From positions 496,001 through 560,000 of the forward strand of contig NZ_CP036498.1 of assembly GCF_018279705.1 (NCBI RefSeq): 64,000 bases of DNA. Reading direction: 5' to 3'. A program made the translations under genes and the position numbers. This stretch comes from Tardiphaga alba. GTDB lineage: Bacteria > Pseudomonadota > Alphaproteobacteria > Rhizobiales > Xanthobacteraceae. Numbering within the stretch: position 1 is the first letter of the stretch; every line of letters begins with the position of its first letter. The notes below the pieces were generated by a model. The model was not told the origin of the DNA and did not search any database. It saw only the letters and a list, made by a program, of their open reading frames with translations. Positions 1 through 64,000 of this stretch are shown here, in pieces.

Positions 1-255
1 CGGGACTTCCAGTTCACCGTCGAACAAATCCGCGAATTTACTGCTCTGGCAGACGACCCTACTCGGGACTGTGATGTCGCGAGGTTGCTGGCCGAACAGC
101 ACCTTGCCGTCGTTCGTGAGAAAATGAGCGAGCTGCGTAAACTTGAAGACGACTTGACCTTCTTTACGCAGCAATGCGCGTCCCAATGTTCAGGTGGTCC
201 TGCCGAGAAGTGCGTGATCATGAGCGACCTGTCGGCGCCGAACTGCTGCGCGTGA
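1..255 (+). CDS. MerR-family transcriptional regulator, C-terminal part (left-truncated)
   Basis: The open frame enters from the left edge and stops at 253-255, leaving about 84 residues. They read as the dimerisation helix and metal loop of a MerR-type activator: a long helix (LLAEQHLAVVREKMSELRKL) followed by a Cys-rich tail with a C-x7-C pair (CSGGPAEKC) and a terminal CC. A C-x7-C loop is the arrangement known from CueR/ZntR-type metal sensors, so metal sensing is likely, but the ligand cannot be named. The DNA-binding domain lies outside the window. The next gene in the same direction is a di-haem peroxidase, a possible target. Confidence 0.7.
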   Translation, partial: RDFQFTVEQIREFTALADDPTRDCDVARLLAEQHLAVVREKMSELRKLEDDLTFFTQQCASQCSGGPAEKCVIMSDLSAPNCCA

Positions 256-404
256 TCGCCTCGCCGAGATCCAAATAGCGTGCGACAATCTGTCATCATT
301 TCACTCTTATCGCTGAACTCGCGAGGTTTTTCCGGCGAAACAACCGCTCGTCGGCTTTCGCGCTATCATTTCTCATTGACGAAATGTCGCACCACTGATC
401 AACC

Positions 405-419
405 TTAGAGCGAGTCTAA
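405..419. promoter_or_regulatory. Inverted repeat in the leader of the di-haem peroxidase gene
   Basis: TTAGA-gcgag-TCTAA forms a perfect 5-bp inverted repeat ending 22 nt before the peroxidase start codon. It could be an operator for the MerR-type regulator encoded just upstream, but I could not place convincing -35 and -10 boxes around it, so the assignment is tentative. Confidence 0.25.
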
Positions 420-441
420 TTTCGTATCTGGGGATCTCGAA

Positions 442-2040
442 ATGTTGCGGCTCCTTTTGAATTTCGGATTGTTCGTTTCCGTCACCGCTTTCTTCTCTCC
501 TTCGTACGCTCAAGCCCCCGCGTCCACAGCGAGTTTGGACCAGAGGCTGATCGACGTCCTCCGAACGCATAGTTTCGAGGGTAAGGAGGGCCAGAAGCTA
601 CAAGCGCGGCTTGAGCGCGATCTCGACACAAAGCGCGTTGAACTTGGCCGATCACTGTTTTTCGACAAGATTCTAGCAGTCGGAAACGACAACACCTGCT
701 CAGGCTGCCATGCGCCTCTGCAAGCATTTGGCGACAGCCAGTCCATCGCGATCGGTGTGCAGAATAATAACAAAGTCGGGCCGGATCGAGCTGGACCTCG
801 AAACATGCGGCGCACGCCGGGTCTTCTCAACATCGCGTTTTACCCTCGCTTGATGTGGAATACCCGGTTCAACGCCTTGTCGGATGATCCTTTCGACGGA
901 TCGAAGGGTTTCGAGTTTCCGAACCCTGAGAACACCAACAAGTTCGCCGCCTTTGATGAGTATGTGCGGCATCTCTTGGTGGCCCAAGGTCACATGCCGC
1001 CCACAGAGTTTCAGGAGATGGCGGGTTTCGGAAACACCGAAGGAAAATCCTTCAGGGTTTCTCGTCTCAACGGCGCACCCGTGCAGATCAGGTCAGAGCA
1101 GGTAAATGCACTGGCGCGCGTGATGAACTCGCAGAAGACAATGGCGACGAACTTCACCGCTTCCTCCTCGGCTCCGGCCGTTGCCAGTCCGCTCCCGGAC
1201 GCAGACTCAACAGGCACGATCAATGAACCCGTGCGACGTGCAGTGCTTGGCAGACTTCACGAAAGTTCAGGATATCGACGGGCCTTTCAGGAAGCGTTCC
1301 CTGAAATCAAAGACAGGTCGGATATAAACTTCGCTCACGTCGGTGCGGCAATTGCTGAATTTGAGATTTCCCTCAACTTTGCAGACGCTCCCATCGACCA
1401 GTTTGCGAGGGGCAACAGGAACGCGTTGACGGATGAGGAGAAGCGAGGAGCACTGATCTTCTTCGGATCCGGAAAATGCGTGTCGTGCCATGCCGTGCAA
1501 GGCAGCGCGCGGGAGATGTTCAGCGACTTCCGGAACCATGCCATCGGAGTGCCCCCGTTGCTGTCCTCGACGCACAATATGCCGGATGGGAACTTCAAGG
1601 GGCCGAACAAGAACGAAGACTTTGGACGAGAGGACATCACCAACAGCCAGGTTGACCGGTATCAGTTCAGAACTAGCCCTCTACGCAATGTATCGCTCCA
1701 GCCGACCTTCTTCCACAACGGCGCCTATACGAAGCTGGATGACGCCATTCGTCACCACCTGAATGCCGAACAGAGCCTGAGAAGTTACGACCGTGCCAAG
1801 GCGGGAGTGGCGGCCGATATCGACCAGATGGGTCCAATTGACCCCGTCGCCGCGGCCATCGATCCGCTGCTGAAGGCGCCGATCAACCTCAAGGCTGATG
1901 AATTCGCGGATCTCGTCGCCTTTGTAAAAAACGGCCTCACGGACAAGCGCGCCACAGGCGTCGAACTGTGCAAACAGATTCCAGGGTTCGTTCTAAGCGG
2001 CATTCCCATGCACGAGTTCCAGGGTTGCGCGCCCAACTGA
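442..2040 (+). CDS. Di-haem cytochrome c peroxidase family protein
   Basis: This 532-residue exported protein begins with a hydrophobic signal peptide (about residues 1-23, ending SYAQA). It carries two c-type haem sites: CSGCH at residues 86-90 and CVSCH at 346-350. Two haems in one chain with this spacing is the layout of the bacterial cytochrome c peroxidase/MauG superfamily, which acts in the periplasm on peroxide or on redox cofactors of partner proteins. At 532 residues it is longer than classical CcpA (about 320-350) because of an insert between the haem domains, so the substrate is open. A GGGGAT ribosome site precedes the ATG. A strong hairpin follows the stop at 2051-2072. Confidence 0.85.
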   Translation: MLRLLLNFGLFVSVTAFFSPSYAQAPASTASLDQRLIDVLRTHSFEGKEGQKLQARLERDLDTKRVELGRSLFFDKILAVGNDNTCSGCHAPLQAFGDSQSIAIGVQNNNKVGPDRAGPRNMRRTPGLLNIAFYPRLMWNTRFNALSDDPFDGSKGFEFPNPENTNKFAAFDEYVRHLLVAQGHMPPTEFQEMAGFGNTEGKSFRVSRLNGAPVQIRSEQVNALARVMNSQKTMATNFTASSSAPAVASPLPDADSTGTINEPVRRAVLGRLHESSGYRRAFQEAFPEIKDRSDINFAHVGAAIAEFEISLNFADAPIDQFARGNRNALTDEEKRGALIFFGSGKCVSCHAVQGSAREMFSDFRNHAIGVPPLLSSTHNMPDGNFKGPNKNEDFGREDITNSQVDRYQFRTSPLRNVSLQPTFFHNGAYTKLDDAIRHHLNAEQSLRSYDRAKAGVAADIDQMGPIDPVAAAIDPLLKAPINLKADEFADLVAFVKNGLTDKRATGVELCKQIPGFVLSGIPMHEFQGCAPN

Positions 2041-2050
2041 AGCGCCGAGA

Positions 2051-2072
2051 TCAGGGGGCAATCGCCCCCTGA
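2051..2072 (+). terminator. Hairpin after the di-haem peroxidase gene
   Basis: TCAGGGGGC and GCCCCCTGA form a perfect 9-bp stem with a 4-nt loop, 10 nt after the stop codon. No U-run follows, so it may act as a rho-independent-like stop or as an mRNA end stabiliser. Confidence 0.55.
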
Positions 2073-2084
2073 AAACGCGTCGAA

Positions 2085-2280
2085 CTAATGTGGGAAAACC
2101 AGCCAACGCGATGGCCTTATGGGTGTTTTGCGCAATTTTATGGGGGAAAGCCCGACCGAAAACATTGAAGAATTTCGGTTTTTACGGCGCAATTACGTGG
2201 GGATCCGCATCTTATGTGGGGAATTTTGGACTGAAATCAGTGAACACTTTCCACCCTTCCGGCGACTTCATGGGGAACTT
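2085..2280. repeat. Cluster of degenerate TTATGTGGGGA-like motifs
   Basis: The gene-free stretch 2041-2343 contains about six related copies of a motif close to TTATGTGGGGA, at roughly 2086, 2117, 2138, 2192, 2211 and 2268. Two are part of a longer shared unit beginning GCGCAATT (about 2130 and 2187). The region is more AT-rich than its surroundings. An open frame across it (2090-2284) looks like an artefact of the repeats. The function is unknown; recombinase binding sites or a decayed mobile-element end would fit an island. Confidence 0.45.
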
Positions 2281-2343
2281 GTAAATTTCGAATATTCTAG
2301 AAATATCGTTGACTGTTGTGCTTGGAGGAGCAATCCTCCGTTC

Positions 2344-2658
2344 ATGAAAATCGAAGATGCAGCGGCGAGGCTCGAAGCGCTGGGCAACCCAACCCGCCTC
2401 CGGATCTACCGCGCGTTGGTTCGCGCCGGCCAAGCCGGAATGCCGGTCGGCCGTCTGCAGGAGAGGCTCAAGATACCCGCCTCGACCCTCTCACATCACA
2501 TCAAGGCGCTGGTGGCGGTCGATCTGATCTCGCAGGTCCGGGAATCGACGACGCTCGTCTGCCACGCGCAGTACGCCAACATGCAGGGGCTGGTCGATTT
2601 CCTGGTCGCCGAGTGCTGCGCGGACGAGAAATGCGCGGATACGCAGTCGGCCGCCTGA
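2344..2658 (+). CDS. ArsR/SmtB-family repressor with C-terminal triple-Cys site
   Basis: This 104-residue winged-helix protein has the ArsR core: residues about 6-25 (ARLEALGNPTRLRIYRALV) and a recognition helix region ASTLSHHIKAL. Metalloid-type ligands are at the C terminus, Cys91, Cys92 and Cys97. A C-terminal cysteine trio is known from the Acidithiobacillus-type ArsR that binds As(III), unlike the helix-5 CVC site of plasmid ArsR. The frame is open further upstream to 2119, but homology begins at the ATG at 2344, so that start is used. It heads a same-strand group with an FAD oxidoreductase and two MFS carriers, probably its regulon. Confidence 0.85.
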   Translation: MKIEDAAARLEALGNPTRLRIYRALVRAGQAGMPVGRLQERLKIPASTLSHHIKALVAVDLISQVRESTTLVCHAQYANMQGLVDFLVAECCADEKCADTQSAA

Positions 2659-2707
2659 TCGGGCTTCGCCCATAATTTCGATGATACTAGAAGGATCGGA
2701 GAACAGC

Positions 2708-4034
2708 ATGTCGAAGACCGTAGCGATCATCGGAGCCGGCCCCGTGGGACTGGCGGCCGCGGCTCACGTCATGGAGCGCGGCATGATGCCGATCGTGTTG
2801 GAAGCCGGCCCTGCCGCCGGTGCCTCCGTGCGCGAGTGGGGGCACGTGCAGCTCTTCTCGCCCTGGGAATACAATATCGACAAGGCTGCGGCCCGCCTGC
2901 TCGAGCCGAAGGGCTGGAACTCTCCCGACCCGCGCGTCTATCCGACGGGAGCGGAGCTCATCGAGCGCTACATCGAGCCCCTCGCCACGCGGACCCCGCT
3001 GCGGGACGTGATCCGGACGGCGAGCAGGGTCGAGGCCATCGGTCGGGTCGGTTTCGACAAGGCCAAGTCGGCCGGCCGGGAAACGGCGCCGTTCGAGATC
3101 AGGTACCGGAGCGGCAAGGGCCGGAGACCCTCCTCGCCGATGCGGTGATCGACGCATCCGGATCCTGGTCGTCGCCGAACCCGGCCGGCGCGAACGGGCT
3201 TCCCGCGGCCGGCGAACGCGAGTTCGCAGACCGGATCGCCTACGGAATGCCGGACGTGCGCGGAACTGCACGCGGGCGCTACGCCGGCAAAACGGTGGCG
3301 GTGCTCGGCGCGGGGCACTCGGCGATGGGCACCCTGACGGAGCTCGCGCATCTCCGCGCGGACGTCCCCGACACGCGGGCTATCTGGCTGCTGCGCGGGA
3401 ACGACCCTTCCAAATCCTACGGGGCGGAGCGAACGACAAGCTGGCCGCCCGCGGCGAGCTGGGCACGACCTTTGCGTCGCTGGTCGCGTCAGGCCGGATC
3501 GAGGTTGAGCAAGGATTCGCGGTCTCGCACGTGACCTCGTCCGGAGACCGCCTGCGCATCGGAGCCGGGTCCGCCTGCTGCGGCAGGCACGTGGTCGTGG
3601 ACGAACTCGTCGTCGCGACCGGCTTCCGTCCGGACCTGTCGTTCCTGAGCGAACTGAGGATCCGCCTGGATCCCGCGATCGAGGCGCCCGTCGCGCTCGC
3701 GCCGTTGATCGATCCCAACGAGCACTCTTGCGGAACGGTCAGGCCTCACGGCGCGCGCGAACTCGCGCAGGACGATCCGGGGCTCTACATCGCCGGCATG
3801 AAATCGTACGGCCGGGCACCGACCTTCCTCATGGCGACCGGCTACGAACAGGTCCGCTCGATCGCCGCGGACATCGCCGGCGACCGTGCCGCAGCCGAGC
3901 GGGTCGAACTCGAGCTACCCGAGACCGGCGTCTGCACGCGCGGGGGCGTCGAGAGCGGCGTCGCCGAGGCAACGTCGTGCTGCGGGACGCCGGCCCCGCC
4001 CCCCTCCGCCGGTTGTTGCGGTCCGCGCCCATGA
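2708..4034 (+). CDS. FAD/NAD(P)-dependent oxidoreductase, metalloid-operon associated (two frameshifts)
   Basis: Read across two single-base losses (G run 3118-3120 and G run 3421-3424) this encodes about 442 residues of a flavin monooxygenase-like protein. It has an N-terminal FAD motif (GAGPVGLAAAAHV), a second dinucleotide motif (VLGAGHSAMGTL) and a C-terminal FAD stretch (LYIAGMKSYGRAPTF). The tail holds two Cys pairs (SCCG and GCCG), unusual for the family and suggestive of soft-metal or metalloid handling. Putative flavin monooxygenases (ArsO) occur in some ars operons, and its position between an ArsR-type gene and MFS transporters fits this. The substrate is unknown. Both breaks lie in G runs, so sequencing error is more likely than pseudogenisation. 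Confidence 0.7.
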
Positions 4035-4086
4035 CTGGCGTCCGGACGTCCAACGTAGGCACCGAACCTTCACGGTCGTTCGGCGA

Positions 4087-5331
4087 ATGAGGTGGCACGG
4101 CAATCTTCAGGGGAAGCCTGCCATCCTCGCGATGTGCATCGGCCAGTTGGGCAACCTGCTGCCGCATGTCGCCGTGCCATCGATACTGGCGCAATTTCTG
4201 ATTCCGGAATGGGGCCTGACCGGCACGTCCGCGGGCTTGCTCGCCGGAAGCTTCGCGGCCGGCTACATGCTGGCCGTCCCGGTATTGTCCACGCTGACCG
4301 ACAGGATCGACGCCCGTCTGATCCTGATCGCCGGCTCGGCGCTGAGCTCGGTCGCGACGGTCGCCTTCGGAATCTTCGCGAGCGGCTTCTGGTCGGGAGC
4401 GGCGCTTTGGGCCTTGGCCGGGATTGGCTTCGCGGGCGCCTACATGCCCGGCCTGAAGGCTCTGACAGACCGGCTTGAACCCGGCGACTCGTCGCGCGCG
4501 GTTACCCTGTACACGTCGAGCTTCTCGCTCGGCGTCGGGCTGTCGTTTCTGGTCTCGCAGATCGTGGCGGAGCAATTCGGCTGGCGCGCTGCATTCTACA
4601 CCACCGCTCTCGGGCCTCTGGTGATGATGGCCGTCTGTCTGTCGCTGACGCCCGTCACGCCCAAGGCCACCACTACGAAGCTGCTCACGTTCGGACCGGT
4701 GCTGCGGAACAAGCCCGCCATGGGCTATGTGCTTGGCTACGGCGCGCACTGTTTTGAGCTCTACGGCATCCGGACTTGGCTCGTCGCCTTCTGGACGTTC
4801 GTCGTCGCTCACAACGGCGGCGCCGGCGTCCTGACGCCGGTTGCCGTGAGCTTCGGATTCTCACTCCTGGCAATGCCTTCCAGCATCATCGGGAACGAGC
4901 TCGCGCTCCGGTTCGGCCGTCACCGAGCGGTCTCGGTCGTCATGGTCGCGTCGGCGTGCGTCGGGCTGTCGATCGGTGCGTTTGCTGGAGCTTCGCCCTA
5001 TGCCCTGATCCCTCTCCTCATGCTCTACGCGATCACCGTGCCGGCCGATTCCGGCGCGCTGACCGCAGGCATGGCGATGTCAGCTCATCCGGAGAGTAGG
5101 GGCGCGACCATGGCGGTCCACTCGACCGTCGGCTTCGGTCTGTCCGCGCTCGGGGCCTGGTGCGTCGGAGCCGCACTCGATGCGTCCGGAGGTCCCAACG
5201 TGCCGTCGGCTTGGTTCGCGGCATTCGCGGTGCTCGCCGCCGGCATCCTCATCGGTCCGCTGGCTTTGAAATGGTCGCGAGGCGCTCCGACCCTGACGAC
5301 ATCGTCTCTCGATCCGGACACCGTGAAATGA
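4087..5331 (+). CDS. MFS transporter
   Basis: This is a 414-residue major facilitator with about 12 hydrophobic segments and a typical loop 2-3 basic motif (DRIDARL, about residue 72). The ATG at 4087 gives the usual family length; the frame is open upstream but without hydrophobic or conserved sequence. It overlaps the next MFS gene by 4 bp (ATGA at 5328-5331), showing translational coupling. By context with the ArsR-like repressor and the Cys-tailed oxidoreductase it may export a metalloid or an organometalloid product. The sequence alone does not reveal the substrate. Confidence 0.8.
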   Translation: MRWHGNLQGKPAILAMCIGQLGNLLPHVAVPSILAQFLIPEWGLTGTSAGLLAGSFAAGYMLAVPVLSTLTDRIDARLILIAGSALSSVATVAFGIFASGFWSGAALWALAGIGFAGAYMPGLKALTDRLEPGDSSRAVTLYTSSFSLGVGLSFLVSQIVAEQFGWRAAFYTTALGPLVMMAVCLSLTPVTPKATTTKLLTFGPVLRNKPAMGYVLGYGAHCFELYGIRTWLVAFWTFVVAHNGGAGVLTPVAVSFGFSLLAMPSSIIGNELALRFGRHRAVSVVMVASACVGLSIGAFAGASPYALIPLLMLYAITVPADSGALTAGMAMSAHPESRGATMAVHSTVGFGLSALGAWCVGAALDASGGPNVPSAWFAAFAVLAAGILIGPLALKWSRGAPTLTTSSLDPDTVK

Positions 5332-6514
5332 CCGATCGCCAGCTTCCCATCATCCTGTCGCTCGGAACGACGCAGACGCTTGCGTGGGCATCCAGCTACT
5401 ATCTGCCGGCCATCCTCGCCGATCCCATCGCGCGGGATCTCGGCATGTCGAGCAACTGGTTCTTCGCGGCATTCTCAGCGTCGCTCGTCATTTCAGGATT
5501 GCTCGGACCCCGCGTCGGCCGACAGATCGACCGCGTCGGCGGCCGGCAGGTCCTATGTGCTTCGAACCTGCTGTTTGCCGGCGGCCTCGCGCTGCTCGGG
5601 CTGGCATCCTCGTTGTGGATGCTCGGCCTCGCCTGGTTGCTGCTCGGCATCGGAATGGGACTCGGTCTCTACGATGCGGCGTTCGGTGCCCTCGGGCGCA
5701 TCTTCGGAGACAAGGCCCGACGCCCCATCACCGGCATCACGCTTCTCGCGGGATTCGCCAGCACGATCGGATGGCCGTTGAGCACGCTGGGCCTCGATAC
5801 GATCGGATGGCGGGGCACCTGCTTCGCCTGGGCGGCCGCCCACATCGTGATCGGGCTGTCGCTCAACATGCTCTTCCTTCCGAAGACCGAGCGTGTCGTC
5901 CTCAGCGAGGCGGAGGCGCCCTCTGCGAAGCCGCACGTCGCGATCGACGGCACGATGATCCTGCTGTCCTTCGCCTTCGCCGCGGCTTGGACCGTCACGT
6001 CTGCGATGGCCGCGCACCTCCCCCGGATCGTCGAGAGCTTCGGAGCAACTCCCGCCCAGGCCGTCTTCGCTGGGATGATGATCGGACCCGCACAGGTGGC
6101 CGCACGCATCGTCGAGGCCGGGCTGTTGAACCGGTTTCATCCGCTGTTCTCGACGAGCCTCGCCTGCATCACGCATCCGATCGGGGCCGGCGTCATAGCG
6201 CTGTTCGGAGGGGAGCGGCTGCGGCATTCGCGCTTCTGCACGGGGCCGGCAACGGCATCCTGACGATCGCCAGAGGCACCCTGCCTCTCTCGATCTTCGG
6301 GCCGGAGAACTACGGCTATCGGCTCGGGCTGCTCGGGGCGCCGTCGCGCATCTGCCAGGCCCTCGCCCCCGTCGCTTTCGGCGTGCTGATCGAGATCATG
6401 AGCGGGCGGGTGCTGATCATCACCTCGCTGCTGAGTCTGACCGCACTTTTCGCCTTGCAGCTCCTGTCAAGTTGTCCCAAGGCTGCTGAAACTTCTGCAG
6501 AGCGGATTCTCTAA
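5328..6514 (+). CDS. MFS transporter (one frameshift)
   Basis: This second major facilitator is coupled to the first by an ATGA overlap. It is intact to about residue 295, then loses one G in the run at 6210-6213. Restoring it joins the frame ending at 6263 with the continuation (AAFALLHGAGNGILTIARG) to 6514, giving about 395 residues and the full set of membrane segments. Motif A is visible as GRQIDRVGGRQVL. It completes the presumed ArsR-controlled operon. Two different MFS genes side by side suggest two transported species or a heteromeric pump; this is inference. Confidence 0.75.
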
Positions 6515-6879
6515 GGGCAATTGACGAGATCAAGGAGTCGATTTGGTTCAAGGGCCACGGCGACAGAGTTCCGCTGGCTTTCTAAGTTCAAGTAATCGCC
6601 GGAACTTCTCCCGCGATGATCTTTCGGACGGTGCAAGGGCGGCGTCGAGAAACTTTAAGCGGTTGTCCGGAGTGGGTCCGGCTCATTTCCGGTTATGCCG
6701 ATGCCGGGGCGATCGCTGCCGATCTTCCCCGCGTGAGCAAGCTCTTCAGACAGGCCGACTTCAGCGCGAGCATTCGGGATGCCGGCAGTCTCGTTCATCG
6801 GTGAGATGATCGTCGCCAGAAGGCGCGACTAAGCCCTTCGTACCGGAACGCGCGCAATGACCGAAGCTCGCGCTGTCCG
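6515..6879. other. Gap with no supported gene
   Basis: These 365 bases lie between the MFS operon and the convergent histidine kinase gene. A 62-codon frame at 6616-6804 is possible, but it has no recognisable motif or clear ribosome site. No hairpin of note was found. Confidence 0.4.
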
Positions 6880-9800
6880 CTACGGCGAAGTCACGGGCAT
6901 CAGGGCGGAAAGACCGTCGGCAAGCTCGGCGATCCGGAAAGGCTTGGTCAACCGCGCGATGTCGGGATCGACGCCTTCCGCTTCCGCGTAGCCGGACACG
7001 ATCAACACCGGCAGCTCGGGCCGCTTGGCCTTCAACTCACGCGCCAGCTCGACGCCGTTCATGCCGGGCATGAGGTGATCCGTCACGACGAGATCCGGGA
7101 TCAGGCCCGTCTCGATCAATGACAGCGCTTGCTCGGCCGAAGCGGTCTCGACCACCTCGTAGCCGAGGTCGGCCAGCATGTCCGCAGTGCTCATGCGGAC
7201 AAGCTCCTCGTCGTCCACAAGGAGCGCGATCCCGCGTATTGGCTCAGTTTGCGGAGCGGTATGCACAGCTTCCGCGTTCTCGATCGCCATCGCGCTGATA
7301 GGTAGCCACAGCTCCGTCGTCGTCCCTCGTCCCACCGCGCTGTCTATGAACAATCCGCCGCCGAGCTGAGCGGCGAGACCATGGACCATCGAAAGACCGA
7401 GCCCTGTGCCCTTGCCTATTCCCTTTGTCGAAAAGAAAGGTTCAGTGGCGCGCCTGAGAGTCTCCTCGTCCATGCCGCATCCGGTGTCACCGACGCTCAG
7501 GCATACGTAGTGACCGAGCTTCAATCCGGAAGTTTTCCGTTCGCGGACGCTTGTACGCCGCGCAACGATGGCGAGCTCCCCGCCGTTCGGCATCGCATCG
7601 CGGGCATTCACGGCCAGATTCAGAAGTGCCATCTCGAGCTGGTTCGGGTCAGCTTCCGCCGGCGGTAGATCGGCAGCTAGATCGACGCGGATATCTATCG
7701 TAGGTCCCAACGTGGAGCTCAACAGTCCGACCATGTTCTCGACGAGCCGACCCACATCGACGGCGGTAGGCTGAAGCGGTTGCCGGCGGGCGAAAGCGAG
7801 AAGCCGTTGAACCAGTATCCTTGCGCGCTCGGCCGACTGAAGGGCGCCGTCGATGAGACGTCGCTCTCGTTCGCTGCCAACGCCTTTGCGCACCAGCATA
7901 TCGAGCGAGCCGATGATGGGTGTCAGGAGGTTGTTGAAGTCGTGGGCGACGCCGCCGGTGAGACTTCCCATCGCCTCCATTTTCTGGCTCTGACGCAACG
8001 CTTCCCGTGCCCTGTCGAGTTCGACTTCGCGTGCCTTGGCGTAGCTAAGATCGCGACCGACCGCGATGAAGTTCACGCCGTCGGATTCGGGAGACACCGT
8101 CCACTCGATGGACTTCCATCCGCCGGCGCTGGTGCTGATTCGGTTCTCGAAGCGCGTGGGCTGGGACGTCGCCGCCATCCGCCCGATCGCTTCGAGCGTG
8201 GGAGGCGCGTCGTCGGGATGCATGAACGTGGCATAGCCACGTGCGAGGAGTTCATGCTCCGTCCAGCCGAGCACCTGCGTCCAGGCCGGACTGACCGCCG
8301 ACATCATCCCGGTGTAGTCGGCACGCGCCAACATGTCCTGGGACAGGTTCCACAAACGGTCGCGCTCCGCCGAGCGCGCCTCAACCTGGGCTTCCAAGGT
8401 GTCGTTCAGTTCGCGTAGCCGCCTTTCGCTTTCCCGCAATGCGAGCTCGCCCCGCACTCGCTCGACAGCGTTACGCGTGCGATCTGCGAATTCTCTGATG
8501 AGCGTTAGGTCGCCCCTGCTCCAGTTGCGTGGTTCGCCGTGATTGACGAAGAATACCGCGACAAGCCGCCCATGCTCGAGAACCGGCGCATTGACGAAAG
8601 CAAACGAATCCTTGGCTTCCAGCGCGTCCGCTGCTGCAGCGGTCCGCGCATCAGCGCGAACGTCGTCGATGACGGTAAACTCTCCGGCCTTAAGGCTATC
8701 GATGAACGAACCGTAGGCCCGCAAGGGCAACGTGCCCGCTAGGGTCTCCACGCCCGCAGCGGTCCAGTCGCGATCCACATGCAGCGTCTCGGCATCGTGA
8801 TCGATCGCGGCGTATCCCACGCGGGTGCTTCCCAGCGTGCGGCCCAGCACCTCGGCAGCGGCGTAGGCGATATCGGACGGGTTATGCAGATTCCGGATCG
8901 CCTGAGTGAGATCGATCAGCGCGCTGCGCCTTGTCTCGGACGTCTTGCGCTCGGTGATTTCGAGCGCGGTGCCTGCGACGCGAAGGCAGCGACCCGAGAC
9001 GTCGAAAACACCGCGGCCCTTCGCGGCCACCCAGCGGACGACGCCGTCTTCCTTCCCGATCGTCCGGTACTCGACGTCGTAGAGTGCGCGGAGCTCTGGA
9101 TCTGCCGCGGCGAGATAGGCGGCCGTGGTCAGGGATCGATCGTCGGGATGCAACCCATCGTAGAAGTCGTGCATCGTGACTGCGACATGGGGTGAGATAC
9201 CGAACATCGCCTTGGTGCGGGACGGCCAGATCAGCCTATCGTTGATGACATCGACGTCCCAGAAGCCCACGTCGGCATTCTCTACCGCGAGGCGCAGCCG
9301 CTCCTCGCTCTCCCGTAGGTCTCGCTCAGCTTTTGCACGTGCCTGTGCGAGATTCGCGTTATCGACTGCAATGGTCGCCAACCGCGCCAGGCTCTCCAGC
9401 CGCGCTATCGTTTCGGGGTCATGTGGCGCCGGGCTAGACCAATAAGCACCCAGAGCCGCCATGGGCTCAGGCCGTCCGATCGGCACCATTATCAGGCTCC
9501 GCACGAACGTCGCGGCATAGGCCGCCTGCGGTACCCTGTCATCCAATCGGACGTCGCTAATGGAAACGGTTTCGCGATTCTGCATCGCCCAACCGGATAC
9601 GCAATCGTCGGCCGGAAAACTCTGTCCCTGCCAAAGTGGTTCGATCGCGTCTTCGGCGACATAGTAACACTTGTCGCCATCCCTCAGAACTACGGCTATA
9701 CCTTCGGCGCCGATAGCCGACCTTGCCGTATGACGCAGAACCTCGACAATGGTTTCGAGGGAAGTCGCCGCAATTAGACGCTCGCCTGTATCCAAAATGC

Positions 9801-9921
9801 TCAAGGCCGATAACCCACTGATGTCGGTCCGCCTCGCTGCTGGAATACCCTGATAAGTCGCGTGAGCTCGGTGCCCTTGAATGCATGACCAACATATAGC
9901 GTGGCAGCGCACGCGCGTCAT
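6880..9921 (-). CDS. Hybrid sensor histidine kinase (GAF-PAS-GAF-PAS-HisKA-HATPase-REC)
   Basis: This is a 1013-residue cytosolic-looking sensor without membrane segments. In order: GAF domain (about 40-195), PAS (about 205-330), second GAF (about 340-490), coiled linker, PAS (about 525-640), HisKA with phospho-acceptor His in GGVAHDFNNLL (about 657), HATPase_c with N box (NLAVNARDAM), G1 box (DTGCGMD) and G2 box (GKGTGLGLS), and a C-terminal receiver with acceptor Asp in VVTDHLMPGMNG (about 945). The architecture is that of light- or redox-responsive rhizobial hybrid kinases, but no chromophore Cys/His can be assigned with confidence. No cognate regulator is adjacent. The exact start is uncertain because homology begins near residue 35. 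Confidence 0.85.
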   Translation of the reverse strand: MTRVRCHAICWSCIQGHRAHATYQGIPAARRTDISGLSALSILDTGERLIAATSLETIVEVLRHTARSAIGAEGIAVVLRDGDKCYYVAEDAIEPLWQGQSFPADDCVSGWAMQNRETVSISDVRLDDRVPQAAYAATFVRSLIMVPIGRPEPMAALGAYWSSPAPHDPETIARLESLARLATIAVDNANLAQARAKAERDLRESEERLRLAVENADVGFWDVDVINDRLIWPSRTKAMFGISPHVAVTMHDFYDGLHPDDRSLTTAAYLAAADPELRALYDVEYRTIGKEDGVVRWVAAKGRGVFDVSGRCLRVAGTALEITERKTSETRRSALIDLTQAIRNLHNPSDIAYAAAEVLGRTLGSTRVGYAAIDHDAETLHVDRDWTAAGVETLAGTLPLRAYGSFIDSLKAGEFTVIDDVRADARTAAAADALEAKDSFAFVNAPVLEHGRLVAVFFVNHGEPRNWSRGDLTLIREFADRTRNAVERVRGELALRESERRLRELNDTLEAQVEARSAERDRLWNLSQDMLARADYTGMMSAVSPAWTQVLGWTEHELLARGYATFMHPDDAPPTLEAIGRMAATSQPTRFENRISTSAGGWKSIEWTVSPESDGVNFIAVGRDLSYAKAREVELDRAREALRQSQKMEAMGSLTGGVAHDFNNLLTPIIGSLDMLVRKGVGSERERRLIDGALQSAERARILVQRLLAFARRQPLQPTAVDVGRLVENMVGLLSSTLGPTIDIRVDLAADLPPAEADPNQLEMALLNLAVNARDAMPNGGELAIVARRTSVRERKTSGLKLGHYVCLSVGDTGCGMDEETLRRATEPFFSTKGIGKGTGLGLSMVHGLAAQLGGGLFIDSAVGRGTTTELWLPISAMAIENAEAVHTAPQTEPIRGIALLVDDEELVRMSTADMLADLGYEVVETASAEQALSLIETGLIPDLVVTDHLMPGMNGVELARELKAKRPELPVLIVSGYAEAEGVDPDIARLTKPFRIAELADGLSALMPVTSP

Positions 9922-10172
9922 GCGGTCTCGCGGTTAAAAACGAGCTCCGCTCCCCATAGGACCTTTCGAAACCTCGCCGACTTGTCCGTGAACCTGCTTG
10001 CCGCGCCTATCTGGGTCACGCGCGCGCAGTTTTGGACATGCCGGCGAGCTCGAAGTGAACAGGCCAGACGTCCATTCGCCGTGACGCCGAAGATCGATGA
10101 AGCATGGCCATTCCTGCATGCGATTTGAGGCCGTCGCGATGCTGCTATCTGATCGAGGGCCTCGAATCCCGA

Positions 10173-10913
10173 CTAGCGTGCGGCCGCTATCGAATGCCGA
10201 TCCCTAGAATATTCAGCCCAGGCTTGCTGCAGTATCTGGACCGACGAGGTCAGAAAGATTCCCGCCATCACGGCGGCGACTGCCAAGTCAGGCCAAGCAC
10301 TGGCAGAGCCCCACACGCCGAGCGCGGCGACCATGACGATCACGTTCCCTATCGCGTCGTTGCGCGAGCAAAGCCAGACCGAGCGGACGTTGGCATCGCC
10401 ATCCTTGTAGCGCATGAGGAGCAGCACCGACGCGAGGTTGGCGGTCAGTGCCAACATACCAATGCCGCCCATCACCTCGGCACTGGGAATGCCCAAGATG
10501 AGCGTGTGGTACACGGTGGATCCGAAGACCCACAGCGCCATGACGCTCAGGGAGAGCCCCTTGAAAAGTGCCGCCATCGACCGCGTCGCGACGCTCGATC
10601 CGATGACGGCGAGGCTGAGACCGTAAGTTATCGTGTCGCCAAGAAAGTCCAATGCATCCGCCTTCAATGCTTGGGAGCCGGCAAGCTGTCCCGCTGCCAT
10701 TTCGACGAGGAACATGAGGCCGTTGATGGCGATCACGGTCCAAAGCACGCGCTTGTAGCGCGGGTCCACGCCGTCGAAGACCGGAACGCCGCCCGAGCAC
10801 CCGCAGGCATTCGATCCGCACAAGCTCTCCTCGGACGGCTCCGGAACGGCTTTGGCGACGTCGATCGGCGGCGGTTGGCAGCAGCTATCGCTAGAGCAGC
10901 AGGTGTCGGACAT
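10173..10913 (-). CDS. CDF-type cation efflux transporter with Cys-rich N terminus
   Basis: This 246-residue protein has about six hydrophobic segments and the cation diffusion facilitator signature around ALKADALDFLGDTITYGLSL, the HxxxD-like metal site region of the family. The N terminus is unusually Cys-rich (CCSSDSCC and CGSNACGC), probably a metal capture tail. The C-terminal cytoplasmic domain of longer CDF proteins is mostly absent. It diverges from a MerR-type regulator at 10976, and a 19-bp-spacer promoter reads into this gene, so it should be induced by the metal that regulator senses. Start chosen at the ATG at 10911-10913. Confidence 0.8.
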   Translation of the reverse strand: MSDTCCSSDSCCQPPPIDVAKAVPEPSEESLCGSNACGCSGGVPVFDGVDPRYKRVLWTVIAINGLMFLVEMAAGQLAGSQALKADALDFLGDTITYGLSLAVIGSSVATRSMAALFKGLSLSVMALWVFGSTVYHTLILGIPSAEVMGGIGMLALTANLASVLLLMRYKDGDANVRSVWLCSRNDAIGNVIVMVAALGVWGSASAWPDLAVAAVMAGIFLTSSVQILQQAWAEYSRDRHSIAAAR

Positions 10914-10937
10914 CGATCTTCCCTTCGAAACGCCGCA

Positions 10938-10968
10938 AGCGTACAACCTCCAGCGACTAGAGGTTCAA
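10938..10968 (-). promoter_or_regulatory. MerR-type promoter/operator for the CDF transporter
   Basis: Read on the minus strand, a -35 box TTGAAC (10963-10968) and a -10 box TACGCT (10938-10943) are separated by 19 bp. The spacer contains most of the dyad ACCTCTAG-tcg-CTGGAGGT. A 19-20-bp spacer with an internal dyad is the hallmark of promoters activated by MerR-family regulators through DNA distortion. The same interval holds the regulator's own ribosome site, so autoregulation is likely. Confidence 0.75.
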
Positions 10969-10975
10969 GGAAAAA

Positions 10976-11422
10976 ATGAGCTACGGGATCGGAGAAGCGT
11001 CGCGGGCGACCGGCATCAAGGTGCCGACCATCCGCTACTACGAAGGAGTCGGGCTGCTGCCCCCTCCGTCCAGAAGCGAGGGAAAGCAGAGACGCTATCA
11101 GCGTGAGGACATCGTGCGGCTGAACTTCATCCGCCACGCGCGCGATCTCGGGTTCGAGATCGGCGATATCCGCGAACTCCTGACGCTCAGCAAGCAGCCG
11201 GATCAATCGTGCGATGAAATCGACGTCATCACGCGCCGCCATCTGTCCGATGTGGAGCGGCGTATCTCCCAGCTCTCGGCTCTGCGCGCCGAACTGCTGC
11301 GGATGGTCAGCGAGTGCAGCCACGGCAGGGTGAGCGAATGCCGCGTGATCGAAACACTCTCCGAGACCGGGCGCCCCGATACGCGGGCCCGGAGAGATGG
11401 TGGCACCGATCCGGCCTTGTAG
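10976..11422 (+). CDS. MerR-family metal-responsive regulator
   Basis: This 148-residue protein begins with the MerR winged helix (YGIGEASRATGIKVPTIRYY, then GLLPPPSRSEGKQRRYQRED). A dimerisation helix (about 80-113) follows, then a metal loop with a C-x7-C pair (CSHGRVSEC), plus a further Cys at the start of the helix (SCDEID), the position used in CadR/ZntR/PbrR-like sensors. That favours a divalent metal such as Zn, Cd or Pb, but the ion is inferred. AAGGA precedes the ATG. It diverges from the CDF pump it presumably controls. Confidence 0.9.
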   Translation: MSYGIGEASRATGIKVPTIRYYEGVGLLPPPSRSEGKQRRYQREDIVRLNFIRHARDLGFEIGDIRELLTLSKQPDQSCDEIDVITRRHLSDVERRISQLSALRAELLRMVSECSHGRVSECRVIETLSETGRPDTRARRDGGTDPAL

Positions 11423-11481
11423 TTCCGTATTCGTGATCAGGGCGGGGTTTTCACGCGGAAGCACCCGTGGGATAGTACGGC

Positions 11482-11829
11482 ATGGATTTCCGTAAGCTGC
11501 TCAGGCTCGTCATCGCGACATGCGTCACCATCGGGCTTTCGATGGCGCCGATGGTGACGCCTGCGGCTGCCATGGCTCGGTCCGCCGAAATGGCCGACAT
11601 GACGACGATGTCCGCGGACATGCCCTGCTGCCCTTCCGAGCAGAAGCACAAGGATTGCCAGGATTGCCCCCTTCTTGCGATCTGCGTGCTGAAGACCTCC
11701 CAGGCCGGTCCCGCCTCGGCTTCGCCGTTGACGATCCGGCACCCCGTGCGGACGTCTCATATCGTTCTTGACGACCTGCTCGTCGAGGGCATCGACCGGC
11801 CCCCTCCCGACCATCCCCCTCGCGCCTGA
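11482..11829 (+). CDS. Small exported Met/Cys-rich protein
   Basis: This 115-residue protein has a signal peptide (about 1-30) followed by a Met- and Cys-rich stretch (MADMTTMSADMPCCP, then KHKDCQDCPLLAIC). Such composition is typical of small periplasmic proteins encoded near copper or other metal efflux genes. No named family is recognised. It lies upstream of the FixH-like and CusBA-like genes and may be a periplasmic metal binder in that system. Confidence 0.55.
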   Translation: MDFRKLLRLVIATCVTIGLSMAPMVTPAAAMARSAEMADMTTMSADMPCCPSEQKHKDCQDCPLLAICVLKTSQAGPASASPLTIRHPVRTSHIVLDDLLVEGIDRPPPDHPPRA

Positions 11830-11925
11830 TCTGACACGCCTAATCGCCGTTTGCCGCCGCCCGTAGGGCCGGAGAGCAGACGTATGCCCACTTGCGGCAA
11901 GTTCAGATCATTCGAGGATTCCATA

Positions 11926-12333
11926 ATGAAGACCCCAAACTTCGCATCGGCGATGCGGATGGCCCTCGCCATCTTCGCATTGGGCGGAACCGCCACGGCG
12001 GCTTTCGCCGACATCAAGGACTACAAGTTCGAACTGGTTGATCAAACGGTCAAGGCAGGTCCGGACAAGGTCATCACCGTCCGTTTGACCAACATGAAGA
12101 CCGGCAAGCCGGTGTCCGACGCGGTTATCTTCGCGACCCGCCTCGACATGGCTCCTGACGGCATGCAGGAGATGGCGACGAAGATCGCACCCGTGCCGGG
12201 GGCTGAACCGGGGACGTACAAGTTCAAGGCGACGTTCGGCATGGCCGGTCGTTGGCAGCTCTCCCTCGGCGCCAAGATCCAGGGAGAGACCGGCTCGGTC
12301 GAAGACAAGTTCGTCATTACGGCTCAGAAATGA
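11926..12333 (+). CDS. FixH/YtkA-like periplasmic protein
   Basis: This is a 135-residue exported protein: signal peptide to about residue 28 (TATAAFADI), then a single beta-sandwich domain with the FixH/YtkA-type pattern (VRLTNMKTGKPVSDAVI ... MAGRWQLSLGAKI). Members often sit next to RND or CopB-type copper efflux genes. GAGGATT supports the ATG at 11926. Its stop overlaps the adaptor gene start (ATGA at 12330-12333), so it is translated as part of the CusBA-like operon. The exact role is unknown; a periplasmic metal-handling part is inferred. Confidence 0.75.
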   Translation: MKTPNFASAMRMALAIFALGGTATAAFADIKDYKFELVDQTVKAGPDKVITVRLTNMKTGKPVSDAVIFATRLDMAPDGMQEMATKIAPVPGAEPGTYKFKATFGMAGRWQLSLGAKIQGETGSVEDKFVITAQK

Positions 12334-13739
12334 GCCGCGCCCGTATCGCATGCACAGCCGCCGCGCTCATCGCGGCGGCTGGAGCCGGAATGCTGTCCCT
12401 GCAGCAGACGCTCCCCCTCGGCCACGCCGTGGTTACTCCCGCCGCCGCGCAGGACGCGGGAGTGCCCATCTACTATCAGGATCCGGACGGCAAGCCGTCG
12501 TACTCGCTGACGCCGAAGAAGAATGCTGCGGGACGAGACTATCGCGCCGTGCCTGCCGGCGCCGACATCAGCTTCGACGAACCGGCCGAACCAGTCGCCG
12601 AGCAGGGGCAGGCCAGCGCGAGCGCCGAGCGCAAGATCAGATTCTACCGCAATCCGATGGGCCTTCCCGATACCTCGCCGACGCCGAAGAAGGACTCCAT
12701 GGGGATGGACTACATCCCGGTCTACGAAGGCGAAGATACGGACGACGGCTCGGTCAGGCTCTCGCCCGTCAAGATCCAGCGCACCGGCGTCAGGACCGAA
12801 CCCGCCACTCTTCGGCGGATCGTGACGACGATCCGAGCGCCCGGCACGATCCAACTGGATGAGCGCCGCGTATCCGTCATCTCTATGCGCTCGGAAAGCT
12901 GGGTTCAGAAGGTGTCGGACGTCACGACCGGTTCGAAGGTCCGCAAGGGGCAGTCTTTGATGGACATCTACAGTCCCGCCATATCCGCCGCGGCGGCTGA
13001 GTACGTCGCCACGATCACCTCGAAGGCGACCGGCGGCGACAGCGCGTACGGACGCGGGTCGCGCCAGCGCATCATGAATCTGGATGTTCCGGAGCCTGCC
13101 ATCGCCGCACTGGAAAACGGCCGGTCGGTGCCGATCTCCATTCCATGGTCGGCCCCGCGCGACGGCATCGTCCTCGAGCGAAACGCGGTCGAGGGCATGC
13201 GCGCGCAGCCCGGCGACGTGCTGTTCCGGATCGCCGACCTTTCGGCGGTATGGGCGATCATCGACGTCGCCGAGCGCGACATCGGAGCCGTCTCCGTCGG
13301 CCAGCCGGTCACCGTCAGGGCGCGGGGTCTGGTCGGTAAAAAGTTCTCCGGAGTGGTCGGCGTCATCTATCCGCAGGTCAACCGGGAGACACGCACGACG
13401 CGCGTGCGCATCGAACTCGCAAACCCCGACGCGGCGCTGCTTCCGGACATGTACGTCGATGCGTCGATCGACACAGGCAATGGCGATCCGGTGGTCTCCG
13501 TACCGGAGAGCGCCGTGCTGGACACCGGCAGCCGACAGGCCGTGCTCGTCGACAAGGGCGACGGGAGGTTCGAGCCCCGTGACGTGAAGCTCGGTACCCG
13601 CGGCGGCGGCTACGTGGAGATCCGCGACGGCATCGGCGAGGCCGAACCGGTCGTCGTGTCGGCGAATTTCCTGATCGACGCGGAAAGCAACCTCAAGGCC
13701 GCTCTCAAGGGCTTTTCCGAGCAAGGAAGTCCGCAATGA
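12330..13739 (+). CDS. cusB: RND efflux periplasmic adaptor, CusB-like
   Basis: This 469-residue membrane-fusion protein has a signal peptide/anchor, then two tandem copies of a heavy-metal-binding-like module (about residues 45-75: YYQDPDGKPSYSLTPKK; about 100-130: FYRNPMGLPDTSPTPKK followed by DSMGMDYIPVYE). The HlyD-type lipoyl/barrel domains follow (MRSESWVQKVSDVTTGSKV; APRDGIVLERNAVEGM). Methionines in the second module match Cu/Ag-type adaptors, and the first copy is degenerate. It overlaps the FixH-like gene upstream and the pump gene downstream by ATGA junctions. It should link the inner-membrane RND pump to an outer-membrane channel, whose gene is not here. Confidence 0.85.
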   Translation: MSRARIACTAAALIAAAGAGMLSLQQTLPLGHAVVTPAAAQDAGVPIYYQDPDGKPSYSLTPKKNAAGRDYRAVPAGADISFDEPAEPVAEQGQASASAERKIRFYRNPMGLPDTSPTPKKDSMGMDYIPVYEGEDTDDGSVRLSPVKIQRTGVRTEPATLRRIVTTIRAPGTIQLDERRVSVISMRSESWVQKVSDVTTGSKVRKGQSLMDIYSPAISAAAAEYVATITSKATGGDSAYGRGSRQRIMNLDVPEPAIAALENGRSVPISIPWSAPRDGIVLERNAVEGMRAQPGDVLFRIADLSAVWAIIDVAERDIGAVSVGQPVTVRARGLVGKKFSGVVGVIYPQVNRETRTTRVRIELANPDAALLPDMYVDASIDTGNGDPVVSVPESAVLDTGSRQAVLVDKGDGRFEPRDVKLGTRGGGYVEIRDGIGEAEPVVVSANFLIDAESNLKAALKGFSEQGSPQ

Positions 13740-16700
13740 TCGCCCGCATCATCGCCTGGTCGGCGCGGAATCTACTGCTGGTGCTGTTCGGCACCGGCTT
13801 CGCGGCGGCCGCCGGCATCTACGCGCTCGTCCATCTTCCGCTCGACGCCATTCCCGACCTCTCGGACACCCAGGTGATCGTCTACACGGAGTATCCGGGC
13901 CAGGCGCCACAGGTGATCGAAGATCAGGTCACCTATCCGCTGACCACGGCGATGTTGACCGTTCCCAAGTCGAAGGTGGTGCGCGGCTTCTCGTTCTTCG
14001 GCGTCTCGTTCGTCTACGTCATCTTCGAGGACGGTACCGACATCTACTGGGCGCGGTCGAGGGTGCTCGAGTTCCTGAACGGTGCCGCCTCGCGCCTGCC
14101 TGCCGGCGTCACGCCGACGATGGGCCCGGATGCCACCGGCGTCGGTTGGGTCTACCAATACGCCGTCATGTCCAAGGAACTGAACCTTGCGGACACGCGT
14201 ACGATCCAGGACTGGAATCTGAAGTTCGCGTTGGCCAAGGCCGAAGGCGTCGCCGAGGTCGCCAGCGTCGGCGGCTTCGTGAAGCAGTACAACGTCGTCC
14301 TCGATCCGCTGCGGATGCGCGACCTCGGCATCACCATGCAGAAGATGCGCGATGCCATCCGTGCCAGCAACGCCGACGTCGGCGGCCGCACCGTGGAGCT
14401 CTCGGAATTCGAATACGTCATCCGCGGCAAGGGCTATCTGAAATCGATCAACGACCTCGGCAACGTCGTGCTGAAGACCAACAACGGTACGCCCGTTCTG
14501 CTGCGGGACGTCGCACGCGTCGAACTAGGTCCGGACGAGCGGCGGGGCATCACCGAACTAAACGGACAAGGCGAGGTCGCCAGCGGCATCGTGCTGCAGC
14601 GTTTCGGCGTCAATGCTCTCGATGTCATCGAGAACGTCAAGAAGCGCTTCAAGGAGGTCGCGAGCAGCCTGCCGAAGTCCGTGGAGATCGTGCCGGTCTA
14701 CGACCGCTCCGAGCTCATCAATGCCGCCATCGCGACCCTCAAGCACACGCTGCTCGAGGAAAGCGTGGTCGTTGCCCTCGTCTGCATCATCTTCCTGCTG
14801 CACGTCCGCAGCGCTTTGGTGGCCATACTCATGCTGCCCGTCGGCGTCCTGATGGCCTTCGGCGCCATGAAGCTGCTCGGGCTCGGCTCCAACATCATGA
14901 GCTTGGGTGGCATCGCCATCGCGATCGGCGCCATGGTCGATGCGGCCATCGTGATGATCGAGAACGCGCACAAGCATCTGGAGAAGGCGGCGACCGGCAA
15001 GTCACGTGTGGACGTCCTGATCGAGGCCGCGTCCGAGGTGGGCCCGTCGTTGTTCTTCAGCCTGCTGATCATCACCGTGTCCTTCATGCCGATCTTCACC
15101 CTGGAATCCCAGGAGGGGCGTTTATTCAGCCCGCTGGCGTTCACCAAGACGTTCGCAATGGCGGCCGCGGCAATCCTGTCGGTGACGTTGGTGCCCGCGC
15201 TGATGATCATCTTCGTCCGCGGCCGGATCGTTCCGGAACACAGGAATCCGATCAACCGCTTCCTGATCTGGATCTATCGGCCCGTCATCCAGGGCGTGCT
15301 GCGCGCCAAGACGTTTGTGATCGTGCTCGCGGTGGCCGTTCTCGCAGCCAGCGCCTGGCCTGCGAGCCGGCTCGGCACCGAGTTCATGCCCAGCCTGAAC
15401 GAGGGCACGCTTATGTACATGCCGACGACGTTACCCGGCATCTCGGTGACCAAGGCCGCCGAACTGATGCAGACCCAGAACAGGATCATCAAGACCTTCC
15501 CGGAGGTCGCCTCGGTCTACGGCAAGGCCGGCCGTGCGGCGACGGCGACCGATCCGGCACCTTCCGAAATGTTCGAGACCATCATCAATCTAAAGCCCAA
15601 GGAGGCGTGGCGGGCGGGCCTGACCGTCGATGCGCTGATAGCGGAGATGGACAAGGCGCTTCAGTTCCCCGGCGTCTCCAACGCTTGGACGATGCCCATC
15701 AAGGCCCGCATCGACATGCTATCGACCGGGATCCGGACGCCGATCGGGGTCAAGGTCATAGGCACGGACCTCGTGGAGATCGACCGGCTTGCAAAGCAGA
15801 TCGAGCAGATCCTCAAGACGGTCCCCGGAACGTCGTCGGCCTACGCCGAACGGGGCATCGGCGGCTACTATCTCGACGTGACTCCGGACCGAGAGGAGCT
15901 GGCGCGGTACGGCATCATGGTCCAGGACGTGCAGGACGTGATCGCGACGGCTCTGGGAGGACAGACCGTGACGACGACGGTGGAAGGGCGCCAGCGATTC
16001 ACCGTCAACATGCGGTATCCACGCGATCTGCGCGACAGCCCGCAGGCCATCGCCGGCGACGTGCTCGTTCCCATGCCCGCGGGAGGAGCCGTTCCCCTCG
16101 GAGAGGTCGCCAAGATCTCGCCGGCCAGAGGACCGACGTCGATCCGGACCGAGAACGGTCAGTTGGCGACATACATCTACGTCGACATCCGCGATCGCGA
16201 CCTGGGCGGCTACGTGGCCGACGCACAGCGTGCCGTCCAAGCCAGCGTCCAGTTTCCGCCCGGCTACTACGTGATGTGGAGCGGCCAATACGAATATCTC
16301 GAACGTGCCACCGCACGCCTCAAGATTGTCGTCCCGGTGACGCTACTCATCATCTTCCTGCTGTTGTATCTGAACTTCCGATCGATCTCCGACACGCTGA
16401 TCGTCATGCTGTCGCTGCCGTTCGCTCTGGTCGGCGGCCTTTGGCTGATGTGGTGGCTGGGCTTCAATCTTTCGGTGGCTGTCGCTGTCGGCTTCATCGC
16501 GCTCGCCGGCGTGGCCGCCGAGACCGGCGTCGTGATGCTCATGTACCTGAACCAGGCCTTGGCCGCTCGGCAGGCGCAGCGGGACCGCGAGGGGCGGCCA
16601 CTGACGCGTAACGACGTGTACGACGTCGTCATGGAAGGTGCCGTCGAGCGCGTCCGCCCCAAGATGATGACCGTCGTGGCCATCATGGCTGGGCTGCTCC

Positions 16701-16905
16701 CGATCATGTGGAGCACCGGAACCGGCTCCGAGATCATGCAGCGCATTGCTGTGCCGATGATCGGGGGATGGTCTCGTCGACGCTGCTGACGCTGATCGTG
16801 ATTCCCGCGATCTTCGGATCGCTGAAAGGCGCGCAGGTAACGCAGCGACCGGACACACATGCCGACGCGATCGACGTCGCCCGCGACGGTCCGGTACAGC
16901 GCTGA
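13736..16905 (+). CDS. cusA: RND heavy-metal efflux pump, CusA/CzcA-like (one frameshift near the end)
   Basis: This proton-driven inner-membrane pump is about 1056 residues once one missing G in the run 16763-16767 is restored. The upstream frame otherwise ends prematurely after IAVPMIGG, and the continuation (MVSSTLLTLIVIPAIFG) is the last membrane helix of the family. Hallmarks are the N-terminal helix, porter domains, GGIAIAIGAMVDAAIVMIEN in TM4 (acidic proton relay residues), and metal-pump motifs such as MPTTLPGISVTKAAELMQTQ. The methionine-rich partner adaptor suggests Cu(I)/Ag(I), but Zn/Co/Cd cannot be excluded. No outer-membrane factor gene follows. Confidence 0.85.
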
Positions 16906-16949
16906 AGGTTTTGCTGCGGTCGGAAGCGTTTGTCCGGCCGTTTGCCACG

Positions 16950-18160
16950 CTAGAAGGTAAGGCCGTCTACCGTGGTGTACCGCACGTCCGTCACGTCTTC
17001 CATAGACCATCCCTTGTAGGAAAGCACGAATGGCTCCGCATCGCCCACGAAACCGTCGCGGTTGAGGATAGCGATATTGCGGTTATCCGTCTTTTCGTCG
17101 CGGTGTACGGCCGATCGATAGATGATCGCGTCGCAACCGAAGAACGACTTGAGATACTCCGCGACGATCTGCGTCGCGATGTACTCGCGCTGACGTTCGT
17201 GCGGACGGACGGGCCTGCTGATCTCGGTCTGCAGTTGGGTGATGAAATCGTATCGGCTGTGTTCGACGAAGTGCCGGCGGTCTTCCGCTCGTTCATCGAA
17301 AACCGTGAAGTCGAAGACCTTGAGGGGCACGCGGGTGGTGAAAGTCCCGATCGCGATCGAGTCGCCGATACTGGGTCGAAGTTCGGCTACTACGGTTGCC
17401 TTCGAAAAGGCAGCATAGAACACCGGAATGAATTCGACATTCATCCTGCCGCCCTGCGTCCGCTCGGCCGGGGCGCCCCGAGCTTCGCCGCTCCGCTCGC
17501 ATTGAGCGCCTCTTCGGTGAGATCGTCTCGCATGAGGCGGGCTCGGTACAGGACCTGGGAAGACGCGAGTTCGTACAGCGGCTTCACAGGCCCTTCGCCG
17601 TACTCCGCGGGTTCGCCGAACAGTTCGTCGAGCTTCTGCTTGATGCCGAAGAAGCGTGAGGAGAACTGCACCCGCCTGCAGAAATCCTCCCATTCGAAGA
17701 AATATCTCCTAGAGAACCAATACTCGTCCTGATCGGCCTTCTCTCGGGCCCGCGCCGCCTCGATGAGCTCAAAGTTGTGCGCGTCGGTGTAGTAGGCCTC
17801 GGCTCCCTTGGAGATATCCCTGTCCGAGACGTCCGGAAGTGCCGCAATCACCGCATCCGTCACGTCGTCGGAAGCTCCAAGTTCCTCCTCGAAGATCTCC
17901 TCAAAAGGCTGCCCCTCAGTCCCGTAATAAACGCGGTCGCTGTCGGGATCGCTGTCGACCTGGTACGTCTCGCCTCCGGGCTGATAGTTCGCCTGAAACC
18001 ACCGATCGGCCTCTTCGGCCAATTCCTCGATCGTCACGCACGCGACTGATCGGTGGTCCGCATCGAAATCGCAATCGTCCGTAGCGCCGTTTTCTTCGAT
18101 CCAGCCGCGAAGCGTTCCATCGGTGAGGCAGAGGGCACAGACGTTTCGATCCTCATCCAT
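16950..18160 (-). CDS. HEPN/RES-type protein with C-terminal RES domain (one frameshift)
   Basis: Two overlapping frames form one gene of about 403 residues when one base is restored in the G/C run at 17470-17473. The N terminus (CALCLTDGTLRGWI, acidic region to about 200) resembles the domain found before RES domains in long RES proteins. The RES domain then runs LYRAR ... LGAPPAERTQGGRMN ... FIPVFYAAFSKATVVAELRP. RES domains are NAD+-degrading toxins in type II toxin-antitoxin pairs, but the long two-domain form is usually not paired with a Xre antitoxin and none is seen here. A role in defence or stress is plausible. It lies directly downstream of the SRAP gene (6-bp gap). Confidence 0.7.
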
Positions 18161-18166
18161 TGTCGG

Positions 18167-18889
18167 CTAATCCTCGCGCGGTCCGTCGGACTTCCCGCCC
18201 CGTGCCACGATCTTCAGCTTCCCGTCCGGCAGGGGGCGTTGCAATGTGCATGCCTCGTCCCAGGGTGCGCGCATCCACAAATCGATCTCTGCGGGGTTAG
18301 TCAGGATGACCGGCATCGCTGTGGGATGGATGGCTCTCAGCTCGGCGTTGGGGTCCGTCGTCAGAAAGGCGAACAGATCGTTGGTGGTCTCGCCCTCGCG
18401 CACCTTCCGGACGGATGTCCAATTCGTCCACATGCCGGCGAAGCAGACGAGGGGCCGGGTTTCGTCGAGGGCGAACCAGACGTCGCCGCCGGCGACCTTG
18501 TTGAATTCGCTGAACGACGACATCGGAACGATGCACCGGTTCTCGACGCCGAGCCATCGCTTCCAATGTTTGCTCGACGTGTTGCGGATGTTGGTCGTCC
18601 CGCTGTCGGGCTCCATCCGCAGGAGTTCCTTGAAGTCGAATTGCTTGCCCTTTGCCTCCAGCTTCGCCGCCCGCTTGGCAGTGGCGTCCATCAGCGCCTT
18701 CTGCGACGACGGCATGCCCCACCGGGCCATGGTCAGCTCGCGTCCACCGTCGCGGTTCCGGACGATAGGCGCCTGGTAGTCAGGGAAGATGCCGGGCATG
18801 GACGGCAGGTTGCCGATGCGGTCATGGGTGACGGCGAAGAGCTGCCGGATCGCGGCCTGGTTCTTGGTCATTGAGTAGAGATTGCACAC
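18167..18889 (-). CDS. SOS response-associated peptidase family protein (SRAP/YedK)
   Basis: This 240-residue SRAP protein forms and resolves thiazolidine crosslinks with abasic sites in single-stranded DNA. Catalytic Cys2 follows the start Met (MCNLYS), and the family signatures are [22 protein letters not shown] and the active-site His in [11 protein letters not shown]. Length and motif order are normal. It is followed on the same strand by the RES gene and preceded by small genes on the same strand, an arrangement that suggests an island-borne stress/repair group. Confidence 0.9.
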
Positions 18890-18931
18890 GCGACCATTCT
18901 GCCGGGCGCGCCCGGCGTGGTCTACACCGAT

Positions 18932-19096
18932 CTACTCGGGTGGGGCGTCCGTACTCCTCACCTCCGCAGCGGCGATCTGCGTCTCTATGTCGTCCGCCAA
19001 TCCTCGCAAGCGTTCTTTGGTGAGAGGATCCACGGGCTCCGCGAGCATGCGGCGGGCCTGCGTGAGGCGACGGTATAGCTCTTCCAGGTCGCTCAC
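18932..19096 (-). CDS. Small hypothetical protein (54 aa, GTG start)
   Basis: A GTG start (19094-19096) with a GGAG ribosome site 6 nt upstream opens a 54-residue frame. It is charged and helical (DLEELYRRLTQARRMLAEPV ... LTKERLRGLADDIE), ending at a TAG (18932-18934). The alternating hydrophobic/charged pattern and the strong ribosome site support a real gene. No family is recognised. It lies upstream of the SRAP gene on the same strand. Confidence 0.5.
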   Translation of the reverse strand: MSDLEELYRRLTQARRMLAEPVDPLTKERLRGLADDIETQIAAAEVRSTDAPPE

Positions 19097-19165
19097 TCTA
19101 ATCTCCACCACTTGCCGCAGAGCATAGACGGCAATGTAAACGAATGGTTCAAGGCGCCGAGCGAT

Positions 19166-19396
19166 TCACTCCGAAAGCCGTGGCGCTGGAGGATTCTGTT
19201 TCAAGCGTGCCAAAGCTATCCGCCCTGCGCGATGCGCCAGCGCCTGCGTCGCGAAGGATTCATGGGATGAGGTGACGAGCCGATCGTCGATGCGGATCTC
19301 CCACTTCCACGGTCGCGGGCCGGGAGTGCGATGTCGGACTTTCAAGGTGAACTTCAGGGAGCCGCCCTCTCGATGGGCGGGACCAGAAGATCTCAT
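19166..19396 (-). CDS. Small hypothetical protein
   Basis: This frame of about 76 residues has a credible C-terminal part (KWEIRIDDRLVTSSHESFAT, then AHRAGRIALARLKQ) with a beta-then-helix pattern seen in small rhizobial proteins. The N terminus is uncertain: the frame is open to 19462, and ATG at 19396 was chosen as the nearest to the conserved-looking part. Function unknown. Confidence 0.4.
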   Translation of the reverse strand: MRSSGPAHREGGSLKFTLKVRHRTPGPRPWKWEIRIDDRLVTSSHESFATQALAHRAGRIALARLKQNPPAPRLSE

Positions 19397-19478
19397 CACA
19401 GATAAACGCCAAGAACAGGGCTGTGACGTCAGCCCAACAGGCCGACGCGCGCATGGTTGCACGCGTCGAAGGAGATCG

Positions 19479-19709
19479 TCATCGCCCGACCGAGAACGCC
19501 GCGTTCGGATCGAGCGCGCGGATGGCCTTCTTCAGTTCGCGGGTGCCCGGAAACTTGACCCCATGGAGCCGCGCCATCTTCGTGACGCTGGTCATCCGGC
19601 GATTTAGCGCCGCAGACGCGCGCGTGAGGGATGCACCCTGCAACGCGAGTGCTTTCAACCTTGCGATGTCGGCTTCGGTCCAGACCCTGCTGCTGATAAG
19701 GCGTGCCAT
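19479..19709 (-). CDS. Small helix-turn-helix-like protein (76 aa)
   Basis: The sequence VWTEADIARLKALALQGASL, then SAALNRRMTSVTKMARLHGV resembles a short Myb/SANT- or GcrA-like DNA-binding helix bundle. The ATG at 19707-19709 overlaps the stop codon of the preceding same-strand gene (its TGA ends at 19709), so the two are coupled. Target and role unknown. Confidence 0.6.
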   Translation of the reverse strand: MARLISSRVWTEADIARLKALALQGASLTRASAALNRRMTSVTKMARLHGVKFPGTRELKKAIRALDPNAAFSVGR

Positions 19710-19885
19710 CACTCGACCGACTTTAGGACGCCGAGCTTCCGGTCCAGGTGCCACACCTCGACGTCGTGTCCGTTGACGAACTGGTTTGCAGCCTTGATCG
19801 CACCCTGGTCGTCGACCGCATCGAGGACCTTGAAGTCGTGGAAGTGGCCGTCCTGGCCGATGATGTATGCGCGATAATCGGACAT
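19709..19885 (-). CDS. Small hypothetical protein (58 aa)
   Basis: A compact protein starting MSDYRAYIIGQDGHFHDFK and containing AANQFVNGHDVEVWHLDRK. It resembles small conserved proteins of rhizobia with a beta hairpin and one helix, of unknown function. The ATG at 19885 was preferred over the longer frame to 19996 because conservation-like sequence starts there. It is translationally coupled to the helix-turn-helix-like gene downstream. Confidence 0.6.
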   Translation of the reverse strand: MSDYRAYIIGQDGHFHDFKVLDAVDDQGAIKAANQFVNGHDVEVWHLDRKLGVLKSVE

Positions 19886-20024
19886 GATGATGCTCCGGGT
19901 TATGACGGGAGCAAACGCACTCTCAGTCACCGATGGATGCCAAAATGCAGTGCGGTGATGCCTTGAGCGTATCACCGTGGAGCGGTCGAGGGTCATCTAT
20001 ATTTGTCTCCCGAGCCGAAACCGT

Positions 20025-20471
20025 TCACTCGGTAGTCATGTGCCGGGGCTTCGGAGCAAGCTGCGACAGAGTCGCAACGGGCCGCTTGCCCGCCTTCTTG
20101 CATTTCTCGCATCGAAGGCGGGTCGCCAGATCGTGCACGCACGTCGTCGGCGCGTGAGGGAGAGCGGCAAGGTCAACGTCCCGCGGCGTCCTGCAGCGGC
20201 TGCATTCGATCTGCAGCCATGGGAAGCCGCCGTTGATGGCCTGGTCGACGCCGGGCGACGGATCGATCGGCTCTCCGTCGGCCCACATCCGCTCGTTCCA
20301 GCTCTCGCACAGGAGGCGGTCGGCCTGCTTGATCAGGGCGTCGCCCTTCGCGCGCATTTCCTCGGACTGGGCTGCGAGAATACCCGTCATCCCGCGCGCA
20401 GCGCTCAGCTCCTTCTTCAAAGCCTTTCGGTCTCCTCCTGAGAGGGGCGTGGGGTGATACTTGGGAGCCAT
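20025..20471 (-). CDS. Hypothetical protein with Cys-rich C terminus
   Basis: This 148-residue protein has a helical N-terminal half (KALKKELSAARG ... KGDALIKQADRLLCESWNER) and a zinc-ribbon-like C-terminal half with two CxxC knuckles (ECSRCRTPRDVDLAAL and LRCEKCKKAGKRPVA). The C-terminal module recurs in the next gene upstream on the same strand. A nucleic-acid-binding or structural role is possible. No family name can be given. Confidence 0.6.
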   Translation of the reverse strand: MAPKYHPTPLSGGDRKALKKELSAARGMTGILAAQSEEMRAKGDALIKQADRLLCESWNERMWADGEPIDPSPGVDQAINGGFPWLQIECSRCRTPRDVDLAALPHAPTTCVHDLATRLRCEKCKKAGKRPVATLSQLAPKPRHMTTE

Positions 20472-20494
20472 CGGGACATCCAGCGCGGTGTAGT

Positions 20495-20926
20495 TCAGAG
20501 CGGCAGCGGCCCAAGTTCAGGGGTCTCATAATTCGGCCAGCAGCCGTCGTCGTCCCGACTGCCCGTTCGTCGTCGGCAGCCGTCGTCCAGAAGCCGGGCC
20601 CCGACCTCTTTCCATGTCGTGTGCCGTCCGAAAAGCCGGACCGCGTCAGCCGTCTGGATTTCGACGACACGCTCGCAGCGTCGGCAACTGACGCGCAGCA
20701 CGTGTCGAGGGATATCCGACAGCCTTCGTTGCTGGATAGGCACGCCGGACGGCCTGGCGTCGGCGTAGGGATCGTTCAACACCGAGTTCCAGTATTCGGG
20801 TGGCATCTCGTCAGCGGTCCCCGCCGGGGGCGTCTGAGACGGCTCTCTACCGACGGGCAGTCTAAGTCTCGCCATTTGTTTTTCAGTGGGCATGCGCCAG
20901 CTCGCGGGATGATCCTTCATGGCCAC
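20495..20926 (-). CDS. Hypothetical protein with zinc-ribbon-like module
   Basis: This 143-residue protein has the module SCRRCERVVEIQTADAVRLF, followed by GARLLDDGCRRRTGSRDDDG, related to the neighbouring gene's Cys-rich half. Two Cys pairs suggest zinc binding. The N-terminal half is Pro-rich. It sits upstream of its partner by about 23 bp, probably in one transcript. Function unknown. Confidence 0.6.
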   Translation of the reverse strand: MAMKDHPASWRMPTEKQMARLRLPVGREPSQTPPAGTADEMPPEYWNSVLNDPYADARPSGVPIQQRRLSDIPRHVLRVSCRRCERVVEIQTADAVRLFGRHTTWKEVGARLLDDGCRRRTGSRDDDGCWPNYETPELGPLPL

Positions 20927-21001
20927 GAGTAGAACATAAGAAGAACAAATGTCGAGTCAGAATTCGCCATATGGTGGATAGAGCGGCCGCGCCACTTGCG
21001 G

Positions 21002-22012
21002 ATGAAACTTCGGCTAAGCTTACTTGTGCTGATGCAAGATCCCGTCACCCACAACGCAGTCCGTTTCCTTGAGACGCTAAGGCGATCGGATCTATCCGCG
21101 CTGCTATTTCATGCCGAGATCACCGTAGGCACGACTGGGACGTCGCTCGTCGTGGTCGTACGATCGCCACGACCATTTTCGGACGCGCTGGAGGTCCTGC
21201 CCCCGCATGATCGCCAAAGAATTGCCCAGGCGGCCGTCAGCAATCGCCCGAGTGCGCGCGCGCCTGCGGATATCATCGTTAGACATGTGGGGGACGTCAT
21301 CGACGGCCATGGCGCCCTCCTGCCCGATCTGATCATTCACCGCGACATGATGATTTCGGTCGCGACGGGCGGGCGCACTATTCAGGATGTCGACGACTAC
21401 TACGTCGCTCGCCAGGTGTGGATTTCTGACGCCTGCGCAGCCGCCGGAATTGCGTACGAAAACCCGCACAACGGGCTGTGGGAATGGTACAATTTCTGGA
21501 AGGCACACTTCGCGACTTATGCCGAACGTCGCGAATACGTTCGCAAACTGTTTGCAGCTCCGATAGCAGCGGCGTCCGCAAGGATCGCGTCTCCGAGCCC
21601 CGTATCGGAGCGCGAGCCGACAGGCTGGGAGCGCGTCGACCGCGCGTTGGGCAACGCCAAAACCCAGCTCGCCAGGGCTTCGACGGAAGAAGAATGGCAG
21701 GCCGTTGGCCTGGTTTGCCGCGAGGTCTTAATCTCGCTTGCTCAAGCGGTTTTCGATCCCGAGGTCCATCAACCGACAGACGGCATAGCGCCCAGCGCAA
21801 CCGATGCGAACCGGATGACGGAGGCCTACCTGCAGCACGTCTTTCCGGGCGAAAGCTACAAGGAAGTTCGCGGGCACGCCCGCGCCGCACTCGCACTTGC
21901 GCTGAACCTGCAGCACCGTCGCACCGCGACACGCCAACTGGCGGCCCTATGCCTGGAAGGCACATCGTCGGCGGTCGCAGTGATTTCGATCATCGCCGGG
22001 CGGACGGTATGA
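21002..22012 (+). CDS. Unknown protein 1 of a three-gene group next to the island end
   Basis: This protein of about 336 residues has two parts. The N-terminal region (about 1-205) is unrecognised. The C-terminal region (about 215-336: EEEWQAVGLVCREVLISLAQ ... RGHARAALALALNLQHRRTA) is an all-helical module of a type that recurs at the end of otherwise different accessory proteins. The ATG at 21002 is used; a TTG two codons upstream and an ATG at 21032 are alternatives, none with a strong ribosome site. It is the first of three same-strand unknown genes that end near the tRNA-Ser scar, a common location for defence genes. Confidence 0.6.
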   Translation: MKLRLSLLVLMQDPVTHNAVRFLETLRRSDLSALLFHAEITVGTTGTSLVVVVRSPRPFSDALEVLPPHDRQRIAQAAVSNRPSARAPADIIVRHVGDVIDGHGALLPDLIIHRDMMISVATGGRTIQDVDDYYVARQVWISDACAAAGIAYENPHNGLWEWYNFWKAHFATYAERREYVRKLFAAPIAAASARIASPSPVSEREPTGWERVDRALGNAKTQLARASTEEEWQAVGLVCREVLISLAQAVFDPEVHQPTDGIAPSATDANRMTEAYLQHVFPGESYKEVRGHARAALALALNLQHRRTATRQLAALCLEGTSSAVAVISIIAGRTV

Positions 22013-22105
22013 TGCAGGAGGGAATGAAGTCGAGACATACGTCTATCGGCACGGTCAGGCGTTTGAAGGGTGTGGTTGCCGATACGACGTTGGGGAGATG
22101 ACATC

Positions 22106-23107
22106 GTGAATCCTAAAGCACCTTCGCTTTATGCCCGCATTCAGGCGCATGGTACGCTGACCGAGAGTCCCCGCGACGTGCCAGACGCCCGTTTCGCGTT
22201 GCCCTCGACGATCAATTGGATGCGCGCGCTGGCGATTCTTTGCGGGGATCGCGGCGTCGATTTCGCGACAGCGAAAGTCTTCTACGTGAAGACGCAGGCA
22301 CGGCAGATGCCGGAAGCCGAAGTCAATACCGTTTCGGAGCAGCTCCTGTTCGCGCTGAACCAGATCGCAGCCTTGCGGGCCATGTCCGCGGCTCCCAACA
22401 AGGCGGATGTCGCCAGAGCCGCCATCATCGCTTGGTACTACGGCGTCTACAGCGCCGCATCGGCGATGACCGCCGCAATGGACGGATCCTTTCAGGACAA
22501 TCACACAGAGACGGCACGCAAGTGGGACGAGCGATTTCCCGCGAACGGCATGGCGATGGCTCCGTTTGCCGATCGCCTCACGAACCTGGTTTCCGACAAC
22601 ATAAAGGCCGAACTCGCACCGTTGAAATCCAGAGGCGTGCATTCTCTGGTCAACAAGCCGACCGAGCCTTCGGAGGCAGGGGGCTGCTGCACTGAGTATC
22701 TTTCCGGCACCGCACGGTGGCAGCAGTGGAATGTCGACGAACGGATCAAGGCAGGACGGCAGTTCAAGGAACTAGGAGTTGCTGATTTCCGGACGAAGGC
22801 AGCCCGCGAGATCCGGGATGCCGCTTATGCAAAGAATGGCATAGCCTTCCTGCATCAGGCTTCCAGGTATCGAACAAAGGCAAACTATCGAGACGCGATC
22901 TTTCTCGCCTACGGGGTGTCTGTTCCAGCGTTGCTGACGGACTTCGTCGAAGATCTTATGGTTGTGCTGGAGGCATTCGCGGCGATGGCCGGAGGCTACT
23001 GTTCGGTCAGATTGGGACGTGCCAGATGGGACGAGTTCGTCGGCGACCTCGAGCTCAAGCGAGCGGTTTCGGTGTCACCAAACGATATTTGGCCCCGCGC
23101 GGGGTAA
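22106..23107 (+). CDS. Unknown protein 2 of the three-gene group (HEPN-like helix)
   Basis: This 333-residue protein starts at GTG 22106, preceded by GGGGAG at 8 nt; the frame is open to 22070 but without a better site. The segment RAAIIAWYYGVYSAASAMTA, with a following DNHTETARKWD, resembles the helical core of HEPN-like proteins (A-x-x-A-x-Y-Y-x-x-Y-x-A). A late helical part (YRDAIFLAYGVSVPALLTDF) lies near residue 270. No RxxxxxH nuclease motif is obvious. Function unknown; the pattern suggests an accessory or defence role. Confidence 0.55.
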   Translation: MNPKAPSLYARIQAHGTLTESPRDVPDARFALPSTINWMRALAILCGDRGVDFATAKVFYVKTQARQMPEAEVNTVSEQLLFALNQIAALRAMSAAPNKADVARAAIIAWYYGVYSAASAMTAAMDGSFQDNHTETARKWDERFPANGMAMAPFADRLTNLVSDNIKAELAPLKSRGVHSLVNKPTEPSEAGGCCTEYLSGTARWQQWNVDERIKAGRQFKELGVADFRTKAAREIRDAAYAKNGIAFLHQASRYRTKANYRDAIFLAYGVSVPALLTDFVEDLMVVLEAFAAMAGGYCSVRLGRARWDEFVGDLELKRAVSVSPNDIWPRAG

Positions 23108-23120
23108 GAAGGAGGCCGGT

Positions 23121-23732
23121 GTGGCGCAGCATGAATCCTTCGATGCCATTCTGAACCGCGAATTCAGATGGCCCAGAGCCGGCGATCTGCCGTTCACTCA
23201 ATCCAAGGACTGGAGCGCCAACGCCTATATCGATCGCCAAGGCCACGGCCGTCTTGTCCTGATGATCATGGGATACAAGAAGGCAGCGGATTTGATGGTC
23301 GAAAAGGCAAATGAAGAGCGGATCGACCGCGACACGCTCATCTTTCCGATCATGTTTAACTATCGTCAGTTTATCGAACTGTCCTTGAAGCACTTGATTT
23401 CACAGTACGGTCCAACGGTGGGCATCGCCGCCAACTGGCAGAGCCACGACCTGCATTTCCTTTGGAAGGTGTTCGTCGATGTTCTGACCGACTACGGACA
23501 CGGGGCCCAGGAGGAGGCGGATACGGCTGTCGCAAGCATCATCACCGAATTCGCCAAGGTCGATCCGAACTCGTTTTCCTACCGATACCCGGTCGACCGC
23601 CAGGGTCGCCCCATCCTGCTGCCGAGCCAAGGAGTGGATCTCACCGCGCTTTCGGACGTCATGAAGGGCGTCGACGGCTACTTCACCGGCTGTGACGGGT
23701 ATCTCGATCATCTGCAGAGCGCCGGCCCGTGA
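23121..23732 (+). CDS. Unknown protein 3 of the three-gene group (HEPN-like)
   Basis: This 203-residue protein starts at GTG 23121 with GGAGG 5 nt upstream, 13 bp after the preceding gene. The core IFPIMFNYRQFIELSLKHLI followed by HDLHFLWKVF is characteristic of a helical family with a conserved YRQxxELxLKH motif, similar in outline to HEPN proteins. The longer frame to 22962 overlaps the previous gene and is rejected. It ends the group 127 bp before the tRNA-Ser fragment. Function unknown. Confidence 0.6.
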   Translation: MAQHESFDAILNREFRWPRAGDLPFTQSKDWSANAYIDRQGHGRLVLMIMGYKKAADLMVEKANEERIDRDTLIFPIMFNYRQFIELSLKHLISQYGPTVGIAANWQSHDLHFLWKVFVDVLTDYGHGAQEEADTAVASIITEFAKVDPNSFSYRYPVDRQGRPILLPSQGVDLTALSDVMKGVDGYFTGCDGYLDHLQSAGP

Positions 23733-24585
23733 TCCGCGTTTATTCGTGTGGCCGGCGGCCGGCAAAGGTGGTACACAATGGTGGTCGCAAACAGTCATCT
23801 GCCTTTGCAGGAATGCCGGATTTCTTGGGGTTTTCGCTAGGACGACGTTTCGGATTGAGGAATCCCCCCCTCTCCGCCAGCCAGCCTGAAAAGCTCATAT
23901 TTTTCAAAATCATCTGATCGGCCGCCATCCGCGTCCAGCTTGGACGCGTGGTGGCGCTGTATGGCTGTTTCCGCGGCGACGTCATCCGCGATGGCAGGGC
24001 GGTGCCAGCAAAACTTGCGGTCGCCGTATGACCCCACGGGGGGCGGCTGTAGAAGCTTGGTGTGGATCCCGGTCGCTGTGGCGGAGAGCAGTCCTTCACG
24101 CTTCGCGGGCAGCATTCGCAGGCCGTGCGTCAGATGGCGTGAGGCGTCGTGCCATGTCCTCATCTTGACGGAGTTGCCGCGTTTTCCGCCGGTGTCCAGA
24201 ACGCACAAGTGAACAATCCATCAAAAGCTTTGGTGTCGTTACGGTGCGCATCGTTGCGTCGATCCGTTCTGTCCGTGCGATGGATGCGAGGTCGCGGTCG
24301 CAATCATCAAATTGGTGCGTGAGCGAGTGGCGCTTGATGTTTGAGATGTTGTTAAACGCGCACTCCAGTTGATATCGTCCGGCCTTTGTTCAGCCGTGAG
24401 TGACCCTAGAATGTGTATCAGCACGATTTCAGGATCAGGACCCGTGGACTTGGAAAACCAGAAGCGCAATAGTTTAGCGTCTGTCCGAAGATAACGCTTC
24501 CTTCAAATTGAGGATTACTTTGGTCTTCTTGGCAGGCAATTTCAGTTGGCGCTCCGAAGGCGCTATTTTTTCAAGGGAGAATATT
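23733..24585. other. Gene-free stretch holding the island end and the lasso-cluster leader region
   Basis: These 853 bases contain no frame I can support. Several frames of 90-123 codons exist on both strands but have low-complexity or biased composition and mutually overlap. The stretch contains the tRNA-Ser 3'-end match (23860-23879). Towards its right end an AT-richer region precedes the precursor gene and probably holds its promoter; no clear -35/-10 pair is evident. Confidence 0.5.
23860..23879 (+). other. Putative attachment site: 3' end of a tRNA-Ser gene
   Basis: GAATCCCCCCCTCTCCGCCA matches, apart from about one base, the T-loop-to-CCA end of alphaproteobacterial tRNA-Ser genes (typically GAATCCCACCCTCTCCGCCA). 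No D-arm, anticodon arm or 5' acceptor strand precedes it, so it is only a 3' fragment. Integrases that target tRNA genes leave such a fragment at the far end of the element. Its orientation puts the element to the left (the metal-resistance region) and native chromosome to the right. Confidence 0.5.
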
Positions 24586-24699
24586 GTGAAGAAGTATGAG
24601 AAGCCCGCTCTTGTTCAACTCGGCAAGATGGATCTGATCAAGTCGAATTCGACCGGTCCGAGCACCGACGGCAAGAAGTATTCCGGCTTTTTCAAGTAA
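24586..24699 (+). CDS. Lasso peptide precursor (A protein)
   Basis: A 37-residue gene with GTG start and an ideal AGGGAGA ribosome site. The leader has the lasso recognition pattern Y-x2-P-x-L-x3-G (YEKPALVQLG, residues 4-13) that the B1 domain binds. The C-terminal part is SNSTGPSTDGKKYSGFFK. Asp28 is the only acidic residue after the leader and so the only possible isopeptide acceptor. Rings of 7-9 residues then place core residue 1 at Ser22, Asn21 or Ser20, not the usual Gly, and no Thr falls at position -2 for any of them (Ser20 would if the core starts at Ser22). A hairpin follows the stop, then the exporter gene. Confidence 0.8.
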   Translation: MKKYEKPALVQLGKMDLIKSNSTGPSTDGKKYSGFFK

Positions 24700-24709
24700 G
24701 TAGCCGAAT

Positions 24710-24737
24710 GCGACATGCCGTTTGTGCGGCATGTCGC
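24710..24737 (+). terminator. Hairpin between precursor and exporter genes
   Basis: GCGACATGCCG and CGGCATGTCGC form a perfect 11-bp stem with a 6-nt loop, 10 nt after the precursor stop. No U-run follows. Such hairpins in RiPP operons usually act as partial terminators or 3' stabilisers, so that the short precursor mRNA is more abundant than the enzyme mRNA. Confidence 0.65.
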
Positions 24738-24876
24738 GCTTTCCCTGGAAGACTGTAGTTAGCGAACAGCCTGCTTTGGCGAGGCCATGGACTATGTTTG
24801 CGTTGGTGAATGATTCAAAATCCGGGCTTTCGCCCCTCCGGGATCGCGAGATGCCCACGCGGCGCGATGTCCGTTA

Positions 24877-26718
24877 ATGGTCTGGTTGCGGCGTCCGGTC
24901 ATCACTGCTCCGCCACCGCCGGCGGTCCCGCCGGCCTCATTGTTCGGCTTTTGCTACTATTTTCTCGCCGAGCATCGCACGATTTTTCTTTGGCTTTTCC
25001 TTTGTGGCCTCGGCGTCGCCTGTGCAGACGCGCTCGTGGCCGTGTTTATCGGGAAGATGGTGGGCTTCGTCGGGCAGGCCGATCGCTGGGCCGCCTGGCA
25101 TGAGCGCTGGCCGGTCCTGCTCATCCTGCTGCTCGTGATCGGTTTGGTCCGGCCATTCGTTATCTGGATCGATCTGCGCCTGAGAAACGCCTTTCTCATT
25201 CCCGGTGTCACCTCGCGCATGCGCTGGATCAGCTATTGGCGCGTCACGCGTCAGAGCTGGAGCTTCTTTCAGGGAGATTCGCCGGGCCGGCTTGCGCACT
25301 GGGTCATGCAGACACCCGGGGCGCTACGCGAAGTGGCCGAAGCCACGATCCGTGCCGTTTGGTATCTGTCGATGTATGGCCTGATGAGCATGGTGTTGCT
25401 CGGAAGCGCCGACTGGCGTCTGACCTTGCCGGTTCTGGCATGGTTCGCCGGATTCGCGCTGCTTCTGCGTGCTTTCGTGCCGCGTTTGCGGAGCAGGGCC
25501 GACGAGAATGCCGAGCGATATTCCCGCCTGATGGCGGAGCTGGTCGATGCCTACGGAAATATTCTGACCGTCAAGCTGTTTGGCGTGGCGGCGACGGTGG
25601 ATGGGCCGGTTCGCAAGGCACTGCTGGCGCATGACGACGCGCAGGCCCGCCATATGGAAATCGTCACCGGCTTCATGACGCGGCTCACGCTTCTCAATAC
25701 CATGCTTCTGCTGGGAACAGCGGCGATCGGTGCGTTCCTTTGGCTGCATCAGGCGATTTCGGCGGAAGCCGTTGCCATGGCGCTACCGCTGGTCTGGCAG
25801 GTCGCCAATACCGGTGGCTGGGTCGCCTGGGAAGTCGCCGGCATCTACCAAAATCTCGGTGAAATCCGGCAAGGAATGTCGGTGATCGCGGCGCCCAATG
25901 ACAGGACAGACGACGACGCGGCACCATCCCTTGAAGCAAAGCGGGGGCGCGTCGCTTTCGACCGGATCAGCTTCGGATACGCCAACCGGCCGCCCGTTTT
26001 TCAGAACTTTAGTCTCGACATAGCTCCGGGGGAAAAACTCGGCATCGTTGGCCGATCTGGCGCCGGAAAATCCACGCTGGTGGCGCTACTCCTGCGGCTC
26101 GTGGATATACAGTCCGGCACTATCCGTATCGACGGGCAGGATATTCAGACGGTGTCTGCAGAGAGCCTGCGCGCGCGGATTGGCGTTGTCACGCAGGATG
26201 TCTCGCTGTTTCACCGCTCGATCCGCGACAATCTTCTTTGCGGCAAGCCCGATGCATCGGATGCAGAGTTGCTGGATGCGCTGGATCGCGCGCAGGCATC
26301 AGCGTTCGTTGCTGCCATCAAGGATGAGGACGGCCATGGCGGCCTCGATGCCATCGTGGGGGAGCGCGGCGGCAAGCTCTCGGGCGGACAGAGGCAGCGC
26401 CTGATGCTCGTTCGGGCGCTGATCAAGGATGTGCCCATCGTCATCCTCGATGAGGCGACATCTGCGCTCGACAGCGAGGCCGAGCAGGCGATCGGTGCCG
26501 AGCTGGACACGTTGCTGGCAGACAAGACCGTGATTAGCATCGCTCACCGGCTGTCGGCATTGGTGCGCATGGACCGCATTCTGGTCATCGACGAGGGCCG
26601 CGTGATCGAGCAGGGCACCCACAGCGGGCTGCTGTCACAGAATGGACTCTATGCGCGACTCTGGCGTCAGCAGACTGCGATGTCGCACGACGACGTGACG
26701 CTCTCGCCAATCAATTAG
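24877..26718 (+). CDS. ABC exporter of the lasso cluster (D protein)
   Basis: This 613-residue half-transporter has an N-terminal six-helix membrane domain (about 20-340) fused to an ATPase: Walker A GRSGAGKST, Q loop VVTQDVSLF, signature LSGGQRQRLM, Walker B VILDEATSAL and H-loop SIAHRLSAL. No C39 leader peptidase domain is present, consistent with leader removal by a separate B2 enzyme. In lasso clusters this D protein exports the mature peptide and gives immunity. It lies 177 bp after the precursor and 23 bp before B1. The ATG at 24877 has a weak ribosome site; a start a few codons downstream cannot be excluded. Confidence 0.9.
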   Translation: MVWLRRPVITAPPPPAVPPASLFGFCYYFLAEHRTIFLWLFLCGLGVACADALVAVFIGKMVGFVGQADRWAAWHERWPVLLILLLVIGLVRPFVIWIDLRLRNAFLIPGVTSRMRWISYWRVTRQSWSFFQGDSPGRLAHWVMQTPGALREVAEATIRAVWYLSMYGLMSMVLLGSADWRLTLPVLAWFAGFALLLRAFVPRLRSRADENAERYSRLMAELVDAYGNILTVKLFGVAATVDGPVRKALLAHDDAQARHMEIVTGFMTRLTLLNTMLLLGTAAIGAFLWLHQAISAEAVAMALPLVWQVANTGGWVAWEVAGIYQNLGEIRQGMSVIAAPNDRTDDDAAPSLEAKRGRVAFDRISFGYANRPPVFQNFSLDIAPGEKLGIVGRSGAGKSTLVALLLRLVDIQSGTIRIDGQDIQTVSAESLRARIGVVTQDVSLFHRSIRDNLLCGKPDASDAELLDALDRAQASAFVAAIKDEDGHGGLDAIVGERGGKLSGGQRQRLMLVRALIKDVPIVILDEATSALDSEAEQAIGAELDTLLADKTVISIAHRLSALVRMDRILVIDEGRVIEQGTHSGLLSQNGLYARLWRQQTAMSHDDVTLSPIN

Positions 26719-26741
26719 CCATTTTGCAGAAAGGAATTTTG

Positions 26742-27005
26742 ATGCGCATCGAATTGACGCCCGGCACCAGCCTTACGACCATCGAAGGAAAAAGCGTGCT
26801 GTTCTCGGTCCGGACGGGGGAGTCCTACGGGCTTAACGACACCGCAGCGGAGATGCTGAAGCGCGGGCTGGAAGGTGGCGTCGATCACGCTGTCGCGTGG
26901 TTCGCTGAGAACTATGACGCGCCCGCCGCAGAGATCCGGAGCGACATCGACGAACTCACGCGCGACCTCGTGCGTGTCAAGCTGGCTCGGATTGTTGCAG
27001 GCTGA
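26742..27005 (+). CDS. Lasso leader-binding protein B1 (PqqD-like RRE)
   Basis: This 87-residue PqqD-like protein is a stand-alone RiPP recognition element: three beta strands then helices (SVLFSVRTGESYGLNDTAAE, followed by DIDELTRDLVRVKLA). In lasso biosynthesis it grips the YxxPxL leader motif and presents the precursor to B2. The ATG at 26742 is chosen for its AAAGGA ribosome site; an in-frame ATG at 26724 is 6 codons upstream. Its 3' end overlaps, tail to tail, the last 29 bp of the B2 gene on the other strand. Confidence 0.9.
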   Translation: MRIELTPGTSLTTIEGKSVLFSVRTGESYGLNDTAAEMLKRGLEGGVDHAVAWFAENYDAPAAEIRSDIDELTRDLVRVKLARIVAG

Positions 27006-27381
27006 GGCCCGGCCATGGATCATAGGTGGCTACGACGGTGAAGTCCTCCATTCCCGGTGTCGTCACGAACATGTCGGTGCCGCAGGTCACCCAGGCATGG
27101 CCGGATAGTGGCGACAGGCGCATGCCGATCCGGAGGGTTGCGGGATGGCCGTGACGGTTGAGGCTGAACCATACGACGATTGCCTGATCGAGACATTCGA
27201 TGCGCATCGGCAGAACATTCAGACCCTGCAGCGCTCGCGCGGCAATCGTCTGTGCGCTCAGGTCACCAGCGCGTGCGCCGGCTCTCATTCGTTCGCCCAC
27301 CCAGTGAAACATGCGGACAGTGCGGTCGATGCCCAACAGCTTCGTTGAAAAATGCGACAACGACAGAACTACGGCACTCAT
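26977..27381 (-). CDS. Lasso leader peptidase B2 (transglutaminase-like), opposite strand
   Basis: This 134-residue protein has the lasso B2 / transglutaminase-core-3 signature: catalytic Cys63 in IECLDQAIVVWFSLNRHG, IGMRL, and catalytic His95 in GHAWV. The third residue is probably a following Asp. It cleaves the leader so that the new N terminus can be joined to Asp28. Unusually, it is encoded against its partners. It converges with B1 (29-bp overlap) and diverges from C (about 60 bp between start codons). A GGGA ribosome site precedes its ATG. The arrangement requires a separate promoter between 27382 and 27441. Confidence 0.85.
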   Translation of the reverse strand: MSAVVLSLSHFSTKLLGIDRTVRMFHWVGERMRAGARAGDLSAQTIAARALQGLNVLPMRIECLDQAIVVWFSLNRHGHPATLRIGMRLSPLSGHAWVTCGTDMFVTTPGMEDFTVVATYDPWPGLSLQQSEPA

Positions 27382-27441
27382 CTCGATGCGTCCCTTCCCG
27401 ATCCATTCTTTACAGCTAACTGGCCTCGCCCGGGAGATGCA

Positions 27442-29241
27442 ATGACCACTTTAGACACTGGCGAGGCGGATCGGCCGATCGGCATGCGTGGTGACCCGAC
27501 GACGTCATCAATCGCGGTATCGCTGGCATGGCGTGAGGGGACGATCCAGATCGAAGGTATCGTTCAGAGGGTAGAAGGAGACGTTGGGCCAGAGGCATTG
27601 TTGCGTCTTGTCCAGATCGTCGATCGCGACGGCCCGGCGGCTCTGGCGCGTGTCGAAGGTGACTTCGTCGCGTTGGTGCGAGGACGAGACACCCTTCATG
27701 CCTTCAAGAGCTTTACATCGCAGTTCCAGATTTACTACCGGGAAGCCGACGGGCTGGTTGCCAATCGTTTGTTCGCCTTCTGGGATACAGCAACTACGGA
27801 GTGGAACGAGGACTATTTCGCGCGTCATGTCCTGATCGTGCCGGGCTATCAGTTCTTTTCGCAGGATACACCTCTCAAAGGTGTCCTGCGTGTCCGGCCC
27901 GGCGAGCTTGTGTCGATCGGCGCAAGCATGGCGCGCCAGCAACTCGTGCGTCGCAACTATGCCTATCTCCTTGATCCCGACCAGCGCCGCGAAGATGTGG
28001 CGGAGCGAGTACTCCATCTGCTGCGTGATGCGATCAAGACCCGGATCGCGGCGCGCCCCCATGCGCGCATCTGCGTCGAGATCTCGGGAGGGTTGGATTC
28101 GTCGTTCATTGCATGTTTGCTCGGCGAGCAGATATCGAGCGGCATCCGTGGCGTGATGTTCTCGCAGCCGAACCTGCCGTCGCACGCGGTCAGCGAGCGA
28201 TATGCACGCGATGTCGCAGACCGCTACGGCATTGACCTCACGGTGCTGCCCCCGGAGGCGCTTCCTGTCGGGACGCCGGACGTGCCCTGCTATTCGGACG
28301 AGCCCAGTGATTTTTTCTGGTTCGGTGACATCTTCTCGCGCGCGGTCGCAGAACTTGCGGAGCCGCATGCCTATGTTTTCACTGGCTTCGGCGCCGATCA
28401 GCTTTTTCTCCGCGCCCCGGCGTTTCTTCCCTATCTGCTGAAGCGCAAGGAATATCGTGCGTTCCGGAATGCTTTGCCGGAGGCAAGTCGGCTGTTGGCG
28501 CGAGGGCAGGTCAGCGTCGCCTGGCAAAGCCTCGTTTGCCAGCTTCCAGCTGAATTGCATCGCGCGCTGCAACAGAGCTGGCTCTCGCGCGGCTGGAATC
28601 CGTGGGATGTGAGCGACGTGAGCATGGAGCGTACGCTGACCAGCGACGTTCCATGGTTGCGATGTGGACGAAGCCTCACGCATTATTCGCTTGAACGGCA
28701 TCAGAACGAGACGGCCTTCGCTGGCAACGGAATTATCTGTGACGACTGGGGATATTTCTCGGCGCCGCGCGCGGTGACGCAACCGCATTTCGACAGCAAG
28801 TCGCTTGTCGATGCGTCGCCGTTCTGCGATCTGCCATTGCTCGATTTCGTCTACGATGACGTCAGCGCGTTGCTGATCCACGATTTTGGCGGGCGCTATA
28901 AGGAGCTGCTGCGCGAGGCTCAGAAAGGCGTCGTGCCGGAGGGTTTGCGTGCACGTCAGAACGATACGTTCGTCTTCAATTCATTTCAGATGAATTATGT
29001 GGATTCTGAAAAAGAGCGCCTCTTCGGTCTGCTTGACGAAGTTGACGAGGCATGGATCGACGTCAAAGGCGCGCGCTACGCACTTCAGCAGTTGTCATTC
29101 GGCGTCACATCGAGCTCGACGCGCTCCGTGGTGGCTCTGATGGGTTATCTGCAGTGGCGAAGATCATTCGTGGCGCATGCCATGGGGCCGCGGGATCACA
29201 ATTGCTATGGGCTTTTCCAGCAGAAGCGGGACTGGACATGA
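27442..29241 (+). CDS. Lasso cyclase C (asparagine synthetase-like)
   Basis: This 599-residue protein has a degenerate N-terminal glutamine-amidotransferase-like part without the catalytic Cys2 (about 1-180). A C-terminal AMP-forming synthetase domain follows, with PP-loop SGGLDSS at about residues 215-221. The family activates the Asp/Glu side chain as an adenylate and closes the macrolactam ring of lasso peptides. The ATG at 27442 is chosen for the GGGAG ribosome site 7 nt upstream; the frame is open to 27352, but that start would overlap B2. Its stop overlaps the start of the following nuclease-fold gene (ATGA at 29238-29241). Confidence 0.9.
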   Translation: MTTLDTGEADRPIGMRGDPTTSSIAVSLAWREGTIQIEGIVQRVEGDVGPEALLRLVQIVDRDGPAALARVEGDFVALVRGRDTLHAFKSFTSQFQIYYREADGLVANRLFAFWDTATTEWNEDYFARHVLIVPGYQFFSQDTPLKGVLRVRPGELVSIGASMARQQLVRRNYAYLLDPDQRREDVAERVLHLLRDAIKTRIAARPHARICVEISGGLDSSFIACLLGEQISSGIRGVMFSQPNLPSHAVSERYARDVADRYGIDLTVLPPEALPVGTPDVPCYSDEPSDFFWFGDIFSRAVAELAEPHAYVFTGFGADQLFLRAPAFLPYLLKRKEYRAFRNALPEASRLLARGQVSVAWQSLVCQLPAELHRALQQSWLSRGWNPWDVSDVSMERTLTSDVPWLRCGRSLTHYSLERHQNETAFAGNGIICDDWGYFSAPRAVTQPHFDSKSLVDASPFCDLPLLDFVYDDVSALLIHDFGGRYKELLREAQKGVVPEGLRARQNDTFVFNSFQMNYVDSEKERLFGLLDEVDEAWIDVKGARYALQQLSFGVTSSSTRSVVALMGYLQWRRSFVAHAMGPRDHNCYGLFQQKRDWT

Positions 29242-29645
29242 AATTGACGCACGCTCGCATCCTGTCCATCGGTCTGTTCGGCTGGCTTGTTGGCGTGGCT
29301 CCGACTGCTGCCGCAGACGTTCAAGTCATCGATGGTGGCTCGCTCGTTCTGAACGGCCGTACGGTTCGGCTTTGGGGGATCGAGGCGCCGCCCGCTACAG
29401 AGGTTTGCGTCACGACAAGCGGACGTTCCTGGCCATGTGGTCAACGTGCACATGCCGAGCTTCGGTCCGCTTTGCAGGACGGGGTGGTCGTCTGCCAGCC
29501 GAAAGCGCCCGGTTTTGAGGTGTGTCGCATTGCCGGCCTCGATGTCGGTGCCTTGCTGGTCAAGGAAGGCCTCGCCAAAGCGCGCGACGATTATCGGGAG
29601 CTCGAGGCGCGTGCCCGCCAGGCGCGTGTCGGGCTCTGGGAATGA
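29238..29645 (+). CDS. Secreted nuclease-fold (SNase-like) protein coupled to the lasso operon
   Basis: This 135-residue protein has a signal peptide (to about residue 27, TAAADV) and a staphylococcal-nuclease-type barrel (VQVIDGGSLVLNGRTVRLWG). Compared with active nuclease, Arg35-equivalent is kept (TVRLWG). The second calcium Asp is Gly (DGG), the Glu43 general base is Pro (EAPP), and no Arg87-type GR motif is visible, so catalysis by the classical mechanism is unlikely. ATGA overlap with the cyclase upstream and ATG overlap with the lipoprotein downstream place it in the lasso transcript. Its role there is unknown: periplasmic binding or immunity are possibilities. Confidence 0.75.
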   Translation: MKLTHARILSIGLFGWLVGVAPTAAADVQVIDGGSLVLNGRTVRLWGIEAPPATEVCVTTSGRSWPCGQRAHAELRSALQDGVVVCQPKAPGFEVCRIAGLDVGALLVKEGLAKARDDYRELEARARQARVGLWE

Positions 29646-29809
29646 TGTGCATCTCCCGAATCTTGCTGGGGATGCTGCTGATCGTATCGACCGGCGGCTG
29701 CACGTCGCGCATGATCAATGACCGGCACGATGCCTTCTGTCGGTTGCAAGGGACCGAGCCCGGCTCAAAGGCTTATTTCCAATGCCGTCTCAAAGAGGCG
29801 ATCAACTAG
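29642..29809 (+). CDS. Small lipoprotein-like protein at the end of the lasso operon
   Basis: This 55-residue protein overlaps the preceding stop codon. It has a hydrophobic N terminus ending STGGC, a weak lipobox, so membrane anchoring is likely. The rest (DAFCRLQGTEPGSKAYFQCR) follows a C-x-x-x-G ... PG ... YxxCR pattern of small alphaproteobacterial lipoproteins of unknown role. Its 3' end overlaps by 4 bp the gene on the opposite strand. Confidence 0.6.
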   Translation: MMCISRILLGMLLIVSTGGCTSRMINDRHDAFCRLQGTEPGSKAYFQCRLKEAIN

Positions 29810-30432
29810 GACGGTTGGTGTTCACCGGTCTCGCGATGCCGCATGTGGGAGCGGGCATCATCGGGCGTCGCAGGGAGCAAGGCCGCCCAGCGCAACTCGG
29901 TCTCGATCACCGGCCACGGTCCTGCGATCGTCGTGACGAATTCCGCAGTGTCTGCAGCGCTCTTCGGCAAGCTGATCCACAGCAGAAAGTGCCCGTTTCC
30001 GGTCCGTAGGGCAGCCCCGTCGTCTCCGAACCGTGCGTGAAAGCACGGTAGCGAGTCCCAATGCATGGGAAGCAGCGCTTGTTGCTGCAAAGGCAATTCC
30101 CGGCCTGTTCGAAACAGTCGTCGATACCAGGGCATGCGATCTCGAAGAGGCTTGCTAACAAGCGTTACAGCACCGGTCCGGGAAAGATACTCTATCGCAC
30201 GCCTCAACAGCTCTTCGGCAGCCCGGTCCCACGCAGCGTCATTATCTCCAAATAGGGTGAAACCAGCCTCCTTGAAGCAGACATCGTGGTTCACTGGAGC
30301 TGGCCAGACGGCCAATAGGCGGCAGTTGGGAAAAGCCATGGCCTTGGCATCGTCGGACGATACTGGCGACCAGTGGATCTGAAACGACGGCGGGATAGCA
30401 GGCTGCACGGGCGCCAGGATCGGACTTGCCAT
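29806..30432 (-). CDS. Hypothetical protein (208 aa), downstream of formamidase
   Basis: This soluble protein has no recognised family. It contains Trp-rich beta-like stretches (NCRLLAVWPAPVNHDVCF; GHFLLWISLPKSAADTAE). The ATG at 30432 was chosen because it lies 10 bp after the formamidase-like stop; the frame is open to 30528 inside that gene. It is probably co-transcribed with the enzyme and converges with the lasso operon. Confidence 0.55.
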   Translation of the reverse strand: MASPILAPVQPAIPPSFQIHWSPVSSDDAKAMAFPNCRLLAVWPAPVNHDVCFKEAGFTLFGDNDAAWDRAAEELLRRAIEYLSRTGAVTLVSKPLRDRMPWYRRLFRTGRELPLQQQALLPMHWDSLPCFHARFGDDGAALRTGNGHFLLWISLPKSAADTAEFVTTIAGPWPVIETELRWAALLPATPDDARSHMRHRETGEHQPS

Positions 30433-30442
30433 TAGTTGTGGG

Positions 30443-31390
30443 TCACCGCTTCGCTTGTGCGATGACGTCCAGCGGCAACACCACGTGAATGCTCTTCTCG
30501 ATATTGACGAGCTGGGTGACGCGGACATCGGCGGCGAGGCTACAGAGCATGTAGGCGTCTTCTGCCGACAGCGTCGTCCGGGCGACGATCATCGCCACCA
30601 TGCGGCGGAGCGCGATGCGGGCGGCTTCGTCCAGATCGGGATCGAAGGCCATTGTGATCAGGTGATCCTTCGTCTCGGCATAGGGCGCTTCGAGCTTCGC
30701 GTTCTTGACGAGGTCGATCTTGAAGGTGCCGGTGAGGCCGGTCTCGACCGCAGTGACGCAGACTTCGCCATCGCCTTGCACGGCGTGTCCGTCACCGCAG
30801 GAGAACAGCCCGCCTACGGTCCAGACCGGAAGATAAAGCACGCTGCCGGCACCGAGCTCCTTGTTGTCGATATTGCCGCCGAAATGCGATGGCATGGTCG
30901 AGGAGGCGCGGCCGACCTCCGGCTTCGGCGCGGTACCCATCACGCCGAAGAAGGGCTGCGCCTTCAGCGTGATGCCCCATGGCGTCTTGACGATGTTGTT
31001 GGTGCGGTCGAGCCCGATATGGATGCGGCGGAAATAGTCGAAATCGTCGGGCAGGGTACCCATGCCCGGGCGGAACAGCATGTAGCCCCAGTCATCGGCG
31101 AGCTGGACATCCTGGATCTCGATGCGCAGCGCATCGCCGGGTTCGGCGCCGCGCACGGCCACCGGGCCCGTCAGAATATGCGGTCCGAGATCGGGTTTTA
31201 CGGAGGCGATAACGGCCAGCAGTTCCGGGCGCGGCGTCATGCTGGCGTCTGTCGGGAGGTGGTCCTGATTGCCGCTGACGCTGGTCATGACGACTGTCTC
31301 GCCAGGCTCGATGGTGGCGATCGGCGCCTGTTTGGCGTCGAAATAGCCCCAATGCACGGTGGCGGGTGTCGGCTGAATGGTCTGCGTCAT
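30443..31390 (-). CDS. Acetamidase/formamidase family protein
   Basis: This 315-residue enzyme of the FmdA/AmdA family hydrolyses short amides to ammonia and a carboxylate. Typical stretches are TVHWGYFD near the start, MPSHFGGNIDNKELGAGS and LFSCGDGHAVQGDGEVC. The ATG at 31390 gives the family N terminus; the longer frame to 31504 is not conserved-looking. It is convergent in map order with the lasso operon and divergent from the ABC-F gene. Downstream lies a 208-residue unknown in the same direction. Confidence 0.85.
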   Translation of the reverse strand: MTQTIQPTPATVHWGYFDAKQAPIATIEPGETVVMTSVSGNQDHLPTDASMTPRPELLAVIASVKPDLGPHILTGPVAVRGAEPGDALRIEIQDVQLADDWGYMLFRPGMGTLPDDFDYFRRIHIGLDRTNNIVKTPWGITLKAQPFFGVMGTAPKPEVGRASSTMPSHFGGNIDNKELGAGSVLYLPVWTVGGLFSCGDGHAVQGDGEVCVTAVETGLTGTFKIDLVKNAKLEAPYAETKDHLITMAFDPDLDEAARIALRRMVAMIVARTTLSAEDAYMLCSLAADVRVTQLVNIEKSIHVVLPLDVIAQAKR

Positions 31391-31527
31391 GGATGGCCCC
31401 CTCATTCCTGAGTTACCGGCGCAGCATAGCCGCCCAATCGGCGTTTGCAGCGCAAAATATCCTTTCGCGGGGTGGCCCGATGCCTTATTGCGGGGCCTTC
31501 CCATTTGCCCCGCGAGTTCGCCTGCCC

Positions 31528-33153
31528 ATGATCCGCCTCGACAATATCAGCAAGCAGAACGGTCATCAGATCGTCTTCATCGAAGCCGCCGGCGCGCTGC
31601 TGAAGGGCGAGAAGATCGGTCTCGTCGGCCCCAATGGCTCCGGCAAGACCACGCTGTTCCGGCTGGTCACCGGCCGCGAGCTGCCGGACGAAGGCCAGGT
31701 GGTGGTCGAGCGCGGCGTCACCATCGGCTATTTCAGTCAGGATGTCGGCGAGATGTCCGGCCACAGCGCGGTGGCCGAGGTGATGGAAGGCGCCGGCCCG
31801 GTGAGTGTCGTCGCCTCCGAGCTGAAGGAACTGGAAGCGGCCATGGCCGATCCGGACCAGATGGACAAGATGGACGAGATCATCGCCCGCTACGGTGAGG
31901 TGCAGGCGCGCTTCGAGGAGCTCGATGGCTACGCGCTGGAAGGCCGCGCACGCGAGGTGCTGGACGGCCTGTCCTTCTCGCAGGAGATGATGGACGGCGA
32001 TGTCGGCAAGCTCTCGGGCGGCTGGAAGATGCGCGTGGCGCTGGCGCGCATTCTGCTGATGCGCCCGGATGTGATGCTGCTCGACGAACCGTCGAACCAT
32101 CTCGATCTCGAAAGCCTGATCTGGCTCGAAGGATTCCTGAAAGGTTATGAAGGCGCGCTGCTCATGACCTCGCATGACCGCGAATTCATGAACCGCATCG
32201 TCACCAAGATCATGGAGATCGATGGTGGTTCGCTGAATTCCTATTCCGGCGACTACGAGTTCTATGAGGCGCAGCGCGCCATGAACGAGAAGCAGCAGCA
32301 GGCGCAGTTCGAGCGTCAGCAGGCGATGCTCGCCAAGGAAATCAAGTTCATCGAGCGCTTCAAGGCGCGCGCGTCGCATGCGGCGCAGGTGCAGAGCCGG
32401 GTCAAGAAGCTCGACAAGATCGAGCGGGTGGAGCCGCCGAAGCGCCGCGAGACCGTGGCCTTCGACTTCCTGCCGGCGCCGCGTTCGGGTGAAGATGTCG
32501 TTGCGCTGAAAGGCGTCAACAAGGCCTATGGCAGCAAGGTGATCTATGACGGGCTGGACTTCATGGTCCGCCGCAAGGAGCGCTGGGCCATCATGGGCAT
32601 CAACGGCGCCGGCAAGTCGACGCTGCTGAAGCTGGTGGCGGGTGCATCCGAGCCCGACACGGGATCGGTGACCATCGGTGGCAGCGTGAAAATGGGCTAT
32701 TTCGCCCAGCACGCGATGGACCTGCTCGATGGCGAGCGCACCATCTTCCAGAATCTCGAAGATACGTTTCCGCAGGCGGGGCAGGGCACCTTGCGTGCGC
32801 TGGCCGGCTGCTTCGGCTTTTCCGGCGACGATGTGGAGAAGCGCTGCCGCGTGCTGTCAGGCGGCGAGAAGGCACGCCTGGTGATGGCCAAGATGCTGTT
32901 CGATCCGCCGAACTTTCTGGTGCTCGACGAGCCGACCAACCACTTGGACATGGCCACCAAGGAAATGCTGATCAAGGCGCTCGCGGATTTCGAAGGCACC
33001 ATGCTGTTCGTGTCGCATGACCGCCACTTCCTGGCGGCGCTGTCGAACCGCGTGCTCGAACTGACGCCGGATGGCATTCATCAATATGGCGGCGGCTATA
33101 CGGAATATGTCGAGCGCACCGGTCAGGAAGCGCCGGGGCTGCATCCGAACTAA
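31528..33153 (+). CDS. ABC-F family ATPase
   Basis: This 541-residue protein has two ATP-binding cassettes in one chain and no membrane segments. Walker A motifs are GPNGSGKTT and GINGAGKST, signatures LSGGWKMR and LSGGEKAR, and Walker B segments VMLLDEPSNHLD and FLVLDEPTNHLD. A charged linker (about 250-320) lies between them. This is the Uup/YbiT/EttA-like translation-factor class acting on ribosomes, not a transporter. The ATG at 31528 matches the family start (MIRLDNISKQNG). A palindromic repeat element follows the gene. Confidence 0.9.
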   Translation: MIRLDNISKQNGHQIVFIEAAGALLKGEKIGLVGPNGSGKTTLFRLVTGRELPDEGQVVVERGVTIGYFSQDVGEMSGHSAVAEVMEGAGPVSVVASELKELEAAMADPDQMDKMDEIIARYGEVQARFEELDGYALEGRAREVLDGLSFSQEMMDGDVGKLSGGWKMRVALARILLMRPDVMLLDEPSNHLDLESLIWLEGFLKGYEGALLMTSHDREFMNRIVTKIMEIDGGSLNSYSGDYEFYEAQRAMNEKQQQAQFERQQAMLAKEIKFIERFKARASHAAQVQSRVKKLDKIERVEPPKRRETVAFDFLPAPRSGEDVVALKGVNKAYGSKVIYDGLDFMVRRKERWAIMGINGAGKSTLLKLVAGASEPDTGSVTIGGSVKMGYFAQHAMDLLDGERTIFQNLEDTFPQAGQGTLRALAGCFGFSGDDVEKRCRVLSGGEKARLVMAKMLFDPPNFLVLDEPTNHLDMATKEMLIKALADFEGTMLFVSHDRHFLAALSNRVLELTPDGIHQYGGGYTEYVERTGQEAPGLHPN

Positions 33154-33165
33154 GCGCGCTTGCTT

Positions 33166-33385
33166 CCTTCTCCCCGCATCTTGCGCGGGGAGAAGGTGGC
33201 CGCGCGAAGCGCGGTCGGATGAGGGGCATGGCACGAGGCCAGCCACATGATTGTGCTCTCGGATCGAAGAACGGTGCGATCCGATAGAGTACTTCACGTT
33301 GATATCGTGTGCCATGCCCCTCACCCGCCCGGCTACGCTACGCTTCGCCGGACGACCTCTCCCCGTAAAAGAACGGGGAGAGGTT
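33166..33385. repeat. Composite palindromic intergenic element (MITE/REP-like)
   Basis: The interval starts with the hairpin CTTCTCCCCGC/GCGGGGAGAAG (33167-33195) and ends with ACCTCTCCCCGT/ACGGGGAGAGGT. Between them lie the inverted arms GAGGGGCATGGCAC and GTGCCATGCCCCTC and smaller GC hairpins. The whole unit is therefore largely self-complementary. A short related hairpin occurs at 36444-36469. Elements of this look are common between genes of Bradyrhizobium relatives; the outer hairpins can also end transcription. Confidence 0.7.
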
Positions 33386-33394
33386 AAGAAGCAG

Positions 33395-33871
33395 CTACCC
33401 CTTCAGCGCTGACAGCGACACGCCGCGTTTCACCACGGTCCGCATCGCAAAGCTCGAATGCAGGCGCGAGACGCCGGGCATGCGCGACAAATGCTGTTTG
33501 TGGATGCGCTCGTAATCCTGCATGTCGCGCGCCTGCACATGGACGAGATAGTCGTCATTGCCGGACATCAGATAGCAGGACACCACATCCGGGCACTGCG
33601 CGATCGCGCGCTCGAAGGCGGAGAGGGCATCCTCGCTCTGCTTGTCCAGGGTGATGTGGACATGCACCGTCATCATGTAGCCGAGCTCGGATGCATCGAT
33701 CTCGGCGGCATAGCCGCGGACGATCCCCTTCTTTTCCAGCGCGCCCAGCCGGCGGGTGCAGGCGGTGGGTGACAGGCCGACTTTTTCGGCCAGTGCCATC
33801 TGGCTGATACGTGCATCCTGCACCACCTCGCGGAGGATCTTGCGGTCGATGGAATCGAGGTCGGGGGCCAT
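33395..33871 (-). CDS. Lrp/AsnC-family regulator
   Basis: This 158-residue protein has an N-terminal winged helix (LDSIDRKILREVVQDARISQ; ACTRRLGALEKKGIVRGY) and a C-terminal amino-acid-sensing RAM domain (GNDDYLVHVQARDMQDYERI). It is transcribed away from the alr-dadA operon, the usual position of the Lrp-type activator of D-alanine catabolism, so L- or D-alanine is the likely effector (inference). The ATG at 33871 gives the normal length; a longer frame to 34081 is rejected. Confidence 0.9.
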   Translation of the reverse strand: MAPDLDSIDRKILREVVQDARISQMALAEKVGLSPTACTRRLGALEKKGIVRGYAAEIDASELGYMMTVHVHITLDKQSEDALSAFERAIAQCPDVVSCYLMSGNDDYLVHVQARDMQDYERIHKQHLSRMPGVSRLHSSFAMRTVVKRGVSLSALKG

Positions 33872-34022
33872 GGTTCCCTCAAAGTGCAGAAATTCACTAC
33901 TACAGCAAATAAAATCGCCGGAATCCGGCGCTTGAGATCGTATCAGTGGCCACAATCGCCGTAAAGCGCCGCTAACGGGGTGAGATAGTGACTCGTTGGT
34001 CCTCGGATGGAGGTTGGCGGTC

Positions 34023-35186
34023 ATGCTGGCGCGGGTGGACATGAATGACGTTGTGCAGCACGCCAGCGCGGTGCTGACCATCGATCTCGCAGGGATCGGA
34101 CGGAATTATCGCCTGCTCGCCGGCAAGGTCGGGCCGACCGTCACCTGCGCAGGCGTGGTCAAGGCAGACGCTTATGGGCTCGGTGCCGACCGTGTCGCTC
34201 CTGCGCTGTATCAGGCCGGTTGCCGCTCCTTCTTTGTCGCCCATCTCGATGAAGCGCTCGATCTGCGCCGACAGCTGCCGCGCGATGTGACGATCTATGT
34301 CCTTAACGGTCTGCCGCTCGGCGGCGAGGGCGACTGCGCCGCGGTCGGCATCGTGCCGGTGCTGAATTCGCTCGACCAGGCGCAGGCTTGGTCGCAGCAG
34401 GCGCGGGAATCCGGGCGGAAGCTGGCCGCTGTGGTGCAGGTCGATAGCGGCATGTCACGGCTCGGCATGACCGCGCGCGAAGTCACGCAGTTTGTCGAGG
34501 CTCCTTTGCCCGGCATCGATGTCACGCTGGTGATGAGCCATCTCGCTTGTGCCGACGAAGCCGCGCATCCTGCCAATGAATATCAGCAGAACACATTTGC
34601 CGCGCTGGCGCAGCGGTTTCCAGGGGGCCGCAAATCACTCGCGAATTCCTCCGGCATCTTTATCGGCGGCGGCTTTCACCACGACCTCGTGCGGCCGGGT
34701 GCTGCGCTGTACGGCATCAATCCCCTACCGGGTCAGGTCAATCCGATGCTGCCGGTGCTGCGGCTGACAGCACAAGTGGTGCAGGTGCGCGATGTCGAGG
34801 CCGGTGCGCATGTCGGCTACGGCTGGACGCTGGAGACGGTCCGGCCGACGCGGCTGGCGACGCTCGCGATCGGTTATGCCGACGGCCTGCAACGCGCTTT
34901 CGGCACCAATGGCGCGGTCTATTTCCGCGGCAAACGGCTGCCGGTGGCAGGGCGTGTTTCGATGGATTCGCTGATCGTCGATTGCAGCGAACTCCCGGAG
35001 GGCGCGTTGGCACGCGGTTCGCAAGTGGAAATCATCGGCGGCCATCAGACCATCGACGATCTCGCATCGGCAGCTGGCACCATCGGCTATGAGATGCTGA
35101 CATCGCTCGGTCGCCGTTATGAACGGATTTATGCTGAGGAAATCGACACGCGCTGGCGCGGTCGTGCTGGGATGACTGCACTATGA
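34023..35186 (+). CDS. alr: Alanine racemase
   Basis: This 387-residue fold-type III PLP enzyme interconverts L- and D-alanine. The PLP lysine is Lys47 in [10 protein letters not shown], and the catalytic Tyr lies in AHVGYGWT. The substrate-region motif [10 protein letters not shown] and the usual C-terminal beta domain are present. GGAGG 9 nt upstream supports the ATG at 34023. It overlaps dadA by 4 bp, so it is the catabolic (DadX-type) racemase supplying D-alanine to the dehydrogenase, under the divergent Lrp-type regulator. Confidence 0.9.
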
Positions 35187-36436
35187 AGGTTCTCGTTCTC
35201 GGCGCCGGTGTGATCGGCGTCACCACGTCCTATTATCTCGCCAAAGCGGGCTTCGAGGTGACGGTGATCGACCGTCAGCCCGGCCCGGCGCTGGAAACCT
35301 CGTTCGGCAATGCCGGCGAAGTGTCGCCGGGCTATGCGTCGCCTTGGGCAGGACCAGGCGTGCCGCAAAAGGCGGTCGGCTGGATCATGGACAAGTATGG
35401 TCCGCTGGTCGTGCGTCCGCAGGTCGATCCCTATCAGTGGCGCTGGATGCTGCAGATGCTGCGCAATTGCACCAGTGAACGCTACGCGCTCAACAAGTCG
35501 CGTATGGTCGGTATCGCCGAATACAGCCGCGATCAGCTCCGCGCGCTGCGCGCCGACACCGGCATCGCCTATGACGAGCGCAGCCAGGGCACGCTGCAGC
35601 TGTTCCGCAAGCAGAAGCAGCTCGATGGTGCGGCCAGTGATATCGAGATCCTGAAGCAGTATGGCGTGCCGTATCAGGTACTCGATAAAGCCGGCTGCGT
35701 GCAATATGAGCCGGGCCTGGCCGGCGTGCAGGATCTGTTCATCGGCGGGCTTCGCCTGCCCGATGACGAAACCGGCGATTGCCATCTGTTCACGCAGGCG
35801 CTGGAGAAGATCGCGGCCGGTCTTGGCGTCAAGTTTGTCTACGAGACGACGATCAAGTCGGTGGATGTCAGCGGTGGCCGCGTTGCGCAGGTGAGGACGG
35901 ACAAGGGCGTGTTCACGGCCGATCAGTATGTGATGGCGCTCGGCAGTTTCTCGCCGCTGCTGCTACGTCCGCTCGGCATCGATGCACCGGTCTATCCGGT
36001 GAAGGGCTATTCGCTCACGGTGCCGATCACCGACGCGACTGTGGCCCCGGAATCGACGGTCATGGATGAGACCTACAAGGTGGCGATCACCCGCCTCGGC
36101 GATCGCATCCGCGTCGGCGGTACGGCGGAGGTCGGCAATTACACGCCTGAGCCGACCGCGCCGCGCCGGTTGCCGCTGGACAAGTCGCTGACCGATCTGT
36201 TCCCGAAAGCGGGCGATCTCGCGCAATCGACCTTCTGGAGCGGCTTGCGCCCGATGACACCCGATGGTCCGCCCATCGTCGGCCCGACGAAGTTCGGCAA
36301 CCTCCATCTCAACACTGGCCATGGCACGCTCGGTTGGACCATGGCCTGCGGCACCGCGCGTGTGCTGTCCGACCAGCTCGCCGGCAAGGCGTCGGAGCTG
36401 GATGTCAGCGCATTGGCAATTGCCCGATATAGATGA
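35183..36436 (+). CDS. dadA: D-amino acid dehydrogenase small subunit
   Basis: This 417-residue FAD enzyme oxidises D-alanine and other D-amino acids to 2-oxo acids at the inner membrane face. It starts with the Rossmann motif [19 protein letters not shown] and contains [20 protein letters not shown], typical of DadA. The ATGA overlap with alr shows coupling. A small palindromic repeat follows at 36444-36469. Confidence 0.92.
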
Positions 36437-36443
36437 GCTCTAA

Positions 36444-36469
36444 CCTCTCCCCGTTTTTCGCGGGAGAGG
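36444..36469. repeat. Short palindromic repeat related to the 33-kb element
   Basis: CCTCTCCCC-gtttttc-GCGGGAGAGG forms a hairpin between dadA and the GMC oxidoreductase gene. It is close in sequence to the terminal hairpin of the element at 33166-33385. Confidence 0.55.
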
Positions 36470-36558
36470 GACGCGCATGCCCGCCATGTCGCGTCGCTCC
36501 GCCTGTTGCCTTCCCGGTGATTTCCGTTTTCACTTCGCGAAAACCATTCGGGGGAAAC

Positions 36559-38202
36559 ATGAGCGATTCAACTGCGTCGGCGCGACGGTCGCCGGCGGAT
36601 GCCATCGAGGCTGATTACGTCATCGTGGGTGCCGGCTCGGCCGGTTGCGTGCTTGCCAACCGTCTGTCGGCGTCGGGCAAATATTCGGTGCTGCTGCTCG
36701 AGGCCGGCCCGCAGGATCGCAATATCTGGATCCATGTCCCGCTCGGCTACGGCAAGCTGTTCAAGGAAAAATCCGTCAACTGGATGTATGAGACCGAGCC
36801 CGAGCCCGGCCTGAACGATCGCAAGGTGTTCCAGCCGCGCGGCAAAGTGCTTGGTGGCTCCTCGTCCATCAATGGCCTGCTCTATGTGCGCGGCCAGCAC
36901 GAGGACTACGATCGTTGGCGTCAGCTCGGCAATGCCGGCTGGGGCTATGACGATGTGCTGCCTTATTTCAAGAAGGCCGAGAACCAGACGCGCGGGCCGG
37001 ATGATTATCACGGTGTCGGTGGCCCGCTCCCGGTGTCGGATTCGCGCTGCCCGGATCCGCTGTCGGAAGCCTTCATCGCTGCTGCCGCGCAGACCGGCCT
37101 ACCCGTGAACAACGATTTCAACGGCGCGACGCAGGAAGGCGCCGGCTGGTTTCAGACAACGACAAAGGGCGGTCGCCGCGCCTCCACCGCGCGTGCTTAT
37201 CTGCGGCCGGCGCTGAAGAACGGCCACGGCAATCTGCGTGTCGAGACCGATGCGCCGGCGCAGCGGCTGGTATTCGAAGGCAAGCGCGCGGTGGGCGTGC
37301 AATTCAAGCAACATGGTCAGGTCAAGACCGCGTTCGCGCGCAAGGAAGTGCTGGTGTCGAGCGGCGCTTATAACTCACCGCAATTGCTGCAGCTCTCCGG
37401 TGTCGGCCCGGCGGATCTGCTCAGGCAGCACGGCATCGACGTGCTGCTGGATGCACCCGGTGTCGGCGCCGATCTGCAGGATCACATGCAGGTCCGCATG
37501 GTGATGGAGTGCCCGCAGAAGATCACGTTGAACGACTTCGTCAACAATCCCGTTCGCAGGATGATGATGGGCCTGCAATACGCAGCTTTCCGCAAGGGGC
37601 CGTTGACTTACGCCGCCGGCACCACCGGCGCATTCTTCAAGACCGATCCGCGCATGGCATCGCCCGATATCCAGATCCACTTTCTGCCGTTCTCTACGGA
37701 CAAGATGGGCGAGAAGCTGCATCCGTTCTCAGGCTATTCGGCCTCGGTGTGCCAGCTCAGGCCGGAAAGCCGTGGCTCGCTCAAGATCAAGAGCGCCGAC
37801 CCATCGATGCCGCCGGAGATCCGCATCAATTATCTGGCGACGGAAACGGATCGCACCGCGAATGTCGAAGGGCTCAAGATCCTGCGCAACATTCTCAATG
37901 CCCCGGCCATGAAGCCGTTCATTACGAGGGAAGTCGAGCCTGGCCCAGGCACGGTCACCGATGAGGATTGGCTGGCCTATTGCCGTAAGCGCGGCAGCAC
38001 GGTGTATCACCCGACATCGACATGCCGCATGGGCAGCGATGCGCGGGCGGTGGTGGATCAGCGGCTACGCGTGCGCGGGCTCGAAGGCCTGCGGGTGATC
38101 GATGCGTCGATCATGCCGGACCTGATGTCGGGCAATACAAATGCGCCGGTGATCATGATCGCGGAAAAAGCATCGGATATGATTTTGGAAGATGCGCGGT
38201 AA
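36559..38202 (+). CDS. GMC-family oxidoreductase (choline dehydrogenase-like)
   Basis: This 547-residue FAD alcohol/choline oxidoreductase has the FAD motif DYVIVGAGSAGCVLANRLS at the N terminus. GMC signature 1 is PRGKVLGGSSSINGLLYVRG, signature 2 is SSGAYNSPQLLQLSGVGP, and a C-terminal catalytic His/Asn region has VYHPTSTCRMG. The ATG at 36559 follows GGGGAAAC. The substrate cannot be deduced. It is not next to a betaine aldehyde dehydrogenase gene, so a role in betaine synthesis is not supported. Confidence 0.9.
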   Translation: MSDSTASARRSPADAIEADYVIVGAGSAGCVLANRLSASGKYSVLLLEAGPQDRNIWIHVPLGYGKLFKEKSVNWMYETEPEPGLNDRKVFQPRGKVLGGSSSINGLLYVRGQHEDYDRWRQLGNAGWGYDDVLPYFKKAENQTRGPDDYHGVGGPLPVSDSRCPDPLSEAFIAAAAQTGLPVNNDFNGATQEGAGWFQTTTKGGRRASTARAYLRPALKNGHGNLRVETDAPAQRLVFEGKRAVGVQFKQHGQVKTAFARKEVLVSSGAYNSPQLLQLSGVGPADLLRQHGIDVLLDAPGVGADLQDHMQVRMVMECPQKITLNDFVNNPVRRMMMGLQYAAFRKGPLTYAAGTTGAFFKTDPRMASPDIQIHFLPFSTDKMGEKLHPFSGYSASVCQLRPESRGSLKIKSADPSMPPEIRINYLATETDRTANVEGLKILRNILNAPAMKPFITREVEPGPGTVTDEDWLAYCRKRGSTVYHPTSTCRMGSDARAVVDQRLRVRGLEGLRVIDASIMPDLMSGNTNAPVIMIAEKASDMILEDAR

Positions 38203-38220
38203 GGCCTGCCAAATTCTCAA

Positions 38221-38326
38221 TTGTCATCACCCGCGAAAGCGGGTGATCCAGTAGACATTGGCGGGTGTGTTCATCGCCGAGGTCGATGTATACTGGGTCG
38301 CCCGGTCAAGCCGGGCGCTGACAGTG
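38221..38326. repeat. Paired palindromic intergenic repeat
   Basis: Two hairpins, ATCACCCGC-gaaa-GCGGGTGAT and GCCCGG-tcaa-GCCGGGC, flank about 50 bases between two converging genes. The pairing and wording match a repeat frequently seen between genes in Bradyrhizobium relatives. It probably also terminates transcription from both sides. Confidence 0.6.
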
Positions 38327-38338
38327 AGAGTTTGAGGC

Positions 38339-40425
38339 TTAAGCCTTCTTCACCCACACCTTGTTGTCGTGGAACGCTGCGCCGCCATAGGGGGCGACGG
38401 CTTCGCCGCCCGTCAGCATATTGATGCCGCGGCCGCCGATATGGGATTTGTTGGGATGGATCGATTCCGCGATCAGCACACCGCGGCGCAGGCCGTCGAA
38501 AATGCGGGCGGTCAGTGTTGTCTCGCCGCGGTGATTGCCGAGCGTCACTGCATCACCATCGGCAATGTCGAGCTTTGATGCATCGACGGGATGGATCATC
38601 ACCGTCGGCGCGCCTTCGCGGGCCTGGGATGACGGCGTCTCGTTGAAACTCGTATTCAGGAAGCTGCGCGAGGGCTGGTGGCGAGGCGGAATGGATGCGC
38701 CTCGTCGGTTGCCTCGATCACCGCCCAGTGGTCAGGGAAGGACGGCATGGTCTCCCACTGGCCCATCAATCCGGCATTGGCGGTGGGGACTTTCGACCAG
38801 TCGGCCTTGAAATGAAATTTGCCATCGGCATGGGCGAAGCCGTCGAGATAGTGCGACGCGCGGAAATCCGGCTGCAGGTCGCGCCAGATGTCCGCCTGGA
38901 GTTCTTCAATGCTGCCGCGGCCGCTGGTCTTCAAGGTCTCGTTGATGATCTCGCTCGGTGTCATGGCAAAGCCGCGATGCGTCGCGCCGAGACGCGATGC
39001 GAGACCCTGCAGCACCTCATGATTGGAGCGGCACTCTTCCGGCGCATCGATCAGTTTGGCGCCGACAGAAATGTGCTGATGCCCACCGCCGTAATAGAGA
39101 TCGTCATGTTCCATGAACATGGTCGCGGGGAGAACGAGATCGGCCATCATGGCCGTCTCGGTCATGAACTGCTCATGCACGGCAACGAACAGGTCTTCGC
39201 GCGCAAAACCCTGCCGTACCAGTGCCTGTTCGGGCGCGACGGTGACGGGATTGGTGTTCTGGATCAGCATCGCCTTCACAGGCGGACCGTTCTGCAGCGC
39301 TTCCGCATCGCCGGTGAGAATGCGCCCGATCTTGGACTGGTCGAGGCGGCGCACCTTGGTATCAATGGCGTCGAGCCCTTCGATGAGCGTCTTGTCGAAT
39401 TTCCAGATCGCGCCATTGTTGAAGAAAGCACCACCGCCTTGATGCTGCCAGGCGCCGGTGACGGCTGGAATGCAGAGCGCCGCATGCATCTGTGCCGCGC
39501 CATTGCGGCTGCGGGTAAAACCGTAACCGAGGCGGAAGAAGCTGCGCGGGGTGTTGCCGATCAGGTGTGCGAAAGCTTCGATCTCGGCCGCCGGCACGCC
39601 GCAGATATGTGAGGCCCATTCCGGCGTGCGCGTCGCGAGATGCGCCTCGAGCTCAAGGGAGGCATCGGTGAATTTTGCGAGATATTCCCGATCGGCAAAG
39701 CCGTCGCGAAACAGCACATGCATTACGCCGCAAGCAAAGGCGCCATCGGTGCCGGGGCGCAGCAGGATCTTGATATCCGCCTGCTTCATGGTGTCGTTGT
39801 CGTAGATATCGATGGCCGCGATCTTGGCGCCGCGCTCTTTTCGCGCTTTCGTCGCGTGGGTCATGACATTGACCTGCGTCGATACGGGATTGGTGCCCCA
39901 GATCACGATCAGGTCCGATTTCACCATTTCGCGCGGATCGACGCCCGCGACCTTGCCGGTGCCGGCAGCAAAGCCGGCCCAGGCGATGGTGGAGCAGATG
40001 GTGCCGTAGAAGCGCGAATACTTTTTCTCATGCGAGAGCCGGTTGATGCCGTCGCGCATCACCAGACCCATGGTTCCGGCATAGTAATAGGGCCAGACGG
40101 ATTGCGCGCCGAAGTCGCGCTCGGCTTCGTTGAACTTCAAGGCGAGTTCATCGAGTGCTTCGTCCCATGAGATGCGCGTGAATTGCCCGGAGCCTTTCGG
40201 CCCGCTGCGACGCATCGGATACATCAGCCGTTCGGGATGATGGATGCGCTCGGCATAGCGCGCGACTTTCGCGCAGACGACGCCGGCGGTGTAGGTCTGC
40301 TGCTTGGAACCGCGCACCCGGCCGATCGACTGGCCGTCGATCACCTCGATATCCAGCCCGCAGGCGGACGGGCAGTCATGCGGGCAGGTGGAATGCTTGA
40401 TGGCGATCTTGGACTGAACGTTCAT
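38339..40425 (-). CDS. Molybdopterin oxidoreductase (one frameshift)
   Basis: Two frames (40425-38656 and 38602-38339) become one protein of about 695 residues if one base is restored in the run at 38672-38674; the joint then reads HPFRLATSPSRSFLNTSFNE. The N terminus has a [4Fe-4S] motif (CPHDCPSACGLDIEV, then GVVCAKV). The body is that of the bis-MGD family (WGTNPVSTQVNV, GYGFTRSRNGA), and the C-terminal 87 residues form the MGD-binding beta barrel (KLDIADGDAVTLGNHRGETT). The family includes formate dehydrogenases and nitrate or thiosulfate reductases; the substrate is unknown. The break is probably a sequencing error. Confidence 0.75.
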
Positions 40426-40498
40426 GCCGGAAAACTAACACAGGACCACAGCGGGGAAGCCGTGATCCTGCGTATGTCGCGGAAATGGCGTGCTAAAA

Positions 40499-41608
40499 TT
40501 AGCCGGCCTGATGGAACGGGTAGTCCGTGTAGCCCTTCTCCTCGCCGCCATAGAAGGTGGCGCGGTTATAGGGGGTAAATGGTACCTTCAGCTTGATCCG
40601 TTCCGGCAGGTCCGGATTGGCGATGAAAGGGCGCCCGAAGGCGATGACGTCCACATTGCCCGATGCGACGGCTTCCTCGGCAGCCGTGCCATCGAAGCCG
40701 CCTGCTGTGACCAGCACGCCCTTCCAGAGCGGGCGGAAAAGCTCATAGGCCTTCGGTACATTCTCGTGGAACACCTCGGCGCGGCCCACACCGCTGGTAC
40801 GCGGTTCGACCAGATGGAGATAAGCGAGGCCGAGCTTGTCGAGTTCGAGCACCACATAACTGTAAAGCGGCATCGGATCGGCTTCGCCGGAGTCGTTGGA
40901 TACGCCATAGGGCGAAATGCGCACGGCAACACGATCGGCGCTCCACGCATCGGCGACAGCCTTCGTCACCTCAAGCAGTAGTCGCGCGCGGTTCTCGATC
41001 GAGCCGCCATATTGATCGGTACGTTGATTGCTGCGGGTCTGCAGGAACTGTTCGAGCAGATAGCCATTGGCGCCATGTACCTCGACGCCGTCGAAACCGG
41101 CTTCGCGCGCATTCCGCGTCGCCTGCCGATAGGCTTCGATGATTCCCGGGATTTCACCGGTCTCCAGCGCGCGCGGCGTTTCGTAAGGCACGGTTTCGCC
41201 AGAAGGCGTGCGCGTGGTGGCGTTGATCGCGATGGCGGATGCGGACACTGGCAGCTTTCCGCCAGGCTGTAGTGAGGAATGTGAAGCGCGGCCGACGTGC
41301 CACAGCTGCAAGAAGATGATGCCGCCTTTGGCATGCACGGCATCGACCACTTCTTTCCAGCGTGCGACCTGCTCTTTCGAATAGATGCCTGGCGTATTCG
41401 GGCTGCCTTGTCCTTCTGGCATCACCTGCGAAGCTTCAGCGATGATGAGCCCGCCTTCGCTCGCGCGCTGCGCATAATACTCGACATTGAGTTTGCGCGC
41501 GGCGAGCGTTTCCTTCTCGGCGCGCATGCGCGTCAGCGGTGCCATGGCGACACGGTGGCTCAGCGTGAAAGGGCCAACCTGCAGCGGTGTAAACAGCGAA
41601 GAGGACAT
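40499..41608 (-). CDS. Old yellow enzyme family ene-reductase (NemA-like)
   Basis: This 369-residue FMN TIM barrel reduces activated C=C bonds (N-ethylmaleimide, enones, nitrate esters) with NAD(P)H. Features are NRVAMAPLTRMRA-like start (here HRVAMAPLTRMRA), FLQLWHVGRASH, the active-site pair in EVHGANGYLLEQFL, and the FMN phosphate region NVDVIAFGRPFIANPDL. The ATG at 41608 gives the family N terminus (MSSSLFTPLQVG). Confidence 0.9.
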   Translation of the reverse strand: MSSSLFTPLQVGPFTLSHRVAMAPLTRMRAEKETLAARKLNVEYYAQRASEGGLIIAEASQVMPEGQGSPNTPGIYSKEQVARWKEVVDAVHAKGGIIFLQLWHVGRASHSSLQPGGKLPVSASAIAINATTRTPSGETVPYETPRALETGEIPGIIEAYRQATRNAREAGFDGVEVHGANGYLLEQFLQTRSNQRTDQYGGSIENRARLLLEVTKAVADAWSADRVAVRISPYGVSNDSGEADPMPLYSYVVLELDKLGLAYLHLVEPRTSGVGRAEVFHENVPKAYELFRPLWKGVLVTAGGFDGTAAEEAVASGNVDVIAFGRPFIANPDLPERIKLKVPFTPYNRATFYGGEEKGYTDYPFHQAG

Positions 41609-41767
41609 CCGAACTCCATTCAAATAACCAATCGGGCGATAGGCGCGAAGATTATGTTTCGACAAGCGCATCGTCCAATACGCAAGCACCGTCGGTCAAT
41701 CAAAGTTGTAAAGACTCTAGTCGCTGCAGTGCAGCGATGATGCTACGAGGCGGAATGTTTTGGCCGT

Positions 41768-44089
41768 ATGGGCCGCGAATTGACGAGGACTGTGGTTACG
41801 ATGACGGAGCTGGTGAAGAAAAAGGTCGAGGGCGTCGGCGAGTATCACAGCGCAGCTGGTGGCTGGGGTGCTTTGCGTGCGGTGGCGGATGCGGTGCGTA
41901 GTCAGCTCGCGGTGGTCGATGAGACACGTGGCCTGCTCACCATGAATCAGCCGGCGGGCTTCGATTGCCCCGGTTGCGCCTGGCCGGATCCGAAGCACAC
42001 ATCATCTTTTGAGTTCTGTGAGAACGGCGCGAAAGCCGTGTCATGGGAAGCCACAGCCAAGCGCACGACGCCGGAGTTCTTCGCCGAACACACCGTGAGC
42101 GAGCTGTGGAAATGGCACGATCACGATCTGGAAAATCACGGCCGTCTGACGCATCCGGTTGCTTACGATGCCGCCAGCGACAAGTTCCTCCCGATCGCGT
42201 GGGAGGACGCGATGGCGCGGATCGGCGCCGGCCTGCGCGCATTGCCGGATCCGAACATGGCAGAGTTCTACACGTCGGGCCGATGCTCCAACGAAGCGGC
42301 GTTCCTCTATCAGTTGTTCGTGCGCGAATACGGCACCAATAATTTCCCCGATTGCTCCAATATGTGCCACGAGGCCACCAGCGTCGGCCTGCCGAAGTCC
42401 ATCGGTATCGGCAAGGGCACGGTGACGCTGGAAGACTTCGACCATGCCGATGCGATCTTCTGCATCGGGCACAATCCCGGCACCAATCATCCGCGCATGC
42501 TCAACACATTGCGTGCCTGCTCGAAGCGAGGCGCCGCCATCGTGTCCATCAATCCGCTGCGCGAGCGCGGGCTCGAGCGCTTTATCTCGCCGCAGCATCC
42601 GTCGGAAATGCTGACCGGCAACGCGACGCAGCTGTCCTCGGTCTATTACCAGATCAAGGTCGGCGGCGATCTCGCAGTGTTGAAGGGCATGATGAAGGCC
42701 GTGGTGGCGCTCGACGTCGAAAGCCGCGCGGCCGGTGGGCCGGATGTGCTCGATCGCGCCTTCATCGCCGAACATACCGAGGGGATCGACGACCTGCTGG
42801 CCGACCTTCAAGCCACATCATGGGAGACCATCGAGGCATCGGCGGGTATCACGCGCGCGGAGATCGAGCATCTCGGTCGCATCTATGCCAATGCCAAGAG
42901 TGTCATCATCAATTACGGCATGGGCATCACCCAGCATCGCCACGGCGTGGCGAATGTGCAGCACATCGCCAATCTGCTGCTGCTGCGCGGCAATTTCGGC
43001 CGTCCAGGCGCCGGTATCTCTCCGCTACGCGGACATTCCAACGTGCAGGGCGATCGCACCGTCGGAATCACCGAATTGCCCAATGATGCGCTGCTCGACG
43101 GCATCAAGCGCGTGTTCGGCTTCGATCCGCCGCGTGCGCATGGGCATGACGCCGTCGCCGCGGTCAAAGCCATTCGCGACGGGCGCTCCAAGGCGCTGAT
43201 TGCGCTCGGTGGCAATCTTGCGGTGGCGATGCCCGATCCAGAAGTGACGTATCCAGCGATGCGCAGCCTCGATCTGGTTGTGCACATCGCTACCAAGCTC
43301 AATCGTTCACATCTGCTGCTCGCGAAAGAGTCGATCATCCTGCCTTGCCTTGGTCGTACCGAGATCGACATGCAGGCCAGCGGCAAGCAGCTCGTTACCG
43401 TCGAGGATTCGATGTCGATGGTGCACGGCTCGCGCGGCGGCCTAAAGCCGGCGTCGGAGCATCTGAAGTCGGAAGCGATGATCGTCGCCGACATGGCAGT
43501 GGCGACGCTGCCGAACACCGTTGTGAAGTGGCACGATCTGGTCGCCGACTATAACAAGATCCGCGATGCCATCGAAGGCGTGTTCCCAGCCTTCAAGGAC
43601 TATAATGAGCGGATCAAGAAGCCGGGCGGCTTCCGCCTGCGCAATGCTGCGTCGGAACGCGAATGGCTGACGACGAGCGGGAAAGCGCAGTTCCTGGTTT
43701 TTCCGGGCGTTTATGAGGATGGCTTGGACAAGCATGCGCTGACACTGACGACCTTACGCAGCCATGATCAGTACAACACCACGATCTACGGCATGGACGA
43801 TCGCTATCGTGGCATCACCGGCCGGCGCGATATCGTCTTCGTCAATCCGGAGGATCTCGCTAGCCGCGGTCTTTCCCATGGCGATGTGATCGATGTCGTG
43901 CTGGATGGAAAGAGCGGGGTGCAGAGAGCGATGCGCGGTTTCACGGCGGTGGAATATGACATCCCGAAGGGCTCGGTTGCGGCTTATTATCCCGAGGCCA
44001 ATGTGCTGGTCGCGCTTGAAGAACATGATGCGCGGTCGGGGACGCCCGCTTACAAATCTGTGCCGGTGAAAATCAGCGCTGCGGCTTAA
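41768..44089 (+). CDS. FdhF/YdeP-family molybdopterin oxidoreductase
   Basis: This 773-residue protein resembles E. coli YdeP and the alpha subunit of formate dehydrogenases. It has an N-terminal CPGCAWPDP Fe-S motif, the bis-MGD body (YTSGRCSNEAAFLYQLFVRE; CIGHNPGTNHPRML; GMGITQHRHGVANVQHIANL) and a C-terminal MGD barrel (NPEDLASRGLSHGDVIDVVL). The family is linked to acid resistance in E. coli, but the reaction is not established. An alternative start is the ATG at 41801. It diverges from the ene-reductase gene, and a hairpin follows. Confidence 0.85.
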   Translation: MGRELTRTVVTMTELVKKKVEGVGEYHSAAGGWGALRAVADAVRSQLAVVDETRGLLTMNQPAGFDCPGCAWPDPKHTSSFEFCENGAKAVSWEATAKRTTPEFFAEHTVSELWKWHDHDLENHGRLTHPVAYDAASDKFLPIAWEDAMARIGAGLRALPDPNMAEFYTSGRCSNEAAFLYQLFVREYGTNNFPDCSNMCHEATSVGLPKSIGIGKGTVTLEDFDHADAIFCIGHNPGTNHPRMLNTLRACSKRGAAIVSINPLRERGLERFISPQHPSEMLTGNATQLSSVYYQIKVGGDLAVLKGMMKAVVALDVESRAAGGPDVLDRAFIAEHTEGIDDLLADLQATSWETIEASAGITRAEIEHLGRIYANAKSVIINYGMGITQHRHGVANVQHIANLLLLRGNFGRPGAGISPLRGHSNVQGDRTVGITELPNDALLDGIKRVFGFDPPRAHGHDAVAAVKAIRDGRSKALIALGGNLAVAMPDPEVTYPAMRSLDLVVHIATKLNRSHLLLAKESIILPCLGRTEIDMQASGKQLVTVEDSMSMVHGSRGGLKPASEHLKSEAMIVADMAVATLPNTVVKWHDLVADYNKIRDAIEGVFPAFKDYNERIKKPGGFRLRNAASEREWLTTSGKAQFLVFPGVYEDGLDKHALTLTTLRSHDQYNTTIYGMDDRYRGITGRRDIVFVNPEDLASRGLSHGDVIDVVLDGKSGVQRAMRGFTAVEYDIPKGSVAAYYPEANVLVALEEHDARSGTPAYKSVPVKISAAA

Positions 44090-44116
44090 GCTGCAGCGCA
44101 ACATAACCGATGCATG

Positions 44117-44139
44117 ACCGCCACTGCTTAAGTGGCGGT
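44117..44139 (+). terminator. Hairpin after the YdeP-like gene
   Basis: ACCGCCACT and AGTGGCGGT form a perfect 9-bp stem with a 5-nt loop, 28 nt after the stop codon and 38 nt before the next gene. Confidence 0.55.
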
Positions 44140-44176
44140 TGCCGCCTGCGACATTTTTGCGTAGGCGAGCAGCATC

Positions 44177-45457
44177 ATGACGTCTGTTGAAACTTCCCTG
44201 CCCACCAAGCCCGAACCCATCGAGACGCCGGTTGGCGCCGCGCTGATCGCGGCGCTGCTAATCCTCACCTGCGGCCATGTGCTTTCGAACATGCTGCGCA
44301 CGACGCCCGCGCTGGCCATCGACGTGATGGCCCCCGATCTCGGTGTCACGCCGCAGACGCTGGCGGCGCTGACCTCGACCTATCATTTCTTCTTCGCGAT
44401 GCTGCAGATCCCGATCGGCGTCGCGCTGGATCGTTACAGCATCCGCTCGGTGTCCCTGGTGCTTTTCGCCGGTACGGTCGTTGGGGCAGCGATCGCCGCG
44501 TTCTCGACCGGGCCGGTGTCCTTTTTCGTGTCGCAGGCGACCATCGGCATGGCGACATCCGGCATGTTGATGTGCCCGATGACTCTCGCTGCGAAACGTC
44601 TGTCTCCCGCGCAATTCGGCATGTGGTCAGGCATTATTCTATCGTTCGGCAATTCCGGCCTGCTGCTGTCGGCAAGCCCGCTGGCTTTCATCGTGGAAAG
44701 CTTCGGTTGGCGTGCTGGCTACTGGACCGCGGCCGCGGCCGCGGTGGTGGTTGCCGCATTGGTCGCGATCATCGTGCCGGTCGCGCGTCCTGAAGGTCAG
44801 CAGCGAGCGCTGGGTGCCGAGATGGTCTCGGTATTCCATCTCGGCGTATCGCGTGCGCTGCGCGGCATCGTCATTCTGGCCTTTGTATCTCTTGCCATGC
44901 AGCTCGTGCTGCGTGGCCTCTGGGCCGGCCCATGGCTGATGACCGTCAAGGGTCTCTCGCGAATCGAAGCAGGCCACGTGCTGCTGCTGTTCACCCTTGC
45001 ACTTGTTGTTTCGCCGGCGGTGGCCGGTATTCTTGACCGCAGGCTGGCGCATCGCCGCGTCGTGCTGCTCACGCTTCACCTCGTCGCTGCTGTGCTGCTG
45101 CTGGCCATGGCGCTTGGCGCACCTGGCTACCCGCTGGCGGTGCTACTCGGTGTTCCGCTGCTGCCTGTTGCCGTCGACAGCGCCTTGCTGGTGACATTCG
45201 GCTTTCTCGTCTCCATGCAGCCGCTGATCTATGCGATGGTTCGTCAAGCGGTGGCGCCAGAAAATATCGGCAAGGCGTTGTCCGCATCCAATCTGGCATT
45301 CTTCCTGGGCACCGCGGTGATGCAATCGATCACCAGCCCCGTTGCAGCCTATTGGGGATTGCCGGCTGTGTTGATCGTGATGGCGGTGTGTCTGGTGGTC
45401 GGCAGCTTGATCTTTTTTGCACTGACTCGCCCCTCGGTGGTACGCGCAAAAGTGTGA
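44177..45457 (+). CDS. MFS transporter
   Basis: This 426-residue protein has twelve predicted membrane segments. The motif A region is GVALDRYSIRSVSLV (about residue 80), and a short soluble N-terminal tail precedes the first helix. Family and charge pattern match general drug or metabolite carriers, but nothing fixes the substrate. It lies downstream of the YdeP-like gene after a hairpin. Confidence 0.85.
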   Translation: MTSVETSLPTKPEPIETPVGAALIAALLILTCGHVLSNMLRTTPALAIDVMAPDLGVTPQTLAALTSTYHFFFAMLQIPIGVALDRYSIRSVSLVLFAGTVVGAAIAAFSTGPVSFFVSQATIGMATSGMLMCPMTLAAKRLSPAQFGMWSGIILSFGNSGLLLSASPLAFIVESFGWRAGYWTAAAAAVVVAALVAIIVPVARPEGQQRALGAEMVSVFHLGVSRALRGIVILAFVSLAMQLVLRGLWAGPWLMTVKGLSRIEAGHVLLLFTLALVVSPAVAGILDRRLAHRRVVLLTLHLVAAVLLLAMALGAPGYPLAVLLGVPLLPVAVDSALLVTFGFLVSMQPLIYAMVRQAVAPENIGKALSASNLAFFLGTAVMQSITSPVAAYWGLPAVLIVMAVCLVVGSLIFFALTRPSVVRAKV

Positions 45458-45572
45458 TGGCGGCCCACCGCGGTCGCCTTCAAGTTGCTGGCGCGACGCA
45501 TCGGCTTGTGATCAGATGTGGTGTGACGCGGCGATGACGTCGCGAACAGTAGATTTGCAGGAGGAGGATAAC

Positions 45573-45773
45573 TTGCCTTTCTTCGTCAAAGGGACTGACA
45601 CGTCCGGCACCGTTTCACTGCGCCGCGACAACGCTGCGGGCGCCGTCAAGAAGGCCAAGGAGCTGCTTGAAGATGGCAGCTGGGACATCCAGATAACGAA
45701 TCCCGAAGGCCACGTGTACCCACTTGCCGAATTCGAGGCGATTCAGGATGCGCCATCGGCGACCAAGCACTGA
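45573..45773 (+). CDS. Small conserved-type hypothetical protein (66 aa, TTG start)
   Basis: The strong ribosome site GGAGGAGG followed 5-6 nt later by TTG indicates a TTG start, giving a protein beginning (M)PFFVKGTDTSGTVSLRRDNA. The rest (GAVKKAKELLEDGSWDIQIT) has a clear helix-strand pattern. ATG starts at 45516 or 45534 would leave this ribosome site inside the gene. Function unknown. Confidence 0.7.
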   Translation: MPFFVKGTDTSGTVSLRRDNAAGAVKKAKELLEDGSWDIQITNPEGHVYPLAEFEAIQDAPSATKH

Positions 45774-45792
45774 CTGACGGAACGTCTCGCGA

Positions 45793-46713
45793 GTGGCTGC
45801 GCCGGATCTCATTCTTCATCACTATCCGCGTTCGCCATTCGCAGAGAAAATCCGGGTCGCATTTGGCTTGAAGGGGCTGCGCTGGTGCTCGGTGGAGCAG
45901 CCGCGTATCGCCCCGAAGCCCCAGCTCGTGCCGCTGACAGGCGGTTACCGGCGCATTCCCGTGCTTCAGATCGGTGCCGATATCTATTGCGATACGCGGC
46001 TTATTCTCGCCGAGCTCGAACGCCGCTTTCCTGATCCCTCATTTTATCCGCCAGGCACGCGCGGTGCCGCCGACATGATCGCCGGCTGGGCAGATCAGGC
46101 CTTGTTTGCAACGGCGCTTGGCCTCGTTTTCGGCATCAATGGTGACCGATTTCCCGCGGAGCTGCATGCCGATCGCGCCAGCTTTACGGCGGGGAAATTC
46201 GATGGCTGGAATAGCGAGAAGATGCGTCCACACGTGCCGTCGTTGCGGAGCGAGCTCTCCCATCATCTGCGCTGGATCGACGCGAGTCTCATGGAAGCTG
46301 GACCTTTCATCCTGGGCTCAATGCCGTCACTTGCCGATGTCGCCGTCTATCACTCGCTCTGGTATCTGCGCGGGAATCTCGGAGAAGCAGAGGGGCTAAC
46401 CCGGCATCCGCGCGTGCTAGACTGGATGAATCGTATCGCAGCCATCGGCCACGGCCAGGGCGTCGCCATGTCCACTGAAGCTGCACTTTCGACGGCGCGT
46501 GACGCCGAGCCCGTTGAGATCAATGATGGTGGTTCGGAGTGGTCGCCCGGTACACCGCTCGCGGTCACGCCCACGGATTGGGGCTTCGACACGGTCACAG
46601 GCCTCTGCGCCATAGCCGACCCCTTGAGAGTCGCTTTGCGCAGGGATGATCCGCAAACGGGAAGGACAGTGGTCCATTTCCCACGGATTGGCTTTGCCGT
46701 TGCGCCACTTTGA
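45793..46713 (+). CDS. Glutathione S-transferase family protein
   Basis: This 306-residue protein with GTG start has a thioredoxin-like N-terminal domain (LILHHYPRSPFAEKIRVAFG, then RIPVLQIGADIYCDTRLILA with the glutathione-binding SR/TR turn). A helical C-terminal domain contains FILGSMPSLADVAVYHSLWY. It is about 80 residues longer than typical GSTs, with an extra C-terminal beta-like extension (VTGLCAIADPLRVAL). The substrate is unknown. Confidence 0.8.
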   Translation: MAAPDLILHHYPRSPFAEKIRVAFGLKGLRWCSVEQPRIAPKPQLVPLTGGYRRIPVLQIGADIYCDTRLILAELERRFPDPSFYPPGTRGAADMIAGWADQALFATALGLVFGINGDRFPAELHADRASFTAGKFDGWNSEKMRPHVPSLRSELSHHLRWIDASLMEAGPFILGSMPSLADVAVYHSLWYLRGNLGEAEGLTRHPRVLDWMNRIAAIGHGQGVAMSTEAALSTARDAEPVEINDGGSEWSPGTPLAVTPTDWGFDTVTGLCAIADPLRVALRRDDPQTGRTVVHFPRIGFAVAPL

Positions 46714-46811
46714 TTTCGAAGCACCCGCTACCTTTTGGTTGTCGCGTTAAAATTGTACGGATAGTCTACTAAGTTGACGGGCGCGCTCCGGGCCCGCTTA
46801 GGGGGCTGGCG

Positions 46812-47270
46812 ATGATCTATGTGTGTGGGTTGTTGTTAGGGGCGATCACCGGTTTGCGGGCAATGACCGGAGCCGCGGCAGCCAGCTGGGCTGCCTATCT
46901 CGGCATCGCCAAGGTCTCTGGCACTTGGCTCGCTTTTCTTGGCTCGTCGTGGGCCGTCGCAATATTCTCCATTCTCGCGATTGTTGAACTTGTCACCGAT
47001 CAACTGCCATCGACGCCGAGCCGCAAGGTGCCTGTGCAGTTCGGCACCCGTATCGCAATCGGCATCATTGCGGGGATCGCGGTGGCGAGTCCTGCCAACT
47101 GGCTGCTGGGGGCGATTGCAGGCGGCATCGGTGCGGTGATCGGTACGCTCGGCGGCGCCCATCTGCGCGGGCGGCTCGCCGCCAGCTTTGGAAAGGATGC
47201 CCCTGCGGCTTTCATCGAAGACGCTGTGGCGATCATCGGTGCCATTCTCATCGTGCTGGCGTTGAAATGA
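46812..47270 (+). CDS. Small membrane protein, DUF4126-like
   Basis: This 152-residue protein has four to five hydrophobic segments (LLLGAITGLRAMTGAAAASW; GIIAGIAVASPANWLLGAIA). The pattern matches DUF4126 proteins, whose function is unknown. It overlaps the following flavoprotein gene by ATGA at 47267-47270, so the two are translated together. Confidence 0.7.
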   Translation: MIYVCGLLLGAITGLRAMTGAAAASWAAYLGIAKVSGTWLAFLGSSWAVAIFSILAIVELVTDQLPSTPSRKVPVQFGTRIAIGIIAGIAVASPANWLLGAIAGGIGAVIGTLGGAHLRGRLAASFGKDAPAAFIEDAVAIIGAILIVLALK

Positions 47271-48637
47271 CCCGCGCCTTTGATGCCATCATCATCGGTG
47301 CCGGTCAGGCTGGTCCGTCGCTCGCCGGCCGTCTCGCCGCGGCCGGGCAGCAGGTCGCCATTGTCGAACGTCATTTGTTCGGCGGCACTTGCGTCAATAC
47401 CGGCTGCAAACCGACCAAGACGCTGGTGGCCAGTGCCTATGCCGCGCATCTCGCAAGACGTGGCGCCGAATATGGCGTGATGATTGATGCGCCCGTGCGG
47501 ATCGACATGGCGAAAGTGAGGGCGCGCGCCGACAAGGTCATCATGGACTCACGCAACGGCGTCGAAGGCTGGTTGCGCAACATGACGAACTGCACGGTGT
47601 TTGATGGCCATGCGCGCTTCGAATCGGCCAACACGGTGCGTGTCGGCGACGAGTTGCTCACGGCATCGAAAATCTTCATCAATGTGGGTGGACGTCCGGT
47701 GATCCCGGATTTTCCGGGCGTTGATGAGGTGCCGTATCTCACGAATAGCGGCATGTTGAAGCTCGATCGCGTGCCGAAGCATCTGGTGGTGGTCGGTGGC
47801 AGCTATATCGGCCTTGAATTCGCGCAGATGTTTCGCCGTTTCGGCGCCGAAGTGACCGTGGTCGAAAAAGGACTGCGCCTGGTGTCGCGCGAGGATCCCG
47901 ATATTTCCGACATGATCCGTGAGATACTGGAGTCTGAAGGCATTCATATTCGCACCAGCGCCGAATGCATCACGTTCAAGTCGCATCCGGATGGCGTCAG
48001 TGTCGGTGTCGATTGCACCGAAGGCGCGCCGGAGATCGTTGGCAGCGATGTATTGCTGGCCGTCGGGCGACGGCCCAATACGGACGATCTCGGGCTCGAT
48101 ACAGCCGGTGTTGCGGTGGACGCGCGCGGCTACATTCAGGTCGATGACGGCCTGGCCAGCAGCGTGCCGGGTATCTTTGCCATGGGCGATTGCAATGGCC
48201 GCGGCGCTTTCACGCATACGGCTTACAATGACTTCGAGATCATTGCGGCCAATTTGCTTGGCGGTGCCGCTCGCAAGGTCAGCGATCGCATTCCCGGCTA
48301 CGCGCTGTTCATCGATCCGCCGCTAGGGCGGGTCGGGATGACGGTGACGCAGGCAAAGGCCACGGGGCGAAAATTGCTGATCGGCGAACGGCCGATGACA
48401 CATGTCGGCCGTGCTGTCGAAAAAGGCGAGATCTTCGGGAAGATGCAGGTCGTCGTGGATGCAGAAACCAGGAAGATCCTTGGCGCTGCGATTCTCGGCA
48501 CGGGCGGTGACGAGGCAATTCACGGCATTCTCGACATCATGAATGTCGATGCCGATTACACGGAGCTGCAATGGGCGGTGCCGGTGCATCCGACCGTCTC
48601 GGAGCTCATTCCGACACTGCTCAACGAGATGAAATAA
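47267..48637 (+). CDS. Mercuric reductase/dihydrolipoamide dehydrogenase-like flavoprotein
   Basis: This 456-residue class I pyridine-nucleotide disulfide oxidoreductase has the FAD motif IIGAGQAGPSLAGRL and the redox disulfide GGTCVNTGCKPTKT. The NAD(P) motif is VVGGSYIGLEFAQMFRRFG, and the C-terminal dimer domain has the His-x4-Glu-like site in VPVHPTVSELIPTL. There is no N-terminal HMA domain and no C-terminal Cys pair as in true mercuric reductase, so Hg(II) reduction is not supported. It is coupled to the DUF4126-like gene. Confidence 0.85.
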   Translation: MTRAFDAIIIGAGQAGPSLAGRLAAAGQQVAIVERHLFGGTCVNTGCKPTKTLVASAYAAHLARRGAEYGVMIDAPVRIDMAKVRARADKVIMDSRNGVEGWLRNMTNCTVFDGHARFESANTVRVGDELLTASKIFINVGGRPVIPDFPGVDEVPYLTNSGMLKLDRVPKHLVVVGGSYIGLEFAQMFRRFGAEVTVVEKGLRLVSREDPDISDMIREILESEGIHIRTSAECITFKSHPDGVSVGVDCTEGAPEIVGSDVLLAVGRRPNTDDLGLDTAGVAVDARGYIQVDDGLASSVPGIFAMGDCNGRGAFTHTAYNDFEIIAANLLGGAARKVSDRIPGYALFIDPPLGRVGMTVTQAKATGRKLLIGERPMTHVGRAVEKGEIFGKMQVVVDAETRKILGAAILGTGGDEAIHGILDIMNVDADYTELQWAVPVHPTVSELIPTLLNEMK

Positions 48638-48644
48638 AGTTTGC

Positions 48645-48821
48645 TCAGACGAACTTGAATTTCAGCACAGTCATCAGCGTGGCCAGCGTCGTGCCACAGG
48701 CCGCTGTGACGACGATCATATTGATCAGGCTGTGGGTGGCGACACGCGCGACCGCGAAAGCGGGATGCGCCGTCTCAGTCGCGGCCTTCTTGCGCGACGC
48801 CGTCTTCTTCTTGGCTGCCAT
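48645..48821 (-). CDS. Small single-span protein (58 aa)
   Basis: The N terminus is Lys/Ala-rich (MAAKKKTASRKKAATETAHP) and is followed by one hydrophobic segment (THSLINMIVVTAACGTTLAT). The ATG at 48819-48821 has a GGGG-type ribosome site. Such short basic-plus-one-helix proteins are common in rhizobia; function unknown. It converges with the flavoprotein gene. Confidence 0.5.
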   Translation of the reverse strand: MAAKKKTASRKKAATETAHPAFAVARVATHSLINMIVVTAACGTTLATLMTVLKFKFV

Positions 48822-48998
48822 GATGATCCCCAAAAGAGCGGGGCCAGGCCGTTGACCGGCCTGACCCTGACGCCTTCCCTGCCGAGGTTTGTCCCTCGAT
48901 CATGCAGGGACCATCGCATGAATGGCAGCTGAATTGCTTAAAGCGAATGGTGAATCGAATCTGACCGGATTCGATGGTTTATGAATTTCCCGATTTCT

Positions 48999-49051
48999 GG
49001 AACATGATCTGATCCGAAAACCGGTTCCGACTTTTCGGGATCCTGCTCTAG
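48999..49051. repeat. Palindromic intergenic repeat
   Basis: GATCCGAAAA and TTTTCGGGATC form a near-perfect stem around an ACCGGT-containing loop, ending GCTCTAGA at the stop codon of the SDR gene. The same wording recurs between genes of many Bradyrhizobium relatives. It can act as the SDR gene's terminator. Confidence 0.6.
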
Positions 49052-49797
49052 ATCGTTCGGCCGCCGTCCACGGGCAGGATAACGCCGGTCAGGAATTCCG
49101 ACTCTTCGCCAGCGAGATAGACGCAGGCATTGGCGATATCCGACGGGCGCGACATGCGGCCGAGCGGGATCGTCGATACGAATTTGGCGCGATTTTCCGG
49201 CGTGTCGGGCACGCCCATGAACGATTCCAGCAGCGCCGTTTCGCCGATCACCGGCGCGATGCAATTGACGCGGATGCCGTCGGGCGCAAGTTCGACCGCC
49301 ATGGATTTGGACATCAGGTTCACCGCGCCCTTGGTCGCGTTGTACCAGGTGAGGCCGGGGCGGGGGCGTACACCGGCGGTGGAGCCGATATTGATAATGC
49401 GGCCGCTCTTCTGCTTCTTCATGACGGGAACGCAGGCATTGGTCATCAGGAAGATCGACTTCACATTGATGTCGAACGCTTTGTCGAACTCTTCCTCGGC
49501 GACCTCAAGCAACGGCTTGTTCCGGAAGGTCCAGCCGGCATTGTTGACGACGACATCGAGCTTGCCGAATTTCTCCACGGCAAGCTTCACCGCGCCATCG
49601 ACATCCGCCTTGCTGGTGACGCTGCCGCCATAGGCAAGCGCACTTGCGCCGATCTCGCTCGCCACCTTCTTTGCGCCCTCAGCGTTGAGATCGAGAATGA
49701 CGACCTTGGCACCTTCGCGGGCATAGGCGCGCGCGATCTCGGCGCCGAAGCCGGAGGCGCCGCCGGTGACGATGGTGGAAAGGCCCTGAAGTCTCAT
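49048..49797 (-). CDS. Short-chain dehydrogenase/reductase (FabG-like)
   Basis: This is a 249-residue classical SDR: cofactor motif TGGASGFG (residues about 11-18), NNAG at about 89-92, and catalytic Ser (NIGSTAGV) with YxxxK (YNATK). A C-terminal PVDGG is also present. An Asp after the second strand (ILDLN) favours NAD(H). The substrate is unknown; 3-oxoacyl-ACP reductase-like by family only. Confidence 0.88.
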   Translation of the reverse strand: MRLQGLSTIVTGGASGFGAEIARAYAREGAKVVILDLNAEGAKKVASEIGASALAYGGSVTSKADVDGAVKLAVEKFGKLDVVVNNAGWTFRNKPLLEVAEEEFDKAFDINVKSIFLMTNACVPVMKKQKSGRIINIGSTAGVRPRPGLTWYNATKGAVNLMSKSMAVELAPDGIRVNCIAPVIGETALLESFMGVPDTPENRAKFVSTIPLGRMSRPSDIANACVYLAGEESEFLTGVILPVDGGRTI

Positions 49798-49934
49798 GTC
49801 GTTTCTCCCAATATTGCGCTTTGGATGAGCGCATACGGGGAGGACGTTAGAATTTCCTGTTCCAATTGGAAAGCTACCACGACGCGAACGTCAGAGAACT
49901 GTATGGAAAGCACTGGCCAATGGGCCCCGATACG

Positions 49935-49964
49935 AAAAGAGCGGCCCATGGGGACCGCTCTTTT
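49935..49964 (-). terminator. Rho-independent terminator after the glycosyltransferase gene
   Basis: AAAAGAGCGG and CCGCTCTTTT form a perfect 10-bp stem with a 10-nt loop and T/A runs on both sides, so it can work in both directions. It lies 25 bp past the glycosyltransferase stop on the minus strand. Confidence 0.8.
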
Positions 49965-49989
49965 GCATGAGTGAAAGACAACGCTGTCG

Positions 49990-51054
49990 CTACTCTGCGC
50001 TGCTGACCAGCCGGAGCCGGGTCTTTTGCTCCATCTGGCTCTGATAGGCGTCTACATAGTCTTGCGCCATGCGGCGCGCCGTGAAACGCGTTTCGAACTG
50101 TTGACGGATCGCTTTGCGGTCCATGTCCGGCAGGCGTCCAACGGCGTTGACCGCGCTGGTCTCGTCTTCGACGATGAAGCCGGTGAGGCCCTGATCGATG
50201 ATCTCCGGGACCGAGCCACGATTATAGGCGATGACGGGCGTGCCGCAGGCCATCGATTCGATCATCACGAGGCCAAATGGTTCCGGCCAGTCGATCGGCA
50301 GCAGCAGTCCGAATGCACCGCTGAGGAATTGCGGCTTCTCATGATCGCCGATCTCGCCGATGAATTCGACCAGCGGATGGTCCATCAGCGGCTTGACGAC
50401 TGCTTCGTAATACTCCTCGTCGGCACGATCGACCTTGGCGGCAATCTTCAGCGGGATGCCGGCGCGGATCGCGATCTTGATGGCGCGATCGACGCCTTTC
50501 TCCGGCGCAATTCGACCGAGCACGGCCAGATAGCTCTGCTTCATGTCCTGTGGCGTCAGAAGCTTTTCTGGCAGCCCGTGATAAATCGTCTTGATGAAAT
50601 TAGCCTGCGGAACCGGACGACGTTGCGCGTCCGAGATCGAGATCACAGGAGCCTTGGAGAAGGTCGTGAAGGTCGGTTGATGTTCCGGCAGATCGAGGCG
50701 TCCGTGCAGTGTCGTCACGAACGGCGTCGGCTGCCGGGAGAAGAGCGAGAACGGATAATAGTCGAGATGGAAGTGGAGGATGTCGAACTCGTCATCGTCA
50801 CATTTCTGACGAACGCGCTCAAGCATTTCCATATGTAGTGCGTTTGGATCGCGAACCGACCCATCAAGACGCAATGCCTTGGGCCAACCGGCGTCGAGTT
50901 TTCCAGCAGTGCGCGAATCGCCGCTGGCAAAAAGAGTCACATCGTGCCCTTGCGCGACGAGCTCTTCGGTCAACCAGTGGACGACACGTTCAGTGCCGCC
51001 ATAGAGCTTCGGCGGGACGGCTTCGGTGAGTGGAGCCACTTGCGCGATGCGCAT
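49990..51054 (-). CDS. Glycosyltransferase family 4 protein
   Basis: This 354-residue GT-B enzyme has the N-terminal acceptor-domain motif PPKLYGGTERVVHWLTEELV. The donor-domain motifs are AVLGRIAPEKGVDRAI and the EPFGLVMIESMACGTPVIA box (E-x7-E). It transfers a sugar from a nucleotide donor to an unknown acceptor. It is divergent from the ABC exporter and debranching enzyme genes, a recurrent neighbourhood suggesting a shared polysaccharide or glucan pathway (inference). Confidence 0.88.
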   Translation of the reverse strand: MRIAQVAPLTEAVPPKLYGGTERVVHWLTEELVAQGHDVTLFASGDSRTAGKLDAGWPKALRLDGSVRDPNALHMEMLERVRQKCDDDEFDILHFHLDYYPFSLFSRQPTPFVTTLHGRLDLPEHQPTFTTFSKAPVISISDAQRRPVPQANFIKTIYHGLPEKLLTPQDMKQSYLAVLGRIAPEKGVDRAIKIAIRAGIPLKIAAKVDRADEEYYEAVVKPLMDHPLVEFIGEIGDHEKPQFLSGAFGLLLPIDWPEPFGLVMIESMACGTPVIAYNRGSVPEIIDQGLTGFIVEDETSAVNAVGRLPDMDRKAIRQQFETRFTARRMAQDYVDAYQSQMEQKTRLRLVSSAE

Positions 51055-51348
51055 TTACATATCTCCCATGTTGGAAGTGATGAACTGATATCGTTCGGCA
51101 TTTCAGGCGCAGGCTTTGCTAGGCAGGGGAACGTTCTCGCATCTGCGAAGTTCCGTACTCATCTGCGTGTTTCATCCACAGTGTCGTCTTGGTGCTGCCA
51201 TCACACTCTTTCAGGTTCTTGGAACCAGTGATGCAGGTCGATTGTTGCGCCGAGAAGGCAAGAGCGTGGGGAAATCGCGATTGCATCGCTTTCGTTCGCG
51301 GGCGGAAACGCTGTCCGTAGAGAATCGTGTTTCTGTTCAAGGGGTTTA
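51055..51348. promoter_or_regulatory. Divergent intergenic region between glycosyltransferase and ABC exporter
   Basis: These 294 bases separate two divergently transcribed genes and so must carry both promoters. No strong dyad or consensus promoter was identified by eye. Confidence 0.4.
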
Positions 51349-51357
51349 GTGATTCAA

Positions 51358-53124
51358 ATGGACAGCCTCTCCGGATATGCCCGCCGCCCGTTCGCCTTCG
51401 TGATGCGCTACATCAGGCGACGATCGCCATCTCATCTCGTCATTTTGTCTGCCGTTCTGGCCGCCGTTGCATGTTCCGTGGGCACGCAATACGGGATCAA
51501 GCATCTGGTCGATGGACTGTCAGCCGGCCCGTCGAATGCTGGCAGCGTGATCTGGTGGGCGTTTGGCGGGCTGATCTTTCTTATCACCGCCGATATGTTC
51601 CTCTGGCGCGTCGCCAGTTGGGTCGCGAGCTACACATTCGTCAGCGTTACCGGCGATCTGCGTCGCGACATCTTTCGCCATCTCACCGGCCATGCGCCGA
51701 GCTACTTCACCGATCGTCTGCCGGGCATGCTGACCAGCCGCATCACGGCCACGTCCAATGCGGTCTTTACTATCGAGAACATGTTCATCTGGAACGTGCT
51801 GCCGCCGATCGTCGCGACATTTGCCGCCATTCTGCTGATCGGGACGGTGAGCCTGCCGATGGCGGCTGGTCTGCTTGTTGTGGCGGGCGCTGTGGTCGTG
51901 CTGATGTTCAAGATGGCGGCGGCAGGCAAGGGACTGCACAACGATTTCGCCGACAAGGCTGCAGCCGTCGATGGCGAGATGGTCGATGTCATCAACAATC
52001 TTCCATTGGTGCGCGCCTTTTGCGGCCTCAGCTTCGAGCATGATCGTTTCGACGACACCGTCGATCGCGAATTGCATGCGCGCGGCCGCAGCCTGCGTTA
52101 TCTGGAACGGCTGCGCCTCACCCATGCGGCTATCACCGTCGTCTTGACCATCGGACTGCTCGGCTGGGCCATCATGCTCTGGCAGCGTGGTGGCGCGTCT
52201 ACGGGTGATGTCGTGTTGATCTGTACGCTCGGCCTGTCAATCCTTCATGCTACGCGTGATCTCGCTGTCGCGCTCGTGGATGTCACGCAGCATATCGCCC
52301 GCCTGTCCGAAGCGCTCGCAACGCTGCTGGTGCCGCATGAGCTGCGCGATCACCCGGAGGCAGAGCCGCTGATCAAGAGCGGCGCCGCCATTGCCTTCGA
52401 TGACATCTCCTTTGCCTATCCCGGCGGCCAGAAGGTGTTCGAAAACTTCACGCTGCGCCTCAATGCAGGCCAGCGGGTTGGCCTCGTGGGCCAGTCCGGC
52501 GGCGGCAAGTCGAGCCTTTTCGTGCTGCTGCAACGCTTCTACGACGTTCAGAACGGCAGTATCTCGGTCGATGGACAGGATATTTCGCGCGTCACGCAGC
52601 ACAGTCTGCGACATGCGATATCAGTCGTTCCGCAGGATATCTCGCTGTTCCATCGTTCCATCATGGAAAACATCCGATATGGGCGGCCGAACGCCAGCGA
52701 TGAGGATGTCATGAAGGCGGCCGTTGCGGCCCGTTGTGATTTCATCGAGCAATTGCCGGAAGGCCTCGACACCATGGTCGGCGACCGCGGCGTCAAGCTG
52801 TCCGGCGGCCAGCGCCAGCGCATCGCAATCGCGCGCGCCTTCCTCAAGGATGCGCCGATTCTTCTGTTGGATGAGGCAACCGCCGCCCTCGACAGCGAGT
52901 CGGAAGAAGCGATCCGTGAAGCGCTCGCGCGCCTGATGCGCGGACGCACCGTGATTGCGATTGCGCACCGTCTCGCCACGCTGCGCAATTTCGACCGCGT
53001 GGTCGTGCTCCGCAGCGGCAAGATCATCGAGGACGGCAAGCCCGACATCCTGATGCAGGGTCAGGGGCCATATCGGCAGCTGGTGACCCAGGAAATGAGC
53101 CGCCTCGCCGCCCACGCCGCGTGA
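51358..53124 (+). CDS. ABC transporter, fused permease and ATPase
   Basis: This 588-residue half-transporter has an N-terminal six-helix membrane domain and a C-terminal ATPase with Walker A GQSGGGKSS, Q loop VVPQDISLF, signature LSGGQRQRIA, Walker B ILLLDEATAAL and H-loop AIAHRLATL. The ATG at 51358 is preferred to the GTG at 51349. It belongs to the same exporter class as the lasso-cluster D protein but sits beside glucan-related genes (amylo-alpha-1,6-glucosidase and glycosyltransferase), so lipid- or glycan-linked export is more likely. The substrate is not evident. Confidence 0.88.
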   Translation: MDSLSGYARRPFAFVMRYIRRRSPSHLVILSAVLAAVACSVGTQYGIKHLVDGLSAGPSNAGSVIWWAFGGLIFLITADMFLWRVASWVASYTFVSVTGDLRRDIFRHLTGHAPSYFTDRLPGMLTSRITATSNAVFTIENMFIWNVLPPIVATFAAILLIGTVSLPMAAGLLVVAGAVVVLMFKMAAAGKGLHNDFADKAAAVDGEMVDVINNLPLVRAFCGLSFEHDRFDDTVDRELHARGRSLRYLERLRLTHAAITVVLTIGLLGWAIMLWQRGGASTGDVVLICTLGLSILHATRDLAVALVDVTQHIARLSEALATLLVPHELRDHPEAEPLIKSGAAIAFDDISFAYPGGQKVFENFTLRLNAGQRVGLVGQSGGGKSSLFVLLQRFYDVQNGSISVDGQDISRVTQHSLRHAISVVPQDISLFHRSIMENIRYGRPNASDEDVMKAAVAARCDFIEQLPEGLDTMVGDRGVKLSGGQRQRIAIARAFLKDAPILLLDEATAALDSESEEAIREALARLMRGRTVIAIAHRLATLRNFDRVVVLRSGKIIEDGKPDILMQGQGPYRQLVTQEMSRLAAHAA

Positions 53125-53196
53125 CGTCTGAGCTTATCCTAGCCAAGCGTTGTCGCATGCGTATCGTCGTGTCCACTCAACTGGCCGAGGTCATTC

Positions 53197-55398
53197 ATGC
53201 CCATGGAAGCCGCTGCTGCCAAGCGCGATGCACTTGCCGATCAGGCGATCGTCGAATCGCCGTTCTACATTCCCATGACGGGCCCGGCGTCGCGGCCCCG
53301 GCGCGCGCTCAAGCATGACGACACGTTCGCGGTTCTCGATAGCCACGGCGATATCGGTGCGTCCGCCGGCGGGCCAGACGGGTTGTTCAATCACGATACC
53401 CGCTATCTCGCGCGTCTGGAGCTTTCGCTCAACGATGTACAGCCGCTGCTGCTCGGGTCGAATCTGCGAGACGACAATTCCACGCTGACGGTGGATCTCA
53501 CCAATCCCGACGTCTATCGCGATGGCCGCATCGTGCTGCAGAAGGACATGCTGCACATTGTCCGGACGTTCTTTCTCTGGCGGGGCGCGATCTATCAGCG
53601 TATCGGCGTCCAGAATCACGGCGGGGAGCGGGCCAGTTTCGATCTGACGCTGTCCTTCGACAATGACTTTGCCGATCTGTTCGAGGTGCGGGGAGAGCAG
53701 CGCAAGCATCGCGGCATCGCGACCAGCCGCCTGATCGATCCGACCCATGTTGCGCTGGAATATACCGGGCTCGACAACAAGCCGTTGCGCACGCTGCTGC
53801 ACTTTGATCCGCGCCCGACGCGATTGGCAGCCAATACGGCGACGTATCATTTCGATCTCGCGGCACAGGAGACGACATCCCTGTTCGTCGCGGCGAGCTG
53901 CAATGTGCCGCTCGATCACAAGCCTGTGCCGTTTCTGAAAGGGCTGCTCGCGCACCGCCGCGAAATGCGAAATTTCAGCAAGGGCGCTACCACGATCGAA
54001 ACCTCGAATGACATTTTCAACGAGGTTCTCTGTCAGGCCATGGGTGACCTGAACATCCTGATGACCAATACGCCGCAGGGGCGATATCCCTATGCAGGCA
54101 TCCCCTGGTATTCGACCACATTCGGGCGCGATGGCCTGATCACTGCTTTGCAGATGCTGTGGATCGATCCGCGCGTGGCCAAGGGCGTGCTGTCGCGCCT
54201 CGCTGCATTCCAGGCGAAGCAGGTCGATCCGCTGGCCGATGCGGAGCCAGGCAAGATTCTTCACGAAATGCGCGGCGGTGAAATGGCGGCGCTCCGTGAA
54301 GTGCCGTTCGCGCAATATTACGGCAGCGTGGATTCGACGCCATTGTTCGTACTGCTCGCTGGCCTTTATGTAGAGCGCACGGGCGATGACGAGACCTTGC
54401 GTGAATTGTGGCCCGCGATCGAGGCGGCGCTGTCATGGATCGACGGCCCCGGCGATCCCGATCAGGATGGTTTCGTCGAATATCAGCGCGCCACCGAGCA
54501 GGGCCTGCAGAATCAGGGATGGAAGGATTCATACGACGCGATCTTCCATGCGGACGGCAAACTTGCGGAAGGCAATATCGCGCTCTCCGAGGTGCAGGGC
54601 TATGTCTATGCCGCCAAGAATCTGGCGGCGCGTATGGCACTGCGGTTGGAGATGGCGGAGCGGGCGGAACAGCTCGAGGCGGAAGCCAGGACACTGGCTG
54701 ATCGCTTCGATGCGGCATTCTGGTGCGAGGAGATCGGCACCTATGCGCTCGCGCTCGATGGCGCCAAGCTGCCCTGCGTCGTGCGTTCGTCCAATGCCGG
54801 CCAGTTGCTGTTTACCGGGATCGTCGGCGAAGATCGCGCGCGCATGGTGGCCGCCGATTTGATGCGCCCGCATTTCTTCACGGGGTGGGGTATCCGCACC
54901 ATCGCCCGCGGCGAAGCGCGATACAATCCGATGTCCTATCACGACGGATCGATATGGCCGCACGACAATGCGCTGATCGCGCTTGGTCTCGCGCGCTATG
55001 GTTTGAAGCACTCCGTCGAGGCAGTCTTCAAAGGCCTCTTTGATACTGCGACCTATATGGACCTGCGGCGCTTACCAGAGCTGTTCTGCGGCTTCCAGCG
55101 GGAGAAGCGACGCGGGCCGACGCTTTATCCTGTGGCCTGCGCGCCGCAGGCCTGGGCGAGTGCCACGCCGTTCACGCTGCTGGAGGCGGCGCTCGGCATT
55201 GAATTCGATGTCGCTCGCAATGAGATTCGCTTCCGCGATCCTCGGCTGCCATCATTCCTGCAGCATGTGATCCTGCGCGATGTCCGGCTCGGCGAGTCCA
55301 GCGTCGATATCTGTTTGCGGAAACACAATGACGATGTCTCGCTCGAAGTTCTGCGCAGCCGCGGCCAGATCCGGGTGTCGATCGTCCTGACACATTGA
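53197..55398 (+). CDS. Glycogen debranching protein (amylo-alpha-1,6-glucosidase type)
   Basis: This 733-residue protein has an N-terminal beta-sandwich domain (DTFAVLDSHGDIGASAGGPD; FNHDTRYLARLEL) and a C-terminal (alpha/alpha)6 glucosidase domain (AGIPWYSTTFGRDGLIT; FDAAFWCEEIGTYALAL; YHDGSIWPHDNALIALG). This is the family acting on alpha-1,6 branch points of glycogen-like glucans, or on glucosylglycerate-type substrates. It follows the ABC exporter in the same direction by 72 bp. Confidence 0.85.
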   Translation: MPMEAAAAKRDALADQAIVESPFYIPMTGPASRPRRALKHDDTFAVLDSHGDIGASAGGPDGLFNHDTRYLARLELSLNDVQPLLLGSNLRDDNSTLTVDLTNPDVYRDGRIVLQKDMLHIVRTFFLWRGAIYQRIGVQNHGGERASFDLTLSFDNDFADLFEVRGEQRKHRGIATSRLIDPTHVALEYTGLDNKPLRTLLHFDPRPTRLAANTATYHFDLAAQETTSLFVAASCNVPLDHKPVPFLKGLLAHRREMRNFSKGATTIETSNDIFNEVLCQAMGDLNILMTNTPQGRYPYAGIPWYSTTFGRDGLITALQMLWIDPRVAKGVLSRLAAFQAKQVDPLADAEPGKILHEMRGGEMAALREVPFAQYYGSVDSTPLFVLLAGLYVERTGDDETLRELWPAIEAALSWIDGPGDPDQDGFVEYQRATEQGLQNQGWKDSYDAIFHADGKLAEGNIALSEVQGYVYAAKNLAARMALRLEMAERAEQLEAEARTLADRFDAAFWCEEIGTYALALDGAKLPCVVRSSNAGQLLFTGIVGEDRARMVAADLMRPHFFTGWGIRTIARGEARYNPMSYHDGSIWPHDNALIALGLARYGLKHSVEAVFKGLFDTATYMDLRRLPELFCGFQREKRRGPTLYPVACAPQAWASATPFTLLEAALGIEFDVARNEIRFRDPRLPSFLQHVILRDVRLGESSVDICLRKHNDDVSLEVLRSRGQIRVSIVLTH

Positions 55399-55429
55399 TG
55401 CGTGTCGTCACGCAGGAAGAGTGCCGGTC

Positions 55430-56047
55430 ATGAGTCGCAGACTATTCTCGCCAGCCATCCGCGTCGCCGCGGGCCTTGCCGTCATCATGACGATGACTGC
55501 CGTGTCGTTGTCCGTCGCGGCAGATGCGCCGCCAGCGCCGGAGTCGGCGAAGTCGCCGGCATCGACGCCATCAAGCGCGCCGGAACCGGCACCTGAAGCT
55601 GCGCCCGCAAAAGAAGCAGCGCCGCCACCGCCGAAGCCGGAAGCAGCAACGCCGGCCGCATTGCCGCCATCGGCGAAACCGCCATCCGTGACGGTGATCG
55701 ATGCTTTTGATGCGAAGGGCATTCTCGGCCGCGACGTACGCAGCCCGGCAAGCGAGAATATGGGGCGTATTTCCGATGTGGTCGTCGATCGCGCCGGCCA
55801 GATCCGCGGCGCCGTGATCGACTTCGGTGGCTTTCTGGGCGTCGGGTCACGGAAGATCGTGGTCGATTGGGCAGCGCTGCATTTTTGGAACGTGGCCGAC
55901 AAGACGGCGAGCATCACGCTCGATCTCACCCGCGAACAGGTGCGCGCGGCGCCTGAATACAAGGATGATCAGCCGATTGTCGTGTTGGGCGCGTCCGGCA
56001 CGCTGACGCCGCTGAAATTTCCTCCGCTCACGATGCAGGAGCGATAA
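55430..56047 (+). CDS. Exported PRC-barrel domain protein
   Basis: This protein of about 205 residues has a signal peptide (ending SVAADA), an Ala/Pro-rich linker of about 60 residues, then a PRC-barrel domain (ILGRDVRSPASENMGRISDV; GAVIDFGGFLGVGSRKIVVD). PRC barrels are small beta domains mediating binding, often in RNA-processing or envelope proteins. The ATG at 55430 is preferred over GTG 55421, which is too close to AGGAAGAG. It is immediately followed by the MFS gene. Confidence 0.75.
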   Translation: MSRRLFSPAIRVAAGLAVIMTMTAVSLSVAADAPPAPESAKSPASTPSSAPEPAPEAAPAKEAAPPPPKPEAATPAALPPSAKPPSVTVIDAFDAKGILGRDVRSPASENMGRISDVVVDRAGQIRGAVIDFGGFLGVGSRKIVVDWAALHFWNVADKTASITLDLTREQVRAAPEYKDDQPIVVLGASGTLTPLKFPPLTMQER

Positions 56048-57394
56048 TTGGCCGTTCATGCGATCACACATGCGCCTGATCGTCCCGGCTCCGCCGAAGA
56101 GGCGGTGCGGGAGGTCGCCTGCGCGCCTGGGATTGCACCCGAGCCGGACTCCGGTCCGCAAGAGCCACGCCGAGCACCCGAGCCTTCGAAGGAGAGCCTG
56201 CGCGGGCTCGACTGGTTCATCTTCTTTCTTGCCGATGTGCAGACCGGCTTCGGTCCCTTCGTGGCGGTCTATCTCACGACACAGAAATGGACTCAGGTCG
56301 AAATCGGCTTCGTGCTTTCCATCGGCGGCGTTGTCGCGCTGCTCGGCCAGATTCCAGGCGGCGCCATTATTGACGCCGCGCGCTCGACCCGACTGGTGGC
56401 CGGCGCAGCCGTCTGCACGATCGCATGTTGTGCGCTCGCTTATGCGGCCTTGCCGATCTTTCCAGTCGTCGTCACTGCTGCGACATTGCATGCGATGGCA
56501 AGCTGCGTGCTCGGCCCGGCAATAGCGGCCATCAGTCTCGGTCTCGTCGGTCCGCTCAAGATCAGCGAGCGATTGGGACGGAATGCCCGCTTTGCCTCGC
56601 TCGGAAACGGCGTCGCTGCTGCCGTCATGGGGACGATCGGCTACCTGCTGTCCAGCCGGGCCGTGTTCATCGTCACGTTCCTGCTCGCAATACCCGTGCT
56701 TTATGCGCTGTCGCGCATTCGTCATCGAGAGATCGATGCAGCACAGGCGCACGGGAATGCGGGACGGCAGACCGAAAGCCCCAAGCCGATCCGTTTCCGC
56801 GATCTCGTCCGTCAGAAGCCGCTGCTGATATTTGCCTGCGCGGTGTTGCTGCTGCAGCTAGCCAATGCAGCGATGCTGCCCCTGATGGCGGGCGTCGTCA
56901 CCACACGCTCGGCCGATTGGGCGCCGGCGCTGATCGCATTCTGCATCGTGGTGCCGCAAGCATTCGTCGCAGCGACGTCGCCGACGGTCGGCCGCAAGGC
57001 GCAGCAATGGGGGCGACGTCCGCTTCTCCTCATCGCCTTTGCGTCGCTTGCGGTCCGTGGATTGCTGTTCGCAGTCGTCACCGATCCGTTCCTGCTGGTC
57101 GCGGTCCAGATTTTCGACGGCATCACCGCGGCGGTCTTCGCCGTCATGATCCCGCTGATCGTGTCCGATATCGCATTCGGCAGCGGTCGGTTCAGCCTCG
57201 CGCAAGGCATTGTCGGCACGGCGACGGGTATCGGTGCGTCGCTCAGCACCGTCACTGCCGGCTATGTCGCCGACAAGCTCGGCGCGCCCGTCGCATTTGT
57301 CGGCCTGGCCGGCGTCGCTGCACTCGGCGTTCTGCTGATCTGGCTGGTCATGCCGGAAACCCGGCGTGACCATGGCCAGGAAGCGGACGCTTAA
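56048..57394 (+). CDS. MFS transporter (TTG start)
   Basis: This 448-residue carrier has a soluble Pro/Glu-rich N-terminal tail of about 50 residues before the first helix (LDWFIFFLADVQTGFGPFVA). The TTG at 56048 lies directly after the PRC-barrel stop codon, so translation is probably coupled; a later ATG would cut into the first helix. Its ending is two bases from that of the convergent aminotransferase gene. Substrate unknown. Confidence 0.8.
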   Translation: MAVHAITHAPDRPGSAEEAVREVACAPGIAPEPDSGPQEPRRAPEPSKESLRGLDWFIFFLADVQTGFGPFVAVYLTTQKWTQVEIGFVLSIGGVVALLGQIPGGAIIDAARSTRLVAGAAVCTIACCALAYAALPIFPVVVTAATLHAMASCVLGPAIAAISLGLVGPLKISERLGRNARFASLGNGVAAAVMGTIGYLLSSRAVFIVTFLLAIPVLYALSRIRHREIDAAQAHGNAGRQTESPKPIRFRDLVRQKPLLIFACAVLLLQLANAAMLPLMAGVVTTRSADWAPALIAFCIVVPQAFVAATSPTVGRKAQQWGRRPLLLIAFASLAVRGLLFAVVTDPFLLVAVQIFDGITAAVFAVMIPLIVSDIAFGSGRFSLAQGIVGTATGIGASLSTVTAGYVADKLGAPVAFVGLAGVAALGVLLIWLVMPETRRDHGQEADA

Positions 57395-57396
57395 GC

Positions 57397-58575
57397 TCAG
57401 GGCTTCACGCTTTCGCCGAGATAGTTGAGCGCGGCGGTGACGCCGCCTTTGCCATGCGGAATGCCCAGCGCCTGTAGTCCCATCTCCACCACGCCAAGCG
57501 TGCCCAAAATCATCGGCGCATTGACGTGACCCATATGGGCAATGCGAAACGCTTTGCCCTGCAGATCGCCGATACCGACGCCGAGAATAACGCCGCATTT
57601 CTCGCGGCAGTAGGTGAGCAGCCGCGCAGGGTCCGGCATCTTGATGGTGGTGACGGTGTCACCACGCTCTTTTGCTTCGATGATGTTGAAGCTGAGAACA
57701 CCGCCTTCGGCCCATACGGCAACGGCACGGCGCACGGCTTCAGCCAGCAGGCGATGACGCAGGAAGACGTTGTCGAGCTTTTCCTCGAACAGCATGTCGA
57801 TGGCCTGGCGCTGCGCAAACATCAGATGCACCGGCGCCGTTCCGGAATGCTTCTGGTAGTGTTCGTTGCCGTCGCGCTCGGTCCAGTCGAAATAGGGCAT
57901 GCGCAGATTGGCGGTTTTGTGCACCTCGCGGGCGCGGTCACTGGCGGCGACATAGCCGAGGCCGGGCGGTGTCATCAGACCCTTTTGCGAGGCTGACATG
58001 GCGACATCGATGCCCCATGCGTCCATCTCGAATGGCATGCAGCCGAGCGAGGCAACTGCATCGACGAGGAACAGAGCGGGATGACCCGCGGCCTTGATGG
58101 CCTTGCCGATGGCCTCGATGTCGTTGAACGCGCCGGATGCGGTGTCGATCTGCACGGCCAGGATGGCCTTGATCTTGTGCTCCGTGTCCTGCCGTAGGGC
58201 AGCCTCGACTTCAGAGGGACGGATGGCCCGATTCCAGTCTCCCTTCAGGCTCTGCACCTCGATGCCCATACTGCGTGCGGCATTTCCCCAGCCCACGGCA
58301 AAGCGACCGCTTTCGAGGACGAGGATCTTGTCGCCGCGTGACAACACATTGGTGAGCACGGCCTCCCAGGTGCCGTGGCCGTTGGCGATATAGATGTAGG
58401 TTTTGCCTTTGGTGGCGAACAAGGTGCCGATGTCGCGCAGCAGTCCGTAGGTCAGCTGCACCATGGAATCCGAATAGATATCCAGCGCTGGCCGATGCAT
58501 CGCGCGCAGGACTTCATCCGGCATGGTGGTGGGGCCGGGGATAGCGAGAAACTCACGACCTGCGCGAACGACCAT
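57397..58575 (-). CDS. Class V aminotransferase (serine-glyoxylate/alanine-glyoxylate type)
   Basis: This 392-residue PLP enzyme is of the SgaA/AGXT group. Features are an N-terminal IPGPTTMPDEVLRAM, ANGHGTWEAVLTNVL (PLP phosphate contact), LFLVDAVASLG (Asp that holds the pyridine nitrogen) and the PLP lysine in SASQKGLMTPPGLGY. It would convert glyoxylate plus serine or alanine to glycine; the donor is not certain. No serine-cycle genes are adjacent. Confidence 0.85.
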   Translation of the reverse strand: MVVRAGREFLAIPGPTTMPDEVLRAMHRPALDIYSDSMVQLTYGLLRDIGTLFATKGKTYIYIANGHGTWEAVLTNVLSRGDKILVLESGRFAVGWGNAARSMGIEVQSLKGDWNRAIRPSEVEAALRQDTEHKIKAILAVQIDTASGAFNDIEAIGKAIKAAGHPALFLVDAVASLGCMPFEMDAWGIDVAMSASQKGLMTPPGLGYVAASDRAREVHKTANLRMPYFDWTERDGNEHYQKHSGTAPVHLMFAQRQAIDMLFEEKLDNVFLRHRLLAEAVRRAVAVWAEGGVLSFNIIEAKERGDTVTTIKMPDPARLLTYCREKCGVILGVGIGDLQGKAFRIAHMGHVNAPMILGTLGVVEMGLQALGIPHGKGGVTAALNYLGESVKP

Positions 58576-58651
58576 TTTCTGTCCTTGTTGAGGGTGTCAG
58601 CCATCGTGGCATGGCGAAGTGATAAAGCAAAATGGCGAGGGCGGCCTGCGC

Positions 58652-59512
58652 TCAATGCGTGGATGTCGGGCCGATGATATTGGCGACCGCCCGGAAGATT
58701 TGGTCCTTGATCTCGGTGGCGGCCGGGCTTGGGATCGATTCCGGCGGCTCGGTTCGCTTGGCACAGCCGACGACCAGTCGCTGGATCCATATCTCGCCAT
58801 CGGTGAAGTACAAGTCTCCTTCGCCGTTCCGGCCGGCGACGGTCGGACCGACACCCGTGACCTGATACTTGGCTTCCACCATGCCCGCTTGTTCAAGATC
58901 ATTCGCCAGCACCGCGCGCTCGGCGTCGATGTCCGCAGCGATATGGTGCGTGATCGCGCCCGTATATTTGCTGATGCCCACGCTACGATCGAACGTGGCG
59001 TCGCCGAGCCAGACCGGGCGATCTTCCTGTCCCTTCTCGAGCACCAGCCACAATCTGACATGATGGCGATGATCGGCACTCGTGCCTGACGGTTTCTCGA
59101 AGGCGAGATCCTCGCGTCGTCCGAGATAGATCAGGGGCGAGACGGGAGCGTCGCGATAGGGGCGGTCGAGGAGAACGCTGCCGACGATTTCGATCGATGA
59201 CTTCAACGTGATGGGATCGGCCGGATACCAGCCGGCGGCATGCATCGCGCAGATCACGTCTTTCTTGTCGCCGATCAATCCGACATTGATGGGATCGCCG
59301 GGAATTCCTTGCGTGGTCATGGTGGTCATCGGGAGACCGGCAAGAGGCTTCTGATGCTCGTAATGAGTCCAGAGCTCCGGCAGCAGCAGATAGGCGATGC
59401 CGCCATAAATGATCACGGCAAGCAGCGTCAGCCGCAGCGCCCGATAGGTCCGGCTGCGGCGTTGTTGTTCTGCGATGGGATGTTCGTTCGGGTCGTTCAA
59501 GATCTCGCCCAT
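58652..59512 (-). CDS. LssY C-terminal domain protein
   Basis: This 286-residue protein has one membrane segment (LTLLAVIIYGGIAYLLLPEL) and an LssY-C-type domain (GDPINVGLIGDKKDVICAMH, AAGWYPADPIT, SPLIYLGRREDLAFEKPSG, HRHHVRLWL). LssY proteins of Legionella carry this domain after a PAP2 phosphatase part, which is absent here. Function unknown; the domain probably faces the periplasm. Confidence 0.7.
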   Translation of the reverse strand: MGEILNDPNEHPIAEQQRRSRTYRALRLTLLAVIIYGGIAYLLLPELWTHYEHQKPLAGLPMTTMTTQGIPGDPINVGLIGDKKDVICAMHAAGWYPADPITLKSSIEIVGSVLLDRPYRDAPVSPLIYLGRREDLAFEKPSGTSADHRHHVRLWLVLEKGQEDRPVWLGDATFDRSVGISKYTGAITHHIAADIDAERAVLANDLEQAGMVEAKYQVTGVGPTVAGRNGEGDLYFTDGEIWIQRLVVGCAKRTEPPESIPSPAATEIKDQIFRAVANIIGPTSTH

Positions 59513-59573
59513 AAGGAATCGCGGGCGGACCCTGCCACGTCAGGTCAATAAAGTCATCGTCCAGCCTGCCGGA

Positions 59574-60305
59574 TCAGCGCCGTGTCTCGCGGCATCCGGC
59601 GGCTTCGGCTTCTTCTTTAGAGCAAAACCAGCGTGTGCCCTTGCTCACGCGCATCTTGATTTTGGCATACCAGCGGCTTTCCGGCGTGTGATAGATGCAG
59701 ACGCCGGATCGATTGACATTTCCCTTGATGCGGCAGGCCGGCGACGGCGCAACCGCGCCCGACGCCGAGGCAAACAGGATTGGCAAGGTTTCAGGTGTCG
59801 GCTTGATGGCGCCAAGTGTCCCGGCCTTCTTGTTCCGGACGCGCCATTCCCACGGCGCGATGAATGCGCCGGACCACAATCCGACCTTGGCCGCACGTGC
59901 CGCCTGATCCTCGGGCTCATAAACGCGTGAGAAACGGACATAGGCCAGTGCCCATCCGGTTTTCACCAGCCACTGGGCGATATCTTCACCGTCCGCTTCA
60001 CATTTGGCGACCGAACGGCCGAAACGGTCGGTACGCTGGATGCGGCAGGTCCAGTTCTTGTCGCTGGCGCGTGCGACCAGCGCGTCATGTGCGGCGACAC
60101 CGCAACTCCAGCGCTCACCGTTCGCATTCAGGCAAAGCTGGTCACGCCCGGGGGCATCGGAGCCGGCGAGCCGGATACGCGTATTGCCGATCGTGACCTG
60201 ATTGGCGTCGCGAATATGCGGAATGCCGCTCACGTCAGCAGCCTGAGCCGCGTTCGGAAGGATCAGCAGAAAAAGGGCAAAGCCAATGAAACGTCGCATG
60301 CGCAT
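59574..60305 (-). CDS. Secreted SNase-like (thermonuclease family) protein
   Basis: This 243-residue protein has a signal peptide (to about residue 22, NAAQAADV) and a nuclease-type barrel (IRDANQVTIGNTRIRLAGSD, APGRDQLC; DRFGRSVAKC). The Arg35- and Arg87-type residues seem kept, but the Glu43 position is Gly (DAPG) and the second calcium ligand is Asn. A Cys-rich C-terminal extension (ACRIKGNVNRSGVCIYHTP) follows. It is a distant relative of the lasso-linked nuclease-fold protein at 29238-29645, sharing the LC...W-x-CG pattern. Confidence 0.75.
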   Translation of the reverse strand: MRMRRFIGFALFLLILPNAAQAADVSGIPHIRDANQVTIGNTRIRLAGSDAPGRDQLCLNANGERWSCGVAAHDALVARASDKNWTCRIQRTDRFGRSVAKCEADGEDIAQWLVKTGWALAYVRFSRVYEPEDQAARAAKVGLWSGAFIAPWEWRVRNKKAGTLGAIKPTPETLPILFASASGAVAPSPACRIKGNVNRSGVCIYHTPESRWYAKIKMRVSKGTRWFCSKEEAEAAGCRETRR

Positions 60306-60414
60306 CGAACCGTCAGTACCAGAATCGTGACGACAATGCTGCAGAGTGCCGTCATTTCACCGCAGGCGCCAGTGTGACGGCACTGGATTGCCTCAACTCC
60401 GCGCGAGCCTGAGA

Positions 60415-62148
60415 TCAACCGCTCTGCTGCATCGCATTGCGGGCGAGGGCGAGCCCCATCAACACGAAAGCCGACGTCACTTCGGGACCGCCAACCAGGA
60501 TCCGCGTCGGCGTTTTCATCTTGTTCCATTCATAGGCCTTGAATGGCCCTTTGCGGCCGCCCTCACTCCGGCTGCGCATGATGCACTGCAGCGGTGGGAT
60601 GAACAGCGAGACCTCAGCGCCGAGATGGCCGAGTGCGATCAGAGCAAGGGCCGCATCGAAAGCGTTCATCTCATGCGCGATCAACTCGTTGACGACATAT
60701 GCCAGTACATGCGGCTTGATGAGCTCGAATGTGCCGTCGGGGTCGAGCTTGCGTTGGGTGTCTTCAGGCAGCGCACGCAGCGCGGCGTAGCAACGGCCGA
60801 AATAGGCGCAGTAAAGCTCCGGCAGGTAATAGATGTGCGATCGTGGATCTGCGAAGGCGCCGGATTCGACGAGGCGCCGCTGGAAGCCGATGATCCGATG
60901 TACGGTTTCGAGCCGCTTCGGCGTCTCCAGCACCTGCCAGCGGCTGCAATTGCGGAAAGAGACTTCGAGTACGTCGAGGTTCAGCGTCGGATCGAGGTCG
61001 TTGCCGTAGGGGCGTTGGCCCGCGAGATTGTCGATCCAGGTAGCGATCGCGCCGTCATAGTTGATGTTGTCGTTGATCGGCACCGTGACCAGGGGCTCGT
61101 TGGCGCCGTCATTCACCTGATAGCCGGCATAAAAGTCGAGCAGCGGTTGATTCAGGATAGGATCGGTCGATCCTGCCTGCGTTGCTGCAGAGAATGAGCA
61201 GGCCGTGGTGTCGCAATCCGGCACATAGATGCCGAAGCCGAGGTCTTGCTTGATCTGGGCAAAGAAGCGACTGAAACGCGGATGCGGCGGCGGCGCCAGT
61301 GCCGTGATCACATTGACGCTGCTGCCATCATGCGACTTCACCTCTTCGCGGCTGGTGACGAGGCAAAACTCGATCATCGCGTTGATGGCGCGGCGTGACT
61401 GCGCGGTCTGGTCCTGCGAGGCGAGGCCTGTTTCGCCAAAGCTCAGCAGGGCTTCAGTGAAGAACGCGTCGTAATAGGCTGAGCGATGCCGGATCTGCAC
61501 CGGCTCCCACATCGGCTCGGCGATGCCGGCCCATGGCGGATTGATCAGCTTCGCTGCGGGCGAACGCGCGATGAAGATGCGCGCGAGCGTGAACAACAAA
61601 GTGGAGTTCTTGTAGCCGCGCGCGTTCAGCCCGGTCAGCGCCATCAGGAATTCGCGACCATGCATGTCGGGATCGCCGATCAGATTGAAGGCGGCATAGG
61701 TCGGGATAAAGCCGTTCTTGTTGTAGGAGCCGAGAAGGTGAGCGGCGCAGCTGCGGATGACAGTGTCGATGTCGGCGATCGATGGCGTGGCACCAGCATG
61801 CGACGCTTTCGGAGGTCTCGGATGTTGCAGCGACACGGTATCGAGCAAGTCGGCCACGGGTTGGCCGATGGCCGCCCAGTCCGGTTCAGTCTGGTCGCGG
61901 GCAGCGATCAGGGCATCCTGAAGCGCCTTGAAACGTGCGGGGTCGCGTAGTTCAGGCAACCCAGCGCGCCGGAGCAGCGGTCGCAATGCGGGGTTGCCGA
62001 GCGCGGTGTTGTAGAACTTGACAATATGGGCGTCGCCACTGCCGGTATGACGGCGGAAGATCGGGTCGCAAAGGTCATAGAGGGTAGGGCCGTCCTTCCG
62101 GGCAGTCAGTGCGTCAAAAGCGGCTCGGGCAAGGGACGACGCTTTCAT
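60415..62148 (-). CDS. Large hypothetical protein (577 aa)
   Basis: No family is recognised. The protein is soluble-looking, without signal peptide or membrane segments, mostly helical, with conserved-looking stretches such as LCDPIFRRHTGSGDAHIVKF, AAHLLGSYNKNGFIPTYAAF and PELYCAYFGRCYAALRALPE. The ATG at 62148 was chosen because the frame upstream to 62238 is compositionally different. It diverges from the caspase-fold gene with about 340 bp between them. Confidence 0.6.
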   Translation of the reverse strand: MKASSLARAAFDALTARKDGPTLYDLCDPIFRRHTGSGDAHIVKFYNTALGNPALRPLLRRAGLPELRDPARFKALQDALIAARDQTEPDWAAIGQPVADLLDTVSLQHPRPPKASHAGATPSIADIDTVIRSCAAHLLGSYNKNGFIPTYAAFNLIGDPDMHGREFLMALTGLNARGYKNSTLLFTLARIFIARSPAAKLINPPWAGIAEPMWEPVQIRHRSAYYDAFFTEALLSFGETGLASQDQTAQSRRAINAMIEFCLVTSREEVKSHDGSSVNVITALAPPPHPRFSRFFAQIKQDLGFGIYVPDCDTTACSFSAATQAGSTDPILNQPLLDFYAGYQVNDGANEPLVTVPINDNINYDGAIATWIDNLAGQRPYGNDLDPTLNLDVLEVSFRNCSRWQVLETPKRLETVHRIIGFQRRLVESGAFADPRSHIYYLPELYCAYFGRCYAALRALPEDTQRKLDPDGTFELIKPHVLAYVVNELIAHEMNAFDAALALIALGHLGAEVSLFIPPLQCIMRSRSEGGRKGPFKAYEWNKMKTPTRILVGGPEVTSAFVLMGLALARNAMQQSG

Positions 62149-62490
62149 CGGGTTTCCTTTGGTGCGGCCTGTACGCACGTCTCGAAAACCGCTCGCCGCC
62201 GATCGCGCCGAAATCGTCTCTCGATAACTGCAAGTCATTGAAAAGTTGCACGAATCGATCCGATTGGCAATTGCGTGGGGCGCACTACAAGGTTCCGGTG
62301 CGTCAGTAACCCTGTCTTAAATCGCGGGCTTTACGGGTTGCCCGGTGGCCCGTGACGGGTTAACACCCGGTTTGCTGCGACGCCGCAAATTGAGCGCAAT
62401 TGATGCTCATTGGTTTGGCATCCCTTCAAACCTAATCCGACGTCCACGCGACCAATGGTTGCGCGTGAACGATAGGCAGGAATGATCGTA

Positions 62491-63357
62491 ATGAACGTAC
62501 GGCAGTTTCGCGTATCCCGTCGCTCGATTACCATGACAGCCGCATTTGTCGGCCTGGTCTCGCTGGCGATTGGCGCCCACGCCGCGCTGAACAAGCACGT
62601 GATTGATCCGGCACGCGCCGCGGCTGGCTATGAGGCCACGCAGGCTGCCAGCAATTCGTCGCGCCTGGCGCTTGTCATCGGCAATGGTCACTATCCGGAT
62701 GCCGCCTCGCCTTTGTCGCAGCCGATCAACGACGCCCGGGCCGTAACGCATGCGCTGCGTCAGGACGGTTTCGATGTGGACGTGATCGAGGATGCCACGC
62801 GTGACGACATGACCCGCGCGGTCGAACGGCTGAAAGGCAAGATCAAGCCGGACAGCGTCGTGATGCTGTATTTCGGCGGCTACGGCGTTCAGGTCGGTCG
62901 TCAGAGCTATATGATCCCTGTCGATGCCGCGATCTGGCGCGAGCGCGATGTGCGCCGTCAGGGCGTCAGTGTCGAAGCCGTGCTCGATGTCATGAAGGAA
63001 GGCGGCGCACAGGCCAAACTGGTCGTGCTCGACGCCTCGCGCCGCAATCCTTATGAGCGCCGTTTCCGGTCCTATTCGCGCGGCCTTGCGCCCATCGATG
63101 TTCCTGAGAAGGCTCTGATCCTGACATCAGCGACGCCCGGCAAGGTGGCTGACGACGCAAGCGGGCAGAACAGCCTGCTGGCCGCTGAATTCCTGAAGAG
63201 CCTGAAAGCCAAACCCGCCAGCGCAGAGGCTGTGTTCAACAGCACGCGCACCGCGGTGACGCGCTCGTCGGACGGCGAACAGGTGCCGTCGGTGTCCTCG
63301 TCTCTCATCGAGGACGTGCAGTTCGGCATCAAGGCGACGGCTCGCGCCGGCAGCTAA
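62491..63357 (+). CDS. Caspase-fold (peptidase C14) pseudoenzyme
   Basis: This 288-residue exported or anchored protein has an N-terminal hydrophobic segment (about 15-33) and a caspase-like domain starting RLALVIGNGHYPDAASPLSQ. In active members the dyad lies in YFSGHG and DACRxNP. Here the sequence is YFGGYG (Tyr131 for His) and DASRRNP (Ser183 for Cys), so both catalytic residues are replaced. A Tyr/Ser pair is a recurrent substitution in bacterial caspase homologues. The protein probably binds rather than cleaves. The ATG at 62491 suits the AGGA ribosome site; 62482 is too close to it. Confidence 0.8.
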   Translation: MNVRQFRVSRRSITMTAAFVGLVSLAIGAHAALNKHVIDPARAAAGYEATQAASNSSRLALVIGNGHYPDAASPLSQPINDARAVTHALRQDGFDVDVIEDATRDDMTRAVERLKGKIKPDSVVMLYFGGYGVQVGRQSYMIPVDAAIWRERDVRRQGVSVEAVLDVMKEGGAQAKLVVLDASRRNPYERRFRSYSRGLAPIDVPEKALILTSATPGKVADDASGQNSLLAAEFLKSLKAKPASAEAVFNSTRTAVTRSSDGEQVPSVSSSLIEDVQFGIKATARAGS

Positions 63358-63381
63358 CTGCCTTCGCACTGACCCCAGCGA

Positions 63382-64000
63382 CTACTGCTTGTCCGCGCTG
63401 CTGGTCACCGGCCTGACCGGATCGCCTTCGCGCAGCAGTGCACCCGCCCGCGCAACGACGATATCGCCCTCGTTCAAGCCTTCGCGGATCTCAACCCGGC
63501 CCGTTGCCATCAGGCCCACCTCGACCCGTCGCGTTTCGATGCGATGACGGCGCACGACTTGCACCACCGTGCCGCCTGAACTGTAAAGGATCGCGGTCAG
63601 AGGCAGCGCGATGCCGCAGCTTTCGCCGGTCTTGATCGTTGCCCGCGCATAGGAGTTCGTCATCAGCCGCCGTGCGGCATTCAGCGAGACGACGACCTGG
63701 CCAAGCTGGCTGTTGGGTTCGACGGAGGACGCGACGCGGCGCACTTTCGCATCGAGCTCGCCGGTGCCGATGACCTTGATCTTCACGGTCTGATTGGCCT
63801 TGAGCTTCGGCAGATCGCGCGTCGGCACTTGTCCGATGAAATCGAATTCGCTGCGCGATATGATGCTGAAAAGCGCCTCGCCCTTTCCGGATGCGATGGT
63901 GCCGACCACGGCAGACGAGGCGCTGACGAGACCTGCGACGGTGGCCTGGATCTGCACCGAGCCGCCTTCCGGCGATGTCAGCCGGGCGAGGATCTGGCCT
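63382..64000 (-). CDS. Efflux membrane-fusion (HlyD-like) adaptor, C-terminal part, truncated by window edge
   Basis: The open frame continues past the right edge (GQILARLTSPEGGSVQIQAT and onwards), leaving about 205 residues. It contains the second half of the lipoyl motif (PEGGSVQIQATVAGLV), the beta-barrel (FDFIGQVPTRDLPKLKANQT) and a membrane-proximal domain (LNEGDIVVARAGALLREGDP). It is typical of periplasmic adaptors of RND or ABC pumps. An apparent GTG start at 63957 is internal. The partner genes would be to the right in map order. Confidence 0.75.
   Translation of the reverse strand, partial: GQILARLTSPEGGSVQIQATVAGLVSASSAVVGTIASGKGEALFSIISRSEFDFIGQVPTRDLPKLKANQTVKIKVIGTGELDAKVRRVASSVEPNSQLGQVVVSLNAARRLMTNSYARATIKTGESCGIALPLTAILYSSGGTVVQVVRRHRIETRRVEVGLMATGRVEIREGLNEGDIVVARAGALLREGDPVRPVTSSADKQ

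Follow-up and report, generated by a model that had tools for sequence, protein, structure and literature searches.

A probable lasso-peptide gene cluster with a reversed leader-protease gene and a near-invariant core in Tardiphaga alba

The window analysed here is a stretch of 64,000 nucleotides, part of a one-contig genome of 5.86 Mb. Between positions 24586 and 29241 it holds five genes, four of them (A, D, B1, C) on the forward strand and one, B2, on the reverse strand. The sequence-only reading had proposed a 37-residue precursor, an ABC exporter, a PqqD-like B1, a B2 and a cyclase, and all five are where that reading had put them. Gene A, encoding the precursor (24586..24699, +), was called from its open reading frame, which starts with GTG, and from its ribosome-binding site (AAGGGAG, 24573-24579). 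Its product comprises a leader, VKKYEKPALVQLGKMDLIK (24586-24642, +), and, with the boundary favoured below, a core, SNSTGPSTDGKKYSGFFK (24643-24696, +). The predicted YxxPxL-x3-G leader is present as YEKPALVQLG, although its match to the DUF5972 leader model is weak (18.5 bits, below the cut-off of 22.6). Asp28 is invariant and becomes core residue 9, 8 or 7 if the core starts at residue 20, 21 or 22, respectively. A lasso precursor requires a leader and a core with Asp or Glu at positions 7-9, and A has both. A small stem followed by a T run lies at 24551-24569, directly before the ribosome-binding site. A hairpin there was noted by eye in several loci and was rejected, since over the 14 family loci its energies stood out from dinucleotide shuffles no more than those of a control stretch (mean z of -0.82 versus -0.62 for the control).

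Gene D (24877..26718, +) encodes an ABC exporter of 613 residues, with both PF00005 and PF00664 above cut-off. In agreement with the earlier claim that isopeptidase and TonB receptor genes are missing, no Pfam match to a TonB receptor or S9 peptidase was found among the 29 window proteins scanned, a subset of the window's open reading frames; on these proteins the cluster is of the exporter type. Gene B1 (26742..27005, +) encodes a PqqD-like leader-binding protein (PF05402, 42.4 bits, cut-off 23.4). The lasso PqqD model is the top match for B1 in 8/8 relatives, and the window B1 reaches 41 bits with it, below the cut-off of 70. Its best PDB relatives are TfuB1 (6jx3, E 4.5e-7) and TbiB1 (5v1u, E 2.2e-5), ahead of PqqD. 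Gene B2 (26977..27381, -) encodes the putative leader protease, which passes the cut-offs of NF033537 (70.9 bits, cut-off 33) and PF13471 (65.8 bits, cut-off 26); NF033537 is also the sole NCBIfam family matched by B2 in 8/8 relatives. The Cys63 and His95 pointed out in the sequence-only reading are invariant in all 32 aligned B2 proteins, as is Asp113, whose assignment as the catalytic Asp is putative. A search by sequence found no PDB relative of B2.

Gene C (27442..29241, +) encodes an asparagine-synthetase-like cyclase above the PF00733 cut-off (63.4 bits, cut-off 21). Its SGGLDSS motif, as first read, is invariant in 26/26 aligned relatives. The starts used for C are our choice, with an ATG at the matching place in 8/8 relatives. 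The family cyclases match three models in 8/8 cases, and the window C stays below the cut-off of each: the NCBIfam generic asparagine synthase (62.4 bits, cut-off 267.1), the albusnodin/ikarugamycin-type cyclase (56.2 bits, cut-off 300) and the lasso cyclase (26.1 bits, cut-off 525). Profile searches against other families, proposed earlier as a check, therefore bore out the lasso assignment for B1 and B2, which score best with lasso models, but not for C, which scores best with the generic asparagine synthase and reaches none of these cut-offs. A single weak PDB relative of C was found (E 0.0042). In a tree of 44 cyclase sequences, which included 33 of the 37 control cyclases described below (four far from B2 were left out), the eight family cyclases form a single clade (support 100) on a long stem. 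This clade falls beside 15 cyclases of other lasso loci with weak support (54). The best PF00733 match elsewhere in the genome falls apart from the family cyclases, long rows being placed unsurely; one of the three other PF00733 places in the genome was missed by the motif. By these profile scores, C is the weak member among the lasso machinery parts.

Seven loci were recovered from 84,980 species genomes in one scan and were assigned to Xanthobacteraceae, Afipia, Beijerinckiaceae, three Bradyrhizobium and one Azonexus MAG. Matches came from 14 of 323 genomes of the taxonomic family: that of the window, two known beforehand, five new ones with six loci of the cluster family between them, and six weak relatives. 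Overlapping samples of the order (397 genomes), the phylum (398) and the Azonexus order (300) yielded one weak match (G247) besides the window and Azonexus genomes. Of the 18 genomes of the genus (11 of them at least 90% complete), only the window's own gave a match to C. Given so few matches, the cluster is patchy in sequenced genomes. Plasmid carriage was considered and rejected, the cyclase having one match, at 27.0% identity, in 72,556 plasmid records. Among proteins the distribution is broader: B2 matched 190 clusters at E ≤ 1e-5 (120 among the matches listed) and the cyclase 144 at E ≤ 1e-20 (120 among the matches listed). Sixty-five precursor clusters, one of them identical to the window's A, were found via shared 5-residue words, a route that favours conserved cores. 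The precursor names include Afipia carboxidovorans and a Polyangiaceae MAG (Myxococcota), and the cyclase names include Orrella (Betaproteobacteria). In the NCBI annotation some B2 proteins are named as lasso B2, the cyclases are called 'asparagine synthase' and the Afipia carboxidovorans precursor is 'hypothetical', so that annotation detects the cluster only partly. Clusters of lassopeptide type were reported in Afipia genomes in 2025, without description in the passage concerned (PMC12282010), and members of the family may therefore already have been flagged.

The family counts refer to 14 loci; L026 and L027, whose contigs equal those of L003 and L004 in length, were taken as identical to them and dropped, and the weak B2 relatives L034-L040 were kept apart. 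A is conserved in all 14. In the seven named relatives (7/7), 37-residue precursors 70-92% identical to A stand beside the same gene kinds, and the cluster is for this reason more than a chance coincidence. D and C are each present in 13 loci (D is absent from L005, C from L028), and B2 is broken in L029. One genome, G974, carries two family copies: L028, with A, D, B1 and B2 and no C in the fetched 15 kb, and L029, with A, D, B1, C and the broken B2. A nuclease-like reading frame (29238-29645; PF00565, 22.0 bits, cut-off 21) and a lipoprotein-like one (29642-29809) follow C, as the sequence-only reading had it. Both exist, but of 13 family loci L003 alone shares them, which rules them out as core cluster genes.

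B1 and B2 are convergent, and the 3' end of B2 overlaps B1 by 29 nt in the window and by 14-56 nt in 13/13 loci with an intact B2. B2 and C are divergent, with starts 60 nt apart in the window and 48-88 nt apart in the 12/12 loci where both are intact. Of the order first proposed, A-D-B1-(B2 reversed)-C, the reversed B2 is general: it lies between B1 and the place of C, opposite to whichever of B1, D and C are present, in 14/14 loci. The position of A is not, since A lies upstream of D on the same strand in five loci (the window, L003, L004, L028 and L030), and the remaining nine have it downstream of C, on the opposite strand. On a tree of 13 cyclases the A-upstream form requires one change (97/98); with the root placed on Azonexus (L008), which is our choice, the window's gene order looks derived.

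As a control, the lasso B2 model was run in 398 genomes and gave 59 other B2 places outside G000, all of which were fetched, some being cut by contig ends. An SGGxDS reading frame was present in the fetched region of 37 of these and was on the strand of B2 in 30 and opposite in seven; the 22 without one are not among the 37. A PqqD-like reading frame occurred in 35/59 places, within 1.5 kb of B2 in 28, and all 28 were on the same strand as B2. B2 reversed between B1 and C was found in 0/37 control loci. The reversed-B2 layout is real and is conserved in the family. Two other lasso loci, L089 and L093, have a B2 divergent from C in another gene order, a YxxPxL precursor and a B1 about 4 kb off on the strand of C; with a lone reversed B2 in both, such a reversal is rare and not unprecedented.

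Microcin J25-like ABCD clusters are likewise of the exporter type, and their A is sometimes on the opposite strand, as in the window's family; unlike the window's cluster, they have a fused B and are not known to have a YxxPxL leader. The split-B systems with PadeB1/B2 of paeninodin, TfuB1 and TbiB1 resemble the window's cluster in their separate PqqD-like B1 and B2 and their YxxPxL leader, and differ from it in that the window C stands far from the lasso cyclase models. For paeninodin, B2 cleavage is described as requiring B1, and a figure legend gives the construct order C-A-B1-B2-D (PMC5067487); in the window B2 is reversed between B1 and C. The bsf cluster of Bradymonas sediminis (PMC10368454) shares B1, B2, C, D and, under a cut before Ser20, an Ile(-2) leader with the window's cluster. 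Its core has Gly1-Asp8 with Tyr at -17, against Ser1-Asp9 with Tyr at -16 favoured here. It also has a kinase and a nucleotidyltransferase, neither of which was matched among the reading frames scanned in the cluster span; the in-cluster kinase that marks bsf-type phosphorylated lasso peptides was thus not found among them. Metanodin (PMC12670498) has Asn as first ring residue, as the window's product would under a cut before Asn21, and differs in a classical A-B-C layout and Thr at -2.

The predicted core is kept almost letter for letter. Numbering Ser20 as 1, residues 2, 4-7, 9, 10, 13, 15, 17 and 18 are invariant in 65/65 precursor clusters, that is, 11 of 18 positions across 21 distinct cores; the Azonexus core, outside the 65, has Ala at position 12. 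Over the 14 loci, the core has a pN/pS of 0.14, compared with 0.28 for the leader, and synonymous differences amount to 0.55-0.63 per site. By this measure the core is under stronger purifying selection than the leader, and the two figures together favour selection over recent copying. In 13/13 loci, core residues 8 and 14 are either T and S or S and A. The two residues change together in 4/4 independent changes, too few for significance (p 0.125), and the pairing fits 53 of the 65 clusters and not the other 12. Mined lasso peptides usually vary in their core from species to species. A core so nearly invariant points to a single fixed target or receptor, a possibility that one peptide would suffice to test. 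The product had been called new from the sequence, and this is consistent with a literature search in which four core fragments and one locus tag were not found in open-access papers, most subscription papers lying outside that coverage.

We favour a cut after Lys19 (LIK/S), with somewhat better than even confidence. It would give an 18-residue core with a ring between Ser1 and Asp9, Ile18 at -2 and Tyr at -16. Two points speak for this cut: residue 20 is restricted to S, A and G (58, 4 and 3 of 65), which are usual first residues, and there are two precedents for Ile(-2). One precedent is biochemical, BsfA being called the first experimentally validated Ile(-2) precursor (PMC10368454), and the other is the control precursor of L040, with LIR before GPMLETYWD. 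The same paper states that YxxPxL always spans -17 to -12, with Tyr at -17 (PMC10368454), and the Tyr at -16 is one residue short of this. The Polyangiaceae precursors, with Asn or Ser before Ile, also fit this cut less well. Thr (rarely Ile or Val) at -2 and Tyr at -17 cannot both hold in A.

The second possibility, which we hold at a substantial minority chance, is that B2 cuts after Ser20 (IKS/N), leaving the 17-residue core NSTGPSTDGKKYSGFFK with a ring between Asn1 and Asp8. Tyr would then keep the -17 position reported as constant (PMC10368454), and Lys or Arg would stand at -2. Family precursors have this Lys or Arg six residues after the leader Gly, with the invariant Ile one residue earlier. 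In control precursors the place six after Gly is held by Thr in 12/13 cases and by Ile in one (L040); these 13 were judged genuine by eye among 22 rows, nine being dropped, and six of the 13 are near-copies of one genus. Lys at -2 occurs in none of the 13. Metanodin offers a ring beginning with Asn and nonetheless has Thr at -2 (PMC12670498). A seven-residue ring would start at residue 22; we consider it the least likely, because that position is occupied by His, Ala, Ser or Pro (29, 24, 11 and 1 of 65). The two usual rules give bonds one residue apart, so that the family offers a clean test of how a lasso protease chooses its cut.

Whichever of these cuts is used, we read the five genes as a lasso-peptide cluster of a coherent, undescribed family, with a probability of about 0.85, and as probably an undescribed branch of a known natural-product class. 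The assignment follows from a B2 that passes the curated lasso B2 cut-off, a B1 nearest to lasso B1 proteins, an A with leader motif and invariant Asp, and the recurrence of the same gene kinds together in 14 loci, three of them incomplete as listed above; the scores of C below the lasso cyclase cut-offs, its single weak PDB relative and the lack of a PDB match for B2 by sequence speak against it. It agrees with the sequence-only reading: an exporter-containing lasso cluster in an unusual arrangement is also the interpretation that we prefer. By analogy with the class, B1 would bind the YxxPxL leader and hand the precursor to B2, a putative cysteine protease, which would cleave off the leader. 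C would then use ATP to activate the Asp side chain, and the macrolactam would be closed on the new N-terminus, with the tail threaded and trapped in the ring. D would export the product, presumably as a secreted peptide, and may protect the producer.

That C diverges from the lasso cyclase models and sits on a long branch would also suit a related product in which B2 cuts and C closes the ring to give a branched cycle instead of a lasso, threading being invisible in sequence; the lasso-type B1 and B2 and the joint changes at core residues 8 and 14 (4/4, p 0.125), such as a ring-tail contact might cause, make this unlikely. Decay of the cluster, with no product made in the window's genome, is very improbable: of the two G974 copies, one is without C and B2 is broken in the other, C was found in no other of the 18 genus genomes and the locus lies at a synteny break, yet the five window genes all have open reading frames, B1 and B2 still overlap in 13/13 loci with intact B2 and the core pN/pS is 0.14 over 14 loci. 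The lasso assignment can be extended, tentatively, to a conserved-core lasso peptide ranging from Alpha- and Betaproteobacteria to Myxococcota and held by purifying selection for a fixed target or a conserved signal, unlike diversifying lasso bacteriocins. Its maturation would depart from one of two reported rules, with either Ile(-2) and a leader short by one residue or Asn1 preceded by Lys(-2), and the conserved convergent B1/B2 overlap would let the protease be expressed separately from its substrate-binding partner. Taken as a whole, this extended reading falls a little short of even odds.

The cluster sits at a rearrangement point. Similarity to three genomes (G001, G004 and G014) begins at 30442-30448, at the 3' end of a formamidase gene, and a gene that lies near formamidase in G001 is found at 3.45 Mb in the window's genome. 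Across 22000-30447 of the window, the GC skew reverses at about 22 kb, and a break in synteny with three genus genomes lies at about 30447. A repeat of about 78 bp lies beside the formamidase gene of G001 (L042, about 14170-14247), and about 40 short matches to it are scattered over the window's genome. No defence gene beside the cluster was matched by PADLOC in the four reading frames scanned. Upstream of the cluster, genes for a RES-domain protein (16950-17693, -) and an SRAP-family protein (18167-18889, -) were observed.
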